A stretch of DNA of 51,645 nucleotides from Ectothiorhodospiraceae bacterium (lineage in GTDB: Bacteria; Pseudomonadota; Gammaproteobacteria; Nitrococcales; Aquisalimonadaceae), in the NCBI GenBank assembly GCA_020831885.1, contig JAFIFU010000021.1, positions 1 to 51,645 on the forward strand, in the 5' to 3' direction. The notes below the pieces were generated by a model, which worked only from the letters and a program-made list of their open reading frames with translations, was not told where the DNA came from and did no database searches. Shown here one piece after another: positions 1 to 51,645 of this stretch. The translations under genes and the position numbers were made by a program. Every line of letters starts with the position of its first letter. The first letter of the stretch is position 1.

Positions 1-67
1 GCCGCGCCTTGCCCCCGAACACGCTGCAAAGCCAGAGCACCATGGGAATAGATCGGTGTTTCCCTAG
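1..67. repeat. MITE-like repeat copy A (cut by window edge)
   Basis: This is the right half of a palindromic repeat also found at 14718-14829, 37318-37411, 41815-41992 and 46182-46278. It shares the core ACGCTGCAAAGCCAGAGCAC and the end GGAATAGATCGGTGTTTCC, followed by CTAG, with the 41815-41992 copy. The CTAG at its right border (64-67) contains the stop codon of the minus-strand adaptor gene that follows. The left half lies outside the window. Confidence 0.85.
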
Positions 68-1263
68 CGTTGTTCCGGGGCGACCCGCGTCCTATGCGCA
101 ATGCGGTCCGACGGGTGGGTGATGACCTGCTCGCCCGGGTTCAGCCCGTCCAGAATCTGGCTTCGCAAGCCACTGCGGCGTCCCACCTCCACAGGCCGGC
201 GTTCCGCGCGGCCGTCGGCCGCCACGAAAACCTTCCAGCGGTCGTCCTCGCGGAACAGGGCACTGGTGGGGATCTGGACCACCTGGTCGGCTTCCCAGAG
301 AATGAACCGGCCCTCAACCCGGTAGCCATCTCCCAGCGCCTCCCAGGCTTCCCGGGGGGAGCGTATCGCGACCAGCACCGGCACCCGCTGCTCCTCCACG
401 CCCAGGGCGGAGATGCGCTGGAAACCCCGGGGCTCCACCCGGCGGACCTCGCCCTCCAGCGTCTCGGCACCGCCCCAGCGCTCCAGCAGCACCCGCATGC
501 CCGGGCGGACCCGGACGGCATCCATGGACAGCAGATCGATGCGCACCTCCAGCGTGGACAGATCGCCGATCTCCAGCACCGGCTCACCGGCGTTGATCGG
601 TCCCTCGCAGCAGCGGTGTCGGTTGATGATGGTGCCGTTAATCGGTGCGCGAACGGTCAGTGTGGGTTGTGTGTCCGGAGCACGTTGGCCGTCGGCGATG
701 GCCAGCGTCACCCGGGCAGCCTCCAGCTCGAAGCGGGCCACCTCCATGCCGTGTCGGGCAGCGCGCTCCGCCGCCCTGCCGGCATCGCGCTGCGCCCGGC
801 TGCGGTCCATCATCTCGGCGGAGATGAACTGCTGTTCGTAGAGTTCCAGGTTGCGGCGGTACTCGGATTCCGCGATCTCACGCTGGGTCTGCCTGATCTC
901 CAACTCGGCCTGGGCCAGCTCCAGTCGGGCCCGGGCGGCGGAGACGGCTTCCCGGGCCTGTTCCCGGGTTCGCGCATCCAGGGCGGGGGACGGCAGCGCC
1001 TCCATCTCGAACAGGGCGTCGCCCGCGGCCACCGAATCCCCGGGTTCCAGGACGACGCGGCGCAGAAAGCCGCTGATGGGCGCCGAGACGGTGTGCGGAT
1101 CGCGAACCTGTGCCCGGCCCTCGTCCTCCACGTACTCCGCGAAATGCGCCTGTTGCACGGTGCTGACACTCACCGGCACCGGTGCGGGCATCAGCGCCAG
1201 CACCAACAGGCCGAGAATGGCCAGGGCGATAAGGGCGGTGACGATTTTCTTTCGTAGGCTCAT
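64..1263 (-). CDS. HlyD/MacA-like periplasmic adaptor subunit of ABC exporter
   Basis: 399-residue membrane-fusion protein expected to link an inner-membrane ABC exporter to an outer-membrane channel. Residues about 7-27 form one N-terminal membrane anchor. The biotinyl-lipoyl-like half around VSAPISGFLRRV is followed by a long coiled-coil hairpin (about 95-195, rich in Glu, Arg, Ala), the second lipoyl half (TVRAPINGTI, about 205) and beta-barrel and membrane-proximal domains. It is the last gene of a minus-strand operon: the permease stop is 4 bases upstream of its ATG. Its TAG stop falls in the terminal CTAG of the repeat at 1-67, so the present C-terminus may have been set by repeat insertion. 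No outer-membrane channel gene is adjacent. Substrate unknown. Confidence 0.88.
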   Translation of the reverse strand: MSLRKKIVTALIALAILGLLVLALMPAPVPVSVSTVQQAHFAEYVEDEGRAQVRDPHTVSAPISGFLRRVVLEPGDSVAAGDALFEMEALPSPALDARTREQAREAVSAARARLELAQAELEIRQTQREIAESEYRRNLELYEQQFISAEMMDRSRAQRDAGRAAERAARHGMEVARFELEAARVTLAIADGQRAPDTQPTLTVRAPINGTIINRHRCCEGPINAGEPVLEIGDLSTLEVRIDLLSMDAVRVRPGMRVLLERWGGAETLEGEVRRVEPRGFQRISALGVEEQRVPVLVAIRSPREAWEALGDGYRVEGRFILWEADQVVQIPTSALFREDDRWKVFVAADGRAERRPVEVGRRSGLRSQILDGLNPGEQVITHPSDRIAHRTRVAPEQR

Positions 1264-1267
1264 GCGT

Positions 1268-3631
1268 TCACTCGACAGTTTTCAGGGCGGACACCATGTC
1301 CAGCCGGTACAGCCGGCGCAGGGTCAGCAGCACCGACAGGGCGGAGGCCAGGAGTACACCTGCGGCGGCAAAGGCATAGGTGCGCGGAGTGATGATAAAC
1401 GGGATGCGGAACATATCCGTGCTGAAAGCCAGGTTCAGCAGCCATGCAAGCCCGTAGCCCAGCACCCAGCCAACCGGAATTGCCAGCAGGGTCACCAGGA
1501 GCATCTCGCCGATCAGGATCCACGCCACTTCCGCCCGGGTGAAGCCCAGGACGCGAAGCGTGGCCAGCTCCCGCGCCCGTTCGGCGAACGCGATGCGGGC
1601 GTTGTTGTACACCACCGCAAAGGCAATGCAGCCGGCCAGGACAAGCATGATGGCCATGACCACCAGGACCGTGTCGTCGATGTACTCGCGGATGGCTGTT
1701 TCCGTTTGCCCGATCAGGCCGATACCGGCCACCCGGGGAAGATCCCAGAGGCTGTCGAACAGCGCCTGCTCCTGGGAGCGGTCCGTCAGCAGCCAGGCAC
1801 CGGATATGGCGGGGCCCTCGCCCAACAGCCGGTTCAGCGCCCGGCGTTCCATGTAGGCGCTGACGCCCAGGGGCTCGGCCACAACGGCCGCCAGCTCCAC
1901 GTCCACGGTACGCCGCTGGCCCTCCAGGATCTCCACCTGAAGTCGATCCCCGGGACGGATGCCCAGGTGATCGGCCAGGTAGTCGGTCATCAACAGCCCC
2001 TCGGGCGGCAGGCGGACCGGTTGCAGTTCCGCGTCGATCAGCGTGCGCTGCCGGGGCTCGGCGTCGGTGCCCAGGATAGCGGTGCGATAATCCCGCCGGC
2101 CATTGATCAGACGCACCGGAACCGTCCGGTAGCCTTCCGCGTGGTACACACCCGGCTTGTGCCGCAGTTCGGTCAGCGCGCGCTCCGGCGTCGGATCGGT
2201 GAAGCTCAGGTGGATGTCGGTTTTCATCACCAGCCGGTACTGCACGTCGATGAGGTGGTCCACCGCGTTGAACTGAAAACTGCTGACCACCAACAGGGCG
2301 CAGGAGAGCGCGATGCCGAGTACCGACAGGCCCGCCTTGAACCGATGCCGGGCCAGGTTGCGCAGAATGATGCGGGTCGGTTGGTCCAGTAAGCCCCGGA
2401 GGTGGGAGCGTTCCAGCCAGCCCTGGCGGAATGTCTCCGGTGACGGGGGGCGCATGGCCTGGGCCGGCGGCAGCCGGACGGCGGCGTTGACGGCCCGGAA
2501 GGTGCCCAGCGCCGCGGCGGTGGCGGCCACCGCCACCGCCAGCACGATGACCCAGGGCTGCAGCCGCGAGCGCATTTCCGGGAATCGGAAGTATTCCATG
2601 TATAGGGCGGCCAGGGCGTCCGCGGCCCAGGCCCCGAGGGCCACGCCCAGCAAGGATCCGATCAGTACGATCAGCGCGGTGAGCAGGCCATAATGCAGGC
2701 CCACGGCGCTGTTGTCGTAGCCAAAGGCCTTGATGACGGCGATTTCCTGACGCTGGGTGCGGATGATCCGGCCGATGAGCACGTTCAGGAGAAAAGCCGA
2801 GACCCCGAGAAAGATGGCGGGCAGCACTGTTGCCATGATGCGGAGCTGGTTCAGCTCCTCCGACAGGAACCGGTGAGACGCCAGCTCGTTCCGGCCATAG
2901 GCGCCGGTGCCCCCATACCGTTCCAGGATGGCGTCGAGCTGATCAATGACCGGTTCCTCGTTGGCCCGGGCCTGCAGCGTGGCCACCACGCTGTTGAAGG
3001 CGCCTTCCATGTTGAAGGCGGCGGCCAGGGCGCGGCGGTTCATCCAGAGGATAGCGTAGCGCTCATAGTCCGGCAGCAGGTCGGCGGGGCCGATCTGGTA
3101 GACGAACTCCGGGGACAGGGCCACGCCGCTGATGGTCAGGGTCTCCTGCCGCCCCTGGATGATGGCGACAAGCTGATCGCCGGCGTGCAGACCATGGGCT
3201 TCCGCGAACGGCTCGCTGACCAGCACCTGATCGCCCCGTTCCGCCGCCGGAAGGCTGCCCTCCCGGAGGTAGAGCCGGTTGACGTCCGGCTGCCGGCCGT
3301 CCGGGATCGAGACAAGCTGCCCCCGCACCGGGTCCGCGAAGCCGGGTACTTCCAGGCGTACCGGCGCGCGCACCCGCGTCTCTACCTGGTTGATCCCCGG
3401 TATGTCGCGAATGCGCTCCGCCAGGCCTTCCGGCGCGCGCTTGAGGTCAGCGAACACATGGGCGAACTGGTAGTCCCGGTAGAAGCGCTCCATGGTCAGA
3501 GTGAGCGCATCCAGGGTCGTCACGCTGAGGATCAGGGTCATCACCCCGGCGGCCAGCACCGCCGCAATGGCCGCCACCTGTCCACGCAGGGCGAGCAGGT
3601 CGCGGAGGAGCTTGCGGTGAACCGTGCGCAT
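1268..3631 (-). CDS. ABC exporter permease with two FtsX domains
   Basis: About 787 residues. One transmembrane helix near the N-terminus (about 17-38), a large periplasmic domain, a three-helix FtsX core (about 260-400), a second N-terminal-type helix (about 435-455), a second periplasmic domain and a final three-helix FtsX core ending near the C-terminus. This duplicated architecture belongs to the MacB/LolCE/YbbP-like type 4 ABC permeases that work by mechanotransmission. I chose the ATG at 3631 (MRTVHRKLLRDL) rather than an upstream in-frame start because it leaves 4 bases after the ATPase stop. It forms an operon with the ATPase (3636-4376) and adaptor (64-1263). The substrate (lipid, lipoprotein, peptide or drug) cannot be told from sequence. 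Confidence 0.88.
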   Translation of the reverse strand: MRTVHRKLLRDLLALRGQVAAIAAVLAAGVMTLILSVTTLDALTLTMERFYRDYQFAHVFADLKRAPEGLAERIRDIPGINQVETRVRAPVRLEVPGFADPVRGQLVSIPDGRQPDVNRLYLREGSLPAAERGDQVLVSEPFAEAHGLHAGDQLVAIIQGRQETLTISGVALSPEFVYQIGPADLLPDYERYAILWMNRRALAAAFNMEGAFNSVVATLQARANEEPVIDQLDAILERYGGTGAYGRNELASHRFLSEELNQLRIMATVLPAIFLGVSAFLLNVLIGRIIRTQRQEIAVIKAFGYDNSAVGLHYGLLTALIVLIGSLLGVALGAWAADALAALYMEYFRFPEMRSRLQPWVIVLAVAVAATAAALGTFRAVNAAVRLPPAQAMRPPSPETFRQGWLERSHLRGLLDQPTRIILRNLARHRFKAGLSVLGIALSCALLVVSSFQFNAVDHLIDVQYRLVMKTDIHLSFTDPTPERALTELRHKPGVYHAEGYRTVPVRLINGRRDYRTAILGTDAEPRQRTLIDAELQPVRLPPEGLLMTDYLADHLGIRPGDRLQVEILEGQRRTVDVELAAVVAEPLGVSAYMERRALNRLLGEGPAISGAWLLTDRSQEQALFDSLWDLPRVAGIGLIGQTETAIREYIDDTVLVVMAIMLVLAGCIAFAVVYNNARIAFAERARELATLRVLGFTRAEVAWILIGEMLLVTLLAIPVGWVLGYGLAWLLNLAFSTDMFRIPFIITPRTYAFAAAGVLLASALSVLLTLRRLYRLDMVSALKTVE

Positions 3632-3635
3632 AGGC

Positions 3636-4376
3636 TTACCAGTGGAGTTCGGATGGCGGCTTGCGCCGGGGGTTTTCATGCACCTCGGACACACGGCCGT
3701 CGCTCAGGTGAATCACCCGGTCCGCCATTTCGCCGATGACCACGTTGTGGGTGATCACCGCCGTGGTGGTTTCCAGCTCCCGGTTGACATGGACCAGGGC
3801 TTCCAGCACCTGGACACCGGTTTTCGAGTCCAGGGCCCCGGTGGGTTCGTCGCAGAGCAGGACGTCCGGCCGTTTGGCGATGGCCCTGGCGATGGCCACG
3901 CGCTGCTGCTCCCCGCCCGAGAGTTGCGACGGGAAGTGGTCCAGCCGGTGCTCCAGACCCACCAGGGCCAGCGCATCCTCCGGGCGCATCGGGTTGCGGC
4001 TTATCTCGGTGACAATGGCCACGTTCTCCCGCGCCGTGAGGCTGGAGATCAGGTTGTAGAACTGGAACACGAAGCCCACGTGGTCCCGCCGGTAAGCCGT
4101 CAGCGTCCGGTCTCCGGCCTTGACCAGATCGTAATCGCCGTAGCGCGCCTCGCCGCCGCTGGCGCTGTCCAGGCCGCCGAGGATGTTCAGGAGGGTGGAT
4201 TTGCCGGAACCGGAGGCGCCCAGCATGACGGCGAACTCGCCCGCGTAGAGTTCCAGGTCAACGCCGCGCAGCGCGTGGATCTCGGTTTCCCCCATGCGGT
4301 AGACCTTGGTCAGGCCGCGGGTTGCGAACACCACCGGCGGTGCGCGTGGTGAGTCTCCGCTCATGCTGGCATTCAT
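3636..4376 (-). CDS. ABC exporter ATP-binding protein (MacB/LolD type)
   Basis: 246-residue nucleotide-binding subunit. Walker [10 protein letters not shown] is at about 53-61, the Q-loop region FVFQFYNL near 103-110, signature LSGGEQQRV at 152-160 and Walker B DVLLCDEP at 171-178; the H-loop is in AVITHN. The close spacing (4 bases) to the double-FtsX permease marks it as its partner. An ATG at 4376 is preceded at a suitable distance by AAGGGA on the minus strand and is preferred over one 24 bases upstream (4400), while another lies 12 bases downstream (4364). The family includes MacB, LolD and YbbA; substrate is unassigned. Confidence 0.92.
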
Positions 4377-4499
4377 GCAGCGTCCCTTAACCGGAATCAT
4401 TTACGCCCCAAAAGGTCCGTTATAGTCTACACCGCCCGTGCCGTCACCGATTCACGGTGCGGCCTGATCCGCGACCGGTCCATCAAGGAGAGATCGAGA

Positions 4500-4991
4500 A
4501 TGCTGAAGTCCATTGTCCGTTCGCTGGCTCTTACCGGCCTGTTCATTCCGCTGGCGCTGCCCGCCAACGGCGATGTGGAGGTGTCCGACGGCTGGGTGCG
4601 CTGGATGCCGCCGGTGGCTGAGCATACGGCGGCATATATGACGATAACCAACCATGGTGATCAGGAGCGCCGCCTGGTGGGCGGAGAAGCGTCCCGTTTC
4701 GGCAAGGTGGAGGTGCATGAGTCCAGGGAAGCGGACGGCGTGGCCCGGATGATCCACCTGGACTATCTGGCTATCCCGGCCCATGGCTCGGTGGAACTGA
4801 AACCGGGTGGCTACCATGTGATGCTGATGCAGCGGAAGGGCGCGGGCCTGGAGGAAGGCGAGCGGATCACCCTGGAGCTGCATTTCGATGACGGCGGCAC
4901 CAAGCAACTGGAACTCCCGGTGAAGCGTGGTGCCCATGACCACCACCAGGGTGGCCATGGGCACCATCACGGCGGGCACCATCGCCATTGA
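4500..4991 (+). CDS. PCu(A)C-family periplasmic copper chaperone
   Basis: 163 residues with a Sec signal peptide (about 1-24). The copper-binding motif of the PCu(A)C family, H-X10-M-X21-H-X-M, is present exactly as H73, M84, H106 and M108. The family delivers Cu(I) to periplasmic targets such as the CuA site of cytochrome oxidase. The last 18 residues are extremely His-rich (HDHHQGGHGHHHGGHHRH), a likely extra metal-binding tail. A good ribosome site (AAGGAG) precedes the ATG. It stands alone and divergent from the ABC exporter; no Sco or DUF2946 partner is adjacent. Confidence 0.92.
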   Translation: MLKSIVRSLALTGLFIPLALPANGDVEVSDGWVRWMPPVAEHTAAYMTITNHGDQERRLVGGEASRFGKVEVHESREADGVARMIHLDYLAIPAHGSVELKPGGYHVMLMQRKGAGLEEGERITLELHFDDGGTKQLELPVKRGAHDHHQGGHGHHHGGHHRH

Positions 4992-5000
4992 GGGTCCGTA

Positions 5001-5033
5001 CATGGGGTGTTCAGCGCTTCTCGAAGCCCCATG
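5001..5033. terminator. Hairpin between convergent genes
   Basis: CATGGGG at 5001-5007 pairs with CCCCATG at 5027-5033, and inside it CTTC (5017-5020) pairs with GAAG (5023-5026). It lies between the copper-chaperone stop and the convergent aldehyde-dehydrogenase stop, where a bidirectional terminator would be expected. There is no T-tract, so function is inferred from position only. Confidence 0.4.
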
Positions 5034-5051
5034 CACGCAGGCGGCGTTGCC

Positions 5052-6467
5052 TCAGAGCTGGATCGCCCGCAGTTCCAGGAACTCGTCCAGCCCGTACTTG
5101 CCGGCCTCCCGGCCGAGGCCGGAGTGGCCGAAGCCGCCGAACGGTGCCTGCGGGTTGAACTTGCCGTTGTTGATGGTCACCTGGCCTGTACGCAGTTCGT
5201 TGGCCACGGCCAGCGCCCGCTCCTGGTCGGCGGACCAGACAGCCCCGGCCAGGCCGTAGGCGGTGCCGTTGGCGATGGCGATGGCTTCCGCTTCGTTCCG
5301 GTAGGGAATCACGCTGAGCACGGGCCCGAAGATCTCCTCCTGAGCGATGCGGGCCCCGGGCTCCACGTTGCCGAACACCGTGGGTTTGACGAAATAGCCC
5401 TGCTCCAGCCCTTCCGGCGCCTCCGCGCCACCGCTCACCAGGGTGGCGCCTTCCTCGGTACCGATGCGGATGTAGTCCCTGACGCGATCACGCTGAATGG
5501 CGGAGGCCAGCGGTCCGAGCCGCGTGCTCTCCTCCAGAGGGTTGCCCGGGGCAAAGCGGGCAGTTCCGGCTGCAGCGATCTCGCAGGCCCGGTCGTGCAG
5601 TTCCGCCGGCACCAGCATCCGGGTGAGGGCGGTGCAGGTCTGGCCGGAGTTCAGATAACACTGGGTCAGCGTGCCTTTCACAGCCCCTTCGAGATCCGCG
5701 TCGGGCAGGATCACGGAGGCCGATTTGCCGCCCATTTCCAGCGCCATGCGCTTGAAGTCATCGGCGGCGGCATGAAAGATGCGGTTACCGGTGCGGGTGG
5801 AGCCGGTGAACGAGATCATGTCCACGTCCGGGTGAGTGATCAACGCCTCGCCCACCTCCTGGCCCAGGCCGGAGACCACATTGACCACGCCCGGCGGCAG
5901 ATTGACCTCCTCGCACATTTCGGCCAGCATGAAGCCGGTTATGGGCGCGATCTCACTGGGTTTCAGCACCACCGTGCAGCCTGCGGCCAGGGCCGGCGCC
6001 ACCTTGAGCATGATCTGGTGCAGCGGGTAGTTCCAGGGCGTGATGGCGCCCACGACGCCCACGGGTACTTTCTGGACCAGTGAGTTGCCCACCTCCTCCA
6101 TGAACGCGAAGCTGTCCAGCAACTTGACCATGGTGCCCGTTGTCACCTGTGGCACGCCCGCCTGGATCATGGTGGACAGCTTGATCGGCATGCCCACTTC
6201 CCGGGTCACCGTGTGGGCGACCTCGTCGGCACGGCCTTTCAACTGCTCCAGCAGGGCGGCCAGGTATTTCTGACGCTCGGCCACGGGCGTGCGCGACCAT
6301 GAACCAAAAGCGCGTCGGGCGGCCAGGACTGCCTGATCCACCTGTTCGCGGCCGGCCGCGGGAATGCGCGCCATGACTTCCCCGGTGGCGGAATCGTGGA
6401 CGTCCAGTAACTGGCCGTCCACCGGTTGCCACTGTCCGTCGATGTAATTGCTGGAATAGGTCTGCAC
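5052..6467 (-). CDS. NAD(P)-dependent aldehyde dehydrogenase
   Basis: 471 residues, the usual length for the superfamily. It oxidises an aldehyde to the acid through a cysteine thiohemiacetal. The oxyanion Asn lies in PWN (N146), the cofactor-binding Lys in VLKPSE (K169), the general base in ALEMGGK (E244) and the catalytic Cys in NSGQTC (C278). The C-terminal [13 protein letters not shown] segment is typical. Substrate is not determined. It follows the TetR gene by 112 bases on the same strand and may belong to the hydratase-tetR unit. Confidence 0.92.
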
Positions 6468-6579
6468 GGTCTGCTCCTCCGCTGGTCGTGTCGTGTCCGG
6501 ATGGGCGGAGACTTCAACACAGGCTGGCCGGCGGGTGCAACTGTGTTGGTCCCGGTGTCAGGGTATCGGTCAGCGCTTC

Positions 6580-7179
6580 CTAACGCAGCGCCATGTCCAG
6601 GTAGGCGTCCATCTGCCGGTCGGCATCGGCATTCAGCAGCTTGAGGCGCCTGGTCTGGTGCAGGACCAGCAGGCCCACGGCGTGGGCCATGCCCGCGGTG
6701 GCGCGGCTCCGGGGCCTGTCCAGCCCGTCGTCTGCCAGAGCCTGAGTGATGGTTCGGTAGATCTCCAGCAGTGCGGCGTTCAGTTGCCGATCCAGGGTGG
6801 GGGTGAGGCCGCCGGGTCCCGGCCCCTGATACAGGTACAGGCCCAGGGCGAGTTCGGTGGGCCGTTCCAGGTAATAGCGGAAGAAGCAGTGCAACCCGAC
6901 ACGGCCCCGTCCCCCGTCCGCGGTCCGCACGGCACGGTCCAACTCCTGTTGCAGTCGCGACAGGGACGCGGTGAGGATCTCCGCGTAAAGTTCCTCCTTG
7001 CCCGTGAAGCGCGAATAGACCGCGCCCGTGGTGCAGCCGGCCTGGCGGGCGATCAGGCGCATGGAAGCGCCGTCCAGCCCGCGCTCCTCGAATACGCGCC
7101 GGGCGGCGGCGAGAATCTCCCGCCGCCGACGGTCCTCAGGCAACGCCTGTGTCCCGGAAACGGGGGTCTGCTCAGTCAT
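6580..7179 (-). CDS. TetR/AcrR-family transcriptional regulator
   Basis: 199 residues. The N-terminal helix-turn-helix spans about 20-65 (ILAAARRVFEERGLDGASMR then CTTGAVYSRFTGKEELY); the rest is an alpha-helical ligand-binding and dimerisation domain. The ATG at 7179 is chosen because it gives a normal TetR N-terminus and overlaps the hydratase stop by 8 bases, implying translational coupling. Longer in-frame starts would run far into the hydratase gene. Twin palindromes at 8070-8102, upstream of the operon it sits in, are its best candidate operators, giving autoregulation and control of the hydratase. Confidence 0.88.
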   Translation of the reverse strand: MTEQTPVSGTQALPEDRRRREILAAARRVFEERGLDGASMRLIARQAGCTTGAVYSRFTGKEELYAEILTASLSRLQQELDRAVRTADGGRGRVGLHCFFRYYLERPTELALGLYLYQGPGPGGLTPTLDRQLNAALLEIYRTITQALADDGLDRPRSRATAGMAHAVGLLVLHQTRRLKLLNADADRQMDAYLDMALR

Positions 7180-8029
7180 TGAACTGACGATTGTGGGTCC
7201 AGTCGAAGGTGCCCTCGTCCCGCTCGCGGACCGCCTGCTTCCAGCCAACGCTCTCCGCGCGTTGCTTGAAGTTGATGCCTTCCGGTGAGTGACGGGTAAT
7301 GCCATCGAATACGGTCGCCATCATCTGGGTCACCTGCAAGCCCATATTCTCGTAGGCCTGGTTCACCACCAGTTTCTGCATCATGAGCTGATTCACCGGG
7401 ACGGAGGCGATGCGGGCGGCCAGGGATTCCACAGCCCCGTCCAGATCCGCGTCCGGTACCGACCGGTAGACCAGACCCAGACGCTCCGCCTCCGGTCCCT
7501 TGATCCGGTCGCCGGTGAACAGCATGCGCTTGGCGCGCTCCGCGCCCAGGCGGTAGACCCACATGGCAGTGGTGGGGCAGCCCCAGACCCGGGTCGGCAT
7601 GTATCCGATCTCGGCCGAATCCGCCATCAGGATCATATCCGAACACAGCGCGATGTCGGAGCCGCCGGCCACGGCATAACCGTGCACCTTGCAGAGCACC
7701 GGTCGGTAGGACCGCCACAGGCTCATGAACAGATCGGTGTTCCGCTTCATGAAGGCGTAGTCCTTCATGGGGTCCCATGGCATCTCCTGGGTCACACTGT
7801 TGCCGGGACCGGCCGCAGCCTCCGCATAGTACGTCAGGTCGTAGCCGGCACAGAACGCGTCCCCGTTTCCGGACAGCACGATAACGTGAACCCCCGGATC
7901 CGCATTGGCCTGCTCCACGCAATCGGCCAGGGCCCGGGGCAGGTCGTCGTCAATGGCGTTCATCACATCCGGGCGGTTCAGCGTAATGCGACCGATGCGG
8001 CCATCCTTTTCGTATAGCACCTTGCTCAT
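7172..8029 (-). CDS. Enoyl-CoA hydratase/isomerase family protein
   Basis: 285-residue crotonase-fold protein. The oxyanion-hole segments are visible as DAFCAGYDL (near residue 60) and GYAVAGGSDIAL (about 115-128), with MPTRVWGCP at the usual third position. The family hydrates or isomerises acyl-CoA thioesters; exact substrate is open. The ATG follows a GGAGG site. It is the first gene of a unit with the TetR gene (overlapping) and possibly the aldehyde dehydrogenase, suggesting a small acyl-CoA/aldehyde catabolic operon controlled by twin operators just upstream. Confidence 0.88.
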   Translation of the reverse strand: MSKVLYEKDGRIGRITLNRPDVMNAIDDDLPRALADCVEQANADPGVHVIVLSGNGDAFCAGYDLTYYAEAAAGPGNSVTQEMPWDPMKDYAFMKRNTDLFMSLWRSYRPVLCKVHGYAVAGGSDIALCSDMILMADSAEIGYMPTRVWGCPTTAMWVYRLGAERAKRMLFTGDRIKGPEAERLGLVYRSVPDADLDGAVESLAARIASVPVNQLMMQKLVVNQAYENMGLQVTQMMATVFDGITRHSPEGINFKQRAESVGWKQAVRERDEGTFDWTHNRQFND

Positions 8030-8069
8030 AGGGCCTCCGGTATTGCTGGTTGCAGTTGAACTGCCGAAA

Positions 8070-8102
8070 ATAACACCGTTATATTCTGAATAACAGCGTT
8101 AT
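8070..8102. promoter_or_regulatory. Twin palindromic operators, probable TetR sites
   Basis: Two copies of the dyad ATAAC-N3-GTTAT occur at 8070-8082 (spacer ACC) and 8090-8102 (spacer AGC), 20 bp centre to centre, i.e. about two helical turns on the same DNA face. They lie 41-73 bases upstream of the hydratase ATG, in its promoter region, and the next-but-one gene is a TetR repressor. Binding is inferred. Confidence 0.7.
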
Positions 8103-8122
8103 CTCCGCCGAGCTCCGATGGT

Positions 8123-9322
8123 TCAGACGAAGCCCGGTGCCGGGTGGTGCCGGGAAAGGAAATGATGAGATGCGGCTGCACCGATGCCGGCGCCCGCGAT
8201 CACCAACGTCATGGAAAGCGAGGTGCCGGTGTGCAACTGTCCCACGAGCATGCCGGCCAGGGCCGCCAGCGTCATCTGGATGAAGCCGAACATGGCGGAT
8301 GCGGAGCCCGCCATCTGCGGGAAGTTGGCCAGCGCCCCGGCCATGGTCTGCGGCAGCGTCAGCCCCACGCCCACCATGAACACGATCTGGGGCACCATGA
8401 GTGCCGGAATCGTGAACACCCCAGCCAGCGCCAGGCCCGCCATGACGCAGCCGCTGAGGGTGGTGGTATACAAACCCAGGCGCAGCATCTGATTCGGCTT
8501 ACGCCGCCGGCCCAGGCGAACCGCCATCAGATTGCCGGTGATGAAGCCACCCACGGAGGCGGCGAAATACAGGCCGTAGTGTTCCGGCCGAACTCCCAGG
8601 AAATCGATCAGCACGAAGGGTGAGCCTGACAGAAAGGCGAACAGGCCGGCGAACACGCAGGCATTGGTGAAGGCATACCCCAGGAATGTGGGGCTGCTGA
8701 GAATCGCGCGGTAGTTGCCGAACAGCCGACCGGGGTTAAGCGGTTGTCGTCGCTCCGGGGGCAGGGGTTCCGGCAGCACCAGCGCAATGATCAGCACCAT
8801 CAGCGCCGAATACCCCGCCAGCAGCAGGAAAATGGACTCCCAGCCGGCAACCAGCAGCAGTGCGCCGCCGATCAGCGGCGCCACCGCCGGTGCCAGCGCC
8901 ATGATACTGGCCAGCAGCGCCATGACGCGGGCGGCATCCCCCGGCGGGTACAGGTCACGTACCGCCGCGCGTCCCAGCACCGGGCCGGTGGATCCGCCCA
9001 AGGCCTGCAGAAAGCGGAACACCAGCAGCGTCTCCACCCCGTCGGACAGCGCGCATCCAATGCTAGCGGCGGTGAACAGCACAAAACCGCCCAGGAGAAT
9101 CGGCTTGCGCCCGAAGCGGTCGGCCAGCGGTCCGCAGATGAGTTGGGCCAGGGCAAAACCGGCCATGTAAACGCTCAGCGTAAGCTGGATCTCCCCCGCG
9201 CCGGCACCCAGTGCCTGGCCCATGGAGGGCATGGCCGGCAGGTACATGTCCGTGGCCAGCGGCCCCAGGGCCACCACTGCCGCCAGCAACAGGATGACGC
9301 GAGGACTGTCCGGTTTCAGCAT
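8123..9322 (-). CDS. Bcr/CflA-family MFS multidrug exporter
   Basis: 399 residues with 12 predicted membrane helices. The opening ALGPLATDMYLPAMPSM, with its TDMYLPA motif in helix 1, and the loop GPLADRFGRKP between helices 2 and 3 are diagnostic of the Bcr/CflA drug:proton antiporter group within the DHA1 family. Its start overlaps the stop of the upstream MFS gene by 7 bases, so the two transporters are probably co-translated. The drug substrate cannot be predicted. Confidence 0.9.
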   Translation of the reverse strand: MLKPDSPRVILLLAAVVALGPLATDMYLPAMPSMGQALGAGAGEIQLTLSVYMAGFALAQLICGPLADRFGRKPILLGGFVLFTAASIGCALSDGVETLLVFRFLQALGGSTGPVLGRAAVRDLYPPGDAARVMALLASIMALAPAVAPLIGGALLLVAGWESIFLLLAGYSALMVLIIALVLPEPLPPERRQPLNPGRLFGNYRAILSSPTFLGYAFTNACVFAGLFAFLSGSPFVLIDFLGVRPEHYGLYFAASVGGFITGNLMAVRLGRRRKPNQMLRLGLYTTTLSGCVMAGLALAGVFTIPALMVPQIVFMVGVGLTLPQTMAGALANFPQMAGSASAMFGFIQMTLAALAGMLVGQLHTGTSLSMTLVIAGAGIGAAASHHFLSRHHPAPGFV

Positions 9323-10563
9323 TTGTCGGTGCGCAGCCCCGCGCTCCTCCCGATGGCCGCCGGTTCCGCTGGAAAGCGCCGCATACGCTGGGTGAGGTAG
9401 ATGCCTGTCGCCAGACCCACGCAGGTGAAGGCGATGGCTGCACGGAAGTCTCCCGTGGTCTCAATCAGCCAGCCGGCCACGGCCGGCCCCACCAATTGTC
9501 CGCCGGCGAACAGCAGGGTGGCAAAACTGAAGGCGATGGGGATGTATCGGGGCGGCACCTGGTCCGTGCTGGCCGCCTGAATGGTCGTAAAGGTGCCGTT
9601 GAGGGAACAGCCGATGAGCAGAAAATGCAGGAAGAAGGCGAGCAGGCTCTGGCTGACCAGCACCACGCCCATGGACAGGGTCACCAGCAGCATCGCGGCG
9701 GTCAGGGCATTGGCCCGTCCCAGTCGGTCCGAAAGCGAACCCCAGACCGGTGCACTGGCCACGGAAAGCAGGCCGGACATGGCCAGTAGCCAGCCCGCAA
9801 CCGCCTCGCTGAAACCGGATTCCACCACGTAGCTGACCATGAACACCGCCTGCACGATGTAGCACAGACCGATGATGCCGTAGATGGTGGCTACCACCAG
9901 CACCCGGGGGTTGGTGTAGACCAGCCACTTGTCCGCCGTGGCGGGGCGGGTATCAGGCCCCACCGGTTCCACCGGCGGGTTGCGGACCACGGCGATGACC
10001 AGCAGCCCAGTGGCCACTGCCGACGCGGCAAACACCCCCCAGGCCACGCGCCAGCCCACGGTGCCGAAGAGGTCCAGCAGCAAGGGTACGAGGGTTCCGG
10101 TGATCAGCAGACCAAGACCGATACCGGCACTCATGTAACCGATGACCTGCCCCCGCTTCTCCGGATACCAGGTGGCCAGCAGGGAGACCATCGGCGCAAA
10201 GCAGAACGCGGTTCCGAAGCCCAGCAGCGCCATCAGCGCGACGATGAGCGGATAGCTGCTGGCCAGCGCCAGGCCGGCGAACCCCGTCCCGACGATGGCA
10301 AGGCCCAGCACCACCGTCTGTTTGGCGCCCCAGCGCGCCGCGGCGACTCCCCCGGCCAGGACCAGGACCAGGTACCCCAGTGCGGTGACCGTGCCCAGCA
10401 TGCCCGCCTGCTGATAACTGAGTTGCAGGTCGGCACGCATGGCCGGCAGGATCATGCCGTAGGCCAGGCGTGCGAACACGATCACCACCAGGGCCACGAA
10501 CATGCCGGCGAGCACCATCGGGACGGTGGCCGGCCGCTTTGCGGAAGTCGTCATTGCCGTCAT
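9316..10563 (-). CDS. MFS transporter (YbfB-like)
   Basis: 415 residues, 12 predicted membrane helices. The N-terminus around FARLAYGMILPAMRADL resembles the YbfB/YjiJ group, and ATWYPEKRGQVIGYMSAG and GSLSDRLGRANAL are standard MFS loops. It overlaps the following Bcr/CflA gene (9316-9322). Tandem MFS genes of different subfamilies translated together are uncommon but not rare; whether they share a regulator is unknown. Substrate unknown. Confidence 0.85.
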   Translation of the reverse strand: MTAMTTSAKRPATVPMVLAGMFVALVVIVFARLAYGMILPAMRADLQLSYQQAGMLGTVTALGYLVLVLAGGVAAARWGAKQTVVLGLAIVGTGFAGLALASSYPLIVALMALLGFGTAFCFAPMVSLLATWYPEKRGQVIGYMSAGIGLGLLITGTLVPLLLDLFGTVGWRVAWGVFAASAVATGLLVIAVVRNPPVEPVGPDTRPATADKWLVYTNPRVLVVATIYGIIGLCYIVQAVFMVSYVVESGFSEAVAGWLLAMSGLLSVASAPVWGSLSDRLGRANALTAAMLLVTLSMGVVLVSQSLLAFFLHFLLIGCSLNGTFTTIQAASTDQVPPRYIPIAFSFATLLFAGGQLVGPAVAGWLIETTGDFRAAIAFTCVGLATGIYLTQRMRRFPAEPAAIGRSAGLRTDKC

Positions 10564-10709
10564 TCAGTTCTGTCGCCGATCAGATATCGGCAGACCCAGC
10601 AGTCTACCCACCTTTTCAGCAGAAAGGTCAGTCCCTGGCGTGCTCGAGCACCGTTCTCCCGGCGGTGGCGGCTGTCACCAGGATCGGAACAAGACCGGTG
10701 CACGGGGCA

Positions 10710-11507
10710 TCAAGGCCCACAACCCCGGGAGGCAAGCCAGTCCGCCAGCCGTGCGGCACAGCGTTCCCAGCCGGGTTCGATCATGAACATGTGGCCATGG
10801 TCGTCCAGTTCCAGGAAGTCGGTCCCATGGAAGCGGGCGATCTCCCGTTGCATGTCGATAACGGTGGTCCGGTCCTCGCGGCCCCCGGCGGTCAGGAGGG
10901 GGAAGGGGACGCGGGAGAGATCCGCGCCCACCGTGCCCTTGAGCACTTCCACGGCCACCGTTGCGGATTCCGGGCAGAGCTTCTGCCAGAGTTCCCGCTG
11001 GCGCCCGGGCTCCACACGGTTCAGCAGTGCCGACCGCGCCACCCGGAACCCCGGACGTATGGTGCGCTTGCGCACCATGGCGGGAATGGATTTCAGCCCG
11101 TACAGGAGGAACCAGAGGTTGAACGGCGGGTTCTGGAATTTGACCCCGGCCACCGGTGCGGAACTGGCGAACACGGCCGCCTTCAATGGCATGCTTTGGG
11201 CCAGCACCTGGGCGATGGCGCCACCCATGGAGTGGCCCACAAGGATCACCTCGCCCAGTTCCTGCAGTGCGCCGCGGACATCCTCCACGTAGTCCTGCAG
11301 CGTGACCCGGCCGAGTTCCTCCACCGGCGGGCTTGGTGGGTGTCCGCGCAGGTTCACCGCATAACAGTCGTATCCCAGAGCGGCGAAATGACCCATGAAC
11401 CCATGCCAGTACCAGGAGCCGCCGCTGGAACCGTGCACGAACAGGATGCGCGTACCCGGCCCCGGCTGGCGCTCCACCGCCAGTCCGTTGATGCTCAGTT
11501 GTTCCAC
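10710..11507 (-). CDS. Alpha/beta hydrolase
   Basis: 265 residues with GTG start following GGAGAG. The nucleophile elbow is GHSMGG (S93), the oxyanion region HGSSGGSWYW (about 25-34) and the catalytic His lies in DDHGHMF (H237 or H239), preceded by an acidic segment GGREDRTT. No signal peptide, so cytoplasmic. The family covers esterases, lipases and haloperoxidase-like enzymes; substrate unknown. It is the last of three successive minus-strand alpha/beta hydrolase genes. Confidence 0.87.
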   Translation of the reverse strand: MEQLSINGLAVERQPGPGTRILFVHGSSGGSWYWHGFMGHFAALGYDCYAVNLRGHPPSPPVEELGRVTLQDYVEDVRGALQELGEVILVGHSMGGAIAQVLAQSMPLKAAVFASSAPVAGVKFQNPPFNLWFLLYGLKSIPAMVRKRTIRPGFRVARSALLNRVEPGRQRELWQKLCPESATVAVEVLKGTVGADLSRVPFPLLTAGGREDRTTVIDMQREIARFHGTDFLELDDHGHMFMIEPGWERCAARLADWLASRGCGP

Positions 11508-11562
11508 GGTCGCTCTCCGGCGAGGGCCGGCCGCCCCCGGCGGGGCGGACCGGCCAAGGGTG

Positions 11563-13158
11563 TCAGCGCTGGTTGCCGTACCAGTACCAGTGGCCGTCCT
11601 CCTGGATCATCATGGCACCCCGTGGGAGCCTCTGGGCGCCGAAATTGGTGACCACGGCGCCCTGGATCACGGCCCGGTTGCCGTCCATCTCCAGGCCGGT
11701 GATCTCCACCCGGTAGTCCTGGAGCATGGGCAGGATCTGACGCAGGAATTCCCGCTGCGCCCGGAAATCCCGTCCGTCATCCAGGTAGTCGGGATGGTAG
11801 TGCTCCATCACCGCATCGATGTCGCCGGCCAGCACGGCTTCCCGATCGCTTTCAAGAAAAGCCTTCAGGTCATCCGGGATTTCCGGTGCCGGTTCCTGGT
11901 AGCGCGCCGGGTTCTCCGTGGGGGGGTGTAAACGCCCGGTCAGCGTGTAGCGGATGATGTCCGCATTGAAGGCATCCGGCACGTCAACGTGGGGGAAATG
12001 CGCGGCCCCCTGGTAGAACTTCACCGTGGGCCGCGGGCCCCGCTCCGAGAGCTTCTCCCAGGCAGGACGCACCAGATCCCAGCGCACATCCTGGTTACCG
12101 GTCACCACAGTGGTGGGAATCAGCGGATCCTCTTCGCCGAACAGGATGGCCACCGGCATCTCCAGCTCATCCAGGCGCTTCACCAGGCTGTCCGGATCCT
12201 CGCGGTTCAGCTCGATGCCCATGGTGTAGATGTCGCGGATGAAGGCGTAGATCCAGGCCTCGTACTCCTCCGGGTGCCCGTCGATCATTCCCACCCGGGT
12301 CTCGGTCAGGAACTGGGCGTCAATGCTGTCATTGAGAAAGAAGCCCACATCGGCCCGCCGGGTTTCGCCGGTTTCCGGATCGGTCCGGCGGAAGTAGTAG
12401 AAGTCCCTGACCGCCTGCTCGGTCATGGCCCGCTCCTGCTCCAGCCGACCCAGCGGCGCCCAGACCTCTTCCCAGGTGGTCAGATCGCGCTTGTAGGCCG
12501 GGTCCATCCACGGCATCTCACCGGTGGGCAGTTGCAGAACGCGAGGGTACTCCTCCAGTCCGGACGGGGCCACCAGGATCAGGCGCTCCACCTGGTCCGG
12601 CCAGTGCAGGGCATAACCCAGTGACCACTGGCCGCCCATGGAATGACCCATATGGGTGGCCCGGGTCACGCCCAGCTCCTCCACCAACAGGCGCTGCACG
12701 GCTTCCCGCGTGTCCTGCAGTGTGCGGTCGAAGGTGCGCCGGTCCAGGTTCCCCGGGATGGATTTGCCGTAGTGGGGGATGTCGAAGGCGATGACCCGCA
12801 GCCCGGCCTCCAGGGCATCCCGCATGAGTAGTGCAAAGCTGCCGGCGTTGGAGCCCTTGCCGTGCACCAGAATCAGCACCGGCGCATCTTCCGGATCGTC
12901 GCCCCGGTATTCATCCATGTAGGCGATCTCGTAGGCAACGCCGCGGTCGTCCCGTACCGTGGCGTACTGGGTGTCGAACGGGTAGACCACGCGCTCGCGC
13001 CAGAAGCTCTCCTCGCTGCCGCCCGGCTTGACCGCCGGCGTGCGCATGTCCGTGACCTGGTAGTGGGCCGTCGGCGCCGTCTGACAGGCGGCCAGTGTTG
13101 CCGCCGCCAGCAGGCCGAGGCCAAGCTGCCACATGCGGGTGAGTGGGTGCTGTTTCAT
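11563..13158 (-). CDS. Lipoprotein alpha/beta hydrolase fused to NTF2-like domain
   Basis: 531 residues. A lipoprotein signal peptide ends in LAAC (lipid-modified C25), so the protein is membrane-anchored in the envelope. The hydrolase domain (about 90-400) has oxyanion segment LVHGKGSNAGS, nucleophile elbow GHSMGG (S173), an acid in FGEEDPLIP and the catalytic His in GAAHFPHVDVP. The last 105 residues (about 425-531; LAGDIDAVMEHYHPDY, QDGHWYW-like end) look like a SnoaL/DUF4440 cone fold. The fusion is unusual: the extra domain may bind substrate or dimerise. Preceded by GGAGGA. Activity (esterase or lipase) is inferred. Confidence 0.85.
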   Translation of the reverse strand: MKQHPLTRMWQLGLGLLAAATLAACQTAPTAHYQVTDMRTPAVKPGGSEESFWRERVVYPFDTQYATVRDDRGVAYEIAYMDEYRGDDPEDAPVLILVHGKGSNAGSFALLMRDALEAGLRVIAFDIPHYGKSIPGNLDRRTFDRTLQDTREAVQRLLVEELGVTRATHMGHSMGGQWSLGYALHWPDQVERLILVAPSGLEEYPRVLQLPTGEMPWMDPAYKRDLTTWEEVWAPLGRLEQERAMTEQAVRDFYYFRRTDPETGETRRADVGFFLNDSIDAQFLTETRVGMIDGHPEEYEAWIYAFIRDIYTMGIELNREDPDSLVKRLDELEMPVAILFGEEDPLIPTTVVTGNQDVRWDLVRPAWEKLSERGPRPTVKFYQGAAHFPHVDVPDAFNADIIRYTLTGRLHPPTENPARYQEPAPEIPDDLKAFLESDREAVLAGDIDAVMEHYHPDYLDDGRDFRAQREFLRQILPMLQDYRVEITGLEMDGNRAVIQGAVVTNFGAQRLPRGAMMIQEDGHWYWYGNQR

Positions 13159-13257
13159 CAGGTGTCCTCCAGATGGGGCAGCGGCAGAGCTGACTGCCGG
13201 TTCATATCAGACTATGCCCACGCAGCGGATCACGCAAACATGACATGCGGGGCTGCG

Positions 13258-14118
13258 TCAGGCGAGGAGAAATGCCACCAGCGCCCGGGCGTAGGCACCC
13301 GGATCCTCAACATTCATGGAATGACCGACGCCGGGGACAATCTCCAGCCGGCAGTCCGGCAGACGCGTCCGCATCTCCTCCATGTGGGCCCGGGGGATCC
13401 AGGCATCGTGTTCGCCCCAGAGTATGAGGCGCGGGTGGCTGAGTTCCGCCTGCCGGGCCCGGAGTCCGCCACTGTGGTGCTCCCGGGTGAGCTGAACCGG
13501 CGTGCCCAGCCAGATGCCGTCACTGAGCTGGCGGGTCCGGTCCACCAGGCAGCGGAAATGGTGCCGCTGCTCCTCGCTGGCGCTGTCGCGGAAGGCGGGC
13601 ATCCGATCACCTCCCAGCGTTTCCGGCTGGAACAGGGAGGATACCGCCGTGGCCAGTGCACTCCAGCAGACCGCCGGATCGTCCCGCATGGCGGCGAAAC
13701 CCTGGATTTGTCCTTGCGTGAATGCCAGTCCCATAGGGCCTACCGGCGAGAGGCTGAGCACGCGACCGAAACGCTCCGGTTGGCGCAGTAGCATGTGGCT
13801 GGCAATGAAATCGCCGGTGGAATGGGTAGCCAGATGGCAGTGCCCGATCTCCAGGGCGTCCAGCAACGCGAGCATGTCGTCGGCATGCTCCGTCATGCTG
13901 TAGTTGGCGAAGTCGGCATCCGGCTCCGGCTTGTCCGAGTCGCCGCAGCCGCGCCAGTCCGGTGCGATCAGGTGGATTGCGTCCGGCAGATGGGGCAGCG
14001 CAAGGCTGATCCAGTCGCCGCAGCCGAGATTGCCGTGGATGAAGAGTACCGGTATTGCGCCCGGTCTGCCGTGCTCCAGGTAATGATGACGCAGGCGGGA
14101 TGTTTGCTGAAATGGCAT
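13258..14118 (-). CDS. Alpha/beta hydrolase with THSTG nucleophile elbow
   Basis: 286 residues, no signal peptide. FIHGNLGCGDW gives the oxyanion hole and GVGHSMNVEDP the catalytic His (H266). The nucleophile elbow reads ATHSTGD (S100), with Thr where the first Gly of G-X-S-X-G is usual; the family tolerates Ala or Thr there. WGEHDAWIP near 230 carries the acidic residue. It is first of a run of three alpha/beta hydrolases. A GAGGGA site precedes the ATG. It may be an esterase, epoxide hydrolase or C-C hydrolase; no choice is possible from sequence. Confidence 0.85.
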   Translation of the reverse strand: MPFQQTSRLRHHYLEHGRPGAIPVLFIHGNLGCGDWISLALPHLPDAIHLIAPDWRGCGDSDKPEPDADFANYSMTEHADDMLALLDALEIGHCHLATHSTGDFIASHMLLRQPERFGRVLSLSPVGPMGLAFTQGQIQGFAAMRDDPAVCWSALATAVSSLFQPETLGGDRMPAFRDSASEEQRHHFRCLVDRTRQLSDGIWLGTPVQLTREHHSGGLRARQAELSHPRLILWGEHDAWIPRAHMEEMRTRLPDCRLEIVPGVGHSMNVEDPGAYARALVAFLLA

Positions 14119-14283
14119 GCCTTCCCTCTCCGGATGCTGCCGGCTTCTGTGGTTCGGGGACTCACGCTAGCCGTTTGGCCTGCCGCCTGGCTTGACGTGA
14201 GTCATGAATGCGCTTCACTACTCAGCGTACAGTGAGACTTGGCTGGTTCGCTAAGTGAATACGGATTGGGGAGTGTGGCGGTT

Positions 14284-14721
14284 ATGGGTCCTGTCTGGGT
14301 GGTTGTGGCGCAGCAGGGGCTGGCGCGCCTGTTTCGCCGGGAAAAGCGTTTCAGTCCGCTGGAGGAACTGGACAACCTGGTGCAGCCGGAAGCCCGGTTG
14401 CATGCGAAGGATCTGCAGTCAGATCGACCCGGACGTACGGTGAACAGGCCGCGCGGCGGACGGACGGCGCTGGAACCCTCCTCGGATCCCAAGCGTACCG
14501 AAGCCGAGGTGTTCGCCCGGCGGGTCGCGGAGCGCCTGCATGAGGGGCGTACCGCCGGTGACTACAGGGAGCTGGTGCTGGTTGCCGGGCCCAGCTTCCT
14601 CGGGCTCCTGCGTGATGCCATGGATGAAGACACCGCCCGTTGCGTGGTCAAGGAAGTGCGCAAGACGATACCCGACGCCACGGCGGCGGATATCCAGGCC
14701 ATCGTCGACCAGGCAGACTAG
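14284..14721 (+). CDS. Host attachment (Host_attach, AtsE-like) family protein
   Basis: 145 residues matching the Host_attach family (originally 'protein required for attachment to host cells'): N-terminal VWVVVAQQGLARLF strand, ELDNLVQPEARL, the DLQSDRPGR segment, EPSSDPKRTEAEVFARRVAE and LVLVAGPSFLGLLRDAM. Role outside plant-associated bacteria is unclear. The ATG at 14284 follows GGGGAG; an in-frame TTG at 14239 has no ribosome site. The gene ends at a TAG that is part of the CTAG border of the repeat at 14718-14829, so its C-terminus may have been created by the insertion. Confidence 0.75.
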   Translation: MGPVWVVVAQQGLARLFRREKRFSPLEELDNLVQPEARLHAKDLQSDRPGRTVNRPRGGRTALEPSSDPKRTEAEVFARRVAERLHEGRTAGDYRELVLVAGPSFLGLLRDAMDEDTARCVVKEVRKTIPDATAADIQAIVDQAD

Positions 14722-14829
14722 GGAGCGCTGATCGGTCTTCCCATCGTGCCCTGGGGAGCCATTGGAGCGCGCCTTGCCCCGGGCACGCTGCAAAGCCAGA
14801 GCACCATGGGAATGGATAAGCGTCTTCCC
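14718..14829. repeat. MITE-like repeat copy B (degenerate)
   Basis: Left end CTAG followed by GGAGCGCTGATCGGTCTTCC (14718-14741) and right end GGGAATGGATAAGCGTCTTCC (core from 14808) are imperfect inverted repeats. The right half shares CACGCTGCAAAGCCAGAGCA with copies A and C. The left border supplies the stop codon of the host-attachment-family gene, and the element ends 17 bases before the stop of the convergent oxidoreductase. Confidence 0.75.
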
Positions 14830-14846
14830 GGTGTCCCTGAGGGACG

Positions 14847-15809
14847 CTAGGGAGTCAGTACGATCTTGCCTCTGGCGCCCGGCTGCATGACCAGTCGATG
14901 GGCTTCCGGCGCATCGGCCAGAGGCATTTCCCGGCTGATGACCGGCTGCAGCGTGCCGTTGCGCAGGCCGGCGCCCAGCGCGGCATGGGCGCTGCGGTAC
15001 TCCTCCGGCGTGATCTGGAACAGGGCGCAGCCGATGATGCTGGCCCGGCGGCCCATGGTGTCCCGCGGGTTGATTTCCACGGGACCACGGCTGCCGATGA
15101 TCACCACGCGACCTCCGTGGGCCAGCACCGGCAGATCCTTGCCCAGGTTCATGTTGGCCAGCATTTCCAGGATCACGTCCACACCGTTTCCGTCGGTGAG
15201 ATCCATGACCTGGTCCATATAGCCCTCCTGGCTGTGATCCAGCACATGATCCGCGCCTTGCTCCAGGGTCAGCTTCCGTCCCTCCTCGGTGCCGCCGGTG
15301 GCGATCACCATCATGCCGGCCGCCTTGGCCAGCTGGATGGCGGCAATGCCCACCCCACCGGTGGCGCCATGAACCAGCACGGACTCCCCGGGTATCGCGG
15401 CAGCGCGCTGGAACAAGGCGTGGTAGGCCGTGGTGCAGGGTACGCCGATGGCAGCACCCTGCTGAAAACTGACCTGCTCCGGCAGTGGATGCACCCGATG
15501 CTCCTCGGCGATGGTCTGCTCCGCATAGGAGCCGGTGACCGTGCCGGCAACGTAGACCCGGTCCCCGGGGGCGAAACGGGTGACGCCCTCGCCCACGCCC
15601 TGGACCGTTCCCGCGCAGTCCATGCCGGGCGTGTAGGGGGTGGGTGGCAGCATGGCGTACTGCCCTGCCCGGATATAGGTTTCCACCGGGTTCACGCCGA
15701 TTGCATGTACCCGGACCAGCACCTGGTGCGGGCCCGGCACCCGGTCATCCAGCGTTTCCAGTTGCATGACCTCGGGTTCGCCGGGGCTGTGGATGCGTAT
15801 CGCTTTCAT
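14847..15809 (-). CDS. NADPH:quinone oxidoreductase (zeta-crystallin type MDR)
   Basis: 320 residues of the zinc-independent medium-chain reductase group. The N-terminal half is the GroES-like domain (VGEGVTRFAPGDRVYV), the second half a Rossmann fold with the NADPH motif HGATGGVGIAAIQLAKAAG. No zinc ligands are evident. The family reduces quinones or enones with NADPH. The ATG at 15809 (MKAIRIHSPG) follows GGAGGA and is preferred to a start 114 bases upstream. Transcribed divergently from the ABC importer operon. Confidence 0.9.
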   Translation of the reverse strand: MKAIRIHSPGEPEVMQLETLDDRVPGPHQVLVRVHAIGVNPVETYIRAGQYAMLPPTPYTPGMDCAGTVQGVGEGVTRFAPGDRVYVAGTVTGSYAEQTIAEEHRVHPLPEQVSFQQGAAIGVPCTTAYHALFQRAAAIPGESVLVHGATGGVGIAAIQLAKAAGMMVIATGGTEEGRKLTLEQGADHVLDHSQEGYMDQVMDLTDGNGVDVILEMLANMNLGKDLPVLAHGGRVVIIGSRGPVEINPRDTMGRRASIIGCALFQITPEEYRSAHAALGAGLRNGTLQPVISREMPLADAPEAHRLVMQPGARGKIVLTP

Positions 15810-15954
15810 GTCTGATCTCCTCCGTTGGGTTGCTTGCGGCAGTCTGACATACCCCGCGTTTGACTGCCGGCGGCGCTGACCCGTAGTTTCCGGTATAACA
15901 CTCGATCGGGTGCCGAACAGCATACCGTCTGGAAGGCTGGTTACGGATGCGTGG

Positions 15955-18483
15955 ATGAAGAAGCTGATCCTATTGATGCTCGCGACGGCTCTGCTGGCCG
16001 TTGCCTACCTGTTCGTATCCGATCCGGTGGACCGTCGGCCGGCAGGGATGCCGGACGCCGTTCCGGTTGATCCCGCGGATCTGGCGGCCCGGCGGGGTGC
16101 GCTGGTGGACCAGATCGTATTCACCCAGGAATCCGATCCCGGCAAGGTCACCGGCATGATCGAAACGGGGACCCACCACGTCTTCGGTCAGGGCGTGACC
16201 AGCGTCACCGTGTTCAACCGCATCCGGGACTCCCAGCAGGCCGCCTATGACATGTCCTATGGGTTTTCGGTGGAGCTCACACTGAACCCGGCGGGACCGG
16301 AGCTGGCCGACGGCAGCCTGAATCCCTTCCACGTTCCGGCCATCCGCGAGGCGATGAACTGGCTGCTGGATCGTCGCCACGTGGCGGAGGAGCTCTACGG
16401 CGGCCTTGCCGTGCCCCGTTATCTGCCCCTGAACACGGCATTTCCCGATTATGCGCGCCTGGCCGACGTTGCCCGGGCGCTGGAGCTTCGCTACCAGTAC
16501 GATCCGGCCCGGGCCGAGCGGATCATCACCCGAGAGATGGAAAAGCTCGGCGCGGAGCGGCGCGGCGGGCAATGGCTTTATCAGGGGCAGCCGGTGCGGC
16601 TCATCGTGCTGATCCGAACGGAGGATGTGCGCCAGCGTGTGGGTGACTATGTGGCCAACCGGCTGGAGGATCTGGGCTTTCGCGTGGAGCGCCGGTACCG
16701 GGCCGCGGCAGAGGCGTCCCGTCTGTGGCTGGCGGGGGATCCGGCCGGCGGGCAGTGGCACCTGTACACCGGTGGCTGGATCGCCACCACCATCAATCGG
16801 GACCAGGTGGATCAGTTCAGCTTCTACTACACCCCCCGTGGTCGCCCGGAACCCCTGTGGCAGGCCTATGATCCGGCTCCGGAGTTCGACGAGATCAGCG
16901 AACGGCTGCAGCGTCGCGACTACAGCACATGGGAGGAGCGACAGCAGCTCATGGCCCGGGCGCTGGAGCTGGCCATGGAGGACTCGGCCCGCATCTGGCT
17001 GGTGGATCAGCTCAGCGTCTCACCCCGTTCCCGGGAAGTGGAGCTGGCGGCGGACATGGCGGGAGGCGTGTCCGGTTCCTGGCTGTGGCCCTATACCATC
17101 CGTTTCCGCGACCGTGTCGGCGGTACGGTGGTGTTCGCCCTGCCGGGTCTGCTGACAGAGCCCTGGAACCCGGTGGCGGGAAGCAACTGGGTGTTCGACA
17201 GCCTGATCATGCGCTCGCTGAACGATCTGCCCCTGCTGCCTGATCCGTTCACCGGGCTGTACTGGCCGCAGCGGATCGAATCCGCGCTGGTGACGGTCCA
17301 GGAGGACGTGCCCGTGACCCGCACCCACGATTGGCTGGCGCTGGAGACGGCGCCGGAGATCCGCGTTCCCGAGGACGCCTGGATCGCATGGGATGTGGAA
17401 AAACAGCGTTTCCTGACCGCCGGCGAAGCACATCCCCAGGGGCTCACGGCGCGAACCCGCACCCGGGTTCACTACGAGGAGGACTATTTGCAGCGCCGGT
17501 GGCACGATGGCAGCCAGGTGTCGTTGGCGGACTTGGTTCTGCCCTGGATCCTCAGTTTCGAGCGCGCCAGTGAGGACAGCCCTCTGTACGACCCCAGCCA
17601 TGCACCCAGTTTCCAGGTGTTTCAGCGCCATTTCCGCGGCTGGCGCATTGTCTCCCGGGATCCGCTCATCATCGAGATCTACAGCGATCAGGTGTTTCCG
17701 GACGCGGAGACCATTGTCGCCCAGCGCACGCCGTCGGTGCAGCCGTGGCACGTGCTGGCGCTGGGGGTGCGGGCGGAGCGCACCGGCGAACTGGCCTTTT
17801 CCTCTCACCAGGCGGACCGGCAACGGGTGGACTGGTTGAGCCTGGTGGCCGGCCCCAGTCTGCGGGTTCTGGACCGCCAGCTCGAGCAGGCCGGCGGGCA
17901 GCGCTGGCTTCCCTGGGAGGGGACGCTGGGGGGGCTGGTCCGGGAAGGAGAAGTGCTGGCGCGCTATCAGGCGCTGGCAACCTGGCGCGAGCGGCGCGGT
18001 CATTTCTGGGTGGGCGACGGGCCGTTCTATCTGCATGACGTCTACCCGGTGGAGCGGACCGTGGTCCTGCGGCGGAACGAGCACTTTCCCGACCCCAGCG
18101 ACAAATGGCTTCGCTTCACACGACCGGAGATCCCGGAGCTGGATCTGGATGGTCCGCTGGTGGTGGATGCGGGGGGTGAGGCCGAGTTCCGCCTGGAGAT
18201 CACTTTCCAGGGGGAGCGGTATCCGCCGGAGGACATCGACCTGGTGCAATACCTGTTGTTCGACAGCCGGGGGAACCTGGCCCGCCGCGGGGAGGCGGAA
18301 CCCGATGAAGCCGGTACATGGGTGGTGCGGCTCAGCGGGTCGGAGACGGCCGCGCTCGGTGCCGGCGCCAACAGCCTGGAGGTGGCCGTGACCACAGGGC
18401 GTGTGGCACTGCCCGCTTTCGCCTCCCATGGATTCGCCACGGTGCCGGAGCGACGGGCCGCTAACGGAGGGGGTGCGGATTGA
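15955..18483 (+). CDS. Large ABC solute-binding protein, apparently circularly permuted family 5
   Basis: 842 residues, far longer than the 500-600 usual for DppA/OppA. Residues 1-22 form a membrane anchor or uncleaved signal. Residues about 50-360 read like the second half of a family-5 binding protein: VDQIVFTQESDPGKVTGMIE, then PAIREAMNWLLDRRHVAEEL, a YDPARAERI helix and WEERQQLMARALELAMED. Residues about 389-715 read like the first half: GGTVVFALPG, YWPQRIESALVT, WHDGSQVSLADLV (516-528), GDGPFYLHDVYPVERTVVLR (687-706). Residues about 725-830 form a beta-rich C-terminal domain. The order is thus reversed relative to DppA. It heads a five-gene importer operon, overlapping the first permease by one base. 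Ligand unknown (peptide, oligosaccharide or other). Confidence 0.8.
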   Translation: MKKLILLMLATALLAVAYLFVSDPVDRRPAGMPDAVPVDPADLAARRGALVDQIVFTQESDPGKVTGMIETGTHHVFGQGVTSVTVFNRIRDSQQAAYDMSYGFSVELTLNPAGPELADGSLNPFHVPAIREAMNWLLDRRHVAEELYGGLAVPRYLPLNTAFPDYARLADVARALELRYQYDPARAERIITREMEKLGAERRGGQWLYQGQPVRLIVLIRTEDVRQRVGDYVANRLEDLGFRVERRYRAAAEASRLWLAGDPAGGQWHLYTGGWIATTINRDQVDQFSFYYTPRGRPEPLWQAYDPAPEFDEISERLQRRDYSTWEERQQLMARALELAMEDSARIWLVDQLSVSPRSREVELAADMAGGVSGSWLWPYTIRFRDRVGGTVVFALPGLLTEPWNPVAGSNWVFDSLIMRSLNDLPLLPDPFTGLYWPQRIESALVTVQEDVPVTRTHDWLALETAPEIRVPEDAWIAWDVEKQRFLTAGEAHPQGLTARTRTRVHYEEDYLQRRWHDGSQVSLADLVLPWILSFERASEDSPLYDPSHAPSFQVFQRHFRGWRIVSRDPLIIEIYSDQVFPDAETIVAQRTPSVQPWHVLALGVRAERTGELAFSSHQADRQRVDWLSLVAGPSLRVLDRQLEQAGGQRWLPWEGTLGGLVREGEVLARYQALATWRERRGHFWVGDGPFYLHDVYPVERTVVLRRNEHFPDPSDKWLRFTRPEIPELDLDGPLVVDAGGEAEFRLEITFQGERYPPEDIDLVQYLLFDSRGNLARRGEAEPDEAGTWVVRLSGSETAALGAGANSLEVAVTTGRVALPAFASHGFATVPERRAANGGGAD

Positions 18484-19598
18484 TGCACGGTGTCACGGGT
18501 GCGACGTCGCCGGTGCCGCGGGGCCTGTGGCGGGATATCCGCAGCATGCTGGTGTTTTCCGCCAAGCGGCTGCTGGCTCTGTTTCTGACAGTGCTGGTGG
18601 GGGTTTATCTGACCATCTATATCGCCAATATGGGCGGCCAGGTGGACGAACTGCGGCTGGTGCAGATCCGTGGCACGGTGGGCGAGGAGGTGCGGGCCGA
18701 CCCCGCGTTCTTTGATCTGCCGGCGGCGGAACGCAATGCGCTGATCGAGGAGCGGGTGCAACTGGAAGTGGAGCGCCTGCGGCTGGACCAACCCTTTCTG
18801 CTCCGCAGCGTCGACTACCTTCAGCAGGCCATCCGGCTGGACCTGGGTCGCGCCGAGCAAATGCACAGCGACAGCGGCTCCCGGCAGGTGTATGACATCA
18901 TCGTGGAGCGCCTGCCCGCCACCCTGCTGCTGTTCGGCACAGCCAATCTGCTGGTGTTTTTTGTCTCCGTGTTTGTCGCCCTGGCCTTGTCACGCCGTTA
19001 TGGCAGCCCTCTGGACCGGGCGGTGATCGCCCTGGCGCCCAGTTCGGCGGCGCCGGCCTGGTTCTACGGCATTTTCCTGATCCTGATCTTCGCCTTCCTG
19101 GTTCCGATGCTTCCGGCCGGGGGCATGGTGCAGGTACCGCCGCCGGAGGGCAGCCTGGCCTACGCTGCCAGCGTACTACGCCACATGGCGCTGCCGGTGC
19201 TGGCCATGTTCCTGGGCAGTATCTTCATCTCGATCTATTCCTGGCGCACCTTCTTCCTCATCCATTCCAGCGAGGATTACGTGGAAATGGCCCGGGTCAA
19301 GGGCTTGTCCTCCGGCCTGATCCAGCGTCGCTACATCCTGCGGCCCACACTCTCGCCCATCATCACCAGCTTCGCGCTGATGCTGATCGGCCTGTGGAGC
19401 GGCGCCATCATCCTGGAGCAGGTGTTCAACTGGCCCGGGCTCGGCACGCTGCTGTTCCAGGCCATCGGCCATCGGGATACACCGGTGATCATCGGTTCGG
19501 TGGTGATCTTCGCCTACCTGCTGGCCATTACCGTGTTTCTGCTGGACATCCTGTATGCGGTGCTGGACCCGCGGGTGCGTATGGAGGCAAATCGATGA
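18483..19598 (+). CDS. OppB/DppB-like ABC importer permease
   Basis: 371 residues. TM1 is at about 20-45, followed by an extended periplasmic loop (about 50-130), then the five-helix BPD_transp_1 core. The coupling loop EDYVEMARVKGLSSGLIQRR (about 262-281) carries the EAA-type motif that contacts the ATPases; the C-terminus LDPRVRMEANR is typical of DppB. Start ATG at 18483 overlaps the binding-protein stop as TGATG and follows GGAGGGGG; its end overlaps the next gene as ATGA. Confidence 0.92.
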   Translation: MHGVTGATSPVPRGLWRDIRSMLVFSAKRLLALFLTVLVGVYLTIYIANMGGQVDELRLVQIRGTVGEEVRADPAFFDLPAAERNALIEERVQLEVERLRLDQPFLLRSVDYLQQAIRLDLGRAEQMHSDSGSRQVYDIIVERLPATLLLFGTANLLVFFVSVFVALALSRRYGSPLDRAVIALAPSSAAPAWFYGIFLILIFAFLVPMLPAGGMVQVPPPEGSLAYAASVLRHMALPVLAMFLGSIFISIYSWRTFFLIHSSEDYVEMARVKGLSSGLIQRRYILRPTLSPIITSFALMLIGLWSGAIILEQVFNWPGLGTLLFQAIGHRDTPVIIGSVVIFAYLLAITVFLLDILYAVLDPRVRMEANR

Positions 19599-20929
19599 GC
19601 GGGCGCTGGGCACAGGGGCTGGCGCAGTTGCGCCGCTACCCGTCGGCCGTGGTGGGCATGGGGCTGATCGCGCTGCTGGTGGCGCTGTCCATCTACACGG
19701 TGTTCGCCATTCCCTACAGCCAGGCGCTGGATCTGTGGCGGGGCGGCGAGGCCTGGCGCATGCATCCGGTCAACGCCCGGCCGGTGTGGGTGGACCGGCT
19801 TGCCGGTGGCGACCTGCCGCGGACCCAGGTCATTGCCAGCGATCCCTCGCTGGTGGTCTCGGAGGCCTTCGAGGGCGGCCGGCAGAAGCGGATCGAGCTG
19901 GCCTTCGATTATGACAGCAGCGCCTTCCCCAGTGAGTTGAACCTGTTCCTGGACGCCCGTTTCGCCGAGCGTGAGCCCTTCGTGCGCATGAGCTGGCATA
20001 CCCCGGACGGCCGCGAGATTCACCTGGGGGGACGGCGGATCACCGGTAAGGACCGGGTTTCCATTTCCCAGGACTGGAACCTGGAGCGGCGCCTGGGGCT
20101 TGTGCCCCACGTGGGGCTCCTGGCGGAACCGGGGAATGGAGAAAGCCCCGTGGTGCACCAGGGGCGGCATGCGCTGGTGCTGGACGCGGTGCTGTTCGAG
20201 GAAGATGCCGAACTGGATGCCAGCCTGGCCGTCTACGGGCGGGTGCACGGGCTGGCGGGCACCGACCACCAGCGGCGGGACCTGATGGTGGCGCTGATGT
20301 GGGGTACACCCATCGCACTGGCCTTCGGTCTTCTGGCGGCGGTGGGCACCACAATCACCACCCTGGTGATCGCCGCCACCGGGGTCTGGTTCGGCGGCTG
20401 GGTGGACGCCACCATCCAGCGCCTGACCGAGGTTAACATCATCCTGCCCCTGCTGCCGATCCTGGTGATGGTGGGGACGCTGTATTCCACCAGCATCTGG
20501 GTCATGCTGGGCGTGGTGATCGCTTTGGGGATCTTCAGTGCCGGCATCAAGATGTACCGGGCCATGCTGCTGCCGATCCGCGAGGCGCCTTACGTGGAAG
20601 CCGCCCGGGCCTACGGAGCCGGCCATGCCCGGATCATTCTGCGCTACATGATCCCGCGTATCCTGCCGGTACTGATCCCCACCTTCGTCACCCTGATCCC
20701 CACCTTCGTGTTCCTGGAGGCCTCGCTGGCCTTGCTGGGGCTGGGGGATCCGGTGCTGCCCACCTGGGGCAAGGTGATGAACGATGCCCAGGCGCAGAGC
20801 GCTTTGTACCACGGCTTCTACTACTGGGTGCTGGCGCCGGCGGCGCTGCTGATGCTCACCGGTCTTGGCTTCGCCATGCTCGGCTTTGCACTGGACCGTG
20901 TGTTCAACCCACGACTGAGGAACCTGTGA
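19595..20929 (+). CDS. OppC/DppC-like ABC importer permease with large periplasmic insertion
   Basis: 444 residues against roughly 300 for a standard DppC. TM1 is at about 15-40; the hallmark GTDxxGRD of the family appears as GTDHQRRDL at about 224-232, just before the permease core. Between them sits some 160 extra residues, beta-rich and soluble (for example QKRIELAFDYDSSAFPSELN and FVRMSWHTPDGREIHLGG), which would lie in the periplasm facing the binding protein. The EAA loop is EAPYVEAARAYGAGHARII. Overlaps both neighbours by 4 and 1 bases. The insertion may dock the unusual binding protein. Confidence 0.9.
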   Translation: MSGRWAQGLAQLRRYPSAVVGMGLIALLVALSIYTVFAIPYSQALDLWRGGEAWRMHPVNARPVWVDRLAGGDLPRTQVIASDPSLVVSEAFEGGRQKRIELAFDYDSSAFPSELNLFLDARFAEREPFVRMSWHTPDGREIHLGGRRITGKDRVSISQDWNLERRLGLVPHVGLLAEPGNGESPVVHQGRHALVLDAVLFEEDAELDASLAVYGRVHGLAGTDHQRRDLMVALMWGTPIALAFGLLAAVGTTITTLVIAATGVWFGGWVDATIQRLTEVNIILPLLPILVMVGTLYSTSIWVMLGVVIALGIFSAGIKMYRAMLLPIREAPYVEAARAYGAGHARIILRYMIPRILPVLIPTFVTLIPTFVFLEASLALLGLGDPVLPTWGKVMNDAQAQSALYHGFYYWVLAPAALLMLTGLGFAMLGFALDRVFNPRLRNL

Positions 20930-21903
20930 TGGCCCGGGACACGCTGCTGCAGGTGAAGGATCTCAGCGTGCATTACCGCACCGAGCGGGGCGCCGTGCGT
21001 GCCGTGGACGGCGTGAGCTTCGACGTGCGCAGGAATGAGGCCTTGGTGGTGCTGGGTGAATCCGGCTGCGGCAAGAGTTCCCTGGCCAAGACCCTGTTAC
21101 GGGTGCTGCCGCGCAACGTGGCCCACGTGGGTGGGGAGGTGCTGCTGGGCGGCGAGAACATCATGGCCTGGCCGGAGGAACGCTTCCGTCGCGAGGTCCG
21201 CTGGCTGCGCATCTCCATGGTGATGCAGGCGGCGATGAACGCGCTGAACCCGGTGGTGCGGGTGGGTGAACAGGTGGCGGAACCGTTGCGCGTACACCGC
21301 GGGCTGGGCAGAGCACAGGCCACGGAGCGGGCGGCCGAGGTGTTCAACCTGGTGGGGCTTTCACCCGATTTCCTGCAGCGCTATCCCTTCGAGCTCTCCG
21401 GCGGCATGCGTCAGCGTGCGGTGCTGGCCATGGCGCTGATCACCGAGCCGGAGCTGGTGATCATGGATGAGCCCACCTCGGCGCTGGACGTGCTGACCCA
21501 GGCCAGCATCATGAACGTGCTCAAGCGGATCAAGGCGGAGCTGGGCACCAGCTTCATCCTGATCACCCACGATGTGGCAACGTCCAGCGAGATCGCCGAC
21601 CGGGTGGCGCTGATGTATGCGGGACAGATCAGCGAGGTGGCCAGCGCGGTGGATTTCTTCCATCAGCCGGCGCACCCCTATTCCAAGTTGCTGATGGACA
21701 GTGTGCCGCGCCTGCGTCAGTCGGGGCGGCCGGTGCACATCCCGGGGGAGCCCCCCAACCTGATCCACCCGCCGTCGGGCTGTCGCTTCGCGGAACGCTG
21801 CCCTGCGCGTTTCGGACGCTGCCGTCAGGATCCGCCGGTCTTCGAACTGCCCAACCGGCGGCAGGTGCGCTGCTGGTTGTATGAAGGCGGAGGTGGGCGA
21901 TGA
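20929..21903 (+). CDS. DppD/OppD-like ABC importer ATPase
   Basis: 324 residues. Walker A GESGCGKSS (about 42-50), signature LSGGMRQRAVLAMAL, Walker B LVIMDEPTSALD and the H-loop in LITHD are all intact. The C-terminal oligopeptide extension contains the four-cysteine-type segment GCRFAERCPARFGRC ending in CWLY, typical of Opp/Dpp ATPases. ATG at 20929 overlaps the preceding stop as TGATG; the end overlaps the next gene as ATGA. Pairs with the following ATPase as a heterodimer. Confidence 0.94.
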   Translation: MARDTLLQVKDLSVHYRTERGAVRAVDGVSFDVRRNEALVVLGESGCGKSSLAKTLLRVLPRNVAHVGGEVLLGGENIMAWPEERFRREVRWLRISMVMQAAMNALNPVVRVGEQVAEPLRVHRGLGRAQATERAAEVFNLVGLSPDFLQRYPFELSGGMRQRAVLAMALITEPELVIMDEPTSALDVLTQASIMNVLKRIKAELGTSFILITHDVATSSEIADRVALMYAGQISEVASAVDFFHQPAHPYSKLLMDSVPRLRQSGRPVHIPGEPPNLIHPPSGCRFAERCPARFGRCRQDPPVFELPNRRQVRCWLYEGGGGR

Positions 21904-22910
21904 CTGCGATGCAGGCGGACCGGATGACCGGGGAAGACGTGCTTCTATCCGTGCAGGACCTGCAGGTGTGGTTCGAGCTGCGCCAATGGGGGTTCCTGCG
22001 CGTGGGATCGGTGCGCGCCGTGGACGGGATCACCCTGGACCTCAGGCGGGGCGAGGCCGTGGCCTTTGTGGGCGAATCCGGTTGCGGCAAGAGCTCGCTG
22101 GCGAAAACGCTTCTCGGACTGCACCGTCCCACCCGGGGCCAGGTGGTGTTCGATGGCCAGTCCCTGGGTGCACTGGACCGGGCCGGGCTCAAGGACTACC
22201 GCGCACGGGTGGGGTATGTCCAGCAGGATCCCTACGGCGCGCTGCCGCCGTTCATGGACGTCCGCCGCTTGCTGCACGAGCCGCTGATCATCCACGGCAT
22301 ACGCGATCGGGCCGAACGGGAGCGGCGCGTGCACCAGGTACTTGAGGAGGTGCGTCTGACGCCGCCGGCGGAGTACCTGGGCAAGTTTCCCCACCAGTTG
22401 AGCGGTGGCCAGCAGCAGCGGGTTGTCATCGCCCGTGCACTGATTCTGAACCCCCAGCTCATCATCGCCGACGAACCGGTGTCCATGCTGGACGCCTCGG
22501 TGCGGGTGGAGGTCCTCAATCTGTTGCGCCGTATCCAGCAGGAGCACAACCTGACCCTGGCCTTCATTACCCATGACCTGTCCACGGTGCGCCACTACGC
22601 GGAGCGTATTTTCGTCATGTATGCCGGTCGTGTGGTGGAGCAGGCCCAGGTGGATGCGCTGCTGGATCACCCGCAGCACCCCTACACCCAGGCGCTGCTG
22701 GCCGCGCTCTCGGATCCGGATGCGGCCAATGCCCGCCGGCAGGCGGAGATCCCCCCCGGCGAGCCACCCAGCCTGATCAATCCGCCGGCCGGTTGCCGCT
22801 TTCATCCCCGTTGTCCCCGGGTCATGGCCGGGATCTGCGATGTGGACGAGCCCCCGGACTTCGAACCGCGCTCCGGGCACCGCTCCGCCTGCTGGCTGCA
22901 CCGTCACTAA
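21900..22910 (+). CDS. DppF/OppF-like ABC importer ATPase
   Basis: 336 residues. Walker A GESGCGKSS, signature LSGGQQQRVVIARAL, Walker B LIIADEPVSMLD and H-loop FITHD are present, followed by the Opp-type C-terminal cysteine cluster GCRFHPRCPRVMAGIC and CWLH. The final TAA (22908-22910) is part of the left arm of the palindrome at 22907-23081. Last gene of the importer operon. Confidence 0.94.
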   Translation: MTAMQADRMTGEDVLLSVQDLQVWFELRQWGFLRVGSVRAVDGITLDLRRGEAVAFVGESGCGKSSLAKTLLGLHRPTRGQVVFDGQSLGALDRAGLKDYRARVGYVQQDPYGALPPFMDVRRLLHEPLIIHGIRDRAERERRVHQVLEEVRLTPPAEYLGKFPHQLSGGQQQRVVIARALILNPQLIIADEPVSMLDASVRVEVLNLLRRIQQEHNLTLAFITHDLSTVRHYAERIFVMYAGRVVEQAQVDALLDHPQHPYTQALLAALSDPDAANARRQAEIPPGEPPSLINPPAGCRFHPRCPRVMAGICDVDEPPDFEPRSGHRSACWLHRH

Positions 22911-23081
22911 CCTTTCAGGAGGTAAAGCCATGGTTCAGCGTCGCTGTGCGGTTTGCCGCCAAGGCGTGAGAGCGCCGGCGTGGTCATTCCACGTCAAGCG
23001 AGCGAAACGCAGGCGGCGAGCCGCACAGCGGCGCCCAGCGGGGAAACCACTGAAACATGGCTTTACCTCCTGAAAGGTTAG
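22907..23081. repeat. Nested palindromic element with 26-bp perfect arms
   Basis: Bases 22907-22932 are the exact reverse complement of 23056-23081. A further inverted pair, CGCTGTGCGG with a GCCGCC box (22942-22960), matches 23012-23030, and a central small stem CGTGG-TCATT-CCACG sits at 22979-22993. Each 26-bp arm contains an AGGAGG ribosome site seven bases before an inward-facing ATG. The left arm includes the stop codon of the upstream ATPase. It may be a MITE or other mobile palindrome, and in RNA would fold into a long stem. Confidence 0.85.
22930..23073 (+). CDS. Possible 47-residue basic peptide inside palindrome
   Basis: An ATG with an ideal AGGAGG-7-base ribosome site opens a 47-codon frame beginning MVQRRCAVCRQG and ending LKHGFTS, very rich in Arg and Lys. 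It lies wholly within the palindrome at 22907-23081 and ends in the right arm. The opposite arm opens a 24-codon frame (23059 to 22985, minus). I know of no homologue; the frame may be a by-product of the repeat. Confidence 0.25.
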   Translation: MVQRRCAVCRQGVRAPAWSFHVKRAKRRRRAAQRRPAGKPLKHGFTS

Positions 23082-23083
23082 TA

Positions 23084-23266
23084 ATGGTCCTGCTGCTGTC
23101 CGGTATCGCGCTGGCGGTGACCGGGCTCGCCGTATTGCTGGCGCAAACCGTGGGCTGGCTGCCGCCGGGGTTGGCGGTTTCCCTGCTGGCACTGGCGGCG
23201 GTGTTCATGGGTACCGCGCTGCTGGTCGGCGGCGCGATACGCATCGGGCGGCGACCGCCGGGATAG
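23084..23266 (+). CDS. Small two-helix membrane protein
   Basis: 60 residues with two hydrophobic helices (about 1-22 and 26-50) and a basic C-terminus (RIGRRPPG). ATG at 23084 follows AAAGG at 6 bases, part of which lies in the palindrome's right arm; an in-frame ATG at 23057 inside the arm would add MALPPERLV but has no ribosome site. No recognised family. Located just after the importer operon and 148 bases before the TetR gene. Confidence 0.55.
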   Translation: MVLLLSGIALAVTGLAVLLAQTVGWLPPGLAVSLLALAAVFMGTALLVGGAIRIGRRPPG

Positions 23267-23388
23267 CCGGACCGGTGCACGTGCCACCGCTTGCCGTCCG
23301 GCGGCAAACGGCCCGCGGATCACCTCTGCATCAGATGCGTCATCCCGACGGACGTTGACCTTTCCCGGAACCCCTGTTCTACTAAGAA

Positions 23389-23404
23389 TTGAATTCCAAT
23401 TCAA
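23389..23404. promoter_or_regulatory. Palindromic operator upstream of tetR-aidB
   Basis: TTGAATT-CC-AATTCAA is a perfect 16-bp dyad, 10 bases before the TetR ATG. It sits in a short AT-rich stretch that is unlike the GC-rich surroundings and that probably contains the promoter. Autoregulation by the adjacent TetR protein is the obvious inference. Confidence 0.65.
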
Positions 23405-23414
23405 AATTTAATTC

Positions 23415-24047
23415 ATGGCCTACCGTAGAACGGAACGCATGGCCGCACGCATGGCCGACAAGCGCGACCGCATTGTGCGTGCCGCCAGGGAACTCATTGC
23501 CCAGGGAGGCTTCCGTGCGGCCCAGATGGCTGCCGTGGCGGAGGGTGCCGGTGTGTCCACGGGCAGCATCTACAGCTATTTCCCGTCCAAGGCCGAGCTG
23601 TTCACCGAGGTCTTCCGTCGGGTTGTGGATCGCGAGGTGGTGGTGATCCGGGAAAATCTGGGGCGGCCCGGTCCGGCCCGTGAGCGGCTGCGGCACGCGG
23701 TGGCGGATTTCGCGCGTCGCGCCCACATGCGTCCGCGCCTGGCCCATGCCCTGATCGCGGAACCGGTGGATCCGGCGGTGGAATCCGAGCGTCTGCGTTA
23801 TCGCCAGGCCTATGCTCGGGCATTCGAGGATCTGCTGCGGAAAGGCGTGCACAGCGGTGAGCTGCCGCCCCAGGATCCGCGGGTGGGCGCGGCTTTTCTG
23901 GTGGGCGGGCTGGCGGAGGTGCTGGTGGGCCCCCTGGCCCCGGAGCGGCCGATGACCGAGGCCGCGGCGCGGGAATTGAATGAGCAACTGATCCGTTATT
24001 GCATCGACAGTATCTGTAAGGGAGGAGACCCCGATGAGCGCGCGTGA
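23415..24047 (+). CDS. TetR-family regulator of the aidB-like gene
   Basis: 210 residues. Helix-turn-helix at about 20-65 (IVRAARELIAQGGFRAAQM then GVSTGSIYSYFPSKAELF), then a helical effector domain. It overlaps the acyl-CoA dehydrogenase gene by 14 bases, so both proteins come from one message, and a perfect palindrome lies immediately upstream. A repressor sensing a CoA thioester or fatty acid would fit, but ligand is unknown. Confidence 0.9.
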   Translation: MAYRRTERMAARMADKRDRIVRAARELIAQGGFRAAQMAAVAEGAGVSTGSIYSYFPSKAELFTEVFRRVVDREVVVIRENLGRPGPARERLRHAVADFARRAHMRPRLAHALIAEPVDPAVESERLRYRQAYARAFEDLLRKGVHSGELPPQDPRVGAAFLVGGLAEVLVGPLAPERPMTEAAARELNEQLIRYCIDSICKGGDPDERA

Positions 24048-25698
24048 CCCGATTTCCAACCTCCCCACCCACGCGGTGGAAAACCAGCCGGAACCGCTGG
24101 GCGACTACAATGCTTTCTCCACCGATCCTGCTCTCATGGAGGGGGTCCGTCGCGAGGGGCCGGCCTGGGTGGCCGAGCGCTGCGAGACCCTGGGGCGCCG
24201 GCTCGGGAGCCGTGAGTATCAGGAGCTGGGCTTCCAGGCGAACGAGTATCCGCCGCGGCTGAAGAACTTCGACCGCTACGGCCGGCGTATCGATGAGGTG
24301 GAGTTCCACCCGGCCTACCACGCCTTCATGCGTCTGGCCATCGAGAACGACTGGCATTCCGTGGCCTGGAAGGAAGAGGGCAAAGGCGGGCATGTGGCGC
24401 ACATTGCCGGCATGTATCTGTTGACCCAGCCGGAGCAGGGTTACTGCTGCCCCATCACCATGACCCATGCCGTGGTGCCCGCGCTGCGGCACCAGCCCGA
24501 GTTGGCGGCGGAATGGGAGCCGCGCATCCTGGCATCGGCATACGATGGCCGCTGCGTGCCGGCGACGGAGAAGCCGGGGGTGACCTTCGGCATGGCCATG
24601 ACCGAGAAGCAGGGCGGTTCCGACGTGCGGGCCAATACCACAGTGGCGAAGCCGCTGGCCGCGGGCGGGCCGGGGGAGGAATACGAACTCACGGGGCATA
24701 AATGGTTCTGCTCCGCGCCCATGTCCGATGCTTTCCTGACCCTGGCCCAGGCGCCCGGGGGGCTCTCCTGTTTCCTGGTGCCGCGCTGGCGCCCGGACGG
24801 CAGCCGCAACCCGTTTTTCATCCAGCGCCTGAAGGACAAGCTGGGCAACCGTTCCAACGCCTCCAGCGAGATCGAGTACAGCGGCACCTGGGCGCAGATG
24901 GTGGGCGAGGAAGGCCGTGGCGTCCGGACCATCATCGAGATGGTGCAGCAGACGCGCCTGGACGCGGCAACCGCGCCTCCGGGCATGATGCGCCAGGCCC
25001 TGGTGCAGGTTCTGCATCATGTGCGCCAGCGCAAGGCTTTCGGCAAGTATCTGATCGACCAGCCGCTGATGCGCAACGTGCTGGCGGACATGACCGTGGA
25101 GACGGAAGCCGCGGTGGCGCTGGTGCTGCGCGTGGCGCGCGCCATGGACGAGGGCTTCAGTGACCCGCAGGCCCGTGCCTTCGGTCGCCTGGCCACGGCC
25201 GTGACCAAGTACTGGACCAACAAGCGCACGCCGCAGTTCATCTACGAGGCCATGGAGAGTCTGGGCGGGATCGGCTACGTGGAGGAGAACATCCTGCCGC
25301 GGTTGTTCCGGGAGTCGCCCCTGAACAGCATCTGGGAAGGCTCGGGTAACGTGATCTGCCTGGATGTGTTGCGGGCCATGCAGAAGGAGCCGGAGAGTGC
25401 GCAGGTGTTCCTTGCAGAGTTGGAGTCGGCCCGGGGCGCGGACGCGCGGCTGGACGCGGCCATCGACCAGTTGAAACAGGAGCTCTCGGATACCACGGAC
25501 ATGGAGTTGCGGGCGCGCCGGGTGACAGAGCGCATGGCGCTGTGCCTGCAGGGCAGCCTGCTGGTGCGCCACGCACCGGCGGCAGTGGCGGATGCCTTCT
25601 GCGCCACCCGTCTGGCGGGGGACTGGGGCATGAACTACGGCACCCTGCCCCGAGGCGCTGATCTGGGCGCCATCCTGACACGGGCCTGGCCGGTTTGA
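24034..25698 (+). CDS. aidB: AidB-like acyl-CoA dehydrogenase
   Basis: 554 residues, the length of AidB (about 540) and longer than ordinary acyl-CoA dehydrogenases. Flavin-binding segments MAMTEKQGGSDVRANTT and TGHKWFCSAPMSDAFL, the RQKAFG motif, and SIWEGSGNVICLDVLRAM with the expected catalytic Glu (E435) are present. E. coli AidB is an alkylation-response FAD protein that binds DNA; other members act as isovaleryl-type dehydrogenases. AAGGGAGGAG precedes the ATG, which overlaps the tetR 3' end. Placement beside a TetR rather than Ada suggests different regulation from E. coli. Confidence 0.88.
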   Translation: MSARDPISNLPTHAVENQPEPLGDYNAFSTDPALMEGVRREGPAWVAERCETLGRRLGSREYQELGFQANEYPPRLKNFDRYGRRIDEVEFHPAYHAFMRLAIENDWHSVAWKEEGKGGHVAHIAGMYLLTQPEQGYCCPITMTHAVVPALRHQPELAAEWEPRILASAYDGRCVPATEKPGVTFGMAMTEKQGGSDVRANTTVAKPLAAGGPGEEYELTGHKWFCSAPMSDAFLTLAQAPGGLSCFLVPRWRPDGSRNPFFIQRLKDKLGNRSNASSEIEYSGTWAQMVGEEGRGVRTIIEMVQQTRLDAATAPPGMMRQALVQVLHHVRQRKAFGKYLIDQPLMRNVLADMTVETEAAVALVLRVARAMDEGFSDPQARAFGRLATAVTKYWTNKRTPQFIYEAMESLGGIGYVEENILPRLFRESPLNSIWEGSGNVICLDVLRAMQKEPESAQVFLAELESARGADARLDAAIDQLKQELSDTTDMELRARRVTERMALCLQGSLLVRHAPAAVADAFCATRLAGDWGMNYGTLPRGADLGAILTRAWPV

Positions 25699-25711
25699 AT
25701 GGGGATGTTCG

Positions 25712-26029
25712 GGGGCTTCGAGTTGACCGGGAAGCGGGGGAGACCGCCGCGGACACGCATGAATACATCCCTGTAGCTTGTCGGCGGCGTCCATGCCGCC
25801 GACAGTCCGCGACGGTCTCCCCCGCTTCCCGGCCAGCCGCGGTGGCTGATCGGAGGGCGCTTCCATGGTTTCGGCGCCGTCAGCACAAGCGCCTACCAAC
25901 GGTGGAGGCCGGTGCCGAGGGGCGCGAGCCCGGACTGTCGGCGAGAGGGACCTCGCCGACAAGCCTACAGGGACGTATTCACGGCGTGTCCGGGCTCGCG
26001 CCCCTCGGCGGCGGCCGGCTCGAAGCCCC
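25712..26029. repeat. Compound intergenic repeat: two inverted palindromic units
   Basis: Two related units lie head to head. Unit 1 has 20-bp arms 25727-25746 and 25813-25832 (CCGGGAAGCGGGGGAGACCG and its complement). Unit 2 has 19-bp arms 25916-25934 and 25989-26007 (CGAGGGGCGCGAGCCCGGA and complement). Their loops are near-identical in opposite orientation, sharing GACACGC, GAATACNTCCCTGTAG, CTTGTCGGCG and CCGACAGTCC. An outer 11-bp pair, GGGGCTTCGAG (25712-25722) and CTCGAAGCCCC (26019-26029), brackets the whole. It fills most of the gap between aidB and the alcohol dehydrogenase; no gene is seen. Confidence 0.85.
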
Positions 26030-26130
26030 GGTGATTTCCGCGGCTGACCCGGTTCCGGTCCACGCGATGACTTTGGTCCGCTATCCTGTTCCCAAGTGAT
26101 CAACACGGGTTCAAGGGGATGACGGACACC

Positions 26131-27117
26131 ATGCGTGCCATGCGACTCCATCGGGCCGGGGAACCGCTGGTGCTGGAGGAGATCCCTCGTCCGCAGCCCG
26201 GCGCTGGCGAGGTATTGGTGCAGGTGCTGGCCTGTGGCGTGTGCCGCACCGATCTCCATGTGGTGGACGGGGAACTCACCGAACCGAAGCTGCCCCTGGT
26301 TCCCGGCCATGAGATTGTCGGCCGGGTAGATGCGCTGGGTGAGGGCGTCAGCGGTTTCGAAACCGGCGATCTGGTGGGCGTACCCTGGCTGGGCTGGACC
26401 TGCGGGGAATGCGATCAATGTAGGGCTGGCCGTGAGAACCTGTGTGTCCGGGCCGAGTTTACCGGCTACACGCGGAACGGCGGCTACGCCGAGTTCACGG
26501 TGGCCGACGCCCGTTACTGTTTCCCGGTCAGCGGTTACACGCCGGAAGCGGCGGCGCCGCTGCTCTGCGCCGGGCTGATCGGCTACCGGTCCTGGCGCAT
26601 GGCCGGTGGCGAGGAGCCGCGACGACTGGGGATCTACGGTTTCGGGGCGGCAGCCCATATCCTGGCGCAGGTGGCGGTGGCCAAGGGACAGGCGTTCTAC
26701 GCCTTCACCAGGCCGGGGGATACCCAGGCCCAGGATTTCGCCCGGCGACTGGGTGCGGTCTGGGCGGGCAGTGCCGATGAGCAGCCGCCGTCCCCGCTGG
26801 ATGCGGCCATCCTGTTTGCTCCTGTGGGGGATCTGGTGCCCACCGCGCTCTCTCATGTGCGGCCCGGCGGGCGGGTGGTCAGCGGCGGCATCCACATGTC
26901 GGATATCCCCTCCTTTCCCTACCGTCTGCTCTGGGAAGAACGCAGCCTCCATTCGGTGGCCAATCTCACCCGCCGGGACGGCGAGGAATTCCTGGCACTG
27001 GCGCCGACGGTGCCGGTGGAAACGGAAACCCGGCCTTATCCGCTGGCGCAGGCGAACCAGGCACTGAATGACCTGCGCCACGGACGTTTCACCGGCGCCG
27101 CCGTGCTGATCCCCTGA
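26131..27117 (+). CDS. Zinc-binding alcohol dehydrogenase family protein
   Basis: 328 residues (from MRAMRLHRAG). Catalytic zinc ligands C38 and H60-E61 and structural zinc ligands C91, C94, C97, C105 (CGECDQCRAGRENLC) are in place; the nucleotide-binding segment reads IYGFGAAAHILAQVAVAKG. The family oxidises alcohols or reduces aldehydes with NAD(P)(H). An upstream in-frame ATG at 26119 directly abuts AAGGGG and is too close to use it, so 26131 is preferred. Nearly abuts the convergent thioesterase gene (4 bases between stops). Confidence 0.9.
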   Translation: MRAMRLHRAGEPLVLEEIPRPQPGAGEVLVQVLACGVCRTDLHVVDGELTEPKLPLVPGHEIVGRVDALGEGVSGFETGDLVGVPWLGWTCGECDQCRAGRENLCVRAEFTGYTRNGGYAEFTVADARYCFPVSGYTPEAAAPLLCAGLIGYRSWRMAGGEEPRRLGIYGFGAAAHILAQVAVAKGQAFYAFTRPGDTQAQDFARRLGAVWAGSADEQPPSPLDAAILFAPVGDLVPTALSHVRPGGRVVSGGIHMSDIPSFPYRLLWEERSLHSVANLTRRDGEEFLALAPTVPVETETRPYPLAQANQALNDLRHGRFTGAAVLIP

Positions 27118-27121
27118 GCGT

Positions 27122-27925
27122 TCAGCCCTCCAGCAGCATGGCCAGCTGACGCGAGCGGGCCACCAGAGCGCCGGTCTCGTCCCAGAGTTCCCCGTCCTCC
27201 ACCAGCAGACCGTTGTGCAGGTCCTGGGTATGGAAGCGCGCCGCGATCCAGCCCGGCGCCGGACGGCGACGGACCTGTACGGTCAGCTCCAGCGTCGGCA
27301 CCCAGCCCACGCGCCCCAGCAGACTGAACACGGCGGGCGGGAAGGCATCGGCGAACAGCGGCAGGGCGGCGGCATCCGTGGGCCGGCCGTCCAGGAAGCG
27401 CACCCAGCCGGCGATCTCGGCACGGCCCGCCGCACCGGGCTCAGCGTACTCCGGCGCCATACGCAGTTCCAGCCGGGAGTTGATGGGCAGATCGATACCC
27501 TGATCCTCGCCGCTACGGGTGTGACAGTGTTCCGGCGGCGCCAGCTGAACCGGGGGCAGGCTCAGGGTCGGGCGTCCGGCGTCGGCCGCATCGGAGAGGT
27601 CACCAAAGGCCGCCAGGCATCGGAGGCGTTCCTTGCCGTCCTGGTGCAATGAGGCCGCCGTGTTCACCGTGCGCCGGCCGCTGCGGACAAGTTCCGTGCG
27701 GATCTCCGCGTCCTGACCGGCCACGCCCGGGCGCAGGTAGTGGGTGGTCACGGTCACCGGATCCTCCCGCCCGGCCAGTTGCGCCATGGCGCGGATCAGG
27801 CTGGCGGCGGCGTAGCCGCCATTGGGCTTGTCGCCGATGTTCCATGCCGGGTGCAGATGGGTGCGGTAGCGCCCGGATGAATGCTCTACCACCGCGGTTT
27901 CCATGTCGAATTGCCACTGTGTCAT
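27122..27925 (-). CDS. Thioesterase family protein (TesB-like double hotdog)
   Basis: 267 residues. NIGDKPNGGYAAASLIRAM (about 30-48) is the first hotdog helix motif of the acyl-CoA thioesterase/TesB-like group, VTVTTHYLRPG follows, and PTLELTVQVRRRPAPGW with a second hotdog completes the fold. Predicted to hydrolyse an acyl-CoA. It begins 28 bases after modC and may be read through from the mod operon, though no functional link to molybdate is known. Confidence 0.85.
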   Translation of the reverse strand: MTQWQFDMETAVVEHSSGRYRTHLHPAWNIGDKPNGGYAAASLIRAMAQLAGREDPVTVTTHYLRPGVAGQDAEIRTELVRSGRRTVNTAASLHQDGKERLRCLAAFGDLSDAADAGRPTLSLPPVQLAPPEHCHTRSGEDQGIDLPINSRLELRMAPEYAEPGAAGRAEIAGWVRFLDGRPTDAAALPLFADAFPPAVFSLLGRVGWVPTLELTVQVRRRPAPGWIAARFHTQDLHNGLLVEDGELWDETGALVARSRQLAMLLEG

Positions 27926-27953
27926 AAGGGTTCCCGTTGCATTGTCGGGCTGG

Positions 27954-29063
27954 TCAACCGTCTCCCGGCCCGGCCGTGTCCATGATGTGTATGCCCTTGC
28001 GGAGCAGAGAGACGGCGGCCTCCGCCCCCGGCTCCAGCCCGTTGCGTTGGGCTGCGTGGGTGGCCACGTTCAGGCGCAGGCTGTCGTCCGTGTGCCGGCA
28101 GCGCAGGGTGACCGAGGTCTGTGCGCCCAGGGGCACGCATTCCGCCACCGTACCGTGCACCGGGTTCTCCCGCTCCCCCAGGGAGGGGCGGCCGCGCCGG
28201 TGCAGCACGATGTCCGAATCGGGAATGTACCAGCTCACGGTGGTGCCGTGGGGCAGGTGAGTGGGCTTCTCCAGCTCCAGCCGCAGGGCACCCCAGGCCA
28301 GCCGCTCCGCGCCGTCGGCGCGGACGACGCTGCCGGTGAACACGTTGTGCCGGCCGAGCAGGCGAGCGACGTGGGGGCTGGCCGGCTGACGAAACAGGGT
28401 ATCCGGTGTGCCGGTCTGCAGACTGCGACCGTTGTGCAGCACGCAGATCCGGTCCGCCAGCCGCACCGCTTCCTGCAGGTCGTGGGTGACCAGAATAATG
28501 GGTATGCGGATGCTGCGACGGAGCAGCGCCAGTTCCCGCTGCAGCCGCTCGCGGGTCATCATGTCCACGGCGGAAAAGGGTTCGTCCAGGAGCAGTACCC
28601 GGGGGCCCCGGGCAAGAGCGCGGGCCACGGCCACCCGCTGTTGCTGGCCGCCCGAAAGCTGCCGGGGCAGCCGGTCTTCCAGCCCCTCCAGTCGCACCCG
28701 GGCCAGCAACTCCCGGGCCTGTTCGCGGCGCCACCGCAGGCTGCCCGAATCAATGGCCAGCACCAGATTGTCCAGCGCGCTCAGGTGCGGGAACAGGGCG
28801 TAATCCTGGAACACCAGCCCCACCCGGCGTTGCTGTGGCCGCAGGCGGATGCCGCGCTGGGTACAGAGCCAGGTTTCCGCGCCGCAGCGGACGAACCCGG
28901 TCCGGGTGCGATGCAGACCGGCGATGGCGCGCAGCACGGTGGACTTGCCGCTACCGGATGGCCCCACCAGGGCCAGCAATTCACCGCTGTCCACCTGCAG
29001 ATGCACATCCAGCGGAATGGGCCGGCCGGCCTGCAGTTCCACCACCAGGGCGCTAGCGGACAC
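27954..29063 (-). CDS. modC: Molybdate ABC transporter ATPase ModC
   Basis: 369 residues, GTG start behind GGAAGG, overlapping modB by 11 bases. Walker A GPSGSGKST, signature LSGGQQQRVAVARAL, Walker B VLLLDEPFSAVD and the H-loop LVTHD are intact. The C-terminal third resembles the molybdate-binding MOP/TOBE domain (VPLGAQTSVTLRC region). Third gene of modABC; powers molybdate uptake for molybdenum-cofactor enzymes. Confidence 0.93.
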   Translation of the reverse strand: MSASALVVELQAGRPIPLDVHLQVDSGELLALVGPSGSGKSTVLRAIAGLHRTRTGFVRCGAETWLCTQRGIRLRPQQRRVGLVFQDYALFPHLSALDNLVLAIDSGSLRWRREQARELLARVRLEGLEDRLPRQLSGGQQQRVAVARALARGPRVLLLDEPFSAVDMMTRERLQRELALLRRSIRIPIILVTHDLQEAVRLADRICVLHNGRSLQTGTPDTLFRQPASPHVARLLGRHNVFTGSVVRADGAERLAWGALRLELEKPTHLPHGTTVSWYIPDSDIVLHRRGRPSLGERENPVHGTVAECVPLGAQTSVTLRCRHTDDSLRLNVATHAAQRNGLEPGAEAAVSLLRKGIHIMDTAGPGDG

Positions 29064-29724
29064 TCACGACCTTCCTTCGGCCTGCAAGGCCGTACACGAT
29101 GGCAATGGCCACGAACGAGACAAGCAGCAGTAACAGGGACATGGCCCCGGCGGCCTCGTCATCAAAGGCCTGAACCCGGTCGTAGATGGCAATGGCGACG
29201 GTCTTGGTCTCGCCATCGATGGCGCCGCCCACCATCAGCACCACGCCGAACTCGCCGATGGTGTGCACGAAGGTCAGCACGAAGGCGGAGATCACCCCGG
29301 GCCAGACCAGCGGCAGTTCGATGCGCCAGAAGGTCCGCCAGCCGGAGAGTCCGGAACACCAGGCGGCCTCCCGCAGGTGCATGGGCACGGTCTCGAAGGC
29401 GCGCTGTACCGGTTGAATGGCGAAGGGCAGGTTGAAGATGATCGAGGCCAGCACGATGCCGGCGAAGCTGAAATTCAGGCCATCACCGGTCAGGCTCTGC
29501 CAGAGCTGACCCACCGGCATGTCGGTGCTGAAGCTCACCAGCAGGTAGTAGCCCAGCACCGTGGGCGGCAGCACCAGGGGCAGGGCAATCGCGGCTTCCA
29601 CGAACCCCCGGCCGCGGAACCGGCTGTAGGCCAGCCAGCGGCCCACCAGCAGACCGATGGGGATCAGGATCGACGTGGTCCAGGCGGCCAGTTCCAGGGA
29701 AAGGCGGAATGCCGTCCAGTCCAT
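29053..29724 (-). CDS. modB: Molybdate ABC transporter permease ModB
   Basis: 223 residues, five to six membrane helices. LPLVLPPTVLGYYLLV is a hallmark of ModB/CysT-type permeases, and the coupling loop MHLREAAWCSGLSGWRTFWR carries the EAA motif. The family PLVWPGVISAFVLTFVHTIG segment follows. Lies 6 bases downstream of modA and overlaps modC. Confidence 0.94.
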   Translation of the reverse strand: MDWTAFRLSLELAAWTTSILIPIGLLVGRWLAYSRFRGRGFVEAAIALPLVLPPTVLGYYLLVSFSTDMPVGQLWQSLTGDGLNFSFAGIVLASIIFNLPFAIQPVQRAFETVPMHLREAAWCSGLSGWRTFWRIELPLVWPGVISAFVLTFVHTIGEFGVVLMVGGAIDGETKTVAIAIYDRVQAFDDEAAGAMSLLLLLVSFVAIAIVYGLAGRRKVVSVR

Positions 29725-29730
29725 GAGTCC

Positions 29731-30522
29731 TCAGCCCTCGTCCGGAACCAGGAAACCGTAGGCGGCCAGCGTCCCGCGGGCCGCGTCCTGCTGCAGGTAG
29801 GCGTAGAAGGCGCGCGCCGTCTCCCCGGCGCCGCGGACCAGGACCATGCGCTGGCGCAACGGATTGTGGAAATCCTCCGGGATCAGAGCGTAGCTGCTGC
29901 GCCGATGGATCCTGGGTGCCAGCGCCAGTGAATAGGCCACGATGCCGCCGTCGGTTTCGCCGGACAGGGCGTAGCGGGCCGCCTGGGAGACGTTCTCGCC
30001 GAAGATCAGGTAGGGCTGGATCCGTTCCCATAGCCCGGCGGTCCGCAGTGCCTCCATGGCGGCGACACCATAGGGCGCATGCTCCGGATTGGCGATGGCG
30101 AAGCGGCGTATTTCGCCGGCCTCCAGTCGTTCACGCAAGTGTTCCAGGTTGCCATCGACGATGCCCGCGCCATCGTCAGAGCCGGTGAGGATGACGATCC
30201 GGCCGATGGCATAGAGTACACCGGCATCCTCGGTGTGGCCCTCACGGTGCAAAGCTTCCACGTAGGATTCATCGGCGGACAGATACAGCTCGAACGGCGC
30301 CCCCTGCGCGATCTGGCGGCGGAAGTTGCCGCTGGAGCCGAAGTTCAGCCGTACCGTTCTCCCGGTGTCATCCTGGAATTGTCCGGCGATTTCCTGCAGC
30401 GCGAACTGCAGATCGGACGCGGCGGCAATGACGGGCCGGTCCGCCTGGGCAGGCAGGCAGAACAGCAGTACGGTCAGGCCAGCCAGAACCCGCCATCCCC
30501 ACCGGCAGCGTGCCCGGAACAT
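29731..30522 (-). CDS. modA: Molybdate-binding periplasmic protein ModA
   Basis: 263 residues with signal peptide ending near AQA (about 26). VIAAASDLQFALQEIAGQF and LNFGSSGNFRRQIAQGAPF are the ModA ligand-binding signatures, with VAYSLALAP near the C-terminal hinge. ATG at 30522 follows a GAGGGG site; longer frames upstream run antisense to the MFS gene and are not real. First gene of modABC and divergent from the MFS transporter at 30670. Confidence 0.93.
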   Translation of the reverse strand: MFRARCRWGWRVLAGLTVLLFCLPAQADRPVIAAASDLQFALQEIAGQFQDDTGRTVRLNFGSSGNFRRQIAQGAPFELYLSADESYVEALHREGHTEDAGVLYAIGRIVILTGSDDGAGIVDGNLEHLRERLEAGEIRRFAIANPEHAPYGVAAMEALRTAGLWERIQPYLIFGENVSQAARYALSGETDGGIVAYSLALAPRIHRRSSYALIPEDFHNPLRQRMVLVRGAGETARAFYAYLQQDAARGTLAAYGFLVPDEG

Positions 30523-30551
30523 AGGTCGAATCCCCTCTTCCGAATGCGGCA

Positions 30552-30566
30552 CATGGTACCACCATG
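30552..30566. promoter_or_regulatory. Dyad in the modA/MFS divergent promoter region
   Basis: CATGGT-ACC-ACCATG is a 6+6 bp inverted repeat between the divergent modA and MFS genes. It could be an operator for either. It does not match the ModE consensus (TATATA-type dyad), and I see no molybdenum-cofactor riboswitch here. Confidence 0.3.
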
Positions 30567-30669
30567 CATGGGCGATGCCTGCGGTCGCGTGTTGCTCCGA
30601 CGCTGGCGCGGGGCTAAGGTGACACAATTGGTTCACATATAAGCAGAATAACCGCGGAGGAGTCCGGGC

Positions 30670-31917
30670 ATGCGATTCGGTGCGCAGCCCCTGTTCCATG
30701 GCTGGATCGTCGTGGCGGGGGCGTTTCTCACCATGTTCCTCGGCTTCGGGATCGTCTACAGCTTCGCCGCGTTCATCGATGCCCTGGAGACCGAGTTCGG
30801 TGCCTCGCGCACCGGCGTTTCGCTGGTTTACTCCGTGTCCAGCTTCCTCTACTTCAGTCTCGGTGCCCTCAGCGGCGTGGTAGCGGACCGGTTGGGGCCC
30901 CGCATCATGGTCTGTGTCGGTCTGCTCGCCGTGGGCATCGGTCTGATCGCGGCCAGTTTCGGCCAGAGCCTGTTGCTGGTGGGTGTGGCCTTCGCGCTGG
31001 GCACCGGGCTTGGCAATGGGCTGAGTTATGTGCCTTCGGTGGGAGCGGTGCAGCACTGGTTTGTACGCAAGCGCGGTTTCGCCTCCGGGCTGGCGGTGGC
31101 CGGAATTGGGGTGGGCATGCTGCTGATGCCTCCGTTGGCGGCGGCGCTGATCGGCGTGTTCGGCTGGCGGGTGGCCATGGCCGTGCTGGGGGTGCTGGCC
31201 TTGCTGGGAGCCCTGGTGGCCACGCTCATGGTGGAATCCTCCCCCCAGCGGCGCGGTTTGGGGCCGGATGGCGATCCCCCTCCGAAGGAAGCGCCCGCCG
31301 GCGGCCCCCTGCCCGGCACGCCCTGGGCCCAAGCGGTGCGCTCGCGTCCGTTCCGCCTGCTTTACCTGGCCTCGTTCCTGGTGGCGCTGGGGCTGTTTAT
31401 CCCCTTCGTGCATCTGGTGCCCTATGCCCAGGGGCAGGGAATCGGGCGGGCCCAGGCAGTGCTGTTGCTAAGCCTGGTGGGGGTGGGCAGCACCGCCGGG
31501 CGTTTCGTGCTGGGCGGGATCGCCGACCGGCTGGGGCGCCGTCGTGCCCTGGGGGGCATGCTGGTGGGATTGGCGGTGATGATGGCGTTCTGGGCGGTCG
31601 CCGACGGGTTCTGGGGGCTGGCGTTCTTCGCCGTGATCTACGGCTTGTTCTATGGCGGTTTCGTTGCCCTGATTCCGGCGCTGACCATGGATTACTTCGG
31701 TGCGCATAGTGTGTCCGGCCTGATCGGCGCCCTATACACCAGCGTGGCCGTGGGCACCTTCGCCGGGCCGGCGCTGGCCGGGGTGGCCTACGATCTACTG
31801 CAGGATTACACACTGCCCATCGTCCTGGCGGCAGTGGCCAATCTGCTGGCGGCAGGCTGCATGGCCTTGCTTTCGGAACCGGCCCAGTGGCGCGCGCAGG
31901 CGGAGGCCGGGGGCTGA
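30670..31917 (+). CDS. MFS transporter (OFA/monocarboxylate-like)
   Basis: 415 residues, 12 predicted helices. FHGWIVVAGAFLTMFLGFG and the SLVYSVSSFLYFSLGALSG loop are typical of the oxalate:formate/monocarboxylate transporter branch; GGIADRLGRRRALGG is the second-half MFS motif. Likely transports an organic anion by exchange or proton symport; substrate is unknown. GGAGGAG precedes the ATG. Confidence 0.87.
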   Translation: MRFGAQPLFHGWIVVAGAFLTMFLGFGIVYSFAAFIDALETEFGASRTGVSLVYSVSSFLYFSLGALSGVVADRLGPRIMVCVGLLAVGIGLIAASFGQSLLLVGVAFALGTGLGNGLSYVPSVGAVQHWFVRKRGFASGLAVAGIGVGMLLMPPLAAALIGVFGWRVAMAVLGVLALLGALVATLMVESSPQRRGLGPDGDPPPKEAPAGGPLPGTPWAQAVRSRPFRLLYLASFLVALGLFIPFVHLVPYAQGQGIGRAQAVLLLSLVGVGSTAGRFVLGGIADRLGRRRALGGMLVGLAVMMAFWAVADGFWGLAFFAVIYGLFYGGFVALIPALTMDYFGAHSVSGLIGALYTSVAVGTFAGPALAGVAYDLLQDYTLPIVLAAVANLLAAGCMALLSEPAQWRAQAEAGG

Positions 31918-32242
31918 GCCGGTCTCTGGCGGCCAAGCACGGGGTTCCGGAGGAGACACCCAGCTCCGTGTTGATGTGGCCTGATCGGGGGCTGGGGTTG
32001 TTAGGAGCCGACAAATGTCTCCCCGCCTCAAGCAGTTCCCCCATGAGCCGCTTGCCGGCCACGTCGTTCTTACAGATGGAGTACTGGATGCGCAGCCACT
32101 CCCGTGCCATCCGGGCGCTGTGCATGCGCCAGGCATAGGCCTCGGCGCCGGTGGCCAGTAGACGGAAGCCGTATTCGGCGTCCTGCGCGACCGGCACCCT
32201 GCTGATGACGCGCTTTTGACGGCAACCGGCGGGTGTGAAACG
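31918..32242. other. 325-base stretch without a confident gene; possible gene remnant
   Basis: On the minus strand from about 32197 to 31960 there is an open frame whose protein (including EAYAWRMHSARMAREWLRIQ and NDVAGKRLMGELLEAG) has normal amino-acid composition and is not the shadow of a neighbour until it enters the MFS gene. No start with a ribosome site is visible and I do not recognise it. It may be a decayed gene fragment. The promoter of the tetR-RND unit lies at the right end. Confidence 0.35.
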
Positions 32243-32263
32243 ATGCGGACGGACCAGTCAGTC
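32216..32263 (+). promoter_or_regulatory. Promoter and TetR-type operator of the RND efflux unit
   Basis: GACGGACCAGTCAGTC (32248-32263) fits the dyad GAC-N-GAC-NN-GTC-N-GTC exactly. A -35-like TTGACG (32216-32221) and a weak -10 AACGAT (32239-32244) at 17-bp spacing would start transcription on the operator. If so, the ATG at 32243 would precede the transcript and the true TetR start would be downstream. Confidence 0.5.
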
Positions 32264-32914
32264 ATTTATGCGTTTCATCATTCTGGGCAGGTGTTGGAAA
32301 TCGGGGAATCGGCCAAGGTGCGGCGCACGCGCAAGACACCGGAGGAACGCAGGAGGGAGTTGCTGGCGGCGGCGGCATCGGTATTCGCGCGGCGTGGCTA
32401 TCGTTCCGCCGACGTACAGGAGATTGCCGACCGGGCAGGTGTGGGTAAAGGCACCGTCTACCGCTACTTCGACACCAAGGAAGCCCTGTTCCGGGCGTCC
32501 ATCGCGAACCAGTTGGACGAGCTGGAAACCTGCGCACGTCAGGCCCGGGACCGGCATACGGATCCATTGGAGCGGCTTCGGGCAGCCATTCGGGCAGTGT
32601 TCGCCTATTTCGACGGGCATCCGGAGACCGTGGAACTGTTCATTCAGGAGCGGGCGGAGTTTCTCCACCGGGGTGTTCCCCTCTACTTTCTCCGCTCCGC
32701 GATGCGGCACGAGGAGTGGGCGTCCGAGTTCCGGGCACTCATTGCCGCCGGCCGCATGCGGGATATGCCGGTGGATGCGCTCATGGACGGGCTTGGTGAC
32801 CTGGTGTACGGCGCTGCCCTGTCGAGCACGGCATCGCCCCATCGACCATGTCTGGTGGACCGTTTCGACCAATTGTTCGAAATCTATTTGCACGGGGCAC
32901 TGGTGCAGTCCTGA
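32243..32914 (+). CDS. TetR/AcrR-family regulator of the RND efflux operon
   Basis: 223 residues from the ATG at 32243, or 207 from a GTG at 32291. Helix-turn-helix at about 43-90 of the longer form: LLAAAASVFARRGYRSADVQ and GVGKGTVYRYFDTKEALF. The helical C-terminal domain would bind an efflux substrate. A TetR-type palindrome overlaps the first codons of the long form, which favours the GTG start. Located 79 bases upstream of the adaptor gene on the same strand, so it is the probable local repressor. Confidence 0.88.
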   Translation: MRTDQSVIYAFHHSGQVLEIGESAKVRRTRKTPEERRRELLAAAASVFARRGYRSADVQEIADRAGVGKGTVYRYFDTKEALFRASIANQLDELETCARQARDRHTDPLERLRAAIRAVFAYFDGHPETVELFIQERAEFLHRGVPLYFLRSAMRHEEWASEFRALIAAGRMRDMPVDALMDGLGDLVYGAALSSTASPHRPCLVDRFDQLFEIYLHGALVQS

Positions 32915-32993
32915 CCGGGGGCGTTGGTACCGCGTGCGCTGGTGTCATTGCCCGTACCCATGGTCGTCGGACCGCTGTCTGTCTGGAGAGAAC

Positions 32994-34181
32994 ATGAAGA
33001 GAAATGCATCTTCCATGAACCAGCCGCTCCGTGGTCTCTGGCCTCGGGGGAGGTTCACCGGCGTTGCTGTCGCGTTGTTCGTTGCGTTCGCGTTGTCCGC
33101 CTGCGGGTCGGAGCAGAGCGGGGGCGCTGACCAGGCGTCGCCCCCGCCGACCGTGACCGTGGAAACGGTCTCTCCCCGGACCGTTCTCGTTGAGGGTGAA
33201 TATGCCGGGCGGGTCCGCGGTTCCCGGGAGGTGGAGGTGCGTGCCCGTGTCGAGGGGATACTGGAGGAACGCCTGTACACCGAAGGGCAGATTGTCGCGG
33301 AGGGGGAGGCCCTGTTCCGCATCGACCCGGAACCCTACGAGATCGCCGTTCGCAGCGCGGAGGCCGAGCGCGCCAATGCCGCTGCTAACCTGGACCAGGC
33401 CAAGCGCGACTGGGAACGGATCTCCGGACTCTACGAGCGGGATGCAGTCAGTCGGCGGGAACGTGATCAGGCGCTGACCAATCGCCAACTGGCGGAGGCG
33501 CGGATGGCGCTGACGGATGCCGCAGTGGCCGATGCGCGCCGCAACCTCCGGTACACGGAGGTGCAGGCTCCGGTATCCGGTGTCACCGGTCTGGAGGTGT
33601 TGCCGGAGGGCAGCCTCATCGAGCGTGGCACCTTGCTCACGACCCTGACCCAGCATGATCCGGTGCATGTCCGCTTTGCCTTGCCGGAGAATGACGCCGC
33701 CGTCCAGAGGGTGGCGCGGCATGCCATGGTGCGCGGAAATGATGCCGGGCATCGTTATGCGGCGCGGATCAGGCTACCGGATGGTCGCCGGTATCCCGGC
33801 CAGGGGGAAATTGACTTCACCGCCAGCACCATCGACCCGCGTACCGGGACGGTCACCGCCCGGGCCGTGTTCCCGAATCCGGACGGGGCGCTGGTTCCCG
33901 GCCAGTTTGTCCGCGTCACCGTGGGATTGCAGGAGCTGGAGGCGGTGTTTCTGATCGACCAGCGGGCTGTCGGTGAGGGACCTGACGGGCCACAGGTCTT
34001 CGTGGTGGACGACGCGGATACCGCCCGCGTACGCGCTCTTGCGCTGGGCCCCGTTGTGGATGGCCGGCAGGTGGTCCTGGACGGCCTGGAGTCCGGGGAC
34101 CGCGTGGTGGTGAACGGTCAGGTGTCGCTGAGCGACGGTGCCGAAGTCCGGTCAGTGCAGCCCGCCCACGGGGAGGATTAG
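32994..34181 (+). CDS. RND efflux periplasmic adaptor lipoprotein (AcrA-like)
   Basis: 395 residues. Lipoprotein signal with LSAC (C37), then lipoyl-like half ([20 protein letters not shown]), coiled-coil hairpin (about 110-170), second half ([19 protein letters not shown]) and beta-barrel plus membrane-proximal domains ([20 protein letters not shown]). Bridges the RND pump and the outer-membrane channel. ATG at 32994 follows GGAGAG; the frame stays open far upstream across tetR but this is antagonised by the clear signal peptide here. Two bases separate its stop from the RND gene. Confidence 0.93.
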
Positions 34182-34183
34182 CG

Positions 34184-37100
34184 ATGCTGCGGTTTTTCAT
34201 CGACCGGCCCATCTTCTCATCGGTGATTTCGGTCATCATCGTGCTGGCCGGCCTGGCGGCCCTGCGCATCCTCCCGGTGGAACAGTACCCGGATGTGGTA
34301 CCCCCCCAGATCGTGGTCCAGGCCAATTATCCCGGCGCCAGCGCCCAGGTGGTGGCCGATTCCGTGGCGGCGCCCCTGGAGCAGGAGATCAACGGGGTGG
34401 ACGACATGATCTACATGGAGTCCACCAGCACCGACGCCGGATCCCTGCAGATCACGGTGTCGTTCGAGATGGGCACGGATCCGGATCAGGCTGCAATCAA
34501 CGTCAATAACCGCGTGCAGGCGGCGCTGCCGCGGCTGCCGCAGCAAGTCCGCGATCAGGGTGTCCGGGTGCAGGCGCGTTCCACCAATATCCTCATGGTG
34601 CCGGTCCTGAACGCGCCGGACGGACGCTACGACTCGTTGTTTATCAGCAACTACGCCTTGCTCAACGTGCTGGATGAACTGGTGCGTCTGCCCGGCGTGG
34701 GCGATGCCCGGCTGTTCGGCGCCCAGGATTACTCGATGCGGGTCTGGCTGCGGCCGGACAAGCTGGCGCAGTTCGGGCTCACGCCTGCCGATGTGGCAGA
34801 AGCGTTGCGGGAGCAGAATGCGCAGTTCGCGGCGGGGCGTATCGGCGCCGAGCCGGCGCCGGAGAACCAGGCCTTCACCTTCAGCGTCACCACCGATGGC
34901 CAACTCGATTCCCCCGAGCAGTTCGAACGCATCATTCTGCGTTCCGATATGGATGGAGGGACGCTGCGGCTTGGAGACGTGGCCCGGGTGACCCTGGGCT
35001 CACAGCGCTACGAGTTCTCCGCCACCTATAATGCCGAACCCACGGTTCCGCTGGGCATCTACCTGCAGCCCGGGGCCAATGCGCTGGACACCGCCGACGA
35101 AGTGCGGGCCGCGCTGGCCCGCCTGGGTGAGCGCTTTCCGGATGGGCTGGAATACACCATCGCCTACGACACCACGGAATTCGTGGAAATCTCCATCCGG
35201 GAGGTCTTCATCACACTGCTGATCGCTGTCGCCCTGGTCGTGCTGGTGACCTTCCTGTTCCTGCAGCACCTGCGGGCGACGCTGATTCCCGTGGTCGCCA
35301 TTCCGGTGTCCCTGATCGGCACCTTCGCCGGGATGCAGGTGCTGGGTTTCTCGGTGAATCTGCTGACCCTGTTCGGCCTGGTCCTGGCCATCGGGATCGT
35401 GGTGGACAACGCCATCATCGTGATGGAGAACGTCGAGCGGCTGATGGCGGAGAAGGGCCTCAAGGCGCGGGAAGCCTCCGTGGAAACCATGCATCAGGTG
35501 GCGGGCGCCGTGGTGGCCTCCACGCTGGTGTTGGTGGCGGTGTTTGCCCCGGTGGCTTTCCTGGGAGGGTTGACCGGGGAGCTGTACCGCCAGTTCGCGG
35601 TCACCATCGCGGTCTCCGTTGTGGTCTCCGGTGTGGTGGCCCTGACCCTGACACCCGCCATGTGCGCCCTCTTGCTGGACAAGCAGAAACACACCGTGGC
35701 GTTGCCTTTTGCAGTGTTCAACCGCGGGTTCAACGCCCTCACACGCGGGTTCGTCGCCAGCGTGGGCATGCTGCTGCGGCGCCCCGTGGTGGGCCTGGGG
35801 CTGTTCGCGGCGTTTGCCGGCACCACCATGTTCCTGCTGGACCGGCTCCCGGCCGGGCTGGTGCCCCAGGAGGACCAGGGCGTCGCCCTGGTGGTCGGTC
35901 AGTTGCCCCCGGTGTCCGCGCTGGGGCGGACAGAACACGTCCGCGACACGCTGGCGGCGCAACTGCTGGAGCTGGACGAAGTGGAGCAGTTCACCTCGTT
36001 CGCCGGCTTCGACATCATCGCATCATCCCTGCGTTCCAACGCCCTGCTGGCCTTCGTGAATCTCGCCCACTGGTCGGATCGGCGCAGGCCGGACCAGCAT
36101 GCGTCCGCCGTGGTGGGAGCCATCATGGGTATCGGGGGCGGAATCCAGGAGGCCAGTGTGTTCGCCTTCACGCCGCCACCGATCCAGGGGCTGTCCCTGA
36201 CCGGCGGCGTCGAGGGGTATCTTCAGGTGCGCGGCGGTGCCAGTACCGCCCAGGTGGAGGCGCAGGCTTCCCGGGTGGTGGAAGCGGCTAATGCGCGGCC
36301 GGAGCTCGTGAATGCGCGCAGCACTCTCGACACCGGTATTCCCCGCTACAACGCCACGGTGGACAGGGAAAAGGCCAAGGCCCTGGGGGTGCCCATCAAT
36401 GGCATCTTCGACGCGCTGCGCAGTACCTTCGGGTCCCTGTACATCAATGATTTCACCTATCAGGGCCGGCTTTGGCAGGTGAACATGCAGGCCGAGCCGG
36501 AGTTCCGCAGCCAGGCCGAGGACCTGCGCCATGTGTTCGTGCGCTCCGCCTCCGGGGAGATGGTGCCGGTGGATTCGCTGGTCGCCCTGAAGCGGACCAG
36601 CGGGGCGGACATCATCAACCGGTTCAACATTTACCCGTCCGCCCGGCTGCTCGCCGATCCCGCCCCGGGCTATACAACCGGCCAGGCCAAGGAAGCCCTG
36701 GAAGCGGTGGTGGCCGGGCTGGCGTCCGGCGGTGACACCACCCTGGGCTGGATTGGGGAAGCGTATCAGCTACAGGTGGCTTCCGGTGCCGGGGCGACGG
36801 CCTTCGGGCTGGGCCTGCTGATGGTGTTTCTGATCCTGGCGGCCCAGTATGAACGCCTGACCCTGCCCCTGGCAGTGGCCACGGCCGTGCCGTTCGGCGT
36901 TTTCGGCGCGGCTCTGGCCGCCCTGCTCCGCGGTTTCCCCAATGACATTTATTTCCAGGTCGGACTGCTGGTGCTGATCGGCTTGGCAGCAAAAAACGCG
37001 ATTCTCATCGTGGAGTTCGCGGCGCAGAACCGGCGCGCCGGCATGAGTTCCACGGACGCGGCCATGGCTGCTGCCCGGCAGCGCTTCCGGGCTATCGTCA

Positions 37101-37321
37101 TGACCGCCATGACTTTCATTATCGGCACGCTGCCCCTGGTGTTCGCCAGCGGGGCCGGTGCCGCCAGCCGGCAGGAGATCGGGACCGTGGTGGTGGGTGG
37201 CATGCTGGCCGCCAGCACGCTGGCATTGTTGTTCGTGCCGCTGTTCTACAAGTTGTTGGAGGACCTGGCCACCTGGCGCAGAAACCGTCAAGGCGCCAAG
37301 GAGGAGGCTGCCCATGCTTAA
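34184..37321 (+). CDS. RND multidrug efflux pump, inner-membrane component (AcrB/MexB-like, HAE1)
   Basis: 1045 residues, the full length for AcrB, with 12 helices and two large periplasmic loops. [20 protein letters not shown] is the family N-terminus. The proton-relay helix reads [18 protein letters not shown]: the first Asp is kept while the second (D408 in AcrB) is Asn, as in many HAE1 members; the relay Lys is in [14 protein letters not shown]. Uses the proton gradient to expel amphiphilic compounds. Its stop overlaps the outer-membrane factor start by 8 bases. Confidence 0.95.
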
Positions 37322-38852
37322 CTATTCCCGTGGCGCCCTGGCTTTGCAGCGTGTTCGGGGGCAAGGCGCGGCTCGCAGGCAATGGCGAGCCCTTGGCAAG
37401 AGCTTCCTTAGACCGGGTGTAATCGTCGCGACCGCGGTTTTCCTGGCAGGCTGCGCCCTGGGGCCGGATTACCAGCGCCCGGAAATGAACCTGCCCGAGG
37501 ACTGGCCGGACCACGTTCTGCTCAGCGCCGAAGAGCAACGGGCATGGCAGGACTGGTGGACCCGTTACCAGGATGCGCAACTGGAAGCCCTGGTGGGGCG
37601 GGCGCTGGATGATAACCTGGATATCCGCCTGCAGGTGCAACGGATTCAGGAATCCCGCGCCCGCCTGGGGCTGGCGGACGCCAGCCGGTTACCCACCCTG
37701 GATGCCCAGGCAGAGGCGGCGCGGGAACGGCAACCGGCGGCGGCCACGCCCATTCCGGGTGCCGGCGGCACCGGCAATCTGTTTTCCATTGCCGGTGTCC
37801 TGGGCTATGAGCTGGATCTGTGGGGGCGGCTGGCCCGCCAGCGGGAGGCTGCCGGGGCCTTGCTGGACCAGTCCCGCTTCAGCCACGAGGCGGTGCGTTT
37901 GAACGTGGTGGCGGATGTGGTGGCCACCTACGTGAATCTGCGCAGCGCCCAGGAGCAACTCGCCATTGCCCAGCGGACGCTGGAATCCCGGGAGCGTACC
38001 TTTGAGCTGGAGCGTATCCGCCACGAGGATGGGGAAACGGATGCGCTGACCCTGCGTCAGTCCGCCTCCGAGCTGGAGACAACCCGGGCGCGCGTCCCAC
38101 CGCTGCGTCAGCAGGTGCGGGCGCTGGAGAGCGCACTGGCTGTGCTGGTCGGCATGGGCCCGGGGGAACTGCTGGCGGAGCTGGACTTCGGTGACGGCCG
38201 CCTGGCCGATCTGGAGTTGCCGGACCAGGTGCCCGCCGTGCTGCCTTCGGAGTTGCTGCGGCGCCGGCCTGATATCCGCGCCGCCGAGGCGGGACTGATG
38301 GCCTCCACCGCGGAGATCGGCATCGCCGAAGCGGACCGGCTCCCCCGGCTCAACCTCATGGGGCTGTTGGGTACGGCCGCCACCGATGCCGGCGATCTGT
38401 TCACGCGGCCCGCGGAAACCTGGGGGTTGGGCGCCTCCGTGGCCGGGCCGCTGTTCGATTTCGGTCGCGGGCGTGCCCGGGTGGAGACTGCGGAAGCCCT
38501 GCGCGATCAGGCGGAAACCCGTTACGCCATCACCGTGACCCAGGCCTTCCGCGAGGTGCGGGACGCACTGGTGCTCTATCAGACCACGGACGAACGTGTG
38601 GGCGCTGTCCGGCGGCAGGTGCAGGCCATTGAGGAGACCCGGGATCTGGCACAGATCCGCTATGAGGAGGGATTCACCGGGTTCATCGAACTGCTGGACG
38701 CGGAACGTGCCCTGCTGGAGGCGGAGCTGGCGCTCAGCCAGGCACTGCGGGATCGGCTGAACGCCACGGCCACCCTGTTCAAGGTCATGGGCGGCGGCTG
38801 GGAGCCGGACCGGAGCGGTTCCGGTATCGCCCGGGCGCTGAGCGATGGGTGA
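37314..38852 (+). CDS. Outer-membrane efflux lipoprotein (OprM/NodT-type) with repeat-derived N-terminus
   Basis: 512 residues. ATG at 37314 sits 7 bases after AAGGAGGAGG and overlaps the RND stop. Residues 2-33 are encoded by a copy of the MITE-like repeat (37318-37411), giving a basic stretch ([18 protein letters not shown]) ahead of the hydrophobic [13 protein letters not shown]; the lipid-modified Cys is C47. The mature part has two OEP repeats of TolC-like barrel and coiled coil (for example [20 protein letters not shown] and [20 protein letters not shown]). Forms the exit duct. The 46-residue signal is much longer than usual for a lipoprotein, which may slow or alter export. Confidence 0.93.
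37318..37411. repeat. MITE-like repeat copy E, inside a coding sequence
   Basis: Shares the block TGGCTTTGCAGCGTGTTCGG and the following ACGCGGC-rich interior through CTTGGCAAGAGC with the reverse strand of copy C (41815-41992). Its left terminal repeat is truncated (TTAA then CTATTCCC), its right end is TTCC-TTAG. The insertion length keeps the outer-membrane factor frame open and adds about 31 residues after the start codon. Confidence 0.85.
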
Positions 38853-39669
38853 ACGGCACCGTGCCTATCCCCTGATGCTCCGTGCCCTCACGTTAGCCAT
38901 GGTGCTGGCGTTGGTACCGGGGGGCGAGACGGCGGCCTCGGAATCCCGGGAAGCCATGGCGGCCATGCAGATGCCCACCGGGGCCTGGCGCGTTGCCGCA
39001 GGTGCCGGGCTGGGGGTGTTCCCGGACTATTCCGGCGCCTCAACCTACCGTCGACTGCCGCTGCCGTATGTGGATGTGGTCTGGGGCGACCGGGTCCGGA
39101 TCAATCCGGTCCAGGGTCTCCAGGTGGATGTGCTACCCGGGCGGCGCTGGCGGGGCGGCCCGGTGATCCGTTACCTGGGCGGGCGTTCCGCCCGCGGGGC
39201 CATTTCCGATCTGGACAGCGTCAGGGGTGGTGCCGCCGCCGGCGGCTATCTGCGATACGCCATGGGCCCGATCCAGCTAAGTGCCGAAGCGGTCAGCCCG
39301 CTCACCGGGGATATCTCCGGGACGCGGGTCACACTCGGCGCGAACTGGCGTGGACGGTTGGGCTCGCAGGGGTTCTACACCCTGGGTCCATCCGCGGTCT
39401 GGGACAGCAGCAACCGGGCCGATGGACTGTACGGGCTGTCCCAGGCGGAGGCGGATACCCTGGCGGTGGCGCCCCATGAAGCCCGGAGCGGCATCGCCAG
39501 CCTGCGCATCACCGGCACCGTGGTCTGGATGCTGGATGAGCACTGGAGCCTCACCGGTTTCGCATCGGCCGGGCGGCTGGTGGGGGATGCCGCCGACAGT
39601 CCCATCGTTGCTGAGCTGGGCAATCGGAACCAGGGTCTGCTGGGGCTTTTCGCACTGTACCGGTTCTGA
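38845..39669 (+). CDS. MipA/OmpV-family outer-membrane protein
   Basis: 274 residues with a signal peptide (about 10-32). The body is a beta-barrel: WRVAAGAGLGVFPDYSGAST and RRLPLPYVDVVWGDRVRINP are MipA/OmpV signatures, and the chain ends in an aromatic (ALYRF) as outer-membrane barrels do. MipA was described as a scaffold for MltA in E. coli; many members act as stress-linked porins. It overlaps the efflux lipoprotein gene by 8 bases, so belongs to the pump operon. Confidence 0.88.
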   Translation: MGERHRAYPLMLRALTLAMVLALVPGGETAASESREAMAAMQMPTGAWRVAAGAGLGVFPDYSGASTYRRLPLPYVDVVWGDRVRINPVQGLQVDVLPGRRWRGGPVIRYLGGRSARGAISDLDSVRGGAAAGGYLRYAMGPIQLSAEAVSPLTGDISGTRVTLGANWRGRLGSQGFYTLGPSAVWDSSNRADGLYGLSQAEADTLAVAPHEARSGIASLRITGTVVWMLDEHWSLTGFASAGRLVGDAADSPIVAELGNRNQGLLGLFALYRF

Positions 39670-39705
39670 ATGCCCGTCCGCTATCGAACGAGTAGGTGAG
39701 CGCGC

Positions 39706-39918
39706 ATGGACATTGTTATCGGCCTGGTCGCGGCCACACTGGTCGCCCTGTTGTGGAACCGCCGGTGGATACGACCGGGGCGATTATTGCTGGGAGTCCT
39801 GACGGCGGCGATCGGTCTCTCCACGGCGGTCTGGCCGGTGGTGCTGATAGGCACCGTACTATGCATTCTCGCGGTGAATCCCGAGCGGCTGCGCGCGGAT
39901 GGAGACGATGTCATCTGA
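39706..39918 (+). CDS. Small two-helix membrane protein
   Basis: 70 residues: helix at about 2-18, a basic turn NRRWIRPGR, helix at about 27-53, then a polar tail (NPERLRADGDDVI). TAGGTGAG at 8 bases from the ATG is a fair ribosome site. Located 36 bases after the mipA-like gene, perhaps the last gene of the efflux operon. No family recognised. Confidence 0.55.
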   Translation: MDIVIGLVAATLVALLWNRRWIRPGRLLLGVLTAAIGLSTAVWPVVLIGTVLCILAVNPERLRADGDDVI

Positions 39919-40017
39919 CCGCCGGTGAAGACTGCCCCGGGTGCCGAAGCAGGCAACGCCGCGGGTGCGGGCGTTCATGGGTATCCCCCCGAGTACCGGG
40001 AAAACGGCGTGCAAGCC

Positions 40018-40395
40018 TCATTCAGAGGCGATCGCGTGTGCCTGCAGTATGGAAAGATCCACCACGGCCAGGGTTTCCTCATGGGTGGCATCCAGATCCA
40101 CGGGGGGTGCGACGCCGGCCCGATACGCTTCCAGCCAGCGTGAAGCGCAGAGGCACCAGCGATCGCCAGGTCTGAGCCCCGGGAAGCCGGCCTCGGTCAC
40201 CGGCCGCGTGAGATCGTTCCCGCGACTGTGCGAGTAAGCCAGAAAATCCGCCGTGACCACGGCACAGACGGTGTGCATGCCGCCATCGGAATAACCGGTG
40301 TTGCAGCAGCCGTCGCGGAAGAACCCGGTGAGCGGATCCAGACCGCAGGGAGCCAGGGGCTTACCCCAGACGTTCGTCGATGCAAATTTTTCCAT
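40018..40395 (-). CDS. DUF2237 family protein
   Basis: 125 residues matching the DUF2237/COG3651 family of small cytosolic proteins. Conserved pieces: APCGLDPLTGFFRDGCCNTG (about 16-35), HTVCAVVTADFLAYS, GNDLTRP and GFPGLRPGDRWCLCASRW. Four to five Cys are in conserved places, suggesting metal or disulfide chemistry, but no function is established. Single gene. Confidence 0.88.
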   Translation of the reverse strand: MEKFASTNVWGKPLAPCGLDPLTGFFRDGCCNTGYSDGGMHTVCAVVTADFLAYSHSRGNDLTRPVTEAGFPGLRPGDRWCLCASRWLEAYRAGVAPPVDLDATHEETLAVVDLSILQAHAIASE

Positions 40396-40547
40396 GGTCG
40401 CCTGCCACCCTGATCCTGAATCGCGATCTATAGTCTACCAAGCCCGGCGTGAACTGTGCCCGAATACCGCCGGTTACCGGGGTGTGAGAGGAAAGCCGTT
40501 CCCGGGTCAGGGGAAAGTGCCAGTGTTGTTGCAGCGTGCCGGTAAAG

Positions 40548-40565
40548 TCATTAGCTTACTAATGA
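40548..40565. promoter_or_regulatory. Palindromic operator upstream of quinol monooxygenase
   Basis: TCATTAG-CTTA-CTAATGA is a perfect 7+7 bp dyad, 65 bases before the monooxygenase ATG. TTAG/CTAA half sites of this sort are bound by MarR- and HxlR(DUF24)-type regulators, some of which sense quinones; no such regulator gene is in the window. Confidence 0.5.
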
Positions 40566-40629
40566 TCTGGTGCCGCCTCTCCAGCAAGGCGGGCCGAACG
40601 AAGTTTTCACATCAAGCGAGGAGAGCACT

Positions 40630-40911
40630 ATGTTGGCCATCGTTGCCAAACTGCGGGCCGTCGAAGGCAAAGGCGGAGAACTGGCCGAGCGCATGCGGGG
40701 CATCGCCGAAAAAGTCCGGACCGAACCGGGCAATCATGCCTATACGGTGCACCAGGGGCAGGACGACGGCGACCTTGTCATGATCTACGAACAGTACGAC
40801 GACCAGGCGGCGCTTGATGCCCATCGGGCGCACATGAAGGAAATGGGCGTGGATCTGCGTGGCCTGCTGGCCGGCAAACCCGAGCTGGAATTCTACAGCA
40901 CCGGTGGGTGA
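40630..40911 (+). CDS. Putative quinol monooxygenase (ABM/YgiN-like)
   Basis: 93 residues of the antibiotic-biosynthesis-monooxygenase dimeric ferredoxin-like fold: MLAIVAKLRAVEGKGGELAE, then EPGNHAYTVHQGQDDGDLVM and YEQYDDQAALDAHRAHMKEM, the order of YgiN. YgiN-like enzymes act on quinols or small aromatics without cofactors. ATG at 40630 follows GAGGAG. Single gene behind a palindrome at 40548-40565. Confidence 0.85.
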   Translation: MLAIVAKLRAVEGKGGELAERMRGIAEKVRTEPGNHAYTVHQGQDDGDLVMIYEQYDDQAALDAHRAHMKEMGVDLRGLLAGKPELEFYSTGG

Positions 40912-41105
40912 CTGTGCCGGCATCGGCGCGTCCATGCCCTGAACCGGCTTGATGGCAGCGGACACCCCGCGTCTACACAGCCCCCATTGGTGGTGTCCGC
41001 CGGCGATAGCCGGTTGCCCAGGAACGCCCGGTGCCCCGGTCGGCATCTTCAATCGCGGCGCTCGGGTCGCCTCGGCCCATCGCTCGGCGCCGTGGTCACC
41101 CGGTA

Positions 41106-41750
41106 TCAGTCCTTACCGTCCACCGTGTTCAGCATCGCCCCCGAAATCAGCCGCTCACCGCGTTTGCGCAACGCCTCCGCCGCGTTGATGCGATCCCGCT
41201 CGTCTTTGTTCTGACTGAGCTTGGATTTGCCGATCATCGTCTGAACATCAATCTGGATGCCCACGATGGCCTCCAGCATCTGATCAATATACTCCTTCGA
41301 GGAATCCGTCATCTTCCAGGGCCGCCCGCCGGAGCTGATGCGATTCTCGTGCACACGCGTCAGTCGCGCCACGACACCCCGCAGGAACCGCTCGTCATCC
41401 CTGATCCTGATCCTGCCGTGAACATGGACCGCCTGATAGTTCCAGGTGGGCACCTGCCGGTGGAACGCATGCTTGCTCGGATACCAGTTCGGCGAGATGT
41501 AGGCGTCTGCGGCACGAAAAACAACCAGAACCTCATCGCCGTTCTGGACCTCCTTCCAGACCGCATTGGCGCGGGCCACATGGGCAAGCAGGCGGCCCCG
41601 TTCCCCGGTGTCCGGGTCCAGCTCGAAGGGCAGATGATTGGCGTCAAGCCCATTGGGCCCGTTGACCACAAGCATTCCCAGCGGATACTCGGTGATGATG
41701 CGGTGAAGCTCCTCCACCCGCGTCTCTTCAAAATGCCGGGGCAAATACAT
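41106..41750 (-). CDS. paiB: PaiB-family FMN-binding protein
   Basis: 214 residues matching PaiB (FMN-binding split-barrel): MYLPRHFEETRVEELHRIIT at the start, NHLPFELD, LLAHVARANAVWKE, SPNWYPSKHAFHRQVPTWNY and HVHGRIRI. B. subtilis PaiB was named as a negative regulator of sporulation and protease genes; elsewhere function is unclear and may be redox or haem-related. ATG at 41750 matches the family N-terminus; a longer open frame reaching 42017 runs through the repeat at 41815-41992 and is not credible. Confidence 0.88.
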   Translation of the reverse strand: MYLPRHFEETRVEELHRIITEYPLGMLVVNGPNGLDANHLPFELDPDTGERGRLLAHVARANAVWKEVQNGDEVLVVFRAADAYISPNWYPSKHAFHRQVPTWNYQAVHVHGRIRIRDDERFLRGVVARLTRVHENRISSGGRPWKMTDSSKEYIDQMLEAIVGIQIDVQTMIGKSKLSQNKDERDRINAAEALRKRGERLISGAMLNTVDGKD

Positions 41751-41814
41751 TCCGCTTCCTTCTGAAAGGTTCAGTAAACGTACCCCCACAACCCCGATCC
41801 GAACTGCGCCGGCC

Positions 41815-41992
41815 TTAGGGAAACACTGATCTATTCCCATGATGCTCTGCGGAGCCCTTCGGGGCTTTGCAGCGTGTCCGGGTGCGGTGTTGCGGCTCTT
41901 GCCAAGGGCTCGCCATTGCCTGCGAGCCGCGCCTTGCCCCCGAACACGCTGCAAAGCCAGAGCACCTTGGGAATAGATCAGTGTTTCCTTAG
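41815..41992. repeat. MITE-like repeat copy C (complete)
   Basis: The fullest copy, 178 bp. Left end TTAG then GGAAACACTGATCTATTCCC; right end GGGAATAGATCAGTGTTTCC then TTAG. The inverted repeats extend inward for about 50 bp with few mismatches (CTTTGCAGCGTGT against ACACGCTGCAAAG). TTAG on both sides looks like a 4-bp target duplication of the YTAR type made by IS5-family transposases. No transposase is inside. Lies between paiB and the LprI-like gene. Confidence 0.9.
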
Positions 41993-42030
41993 TGGAAGGT
42001 CCGAGCGGCAGGGGCATGGGGAATCATGGT

Positions 42031-42864
42031 TCATGGCTGGTGGTCAGCCTCCAACCGGGCCGCGGTGGACAGGATCGAGCTTGTGCGTTCGCGAATGAAT
42101 CTGTCCAGGCAGACGTGATACTCCCTGCGACTGCTTTCTGCCTCGCAGACCGTGTCTCGTTCGCCAAGCCACTGGATCTGCTCACCACGGATGCCGTCCT
42201 GTTTATCCCTCGTGGCTGTTTCCCTCAGGAGCTGATAGGCCCGATTGAGCCGCTGATCGGATGCCATCAGGCGATCAGACTGGCAGATCGCCTGTTCCGA
42301 CCGGCTGTGCGCCCGGGTGCAGTCGAACGAGGGCTGGATGGGCAGGTATTCCGCGTCGACACGTTCACACTGGGGGATGGTGCCTGGTGGCAGCTCAAAG
42401 TTCAGCTCACAGGTCCAGTGGCGGTGAGGGAAGCTCTCCAGTATTTCCACGTGGAACCCGATCCAGTTTCCCGGCTCCTCTTCCAGCAGTGCGATGACGG
42501 CGTGACCTTCATCGACCATGCGAACCTGCCGGATTTGACGCGGGATATTCACTTCCGGGTAATAAATGTCCATGTCCGACAGATAGGCGGGGAACGATCC
42601 GAAACGGAAATAATGCTCTTCCATCTGGATGCGAATGCCGGCCAGATGGGTCAGCGCATTACCGGCCCTGGCTGCGCGCTGGTAGCCTTCCATGTTCTGA
42701 ACCGGTTGCGCTTCACCCGGCATCTTGCCTGATTGCGTGGCTTCGGCGGTCTTTCCTCCATCATCGGGAGGAACCGGGTCGCTTGTTCCAGAGGCCGCGC
42801 ACCCGGCCGCAAAAAGAACCACCACCATGGCTAGATAATGCTTCGCTGTGTTCACCCGCTTCAC
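42031..42864 (-). CDS. Lipoprotein with pilin-like region and LprI/DUF1311 domain
   Basis: 277 residues from a GTG at 42864, which follows AAGGA by 7 bases and overlaps the stop of a small upstream frame as GTGA. Signal peptide ends in AAGC (C22). A low-complexity linker follows, then a region resembling a pilin head (ALTHLAGIRIQMEEHYFRFG, SFPAYLSDMDIYYPEV). The last ~90 residues are an LprI-like domain with paired Cys: FDCTRAHSRSEQAICQSDRL, WLGERDTVCEAE, HVCLDRFIRE. LprI-type domains include lysozyme inhibitors. The combination is unusual. Envelope localised. Confidence 0.72.
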   Translation of the reverse strand: MKRVNTAKHYLAMVVVLFAAGCAASGTSDPVPPDDGGKTAEATQSGKMPGEAQPVQNMEGYQRAARAGNALTHLAGIRIQMEEHYFRFGSFPAYLSDMDIYYPEVNIPRQIRQVRMVDEGHAVIALLEEEPGNWIGFHVEILESFPHRHWTCELNFELPPGTIPQCERVDAEYLPIQPSFDCTRAHSRSEQAICQSDRLMASDQRLNRAYQLLRETATRDKQDGIRGEQIQWLGERDTVCEAESSRREYHVCLDRFIRERTSSILSTAARLEADHQP

Positions 42865-43076
42865 TCCCTTGTCCTTGACTCGCAAATTCGTCCTGAATAG
42901 CCCTTCACGCGGCGGGCGTGGAGATTGGCATCCGTAAGAGTACCAAAACCCCGCAATTCACCCGCAAGCTGCACGGTCCGGAAGCGGTCATTGGCATGAC
43001 CGATACTGACAGGCAGCTCCGGGGCGGTCAGTTCCGTATGCGTCGGTGCGATGAGCACCCCATGGCCCTGAGCCAT
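42861..43076 (-). CDS. Possible 71-residue protein coupled to the LprI-like gene
   Basis: Open frame from ATG at 43076 (MAQGHGVLIAPTHTELTAPE) to TGA at 42861, overlapping the next start as GTGA. It lies in otherwise gene-free DNA, so it is not a shadow. Protein composition is reasonable (for example VSIGHANDRFRTVQLAGELR) but there are no motifs or membrane segments and the ribosome site is weak. The rest of 42865-43179 holds nothing else I can identify. Confidence 0.3.
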   Translation of the reverse strand: MAQGHGVLIAPTHTELTAPELPVSIGHANDRFRTVQLAGELRGFGTLTDANLHARRVKGYSGRICESRTRE

Positions 43077-43179
43077 CCCCGCAAGCAGGTGGCGTCGTGG
43101 GGTGAGTGCCTGGCGTTCAGGCCGATGACGCGTAAACTGAGAAGCTGCATAGGAATGAATCTGCCACGGGGGAGAACCG

Positions 43180-44190
43180 ATGCGCGTCTGGGAAGTGCAG
43201 AATGACTGGGGGATCGACAACTTGCGGCTGGCTGAGCGGCCGGAGCCCGAGGCCGGTCCGGGACAGATCGTGATCGCCATGAAGGCGGCCTCGCTCAACT
43301 ACCGGGATCTGATGACCGTGTTGGGAAAGGGCGCCTTCCGTGAGCTGCCGGCCATTCCCTTCTCCGACGGTGCCGGTGAGATCATCTCGGTGGGCGCCGG
43401 CGTGACCCGGGTGAAACCCGGTGACCGCGTCTGTCCCATGTTCTTCCAGTCCTGGATCGATGGCGGCCCTTCGGCCGAGAAGCGAAGCCGGTCCCTGGGT
43501 GGCCCGCTCCCCGGCGTTCTGCAGGAACGCATGCTGCTGGACGCCGAGGGGGTGTCTCCCGTGCCGGAGCACCTGTCCTGGGAAGAGGCGGCCACGCTGC
43601 CCTGTGCCGCCTTGACGGCGTGGCGGGCGCTGATTGTGGAAGGCAAGATGCAGGCGGGCGACACCGTGTTGGTGCTTGGCACCGGCGGTGTGTCCACGTT
43701 CGCCCTGCAGTTCGCGAAGATGCACGGGGCGACGGTGATCGTGACATCCAGCAGCGATGAAAAACTGGAGCAGGCCCGGGCCATGGGAGCCGACCATCTG
43801 ATCAACTACCGGCGCACCCCGGAATGGGCGAAGGAGGCAAACGCGCTGACCGAGGGGCAGGGCGTGGATCACGTGCTGGAGGTGGGTGGTGCCGGCACCA
43901 TCAACCAGTCGCTGGAAGCGGCCCGGGTCGGCGGCCGGGTGATGGTCATCGGCGTGCTCTCCGGCTTCTCCACCGAGATTGCCATGCGTTCCATCTACAT
44001 GAAGAATCTGCGGGTGATCGGCCTGTCCGTGGGCAGCCGCGAGCACTTCGAGACCATGAGCGCCGCCATTGCGCGCCATTCCATGCGGCCGGTCATCGAT
44101 ACCGTGCTGCCATTCGATGCCGTGCCGGAGGGTCTGCGGCGGATGCAGTCGGGTGTGCACCGCGGAAAGATCTGTTTTCGCTACGACTGA
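43180..44190 (+). CDS. Zinc-independent alcohol dehydrogenase/quinone oxidoreductase (MDR)
   Basis: 336 residues. GroES-like N-terminal domain (LNYRDLMTVLGKG, PFSDGAGEIISVGAGVTRVK) and Rossmann domain with VLVLGTGGVSTFALQFAKMHG followed by SSDEKLEQARAMGADHLINY. The Zn ligands of classic ADHs are missing, placing it among NAD(P)H-dependent enone or quinone reductases. Preceded by GGGGGAGA. Single gene ending in a hairpin. Confidence 0.9.
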   Translation: MRVWEVQNDWGIDNLRLAERPEPEAGPGQIVIAMKAASLNYRDLMTVLGKGAFRELPAIPFSDGAGEIISVGAGVTRVKPGDRVCPMFFQSWIDGGPSAEKRSRSLGGPLPGVLQERMLLDAEGVSPVPEHLSWEEAATLPCAALTAWRALIVEGKMQAGDTVLVLGTGGVSTFALQFAKMHGATVIVTSSSDEKLEQARAMGADHLINYRRTPEWAKEANALTEGQGVDHVLEVGGAGTINQSLEAARVGGRVMVIGVLSGFSTEIAMRSIYMKNLRVIGLSVGSREHFETMSAAIARHSMRPVIDTVLPFDAVPEGLRRMQSGVHRGKICFRYD

Positions 44191-44196
44191 GCCGGC

Positions 44197-44213
44197 GCCC
44201 GGTCATGCCGGGC
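44197..44213 (+). terminator. GC hairpin after dehydrogenase gene
   Basis: GCCCGG-TCATG-CCGGGC begins 6 bases after the TGA at 44190. It is a compact 6-bp stem with 5-base loop, placed as a terminator would be, but no T-run follows. Confidence 0.4.
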
Positions 44214-44327
44214 CCGGGTACTTGCGACGACACTAGCCTGTAAGCGGTTGGGTTTCAGGCTGCCTTCCCGGGCGGCGGATCTGCGATAATCCGCCTTGGT
44301 GACACGAGTGCGACGCAGGACACTGGA

Positions 44328-44984
44328 ATGGACGCGTCATCGCAGTACCGGGCTTTGGTGGAGACCGCCCGCGAGATCAACCGCCGGGGGCTCAATCAGG
44401 GGCGCTCGGGCAATCTCAGTGCACGCCACGGCGACGGCATGCTGATCAGCGCTTCAGGCTCACAGTTCGACACGATCGACGCCGCCGATTTCGTGGAGAC
44501 CGACTTCGACGGTAATGGACGCGGAGCGCGCCGGCCCTCCAGCGAATGGGCCTTCCATGCGGCCATTTACCGGCAGCGCCCGGATGCGGCCTCCGTGGTG
44601 CATGTGCACTCGCCCTGGGCCACCACCCTGGCATGCCTGCGCCGGCCCATACCGCCATTCCACTATATGGTGGCAGTTGCCGGCGGCCGCGATATACCGT
44701 GCGCGCCGTATGCCACCTTCGGCACGGATGCGCTGGCGGAGCACGTGGCGGAAGCCTTGCGTAACCGCAACGCATGCCTGTTGGCCAATCACGGCCAGGT
44801 GGCCCTGGCGGACACCGTTTCCGGCGCCCTGGAACTGGCCATGGAAGTGGAACTGCTGGCGCGCTGCTACGGTCAGGCGCTGAGCCTCGGGGAACCGGCG
44901 CTGCTCACTGATCAGGAGATGGACGAGGCGCTGCAGCGCTTCCGGGGTTACTGGCGCAATGCGCGCGATCATGGGGCGCTTTGA
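44328..44984 (+). CDS. Class II aldolase/adducin family protein
   Basis: 218 residues, the length of L-fuculose-phosphate aldolase. NQGRSGNLSARHGDGMLIS forms the phosphate-binding loop, E73 (SSEWAFH) the general acid, and H92, H94 (VVHVHSPWAT) and H155 (LLANHGQVAL) the zinc ligands. Members act as sugar-phosphate aldolases, epimerases or MtnB-type dehydratases. With no pathway neighbours, the substrate is open. Confidence 0.9.
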   Translation: MDASSQYRALVETAREINRRGLNQGRSGNLSARHGDGMLISASGSQFDTIDAADFVETDFDGNGRGARRPSSEWAFHAAIYRQRPDAASVVHVHSPWATTLACLRRPIPPFHYMVAVAGGRDIPCAPYATFGTDALAEHVAEALRNRNACLLANHGQVALADTVSGALELAMEVELLARCYGQALSLGEPALLTDQEMDEALQRFRGYWRNARDHGAL

Positions 44985-45039
44985 CGAACACAGGCCGCTC
45001 AAGCACTTGCGGACGTCGAAGCCGGATGCCTGATGACCG

Positions 45040-45960
45040 TCAACGCTCCGGAGCTTCCGCGCTCCGGGGCAGGCACTTCGGCAGGCTTTCGCGCAGGGCG
45101 CGAGGCGCGATACCCAGTTCGGCGAAGGTTCCCACCGCTTTACCGACGCAGTTGTCCTGCTGCATCAGGATTACCTGGTCGCGGGTCAGCGGCGGGTTCG
45201 GAAGAACCGAGGCAAGCAGCGCCACCAGGTGCCACAGCGGGTAGGGAACCGGCAGCAGCGGACGGCTGCGTTCCAGATGCTTCAGCACCAGGTTGAGGAT
45301 GTCGCGGTAACGGATAATGTCCGGCCCGCCCAGCTCGTAAATCCGTCCGTGGGGTGGATTGCCGCCCAGCAGGCGGACCACGGCCCGCGCCACATCCGCC
45401 ACATGAACCGGTTGCAGGCGGGCTTCGCCGCGGCCGAATAGCGGGATCACCGGCAGGCGGGTGAGTCCGGCCAAGGTGCTCAGAAACGCGCCCCCGGGGC
45501 CGAACAGCACGCTGGGGCGCAGGATGACCGCCTTGGGGAACGCCGCGATGACCTCCGCTTCCCCCCTGGCCCTGGCCCGTACATAGGCCGAGGGGGAGCG
45601 GGAATCGCTGCCGATGCCGGACACATGAATCAGCCGTTGGATGCCGGCCGCCATGGCCAGACGGGCGAGCCGGCCGGCCCCCGCCACGTGAATCCCGTCG
45701 AAGCGGGCCTGGCGGCCTTGCACATACAGACTCACAGCGTTCACGACACTGCCGGCACCATCAAGGGCATCGGCCACGCTGGCCTCGTCACGGATGTCGG
45801 CGCTGACCAGTGAAAGCGGGTCACCCGCCTCGGCCCACGCCGGCAGGGTCGGTTGGCGGGCGGCGATACGCACCGCGTGGCCGGCATTCACCAGCTCGTG
45901 TACGACGGCACGACCGAGAAAGCCGGTGCCGCCAAACACCGTGACCAGGTCGTTGGGCAT
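45040..45960 (-). CDS. NDUFA9-like NAD(P)H-binding protein (atypical SDR)
   Basis: 306 residues. TVFGGTGFLGRAVVHELVNAG is the Rossmann nucleotide motif (GGTGFLG); IQRLIHVSGIGSD, the Y of SAYVRARARGEAEV and ILRPSVLFGPGG follow the complex I NDUFA9-subunit-like group of extended SDRs. In bacteria these act as redox or ubiquinone-biosynthesis accessory proteins. ATG at 45960 with GAGAGG upstream is preferred to a start 48 bases earlier. Confidence 0.88.
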   Translation of the reverse strand: MPNDLVTVFGGTGFLGRAVVHELVNAGHAVRIAARQPTLPAWAEAGDPLSLVSADIRDEASVADALDGAGSVVNAVSLYVQGRQARFDGIHVAGAGRLARLAMAAGIQRLIHVSGIGSDSRSPSAYVRARARGEAEVIAAFPKAVILRPSVLFGPGGAFLSTLAGLTRLPVIPLFGRGEARLQPVHVADVARAVVRLLGGNPPHGRIYELGGPDIIRYRDILNLVLKHLERSRPLLPVPYPLWHLVALLASVLPNPPLTRDQVILMQQDNCVGKAVGTFAELGIAPRALRESLPKCLPRSAEAPER

Positions 45961-46181
45961 TGACTTGCCTCTCCCCGTGGGCCGGGGGGCGCAGAATCCG
46001 GGCGACACCCCTCATCAGGTCATGATAGCCGCCCACCAGTGGCAGACCCGCATCTCACCGCCATTCCGCCCACGGGAAGCCGGTGGGTTGCTGCTCGGTC
46101 CGCCGGCTGCCCCTGAAGTCGTCACGCCACCAACCCGTGTGTGCTGGCACCGGCCAGCGAACCCGTCCGCCTCTGATACAC

Positions 46182-46278
46182 TTAGGGAAGCGCCGATCTA
46201 TTCCAAAGGTCCTCTGGCTTTGCAGCGTGTTCGAAGGGCTCCGCAGAGCACCATGGGAATAGATCAGCGCTTCCCTGG
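46182..46278. repeat. MITE-like repeat copy D (internally deleted)
   Basis: 97 bp. TTAG-GGAAGCGCCGATCTATTCC at the left and GGAATAGATCAGCGCTTCC at the right are inverted repeats; TCTGGCTTTGCAGCGTGTTC and GCAGAGCACCATGGGAATAG match other copies, while the centre is mostly deleted. It ends about 20 bases before the ribosome site of the CBS-domain gene, so it probably lies in that gene's leader. Confidence 0.85.
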
Positions 46279-46310
46279 AGATGGGGTACGCCCAAAGAGG
46301 AGGTATGGCA

Positions 46311-46727
46311 ATGAAAGTTGGCGAAGCCATGCATCGCGGAGTTGAATGGTGCGCCCCGGACACCCCGATTATCGAAATCGCCAAGCTGTTTCGTGAGAAG
46401 GACATCGGGGCGATTCCCATTGGCGAGAACGACCGGCTGATCGGCATGCTGACCGACCGCGACATCGTCTGCCGCGGCATTCACGAAGGCAGGGATCTCG
46501 CGTCGATGACGGCTGCAGACTGCATGACCGAAGGCGTCGTGTTCTGCTGGGAGGATGACGATATGGAGGACGCCGTGCACCTCATGGAAGAGCGACAGGT
46601 GCGGCGCCTGCCGGTCATCAACCGTGACAAGCGCATGGTCGGCATGCTGTCCATGGGCGACCTCTCGCATGTTGTCCCCCGTGAGCTGTGCGGGGAATTC
46701 ATGCAGGCGGTCTCTGCTCATCACTAG
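46311..46727 (+). CDS. Tandem CBS-domain protein
   Basis: 138 residues made of two CBS domains (about 1-60 and 68-128): MKVGEAMHRGVEWCAPDTPI with GMLTDRDIVCRG ending the first, and MTEGVVFCWEDDDMEDAVHL with RRLPVINRDKRMVGMLSMGD in the second. Such stand-alone pairs bind adenine nucleotides and act as energy or ionic-strength sensors. AGGAGGT lies 6 bases before the ATG at 46311; an ATG at 46305 is too near. The leader carries repeat copy D. Confidence 0.9.
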   Translation: MKVGEAMHRGVEWCAPDTPIIEIAKLFREKDIGAIPIGENDRLIGMLTDRDIVCRGIHEGRDLASMTAADCMTEGVVFCWEDDDMEDAVHLMEERQVRRLPVINRDKRMVGMLSMGDLSHVVPRELCGEFMQAVSAHH

Positions 46728-46734
46728 CCGTTGA

Positions 46735-46769
46735 GACTGCGGCGGGCGCGCCGCGTGCCCGTCGCAGTC
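46735..46769 (+). terminator. Strong hairpin after CBS gene
   Basis: 13-base arms 46735-46747 and 46757-46769 (GACTGCGGCGGGC against GCCCGTCGCAGTC; one G-U pair) with a 9-base loop start 8 bases past the stop. No T-run follows, so it may be a Rho-helper or mRNA-stabilising stem rather than a classical terminator. Confidence 0.55.
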
Positions 46770-47136
46770 CGTTGCCGTCCCTTCCGCAACGCGTCGATCG
46801 GCCGGCCGGTGACCGCCTTATGCAACCAGGCACACGGCCTGTGCAGGCCGCAAGCAGGGTTGCATGTCCTTCGGATCATGCGAGGCGGACAGACCTGCGC
46901 CACCAGGTTCCCCTGTTCGTGTCGGTGATCAAAGCCAGTAGACAGTTGAAATCGCAACCTGGCTACCGAAGCCGGGTCAAGGCACAGCAGGCGTGACACG
47001 CCGTGACCACATCAGCCGGCCGGGAGACAGGGGACATCGGCGCGGGTTGTGGAGTTGCCGTGACGCCGTCCGTCCCCGATCCGGGCAAGGATGCTTGAAG
47101 CCAGTCCGTCATACCTGCAGGACAAACCGGCAGGCG
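46770..47136. other. Gene-free leader region upstream of betaine genes
   Basis: I see no convincing gene. Short open frames on both strands lack ribosome sites and family features. The stretch should contain the promoter for the betaine-synthesis pair, but no clear -35/-10 pair stands out. Confidence 0.4.
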
Positions 47137-47171
47137 TTGCGCCTTGTGATTTTCCGAAACGGCGCAAGGAG
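47137..47171 (+). promoter_or_regulatory. Hairpin abutting the ribosome site of the first betaine gene
   Basis: TTGCGCC (47137-47143) pairs with GGCGCAA (47161-47167) across a 17-base loop. The last two paired bases are the first two of the ribosome site AAGGAG (47166-47171), which precedes the ATG at 47180 by 8 bases. Folding could partly hide the site. Confidence 0.4.
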
Positions 47172-47179
47172 ATAACAGC

Positions 47180-47989
47180 ATGCCATCAACTGCTAACACC
47201 CAGCACTTCGGACCCAGGCCGGTGGAATGCCGAGACACGGATCACTACCGAGAAGAGTACATTGAGTCCTTCGTCGACAAGTGGGACGAGCTCATCGACT
47301 GGGAAAGTCGTGCGGAAAGCGAAGGCGATTTCTTCATCCAGGCGCTCAATGAGCGTGGCGCAAGGCGCGTACTGGACGTGGCTACCGGGACAGGGTTCCA
47401 CTCAGTCCGCCTGATCGAGGCCGGTTTCGATGTCGTGAGCGCCGATGGCAGTGCGGCGATGCTCGCCAAGGCATTCCAGAACGGTCGCAGGCTGGGTCAC
47501 ATCCTGCGTACGGTCCAGTCCGACTGGCGTTGGCTCAACCGCGACGTCCATGGCCGCTATGACGCCGTCATCTGCCTGGGCAACTCGTTCACCCACCTGT
47601 TCAAGGAACATGACCGGCGCAAAGCGCTTGCCGAATTCTATTCCGCACTCAACCACGATGGTGTGCTCATCCTCGATCAACGCAACTACGACGCCATTCT
47701 CGATCACGGGTATTCCAGCAAGCGCACCTACTATTACTGCGGCAACGACGTTTCCGTTTACCCCGAGCACGTCGATCCGGGATTGGCCCGCTTCCGCTAC
47801 GCATTCCCCGACTCCTCTGTCTACCACCTCAACATGTATCCACTACGCAAGGCGTACGTGCGGCGGCTGATGCGGGAAGTGGGTTTCCAGGACATCCAGA
47901 CCTTCGGGGACTTCAAGGAAACCTACCGCGATGACGAGCCGGATTTCTTCGTCCACCTGGCCGACAAGACGTACATGCCACCGAGGTGA
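47180..47989 (+). CDS. gsmt: Glycine/sarcosine N-methyltransferase (GSMT)
   Basis: 269 residues. Methylates glycine to sarcosine and then dimethylglycine with S-adenosylmethionine, first steps of glycine betaine synthesis in halophiles. SAM motif I is VLDVATGTGFHSVRL (64-78), followed by VVSADGSAAML and CLGNSFTHLF; NYDAILDHGYSSKRTYYYCG and the C-terminal YRDDEPDFFVHLADKTY are characteristic of the Halorhodospira/Ectothiorhodospira enzymes. Three bases separate it from the SDMT gene, so one operon. Confers osmoprotection by betaine accumulation in the cytoplasm. Confidence 0.94.
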   Translation: MPSTANTQHFGPRPVECRDTDHYREEYIESFVDKWDELIDWESRAESEGDFFIQALNERGARRVLDVATGTGFHSVRLIEAGFDVVSADGSAAMLAKAFQNGRRLGHILRTVQSDWRWLNRDVHGRYDAVICLGNSFTHLFKEHDRRKALAEFYSALNHDGVLILDQRNYDAILDHGYSSKRTYYYCGNDVSVYPEHVDPGLARFRYAFPDSSVYHLNMYPLRKAYVRRLMREVGFQDIQTFGDFKETYRDDEPDFFVHLADKTYMPPR

Positions 47990-47992
47990 GTC

Positions 47993-48832
47993 ATGACACA
48001 GACCCGCTACAGCAGAGCCGTGAACACGGCGCGCGACTACTACAACAGCGATGATGCAGACCGGTTCTATCTCCAGGTCTGGGGCGGCGAAGACATTCAT
48101 ATCGGACTCTACGAATCGGACGAGGAGCCGATCTTCGACGCCAGCCGGCGCACCGTCGCCCACATGGCGGATCTGCTGGGCGAACTCGCCCCGCGCCAGC
48201 GTGTGCTGGATCTGGGAGCCGGCTACGGCGGCGCCGCGCGTTACCTGGCCGGCACATTCGGATGCTCTTTGGTGGCGCTGAACCTGTCGGAGGTGGAAAA
48301 CGCACGGAACCGCGAGATCAATCGCGCCCAGCAACTCGATCACCTGATCGATGTTGTCGACGGCAGCTTCGAGGACGTGCCGTTTGAAGACGGATACTTC
48401 GACGTGGTCTGGTCGCAGGATGCCTTTCTGCACAGCGGTGATCGTGCGCAGGTAATCCGCGAAGCAGCCAGGGTCATGAAGCCGGGCGGCACATTCATCT
48501 TCACCGACCCGATGCAGACCGACGACTGCCCGGAAGGTGTGTTGCAGCCGATACTCGACCGAATCCATCTGGAGACGCTGGGTTCACCGTACTTCTACCG
48601 TGGGGAATGTGCTCAGGCCGGCCTGCTGGAAATCGGCTTTGAGGACCATACCCCGCAACTTGCGCACCACTACGGACGGGTACTTCGTGAAACCGAACGA
48701 CTGCAACCGCAGCTGGAGGACAGCATCTCCCGGGACTACATCGAGCGCATGAAACGAGGCCTGCAGCACTGGGTTGACGGCGGTCAAGGTGGATACCTGT
48801 GCTGGGGGATCTTCCGGTTCCGGAAGGCCTGA
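47993..48832 (+). CDS. sdmt: Sarcosine/dimethylglycine N-methyltransferase (SDMT)
   Basis: 279 residues. Completes the pathway from sarcosine or dimethylglycine to glycine betaine. SAM motif I VLDLGAGYGGAARYLA (71-86), acidic ribose-binding region and the SQDAFLHSGDRAQVIREAAR segment are typical; IFTDPMQTDDCPEGVL and HHYGRVLRET match the SDMT group. GAGGTGAG precedes the ATG. In some halophiles the two enzymes are fused or joined by SAM synthetase; here they are separate and no SAM synthetase follows. Confidence 0.94.
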   Translation: MTQTRYSRAVNTARDYYNSDDADRFYLQVWGGEDIHIGLYESDEEPIFDASRRTVAHMADLLGELAPRQRVLDLGAGYGGAARYLAGTFGCSLVALNLSEVENARNREINRAQQLDHLIDVVDGSFEDVPFEDGYFDVVWSQDAFLHSGDRAQVIREAARVMKPGGTFIFTDPMQTDDCPEGVLQPILDRIHLETLGSPYFYRGECAQAGLLEIGFEDHTPQLAHHYGRVLRETERLQPQLEDSISRDYIERMKRGLQHWVDGGQGGYLCWGIFRFRKA

Positions 48833-49144
48833 ACCTGTCGCTTCAGCGCCTGGTTGGGTGTTGCCCGCCGGGTCACGGCCCTCATCCGTTCAGCCTCTGT
48901 GCAGGGGCTTCCGGCCAACGCTCCGGCACCATGAAATGACCGGCTCGTGGATTCGCGTTAGCCAGTTCCCGCGCCGTCGCCACCGGCTTGATGACAACGC
49001 CCGCAGCCGGACCACCCGCCAGTCGCAGCGGCGACATGGCCTGACGACAGCGATCGGGAGATGATGACGGCACCGCCTTTTCCGGAAGGCGGGCGGACCG
49101 GGGCGCCGGGGGCCGGACGCGGCCATCAAACGCGTTGCCGGGAT
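48833..49144. other. 312-base gene-free stretch
   Basis: No confident gene. A minus-strand open frame (from about 49157 to 48882) contains a plausible-looking segment SPLRLAGGPAAGVVIKPVAT followed by ELANANPRAGHFMVPERW, which may be debris of a lost gene, but start, ribosome site and family are lacking. Confidence 0.35.
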
Positions 49145-49166
49145 CCGGTCCGGACAACGAGACCGG
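49145..49166 (-). terminator. Possible hairpin after HNH gene
   Basis: CCGGTC (49145-49150) pairs with GACCGG (49161-49166) over a 10-base loop, immediately beyond the minus-strand stop at 49171. No U-run in that direction. Confidence 0.3.
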
Positions 49167-49170
49167 GGAG

Positions 49171-49536
49171 CTACTTTTTTTCCTTCAACAGAGACTTGAG
49201 ATCGGCGAAGGGCGAATGCTTCGCCGTCGTGCTGGCAGCGCTCGCGGACCCCTTCCCGGCGAGCGCCTCAATCTGGCGTTGGTGTTCATTGTCGTGGCAA
49301 TAGATGCACAGCAATTCCCAGTTGCTGCCGTCCGGAGGGTTGTTGTCATGATTGTGGTCGCGGTGATGTACCGTCAACTCGTGCAGGTTGGCGCGGGAGA
49401 ACTCACGGGCGCACCGGCCGCAGATCCACGGGTACATCTTCAGCGCGCGCTCGCGGTAACCCTGCTCACGGGTTTCCGCCGCGCGACGGGCCTCGGCGGT
49501 GATCCGGTCAAGCCTGACAGTGTCTATCCTCTTCAT
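49171..49536 (-). CDS. yajD: YajD-type HNH nuclease
   Basis: 121 residues, close to E. coli YajD (about 115) in layout. GYRERALKMYPWICGRCARE gives the first CxxC (C39, C42), LTVHHRDHNHDNNP the HH core (57-58), SNWELLCIYCHDNEH the Asn and second CxxC (C77, C80) with the terminal His. The C-terminus FADLKSLLKEKK matches the YajD ending. Function of YajD is unsettled. Start at 49536 (MKRIDTVRLD) is chosen; an ATG 18 bases upstream is possible. Confidence 0.9.
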   Translation of the reverse strand: MKRIDTVRLDRITAEARRAAETREQGYRERALKMYPWICGRCAREFSRANLHELTVHHRDHNHDNNPPDGSNWELLCIYCHDNEHQRQIEALAGKGSASAASTTAKHSPFADLKSLLKEKK

Positions 49537-49771
49537 GACTGGCTGTCCACGCATTCAGCCCGTCAATTTTCGATCAATGCACCGGCCTCGGCAAGTCGGC
49601 GGCGCGCTACCATGGTTGACTTGCGGGCTGCCGGTCGGCTCGACTGACATCCCTCGCGTTACGGCATCGAGCTCAACGTGATTCCCCGGGCCGGCGTATC
49701 CGTAGTTCCATGGGTGAGCGCCAGACAGACTTCCCGCCCGGCCCCGCACGCATAAGGCGAAGAGACAAGCA

Positions 49772-50371
49772 ATGCGACCAGGACGGTTGATGACCGAGCA
49801 TCCGCTGATTGCAGCGGTGATTCTCCAGGGGATGGTCATCCCGCTGGCGCTGGGGCTTGCGCTCATCGTTGGGGTCACACCCTGGGCCGATTTTCACCTG
49901 ACGGCGGAAGCCCTGCTCATTGCCGTGCTGGCGACCGCACCGCTGGTGATCGGATTCCGGGCCACCGCCAATGCCCGGTCGCCATGGTTCCGGGACCTGG
50001 ATGAGCTGATACGGCCAACGCTCACAACGCTGTTCCGCGATCGGAGCGAAGGCGCCGTCGTGCTGGTCTGCCTGCTCGCCGGCCTTGGCGAAGAACTGCT
50101 CTTCCGCGGCTTTCTGCAGGCTTGGCTGTCGGAACTGCTCAGCCCCTGGATGGGTGTGGCACTCGCCGCCGTAGCCTTTGGCCTGCTGCACTTCCTGTCG
50201 TTCACGTACTTGGTGATCGCGACCGCACTCGGCCTGTACCTGGGTGTGTTGTACGAACTTACCGGCAACCTGCTCATCGTCTGCCTGGTCCACGCGCTTT
50301 ACGACTGGGCCGCCATCCGCTACCTCCTCGACAATGGTGAGCTGTCCGGCCGGGTCGGGCCGGATCGGTAG
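49772..50371 (+). CDS. CPBP-family intramembrane metalloprotease
   Basis: 199 residues, about six membrane helices. The three CPBP (Abi/Rce1-like) motifs are intact: GEELLFRGFLQ (E107, E108, R112), FGLLHFLSF (H140) and VCLVHALYDWA (H174, D178). The family cleaves prenylated or other membrane peptides, and some members give bacteriocin self-immunity; no bacteriocin gene is nearby. Start may also be at 49790 (MTEHP). Confidence 0.9.
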   Translation: MRPGRLMTEHPLIAAVILQGMVIPLALGLALIVGVTPWADFHLTAEALLIAVLATAPLVIGFRATANARSPWFRDLDELIRPTLTTLFRDRSEGAVVLVCLLAGLGEELLFRGFLQAWLSELLSPWMGVALAAVAFGLLHFLSFTYLVIATALGLYLGVLYELTGNLLIVCLVHALYDWAAIRYLLDNGELSGRVGPDR

Positions 50372-50491
50372 TCAGTACGTTCCCGATAACCCATGCGCGT
50401 ACAGCCCCATGTCGACCGCCCGCTGCCTACTCCATGAGGATCTGATCCGGCATCAATCCGTGATGCGGCAACGGATGGCGGTCCGCAGTGC

Positions 50492-50749
50492 TCAGGCCGG
50501 CACGCAGGCGCCGTCGGCACTGTCGTGCGCGGCAACCCAGGCATCGCGATGACCCTCTGCCAGTCGGGACGGATGCACCATCGGGAATTCGCAGGATGGG
50601 TTCCAGCTTTCCTCCCAGGTGACCCGGCGGTTCAGTCGATGGATTTGTCCCGGACAGAGCGCGGTGGCCAGCTCGCGTTCCGCCAGTGCTTCCCTAGCGG
50701 CGTGGTTATTCAGCATGACGTTGCCGGCTGCTGGTGGGAAGCCACTCAT
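50492..50749 (-). CDS. Hypothetical protein coupled to upstream membrane-protein gene
   Basis: 85 residues opening with MSGFPPAAGNVMLNNHAARE. Its ATG overlaps the TGA of the upstream membrane-protein gene as ATGA, the main evidence that it is real. No motif or membrane helix; the C-terminal half is acidic and aromatic (RVTWEESWNPSCEFP). No ribosome site apart from coupling. Bases 50684-50697 (CAGTGCTTCCCTAG) resemble the terminal repeat of the MITE-like family and could be a remnant. Between 50372 and 50491 nothing is seen. Confidence 0.4.
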   Translation of the reverse strand: MSGFPPAAGNVMLNNHAAREALAERELATALCPGQIHRLNRRVTWEESWNPSCEFPMVHPSRLAEGHRDAWVAAHDSADGACVPA

Positions 50750-51549
50750 GCCGGTTGTGGGTCCGCATCACCATGGGGTGTCACGCTGGCCGGTTCGGAA
50801 TACCCGTCGCGCTTCAGAGCGTTGGTGATGGAGACAATCTCCCGCAGGCTGACACTGGCGCCGAGGCGGCCAATCTGTTCGTAGTAGGCGGCGTTGGCGG
50901 GGAACTGCTGCGCTTTCTGGTATTGGCGCAGGTGGGCGCAGACATCCTTGAGGTGGGTGTGCAGGCGCATCAGGGAGGACACCAGTTCCGGGTCCATGTA
51001 TTCGGAGTATTTCATGTTGAGGATATCCCAGAGGTCCTCGGCCTTCTCATTCAGATAGGCATAGGTGTTGTCGCTGAACAGGCTGGCCTCCGCCAGTCGG
51101 GGGATCAGGTGCTCAGTGTCATCCGTTTCCACGGCATGTAGCAGTTTCGCGCGTTGGGCCCGGATTGCGGCGAGTTGCTGCGGCCGGGACATGCTGGCGG
51201 GAATATCCGCTTCGAAGCCGAAGGCGCGCACCGAGAGGCCGTCCCGCAGCCGGTTGACGTTGCGGGCGATGAGGTAATCCATGTGTTCGCGCACCACTTT
51301 CCAGCGCTTGGTCTTGGAGCGCACCAACAGTGTGTCGATGATGAACAGCGTGAACGCAGCACCCAGCAGCTCGGTGAACAGCCCCAGGGTCAAATCCGGA
51401 TGAATGGCCTGGAAGATCCACAACAGGGCCATGGTGACGCCGATCGCCGCGTACACCGTAAAGGGCATCTCGGAGCGGTCGAACAGGCGCAAGCCCTGTT
51501 TCTTGCGGGTTTGTCCCTCGGCTGTCTGGGTGGGCGTGTTCGCGGTCAT
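50746..51549 (-). CDS. Two-helix membrane protein with cytoplasmic helical domain, function unknown
   Basis: 267 residues. A polar N-terminus is followed by helices at about 32-50 (VYAAIGVTMALLWIFQAI) and 56-76 (LGLFTELLGAAFTLFIIDTL). The remaining 190 residues are soluble and mainly helical, with TKRWKVVREHMDYLIARNVN next to the membrane and several Leu/His/Glu-rich helices. GGAGGA lies 8 bases before the ATG at 51549. I do not recognise the family; a signalling or scaffolding protein is possible. A small frame is coupled downstream. 51550-51645 holds the leader and no gene. Confidence 0.75.
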   Translation of the reverse strand: MTANTPTQTAEGQTRKKQGLRLFDRSEMPFTVYAAIGVTMALLWIFQAIHPDLTLGLFTELLGAAFTLFIIDTLLVRSKTKRWKVVREHMDYLIARNVNRLRDGLSVRAFGFEADIPASMSRPQQLAAIRAQRAKLLHAVETDDTEHLIPRLAEASLFSDNTYAYLNEKAEDLWDILNMKYSEYMDPELVSSLMRLHTHLKDVCAHLRQYQKAQQFPANAAYYEQIGRLGASVSLREIVSITNALKRDGYSEPASVTPHGDADPQPA

Positions 51550-51645
51550 GGGTGCCGTCCTCCGTGGGTTTCCCGGGCCGATGGCCCATTGGAGGGGTGA
51601 TGGTGCTGACAATGCAAGCCCGCCGGGAAAAGCGACAGCGCCCCC

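Follow-up and report, generated by a model that had tools for sequence, protein, structure and literature searches.

Solute-binding proteins of family 5 (PF00496, cluster C), among them DppA, AppA and NikA, share one order of segments from the N- to the C-terminus, and the archaeal oligopeptide permease A of Thermococcus kodakaraensis (TkOppA, PDB entry 7fi3, whose title records an endogenous pentapeptide) has this canonical order too, an N-terminal half that we call B followed by a C-terminal half that we call A. Glycine betaine-binding proteins of ABC importers belong to a different cluster from family 5. In the available sections of the respective papers, members of that group are described as related by permutation (PMC2395249), and TpMglB-2 of Treponema pallidum, a tethered ABC binding protein designated 'Type Ic / Cluster Bc', is presented as a natural circular permutation in which ligand binding and conformational change are retained, tethering being raised by its authors as a possible reason for the rearrangement (PMC4990184). 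DNA methyltransferases are reported, again in the sections available, to include circularly permuted members of a single fold, with duplication intermediates documented, as in the permutation-by-duplication model (PMC3320104). Among the matches listed in a search of open-licence papers, we found no family-5 binding protein described as naturally permuted: the accessible parts of PMC3824201 (on P. furiosus) and PMC12710961 mention none, in those of PMC2588589 both search terms occur in unrelated places, and in those of PMC10776388 entry 7fi3 appears merely in a list of entries.

We analyzed a window of 51,645 nucleotides, the whole stretch of DNA considered here, in which an 842-residue open reading frame at 15955-18483 on the plus strand encodes what ORF analysis, phmmer, Pfam and half profiles identify as a circularly permuted family-5 solute-binding protein. 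The frame is stop-free and begins with an ATG at 15955; a GTG at 15910 is a possible alternative start that would lengthen it. All parts of the chain lie on the plus strand: a hydrophobic segment (residues 1-21, 15955..16017); half A (residues 46-387, 16090..17115), which corresponds to the C-terminal half of canonical family-5 proteins by Pfam, profiles and structural superposition; half B (residues 388-722, 17116..18120), which corresponds to the N-terminal half of 7fi3 by phmmer and profile; and a C-terminal beta domain (residues 723-830, 18121..18444) recognized from Pfam, the structure model and comparison with relatives. Within half A, the model and the order of segments in relatives place a beta-hairpin turn (residues 209-213, 16579..16593) at the position of the second cut in the A2-B-A1 relatives described below. 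The window also contains three alpha/beta-hydrolase genes upstream of the binding-protein gene (10710-14118, minus strand), and elsewhere in the same genome a single other PF00496 match (C96:79180-80238) covers profile positions 2-353 in canonical order.

The first-pass annotation had proposed that residues of about 50-360 represent the second half of a DppA-like protein and residues of about 389-715 the first half, and separate profile searches with each half bear out this circular permutation. The SBP_bac_5 profile (PF00496) aligned residues 50-283 with profile positions 147-354 of 368 at 58.0 bits, above the curated cut-off of 32.4; residues 386-722, searched alone against Pfam, gave no match at E ≤ 10. 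A phmmer search of the PDB returned a single strong relative, 7fi3_A (E 1.6e-28), aligned in two segments whose order is reversed: query residues 466-709 match chain residues 66-304, and query residues 122-292 match chain residues 402-583. Profiles built for half A (46-387) and half B (388-735) with 34 and 33 aligned sequences, respectively, separated in the same manner. The half-A profile matched 7fi3 at 331-586 (E 1.9e-33) and 12 further chains at E ≤ 0.01, of which one is a fragment of 229 residues and the full-length ones aligned through their second half, while the half-B profile matched 7fi3 alone, at 64-310 (E 6.4e-21), with no other chain at E ≤ 1. Against 15 canonical family-5 proteins, which were taken from fetched genomes and chosen for their weak match to half A, hhalign placed half A over 304 columns on the C-terminal side (probability 99.6) and half B over 17 columns at the N-terminal-side WHDG motif (probability 18.7). 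The derivation of both halves from one region was ruled out, as the profiles point to different regions, and residues 50-360 did not match the N-terminal part of the family. The swap of order in the 842-residue protein is confirmed: its segments depart from the canonical N-to-C order of the PF00496 family, and we describe it as a permuted branch of SBP_bac_5 that is homologous by descent and no ordinary member.

Structure prediction agreed with these assignments for half A. Because a single-sequence model of the binding protein was poor (pLDDT 38.4), we used an AlphaFold2 model of residues 46-842 built with 32 aligned sequences (pLDDT 92.9, pTM 0.88), for which the top Foldseek match was 7fi3 (E 4.3e-20); all 50 matches listed in each fold search were family-5-like proteins. 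VIA-align superposed residues 46-387 (model residues 1-342) on 7fi3 331-755 with Z 27.3, an rmsd of 2.4 and 336 aligned positions, and model residues 1-340 on DppA (1dpp) 206-507 with Z 21.3, an rmsd of 2.6 and 294 aligned positions. As half A superposes on the C-terminal halves of canonical proteins, the start of the chain corresponds to the second half of such a protein. Among the matches listed, the VIA-align superpositions concern half A, and the placement of half B comes from sequence comparison; taken together, profiles and model support a circular permutation of a family-5 binding protein in which half B would be the original N-terminal half. Since Pfam detects half A only, many archaeal and bacterial receptors of this kind are probably half-annotated.

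The chain ends differ among relatives. The segment at residues 1-21, which forms a helix in the poor single-sequence model, is hydrophobic and lacks a lipobox, in keeping with the N-terminal membrane anchor suggested at first pass, and it may be either a signal or an anchor, the latter requiring that it stay uncleaved. The extra beta domain suggested there is borne out by strands at about 728-830 in the model; it is weakly Ig-like at best, with a FlgD_ig match (E 0.04, 14.3 bits) below the cut-off of 27. A survey of tethers by a crude hydrophobicity and motif scan, in whose rows some genes are counted twice, found a C-terminal hydrophobic segment in 103 and a beta domain in 83 of 130 rows from the archaeal phylum considered below. 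The 44 proteobacterial rows comprised no C-terminal segment, 41 N-terminal segments, three lipobox-like motifs and 43 beta domains, and the 30 Chloroflexota rows comprised 28 lipobox-like motifs, 30 beta domains and eight flagged C-terminal segments, the last of which are probably false. The beta domain went undetected in L051, both copies of L053, L054, L240, L241, L244 and L064. It was ruled out as the cause of the permutation, as relatives without it are also A-B. In four Chloroflexota loci (L032, L037, L043 and L047), linkers of VEVPVEV-like or VEKEV-like repeats precede half A.

The binding-protein gene is the first of five whose neighbours overlap by 1 to 4 bases, depending on the starts chosen. 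Its stop overlaps the start of an OppB-type permease (18483..19598), followed by an OppC-type permease of 444 residues (19595..20929) and by ATPases of the OppD type (20926..21903) and OppF type (21900..22910), all on the plus strand and identified by Pfam and tblastn. Both ATPases contain ABC_tran and oligo_HPY, the latter being the C-terminal domain of oligopeptide/dipeptide transporters, so that the permeases and ATPases expected beside a family-5 protein are present in a conserved operon. In a tblastn search with the four window proteins, a complete OppB-OppC-OppD-OppF set lay downstream in 37 of the 40 scan loci that had at least 5.3 kb after the binding-protein gene; of the exceptions, L018 was divergent and L026 and L060 were without the set. 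An adjacent set was absent from L241 and L244 as well, and it was present in L042, the sole archaeal locus with a long enough flank. L241 also has a 1082-residue minus-strand A-B frame, in which about 380 residues upstream of half A match neither half.

Given its potential membrane tether and additional beta domain, the protein could be regarded not as a transport receptor but as a membrane-bound enzyme or sensor that uses the same fold; however, the overlap of its gene with the oppBCDF-type genes, their recurrence downstream in nearly all scan loci with a long enough flank and the lack of any common family among ten neighbours outside the five genes make that interpretation improbable. Those ten proteins, one per locus from ten loci, shared no family, and the one from L023 matched nothing, so the neighbourhood provides no clue to the substrate. 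The family, the pentapeptide in 7fi3 and the oligopeptide-type ATPases make an oligopeptide our best guess for the substrate.

The permease was described at first pass as unusual, and this was confirmed for OppC: residues 218-441 align with 62-282 of the DppC chain 8wd9, leaving an insert of about 150 residues (about 19727-20224), after the first transmembrane helix and ahead of the permease core, that is absent from solved DppC and OppC chains. OppC was matched over nearly its full length, insert included, in 50 of 51 loci. The first-pass annotation also suggested docking on this permease; special docking is not supported as the reason for the permutation, as operons with the long OppC also adjoin A2-B-A1 proteins and a B-before-A fragment, and on the same grounds the long OppC was rejected as a partner that goes with the A-B order alone. 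With similar operons beside proteins of several orders, it is probably the folded surface that matters for docking, not the order of the chain.

The A-B form is widespread in archaea and in some bacteria, including Chloroflexota and halophilic Proteobacteria. A scan of species genomes yielded 64 loci, most spanning about residues 46-831, from Ectothiorhodospiraceae, Halomonadaceae, a few Alphaproteobacteria, Chloroflexota, Bipolaricaulota, Planctomycetota, Kiritimatiellota, Bacillota, one Bathyarchaeota record and others, with Halomonas cerina and Halospina denitrificans among the named strains. Two of these loci were imperfect, L057 being split into two frames and the frame of L029 ending inside the beta domain. 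Among relatives of the window genome, 27 of 59 genomes matched, the window's own included. The phylum of the Bathyarchaeota genome contributed 133 places with a half-A match at E ≤ 1e-20, in 115 of 200 genomes; both halves lay in one frame, always A then B, at 130 of these, and the other three were half A running up to a contig end (L158, L308) and half A with pieces of half B downstream of it in different frames (L307). In the Chloroflexi phylum of L064, 15 of 151 genomes matched, with 14 A-B loci and one B-A locus, that of L064 itself, and in the Bipolaricaulota phylum of L054, searched with L240, 44 of 100 genomes matched and all of the best 30 loci were A-B, 14 of them with a beta domain. 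The 375 loci overall comprised 277 distinct A-B sequences (a few of which may represent a single gene truncated at the end of a locus), one B-A sequence and six A-B-A sequences, one of the last being a shortened copy of L240. A tblastn search of a plasmid collection gave no match. Many of the genomes are metagenome bins, which could raise the suspicion of an assembly artefact or chimeric gene; with so many distinct sequences on independent contigs, named strains among them, and nearly half of the window's relatives matched, an artefact is ruled out for the A-B form, and we assign this explanation a negligible probability.

A further order, A2-B-A1, was found in Dehalococcoidia. By profile positions, L240 (genome G540) reads A168-341, B3-340, A3-162, half A being cut within the beta-hairpin and its first part (A1) placed at the chain end. 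When 84 genomes of its order were searched with L240, seven matched and four carried A2-B-A1, giving five such proteins in G540, G657 (two copies), G669 and G670, one of which (L332) is cut by a contig edge. This host order lies within Dehalococcoidia, and G061, the Dehalococcoidia record that contains L053, belongs to it too. Opp genes adjoin four of the five (L240, L331, L332 and L333, the last with OppC, OppD and OppF in the stretch read), and none occurred within the 10 kb read around L334. No further A2-B-A1 protein was found among 393 genomes sampled from the class (nine matched, with at most two candidates scored per genome), nor any further re-permuted case among 15 genomes of the order of L064 (one matched). 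The contig of L064 (Chloroflexi bin_27) starts with the last part of half B, continues in frame through a complete half A to a stop, and then carries OppB-C-D-F; with its start missing, L064 may be either a plain B-A protein or a longer A2-B-A1-A2 protein.

To place these forms, we built trees rooted with the 7fi3 fragments, a single long-branched outgroup. Most bacterial rows formed one group inside the archaeal rows (support 100/99 and, in the second tree, 100/100), and we consider it most likely that the A-B permutation arose once, early, in archaea and then spread to bacteria. Six Chloroflexota members of archaeal type (L139, L224, L226, L227, L229 and L230) fell outside the bacterial group in the 80-row tree, suggesting a second transfer. 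L064, L240 and the other A2-B-A1 proteins were nested in the A-B group, within an 18-row part (100/100) in which the beta domain was undetected, and a tree holding the A-B proteins together without the re-cut forms was rejected (p 0.00056, and p 3e-31 in the second tree); as the groups in this and the following tests were named after the first tree had been seen, the p values are somewhat optimistic. The tree requires at least six changes of order, or five without L064.

The five A2-B-A1 proteins occupied three or four places in the tree: L333 grouped with L051/L053 (100/99), L334 with L338/L336/L244 (100/100), and L331 and L332 with L064 (100/98), while L240 lay nearby at an unresolved position. 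They might nevertheless have had a single origin, their scattered places resulting from gene conversion between paralogues of the same genome, since all five come from one Dehalococcoidia order and share the same cut, L331, L332 and L333 share the linker motif PAHTG between B and A1, and G540, G669 and G670 carry other copies of the family. A single A2-B-A1 clade was, however, rejected on the whole chain (p 2.2e-7, or 3.5e-6 without L333), on half B alone (p 2.4e-5) and on half A alone (p 3.4e-6). Segments A1, A2 and B of L333 were 59, 60 and 57% identical to the first copy of L053, and those of L334 were 49, 53 and 59% identical to L244, so that all three segments of each protein point to the same local A-B relatives, in agreement with the trees. 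We therefore regard a single origin masked by gene conversion as doubtful.

How the orders arose can be approached through the duplicates in these genomes. At L053 (163-5697), two tandem A-B genes about 1 kb apart, the beta domain undetected in both, lie upstream of one Opp operon; such copies provide raw material for permutation by duplication. A different arrangement occurs at L335 (G668), where two A-B frames about 8 kb apart, with the Opp operon between them, share one long tree branch. The duplication followed by loss of outer halves that the first-pass annotation had raised is plausible in view of the tandem genes in L053 and the re-permuted forms in its order; no fused duplicate (A-B-A-B) or fused intermediate was found in the loci searched, and the gaps and flanks of re-permuted genes gave matches to duplicate remnants at chance level only (best E 0.068). 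The missing duplicates and remnants are also what would be expected if separate half genes had been fused in a new order with no duplicated intermediate at any stage. Yet the eight single-half loci among those from the species scan and the window's relatives (L049, L052, L059, L062, L063, L091, L093 and L094) all reach the end of their locus and demonstrate no separate half gene, tandem copies occur in L053 and paralogues in several genomes, and recurrent re-cutting would be simpler by duplication, all of which leads us to consider fission and fusion unlikely. About as likely as not is the broader proposition that this family is prone to permutation: its circle would have been cut at two places, with at least three independent hairpin cuts within one Dehalococcoidia order, and B-before-A would have been regained once, in most cases with permease genes of the same kind alongside; L064 could then be the half-trimmed intermediate, A2-B-A1-A2, that the duplication model predicts.

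We propose with considerable confidence that the product of the window gene is the receptor of an Opp-type ABC importer, a permuted family-5 (cluster C) two-lobe chain whose A-B order most likely arose once, in archaea, and was re-cut in Dehalococcoidia. In such a receptor, a very short link at around residue 387 would connect the old N- and C-termini, and the loop that normally leads from half B to half A would have been opened to give new ones. Outside the inner membrane, both halves would pack into one Venus-flytrap body that binds a solute (most likely oligopeptides) as its lobes close, docks on OppB/OppC and hands the solute over, with OppD/OppF supplying power. The new N-terminus may tether the body to the membrane, with the beta domain borne on the new C-terminus, and in many archaeal relatives the membrane anchor would be at the C-terminus instead. 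In Dehalococcoidia the circle was cut again, this repeated re-cutting probably proceeding via tandem duplication. These related binding proteins form a natural series, with two or three circular orders (A-B, A2-B-A1 and the B-before-A fragment) occurring next to the same kind of permease. The series makes it possible to test the roles of chain order, tether position and termini in docking, lobe closure and folding, as well as how permutations arise, and it supplies natural, tolerated cut sites for the engineering of permuted biosensors.

Compared with described systems, the window protein is closest to TkOppA, to which both of its halves match by sequence and half A by fold, but TkOppA runs canonically from B to A, whereas the window protein runs from A to B and adds the C-terminal beta domain. 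It resembles DppA, AppA and NikA in its OppBCDF-type operon and in half A, which corresponds in profile and fold to their second halves, and it differs from them in its swapped halves, its longer chain and a half B that is barely detectable against generic members. TpMglB-2 is a cluster B sugar binder, with another fold cluster and another cut, and the available sections of its description report no re-permutation. The relation among glycine betaine-binding proteins was drawn, in the sections available, from structure comparison of divergent proteins and not from rearrangements within one conserved operon (PMC2395249), and the DNA methyltransferases, as described in the sections at hand, are enzymes and not binding proteins. 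Permuted ABC binding proteins are thus known from other clusters; what is unusual here is the breadth of the permuted family, its likely age, and the fact that it was re-cut repeatedly next to permeases of a constant kind.
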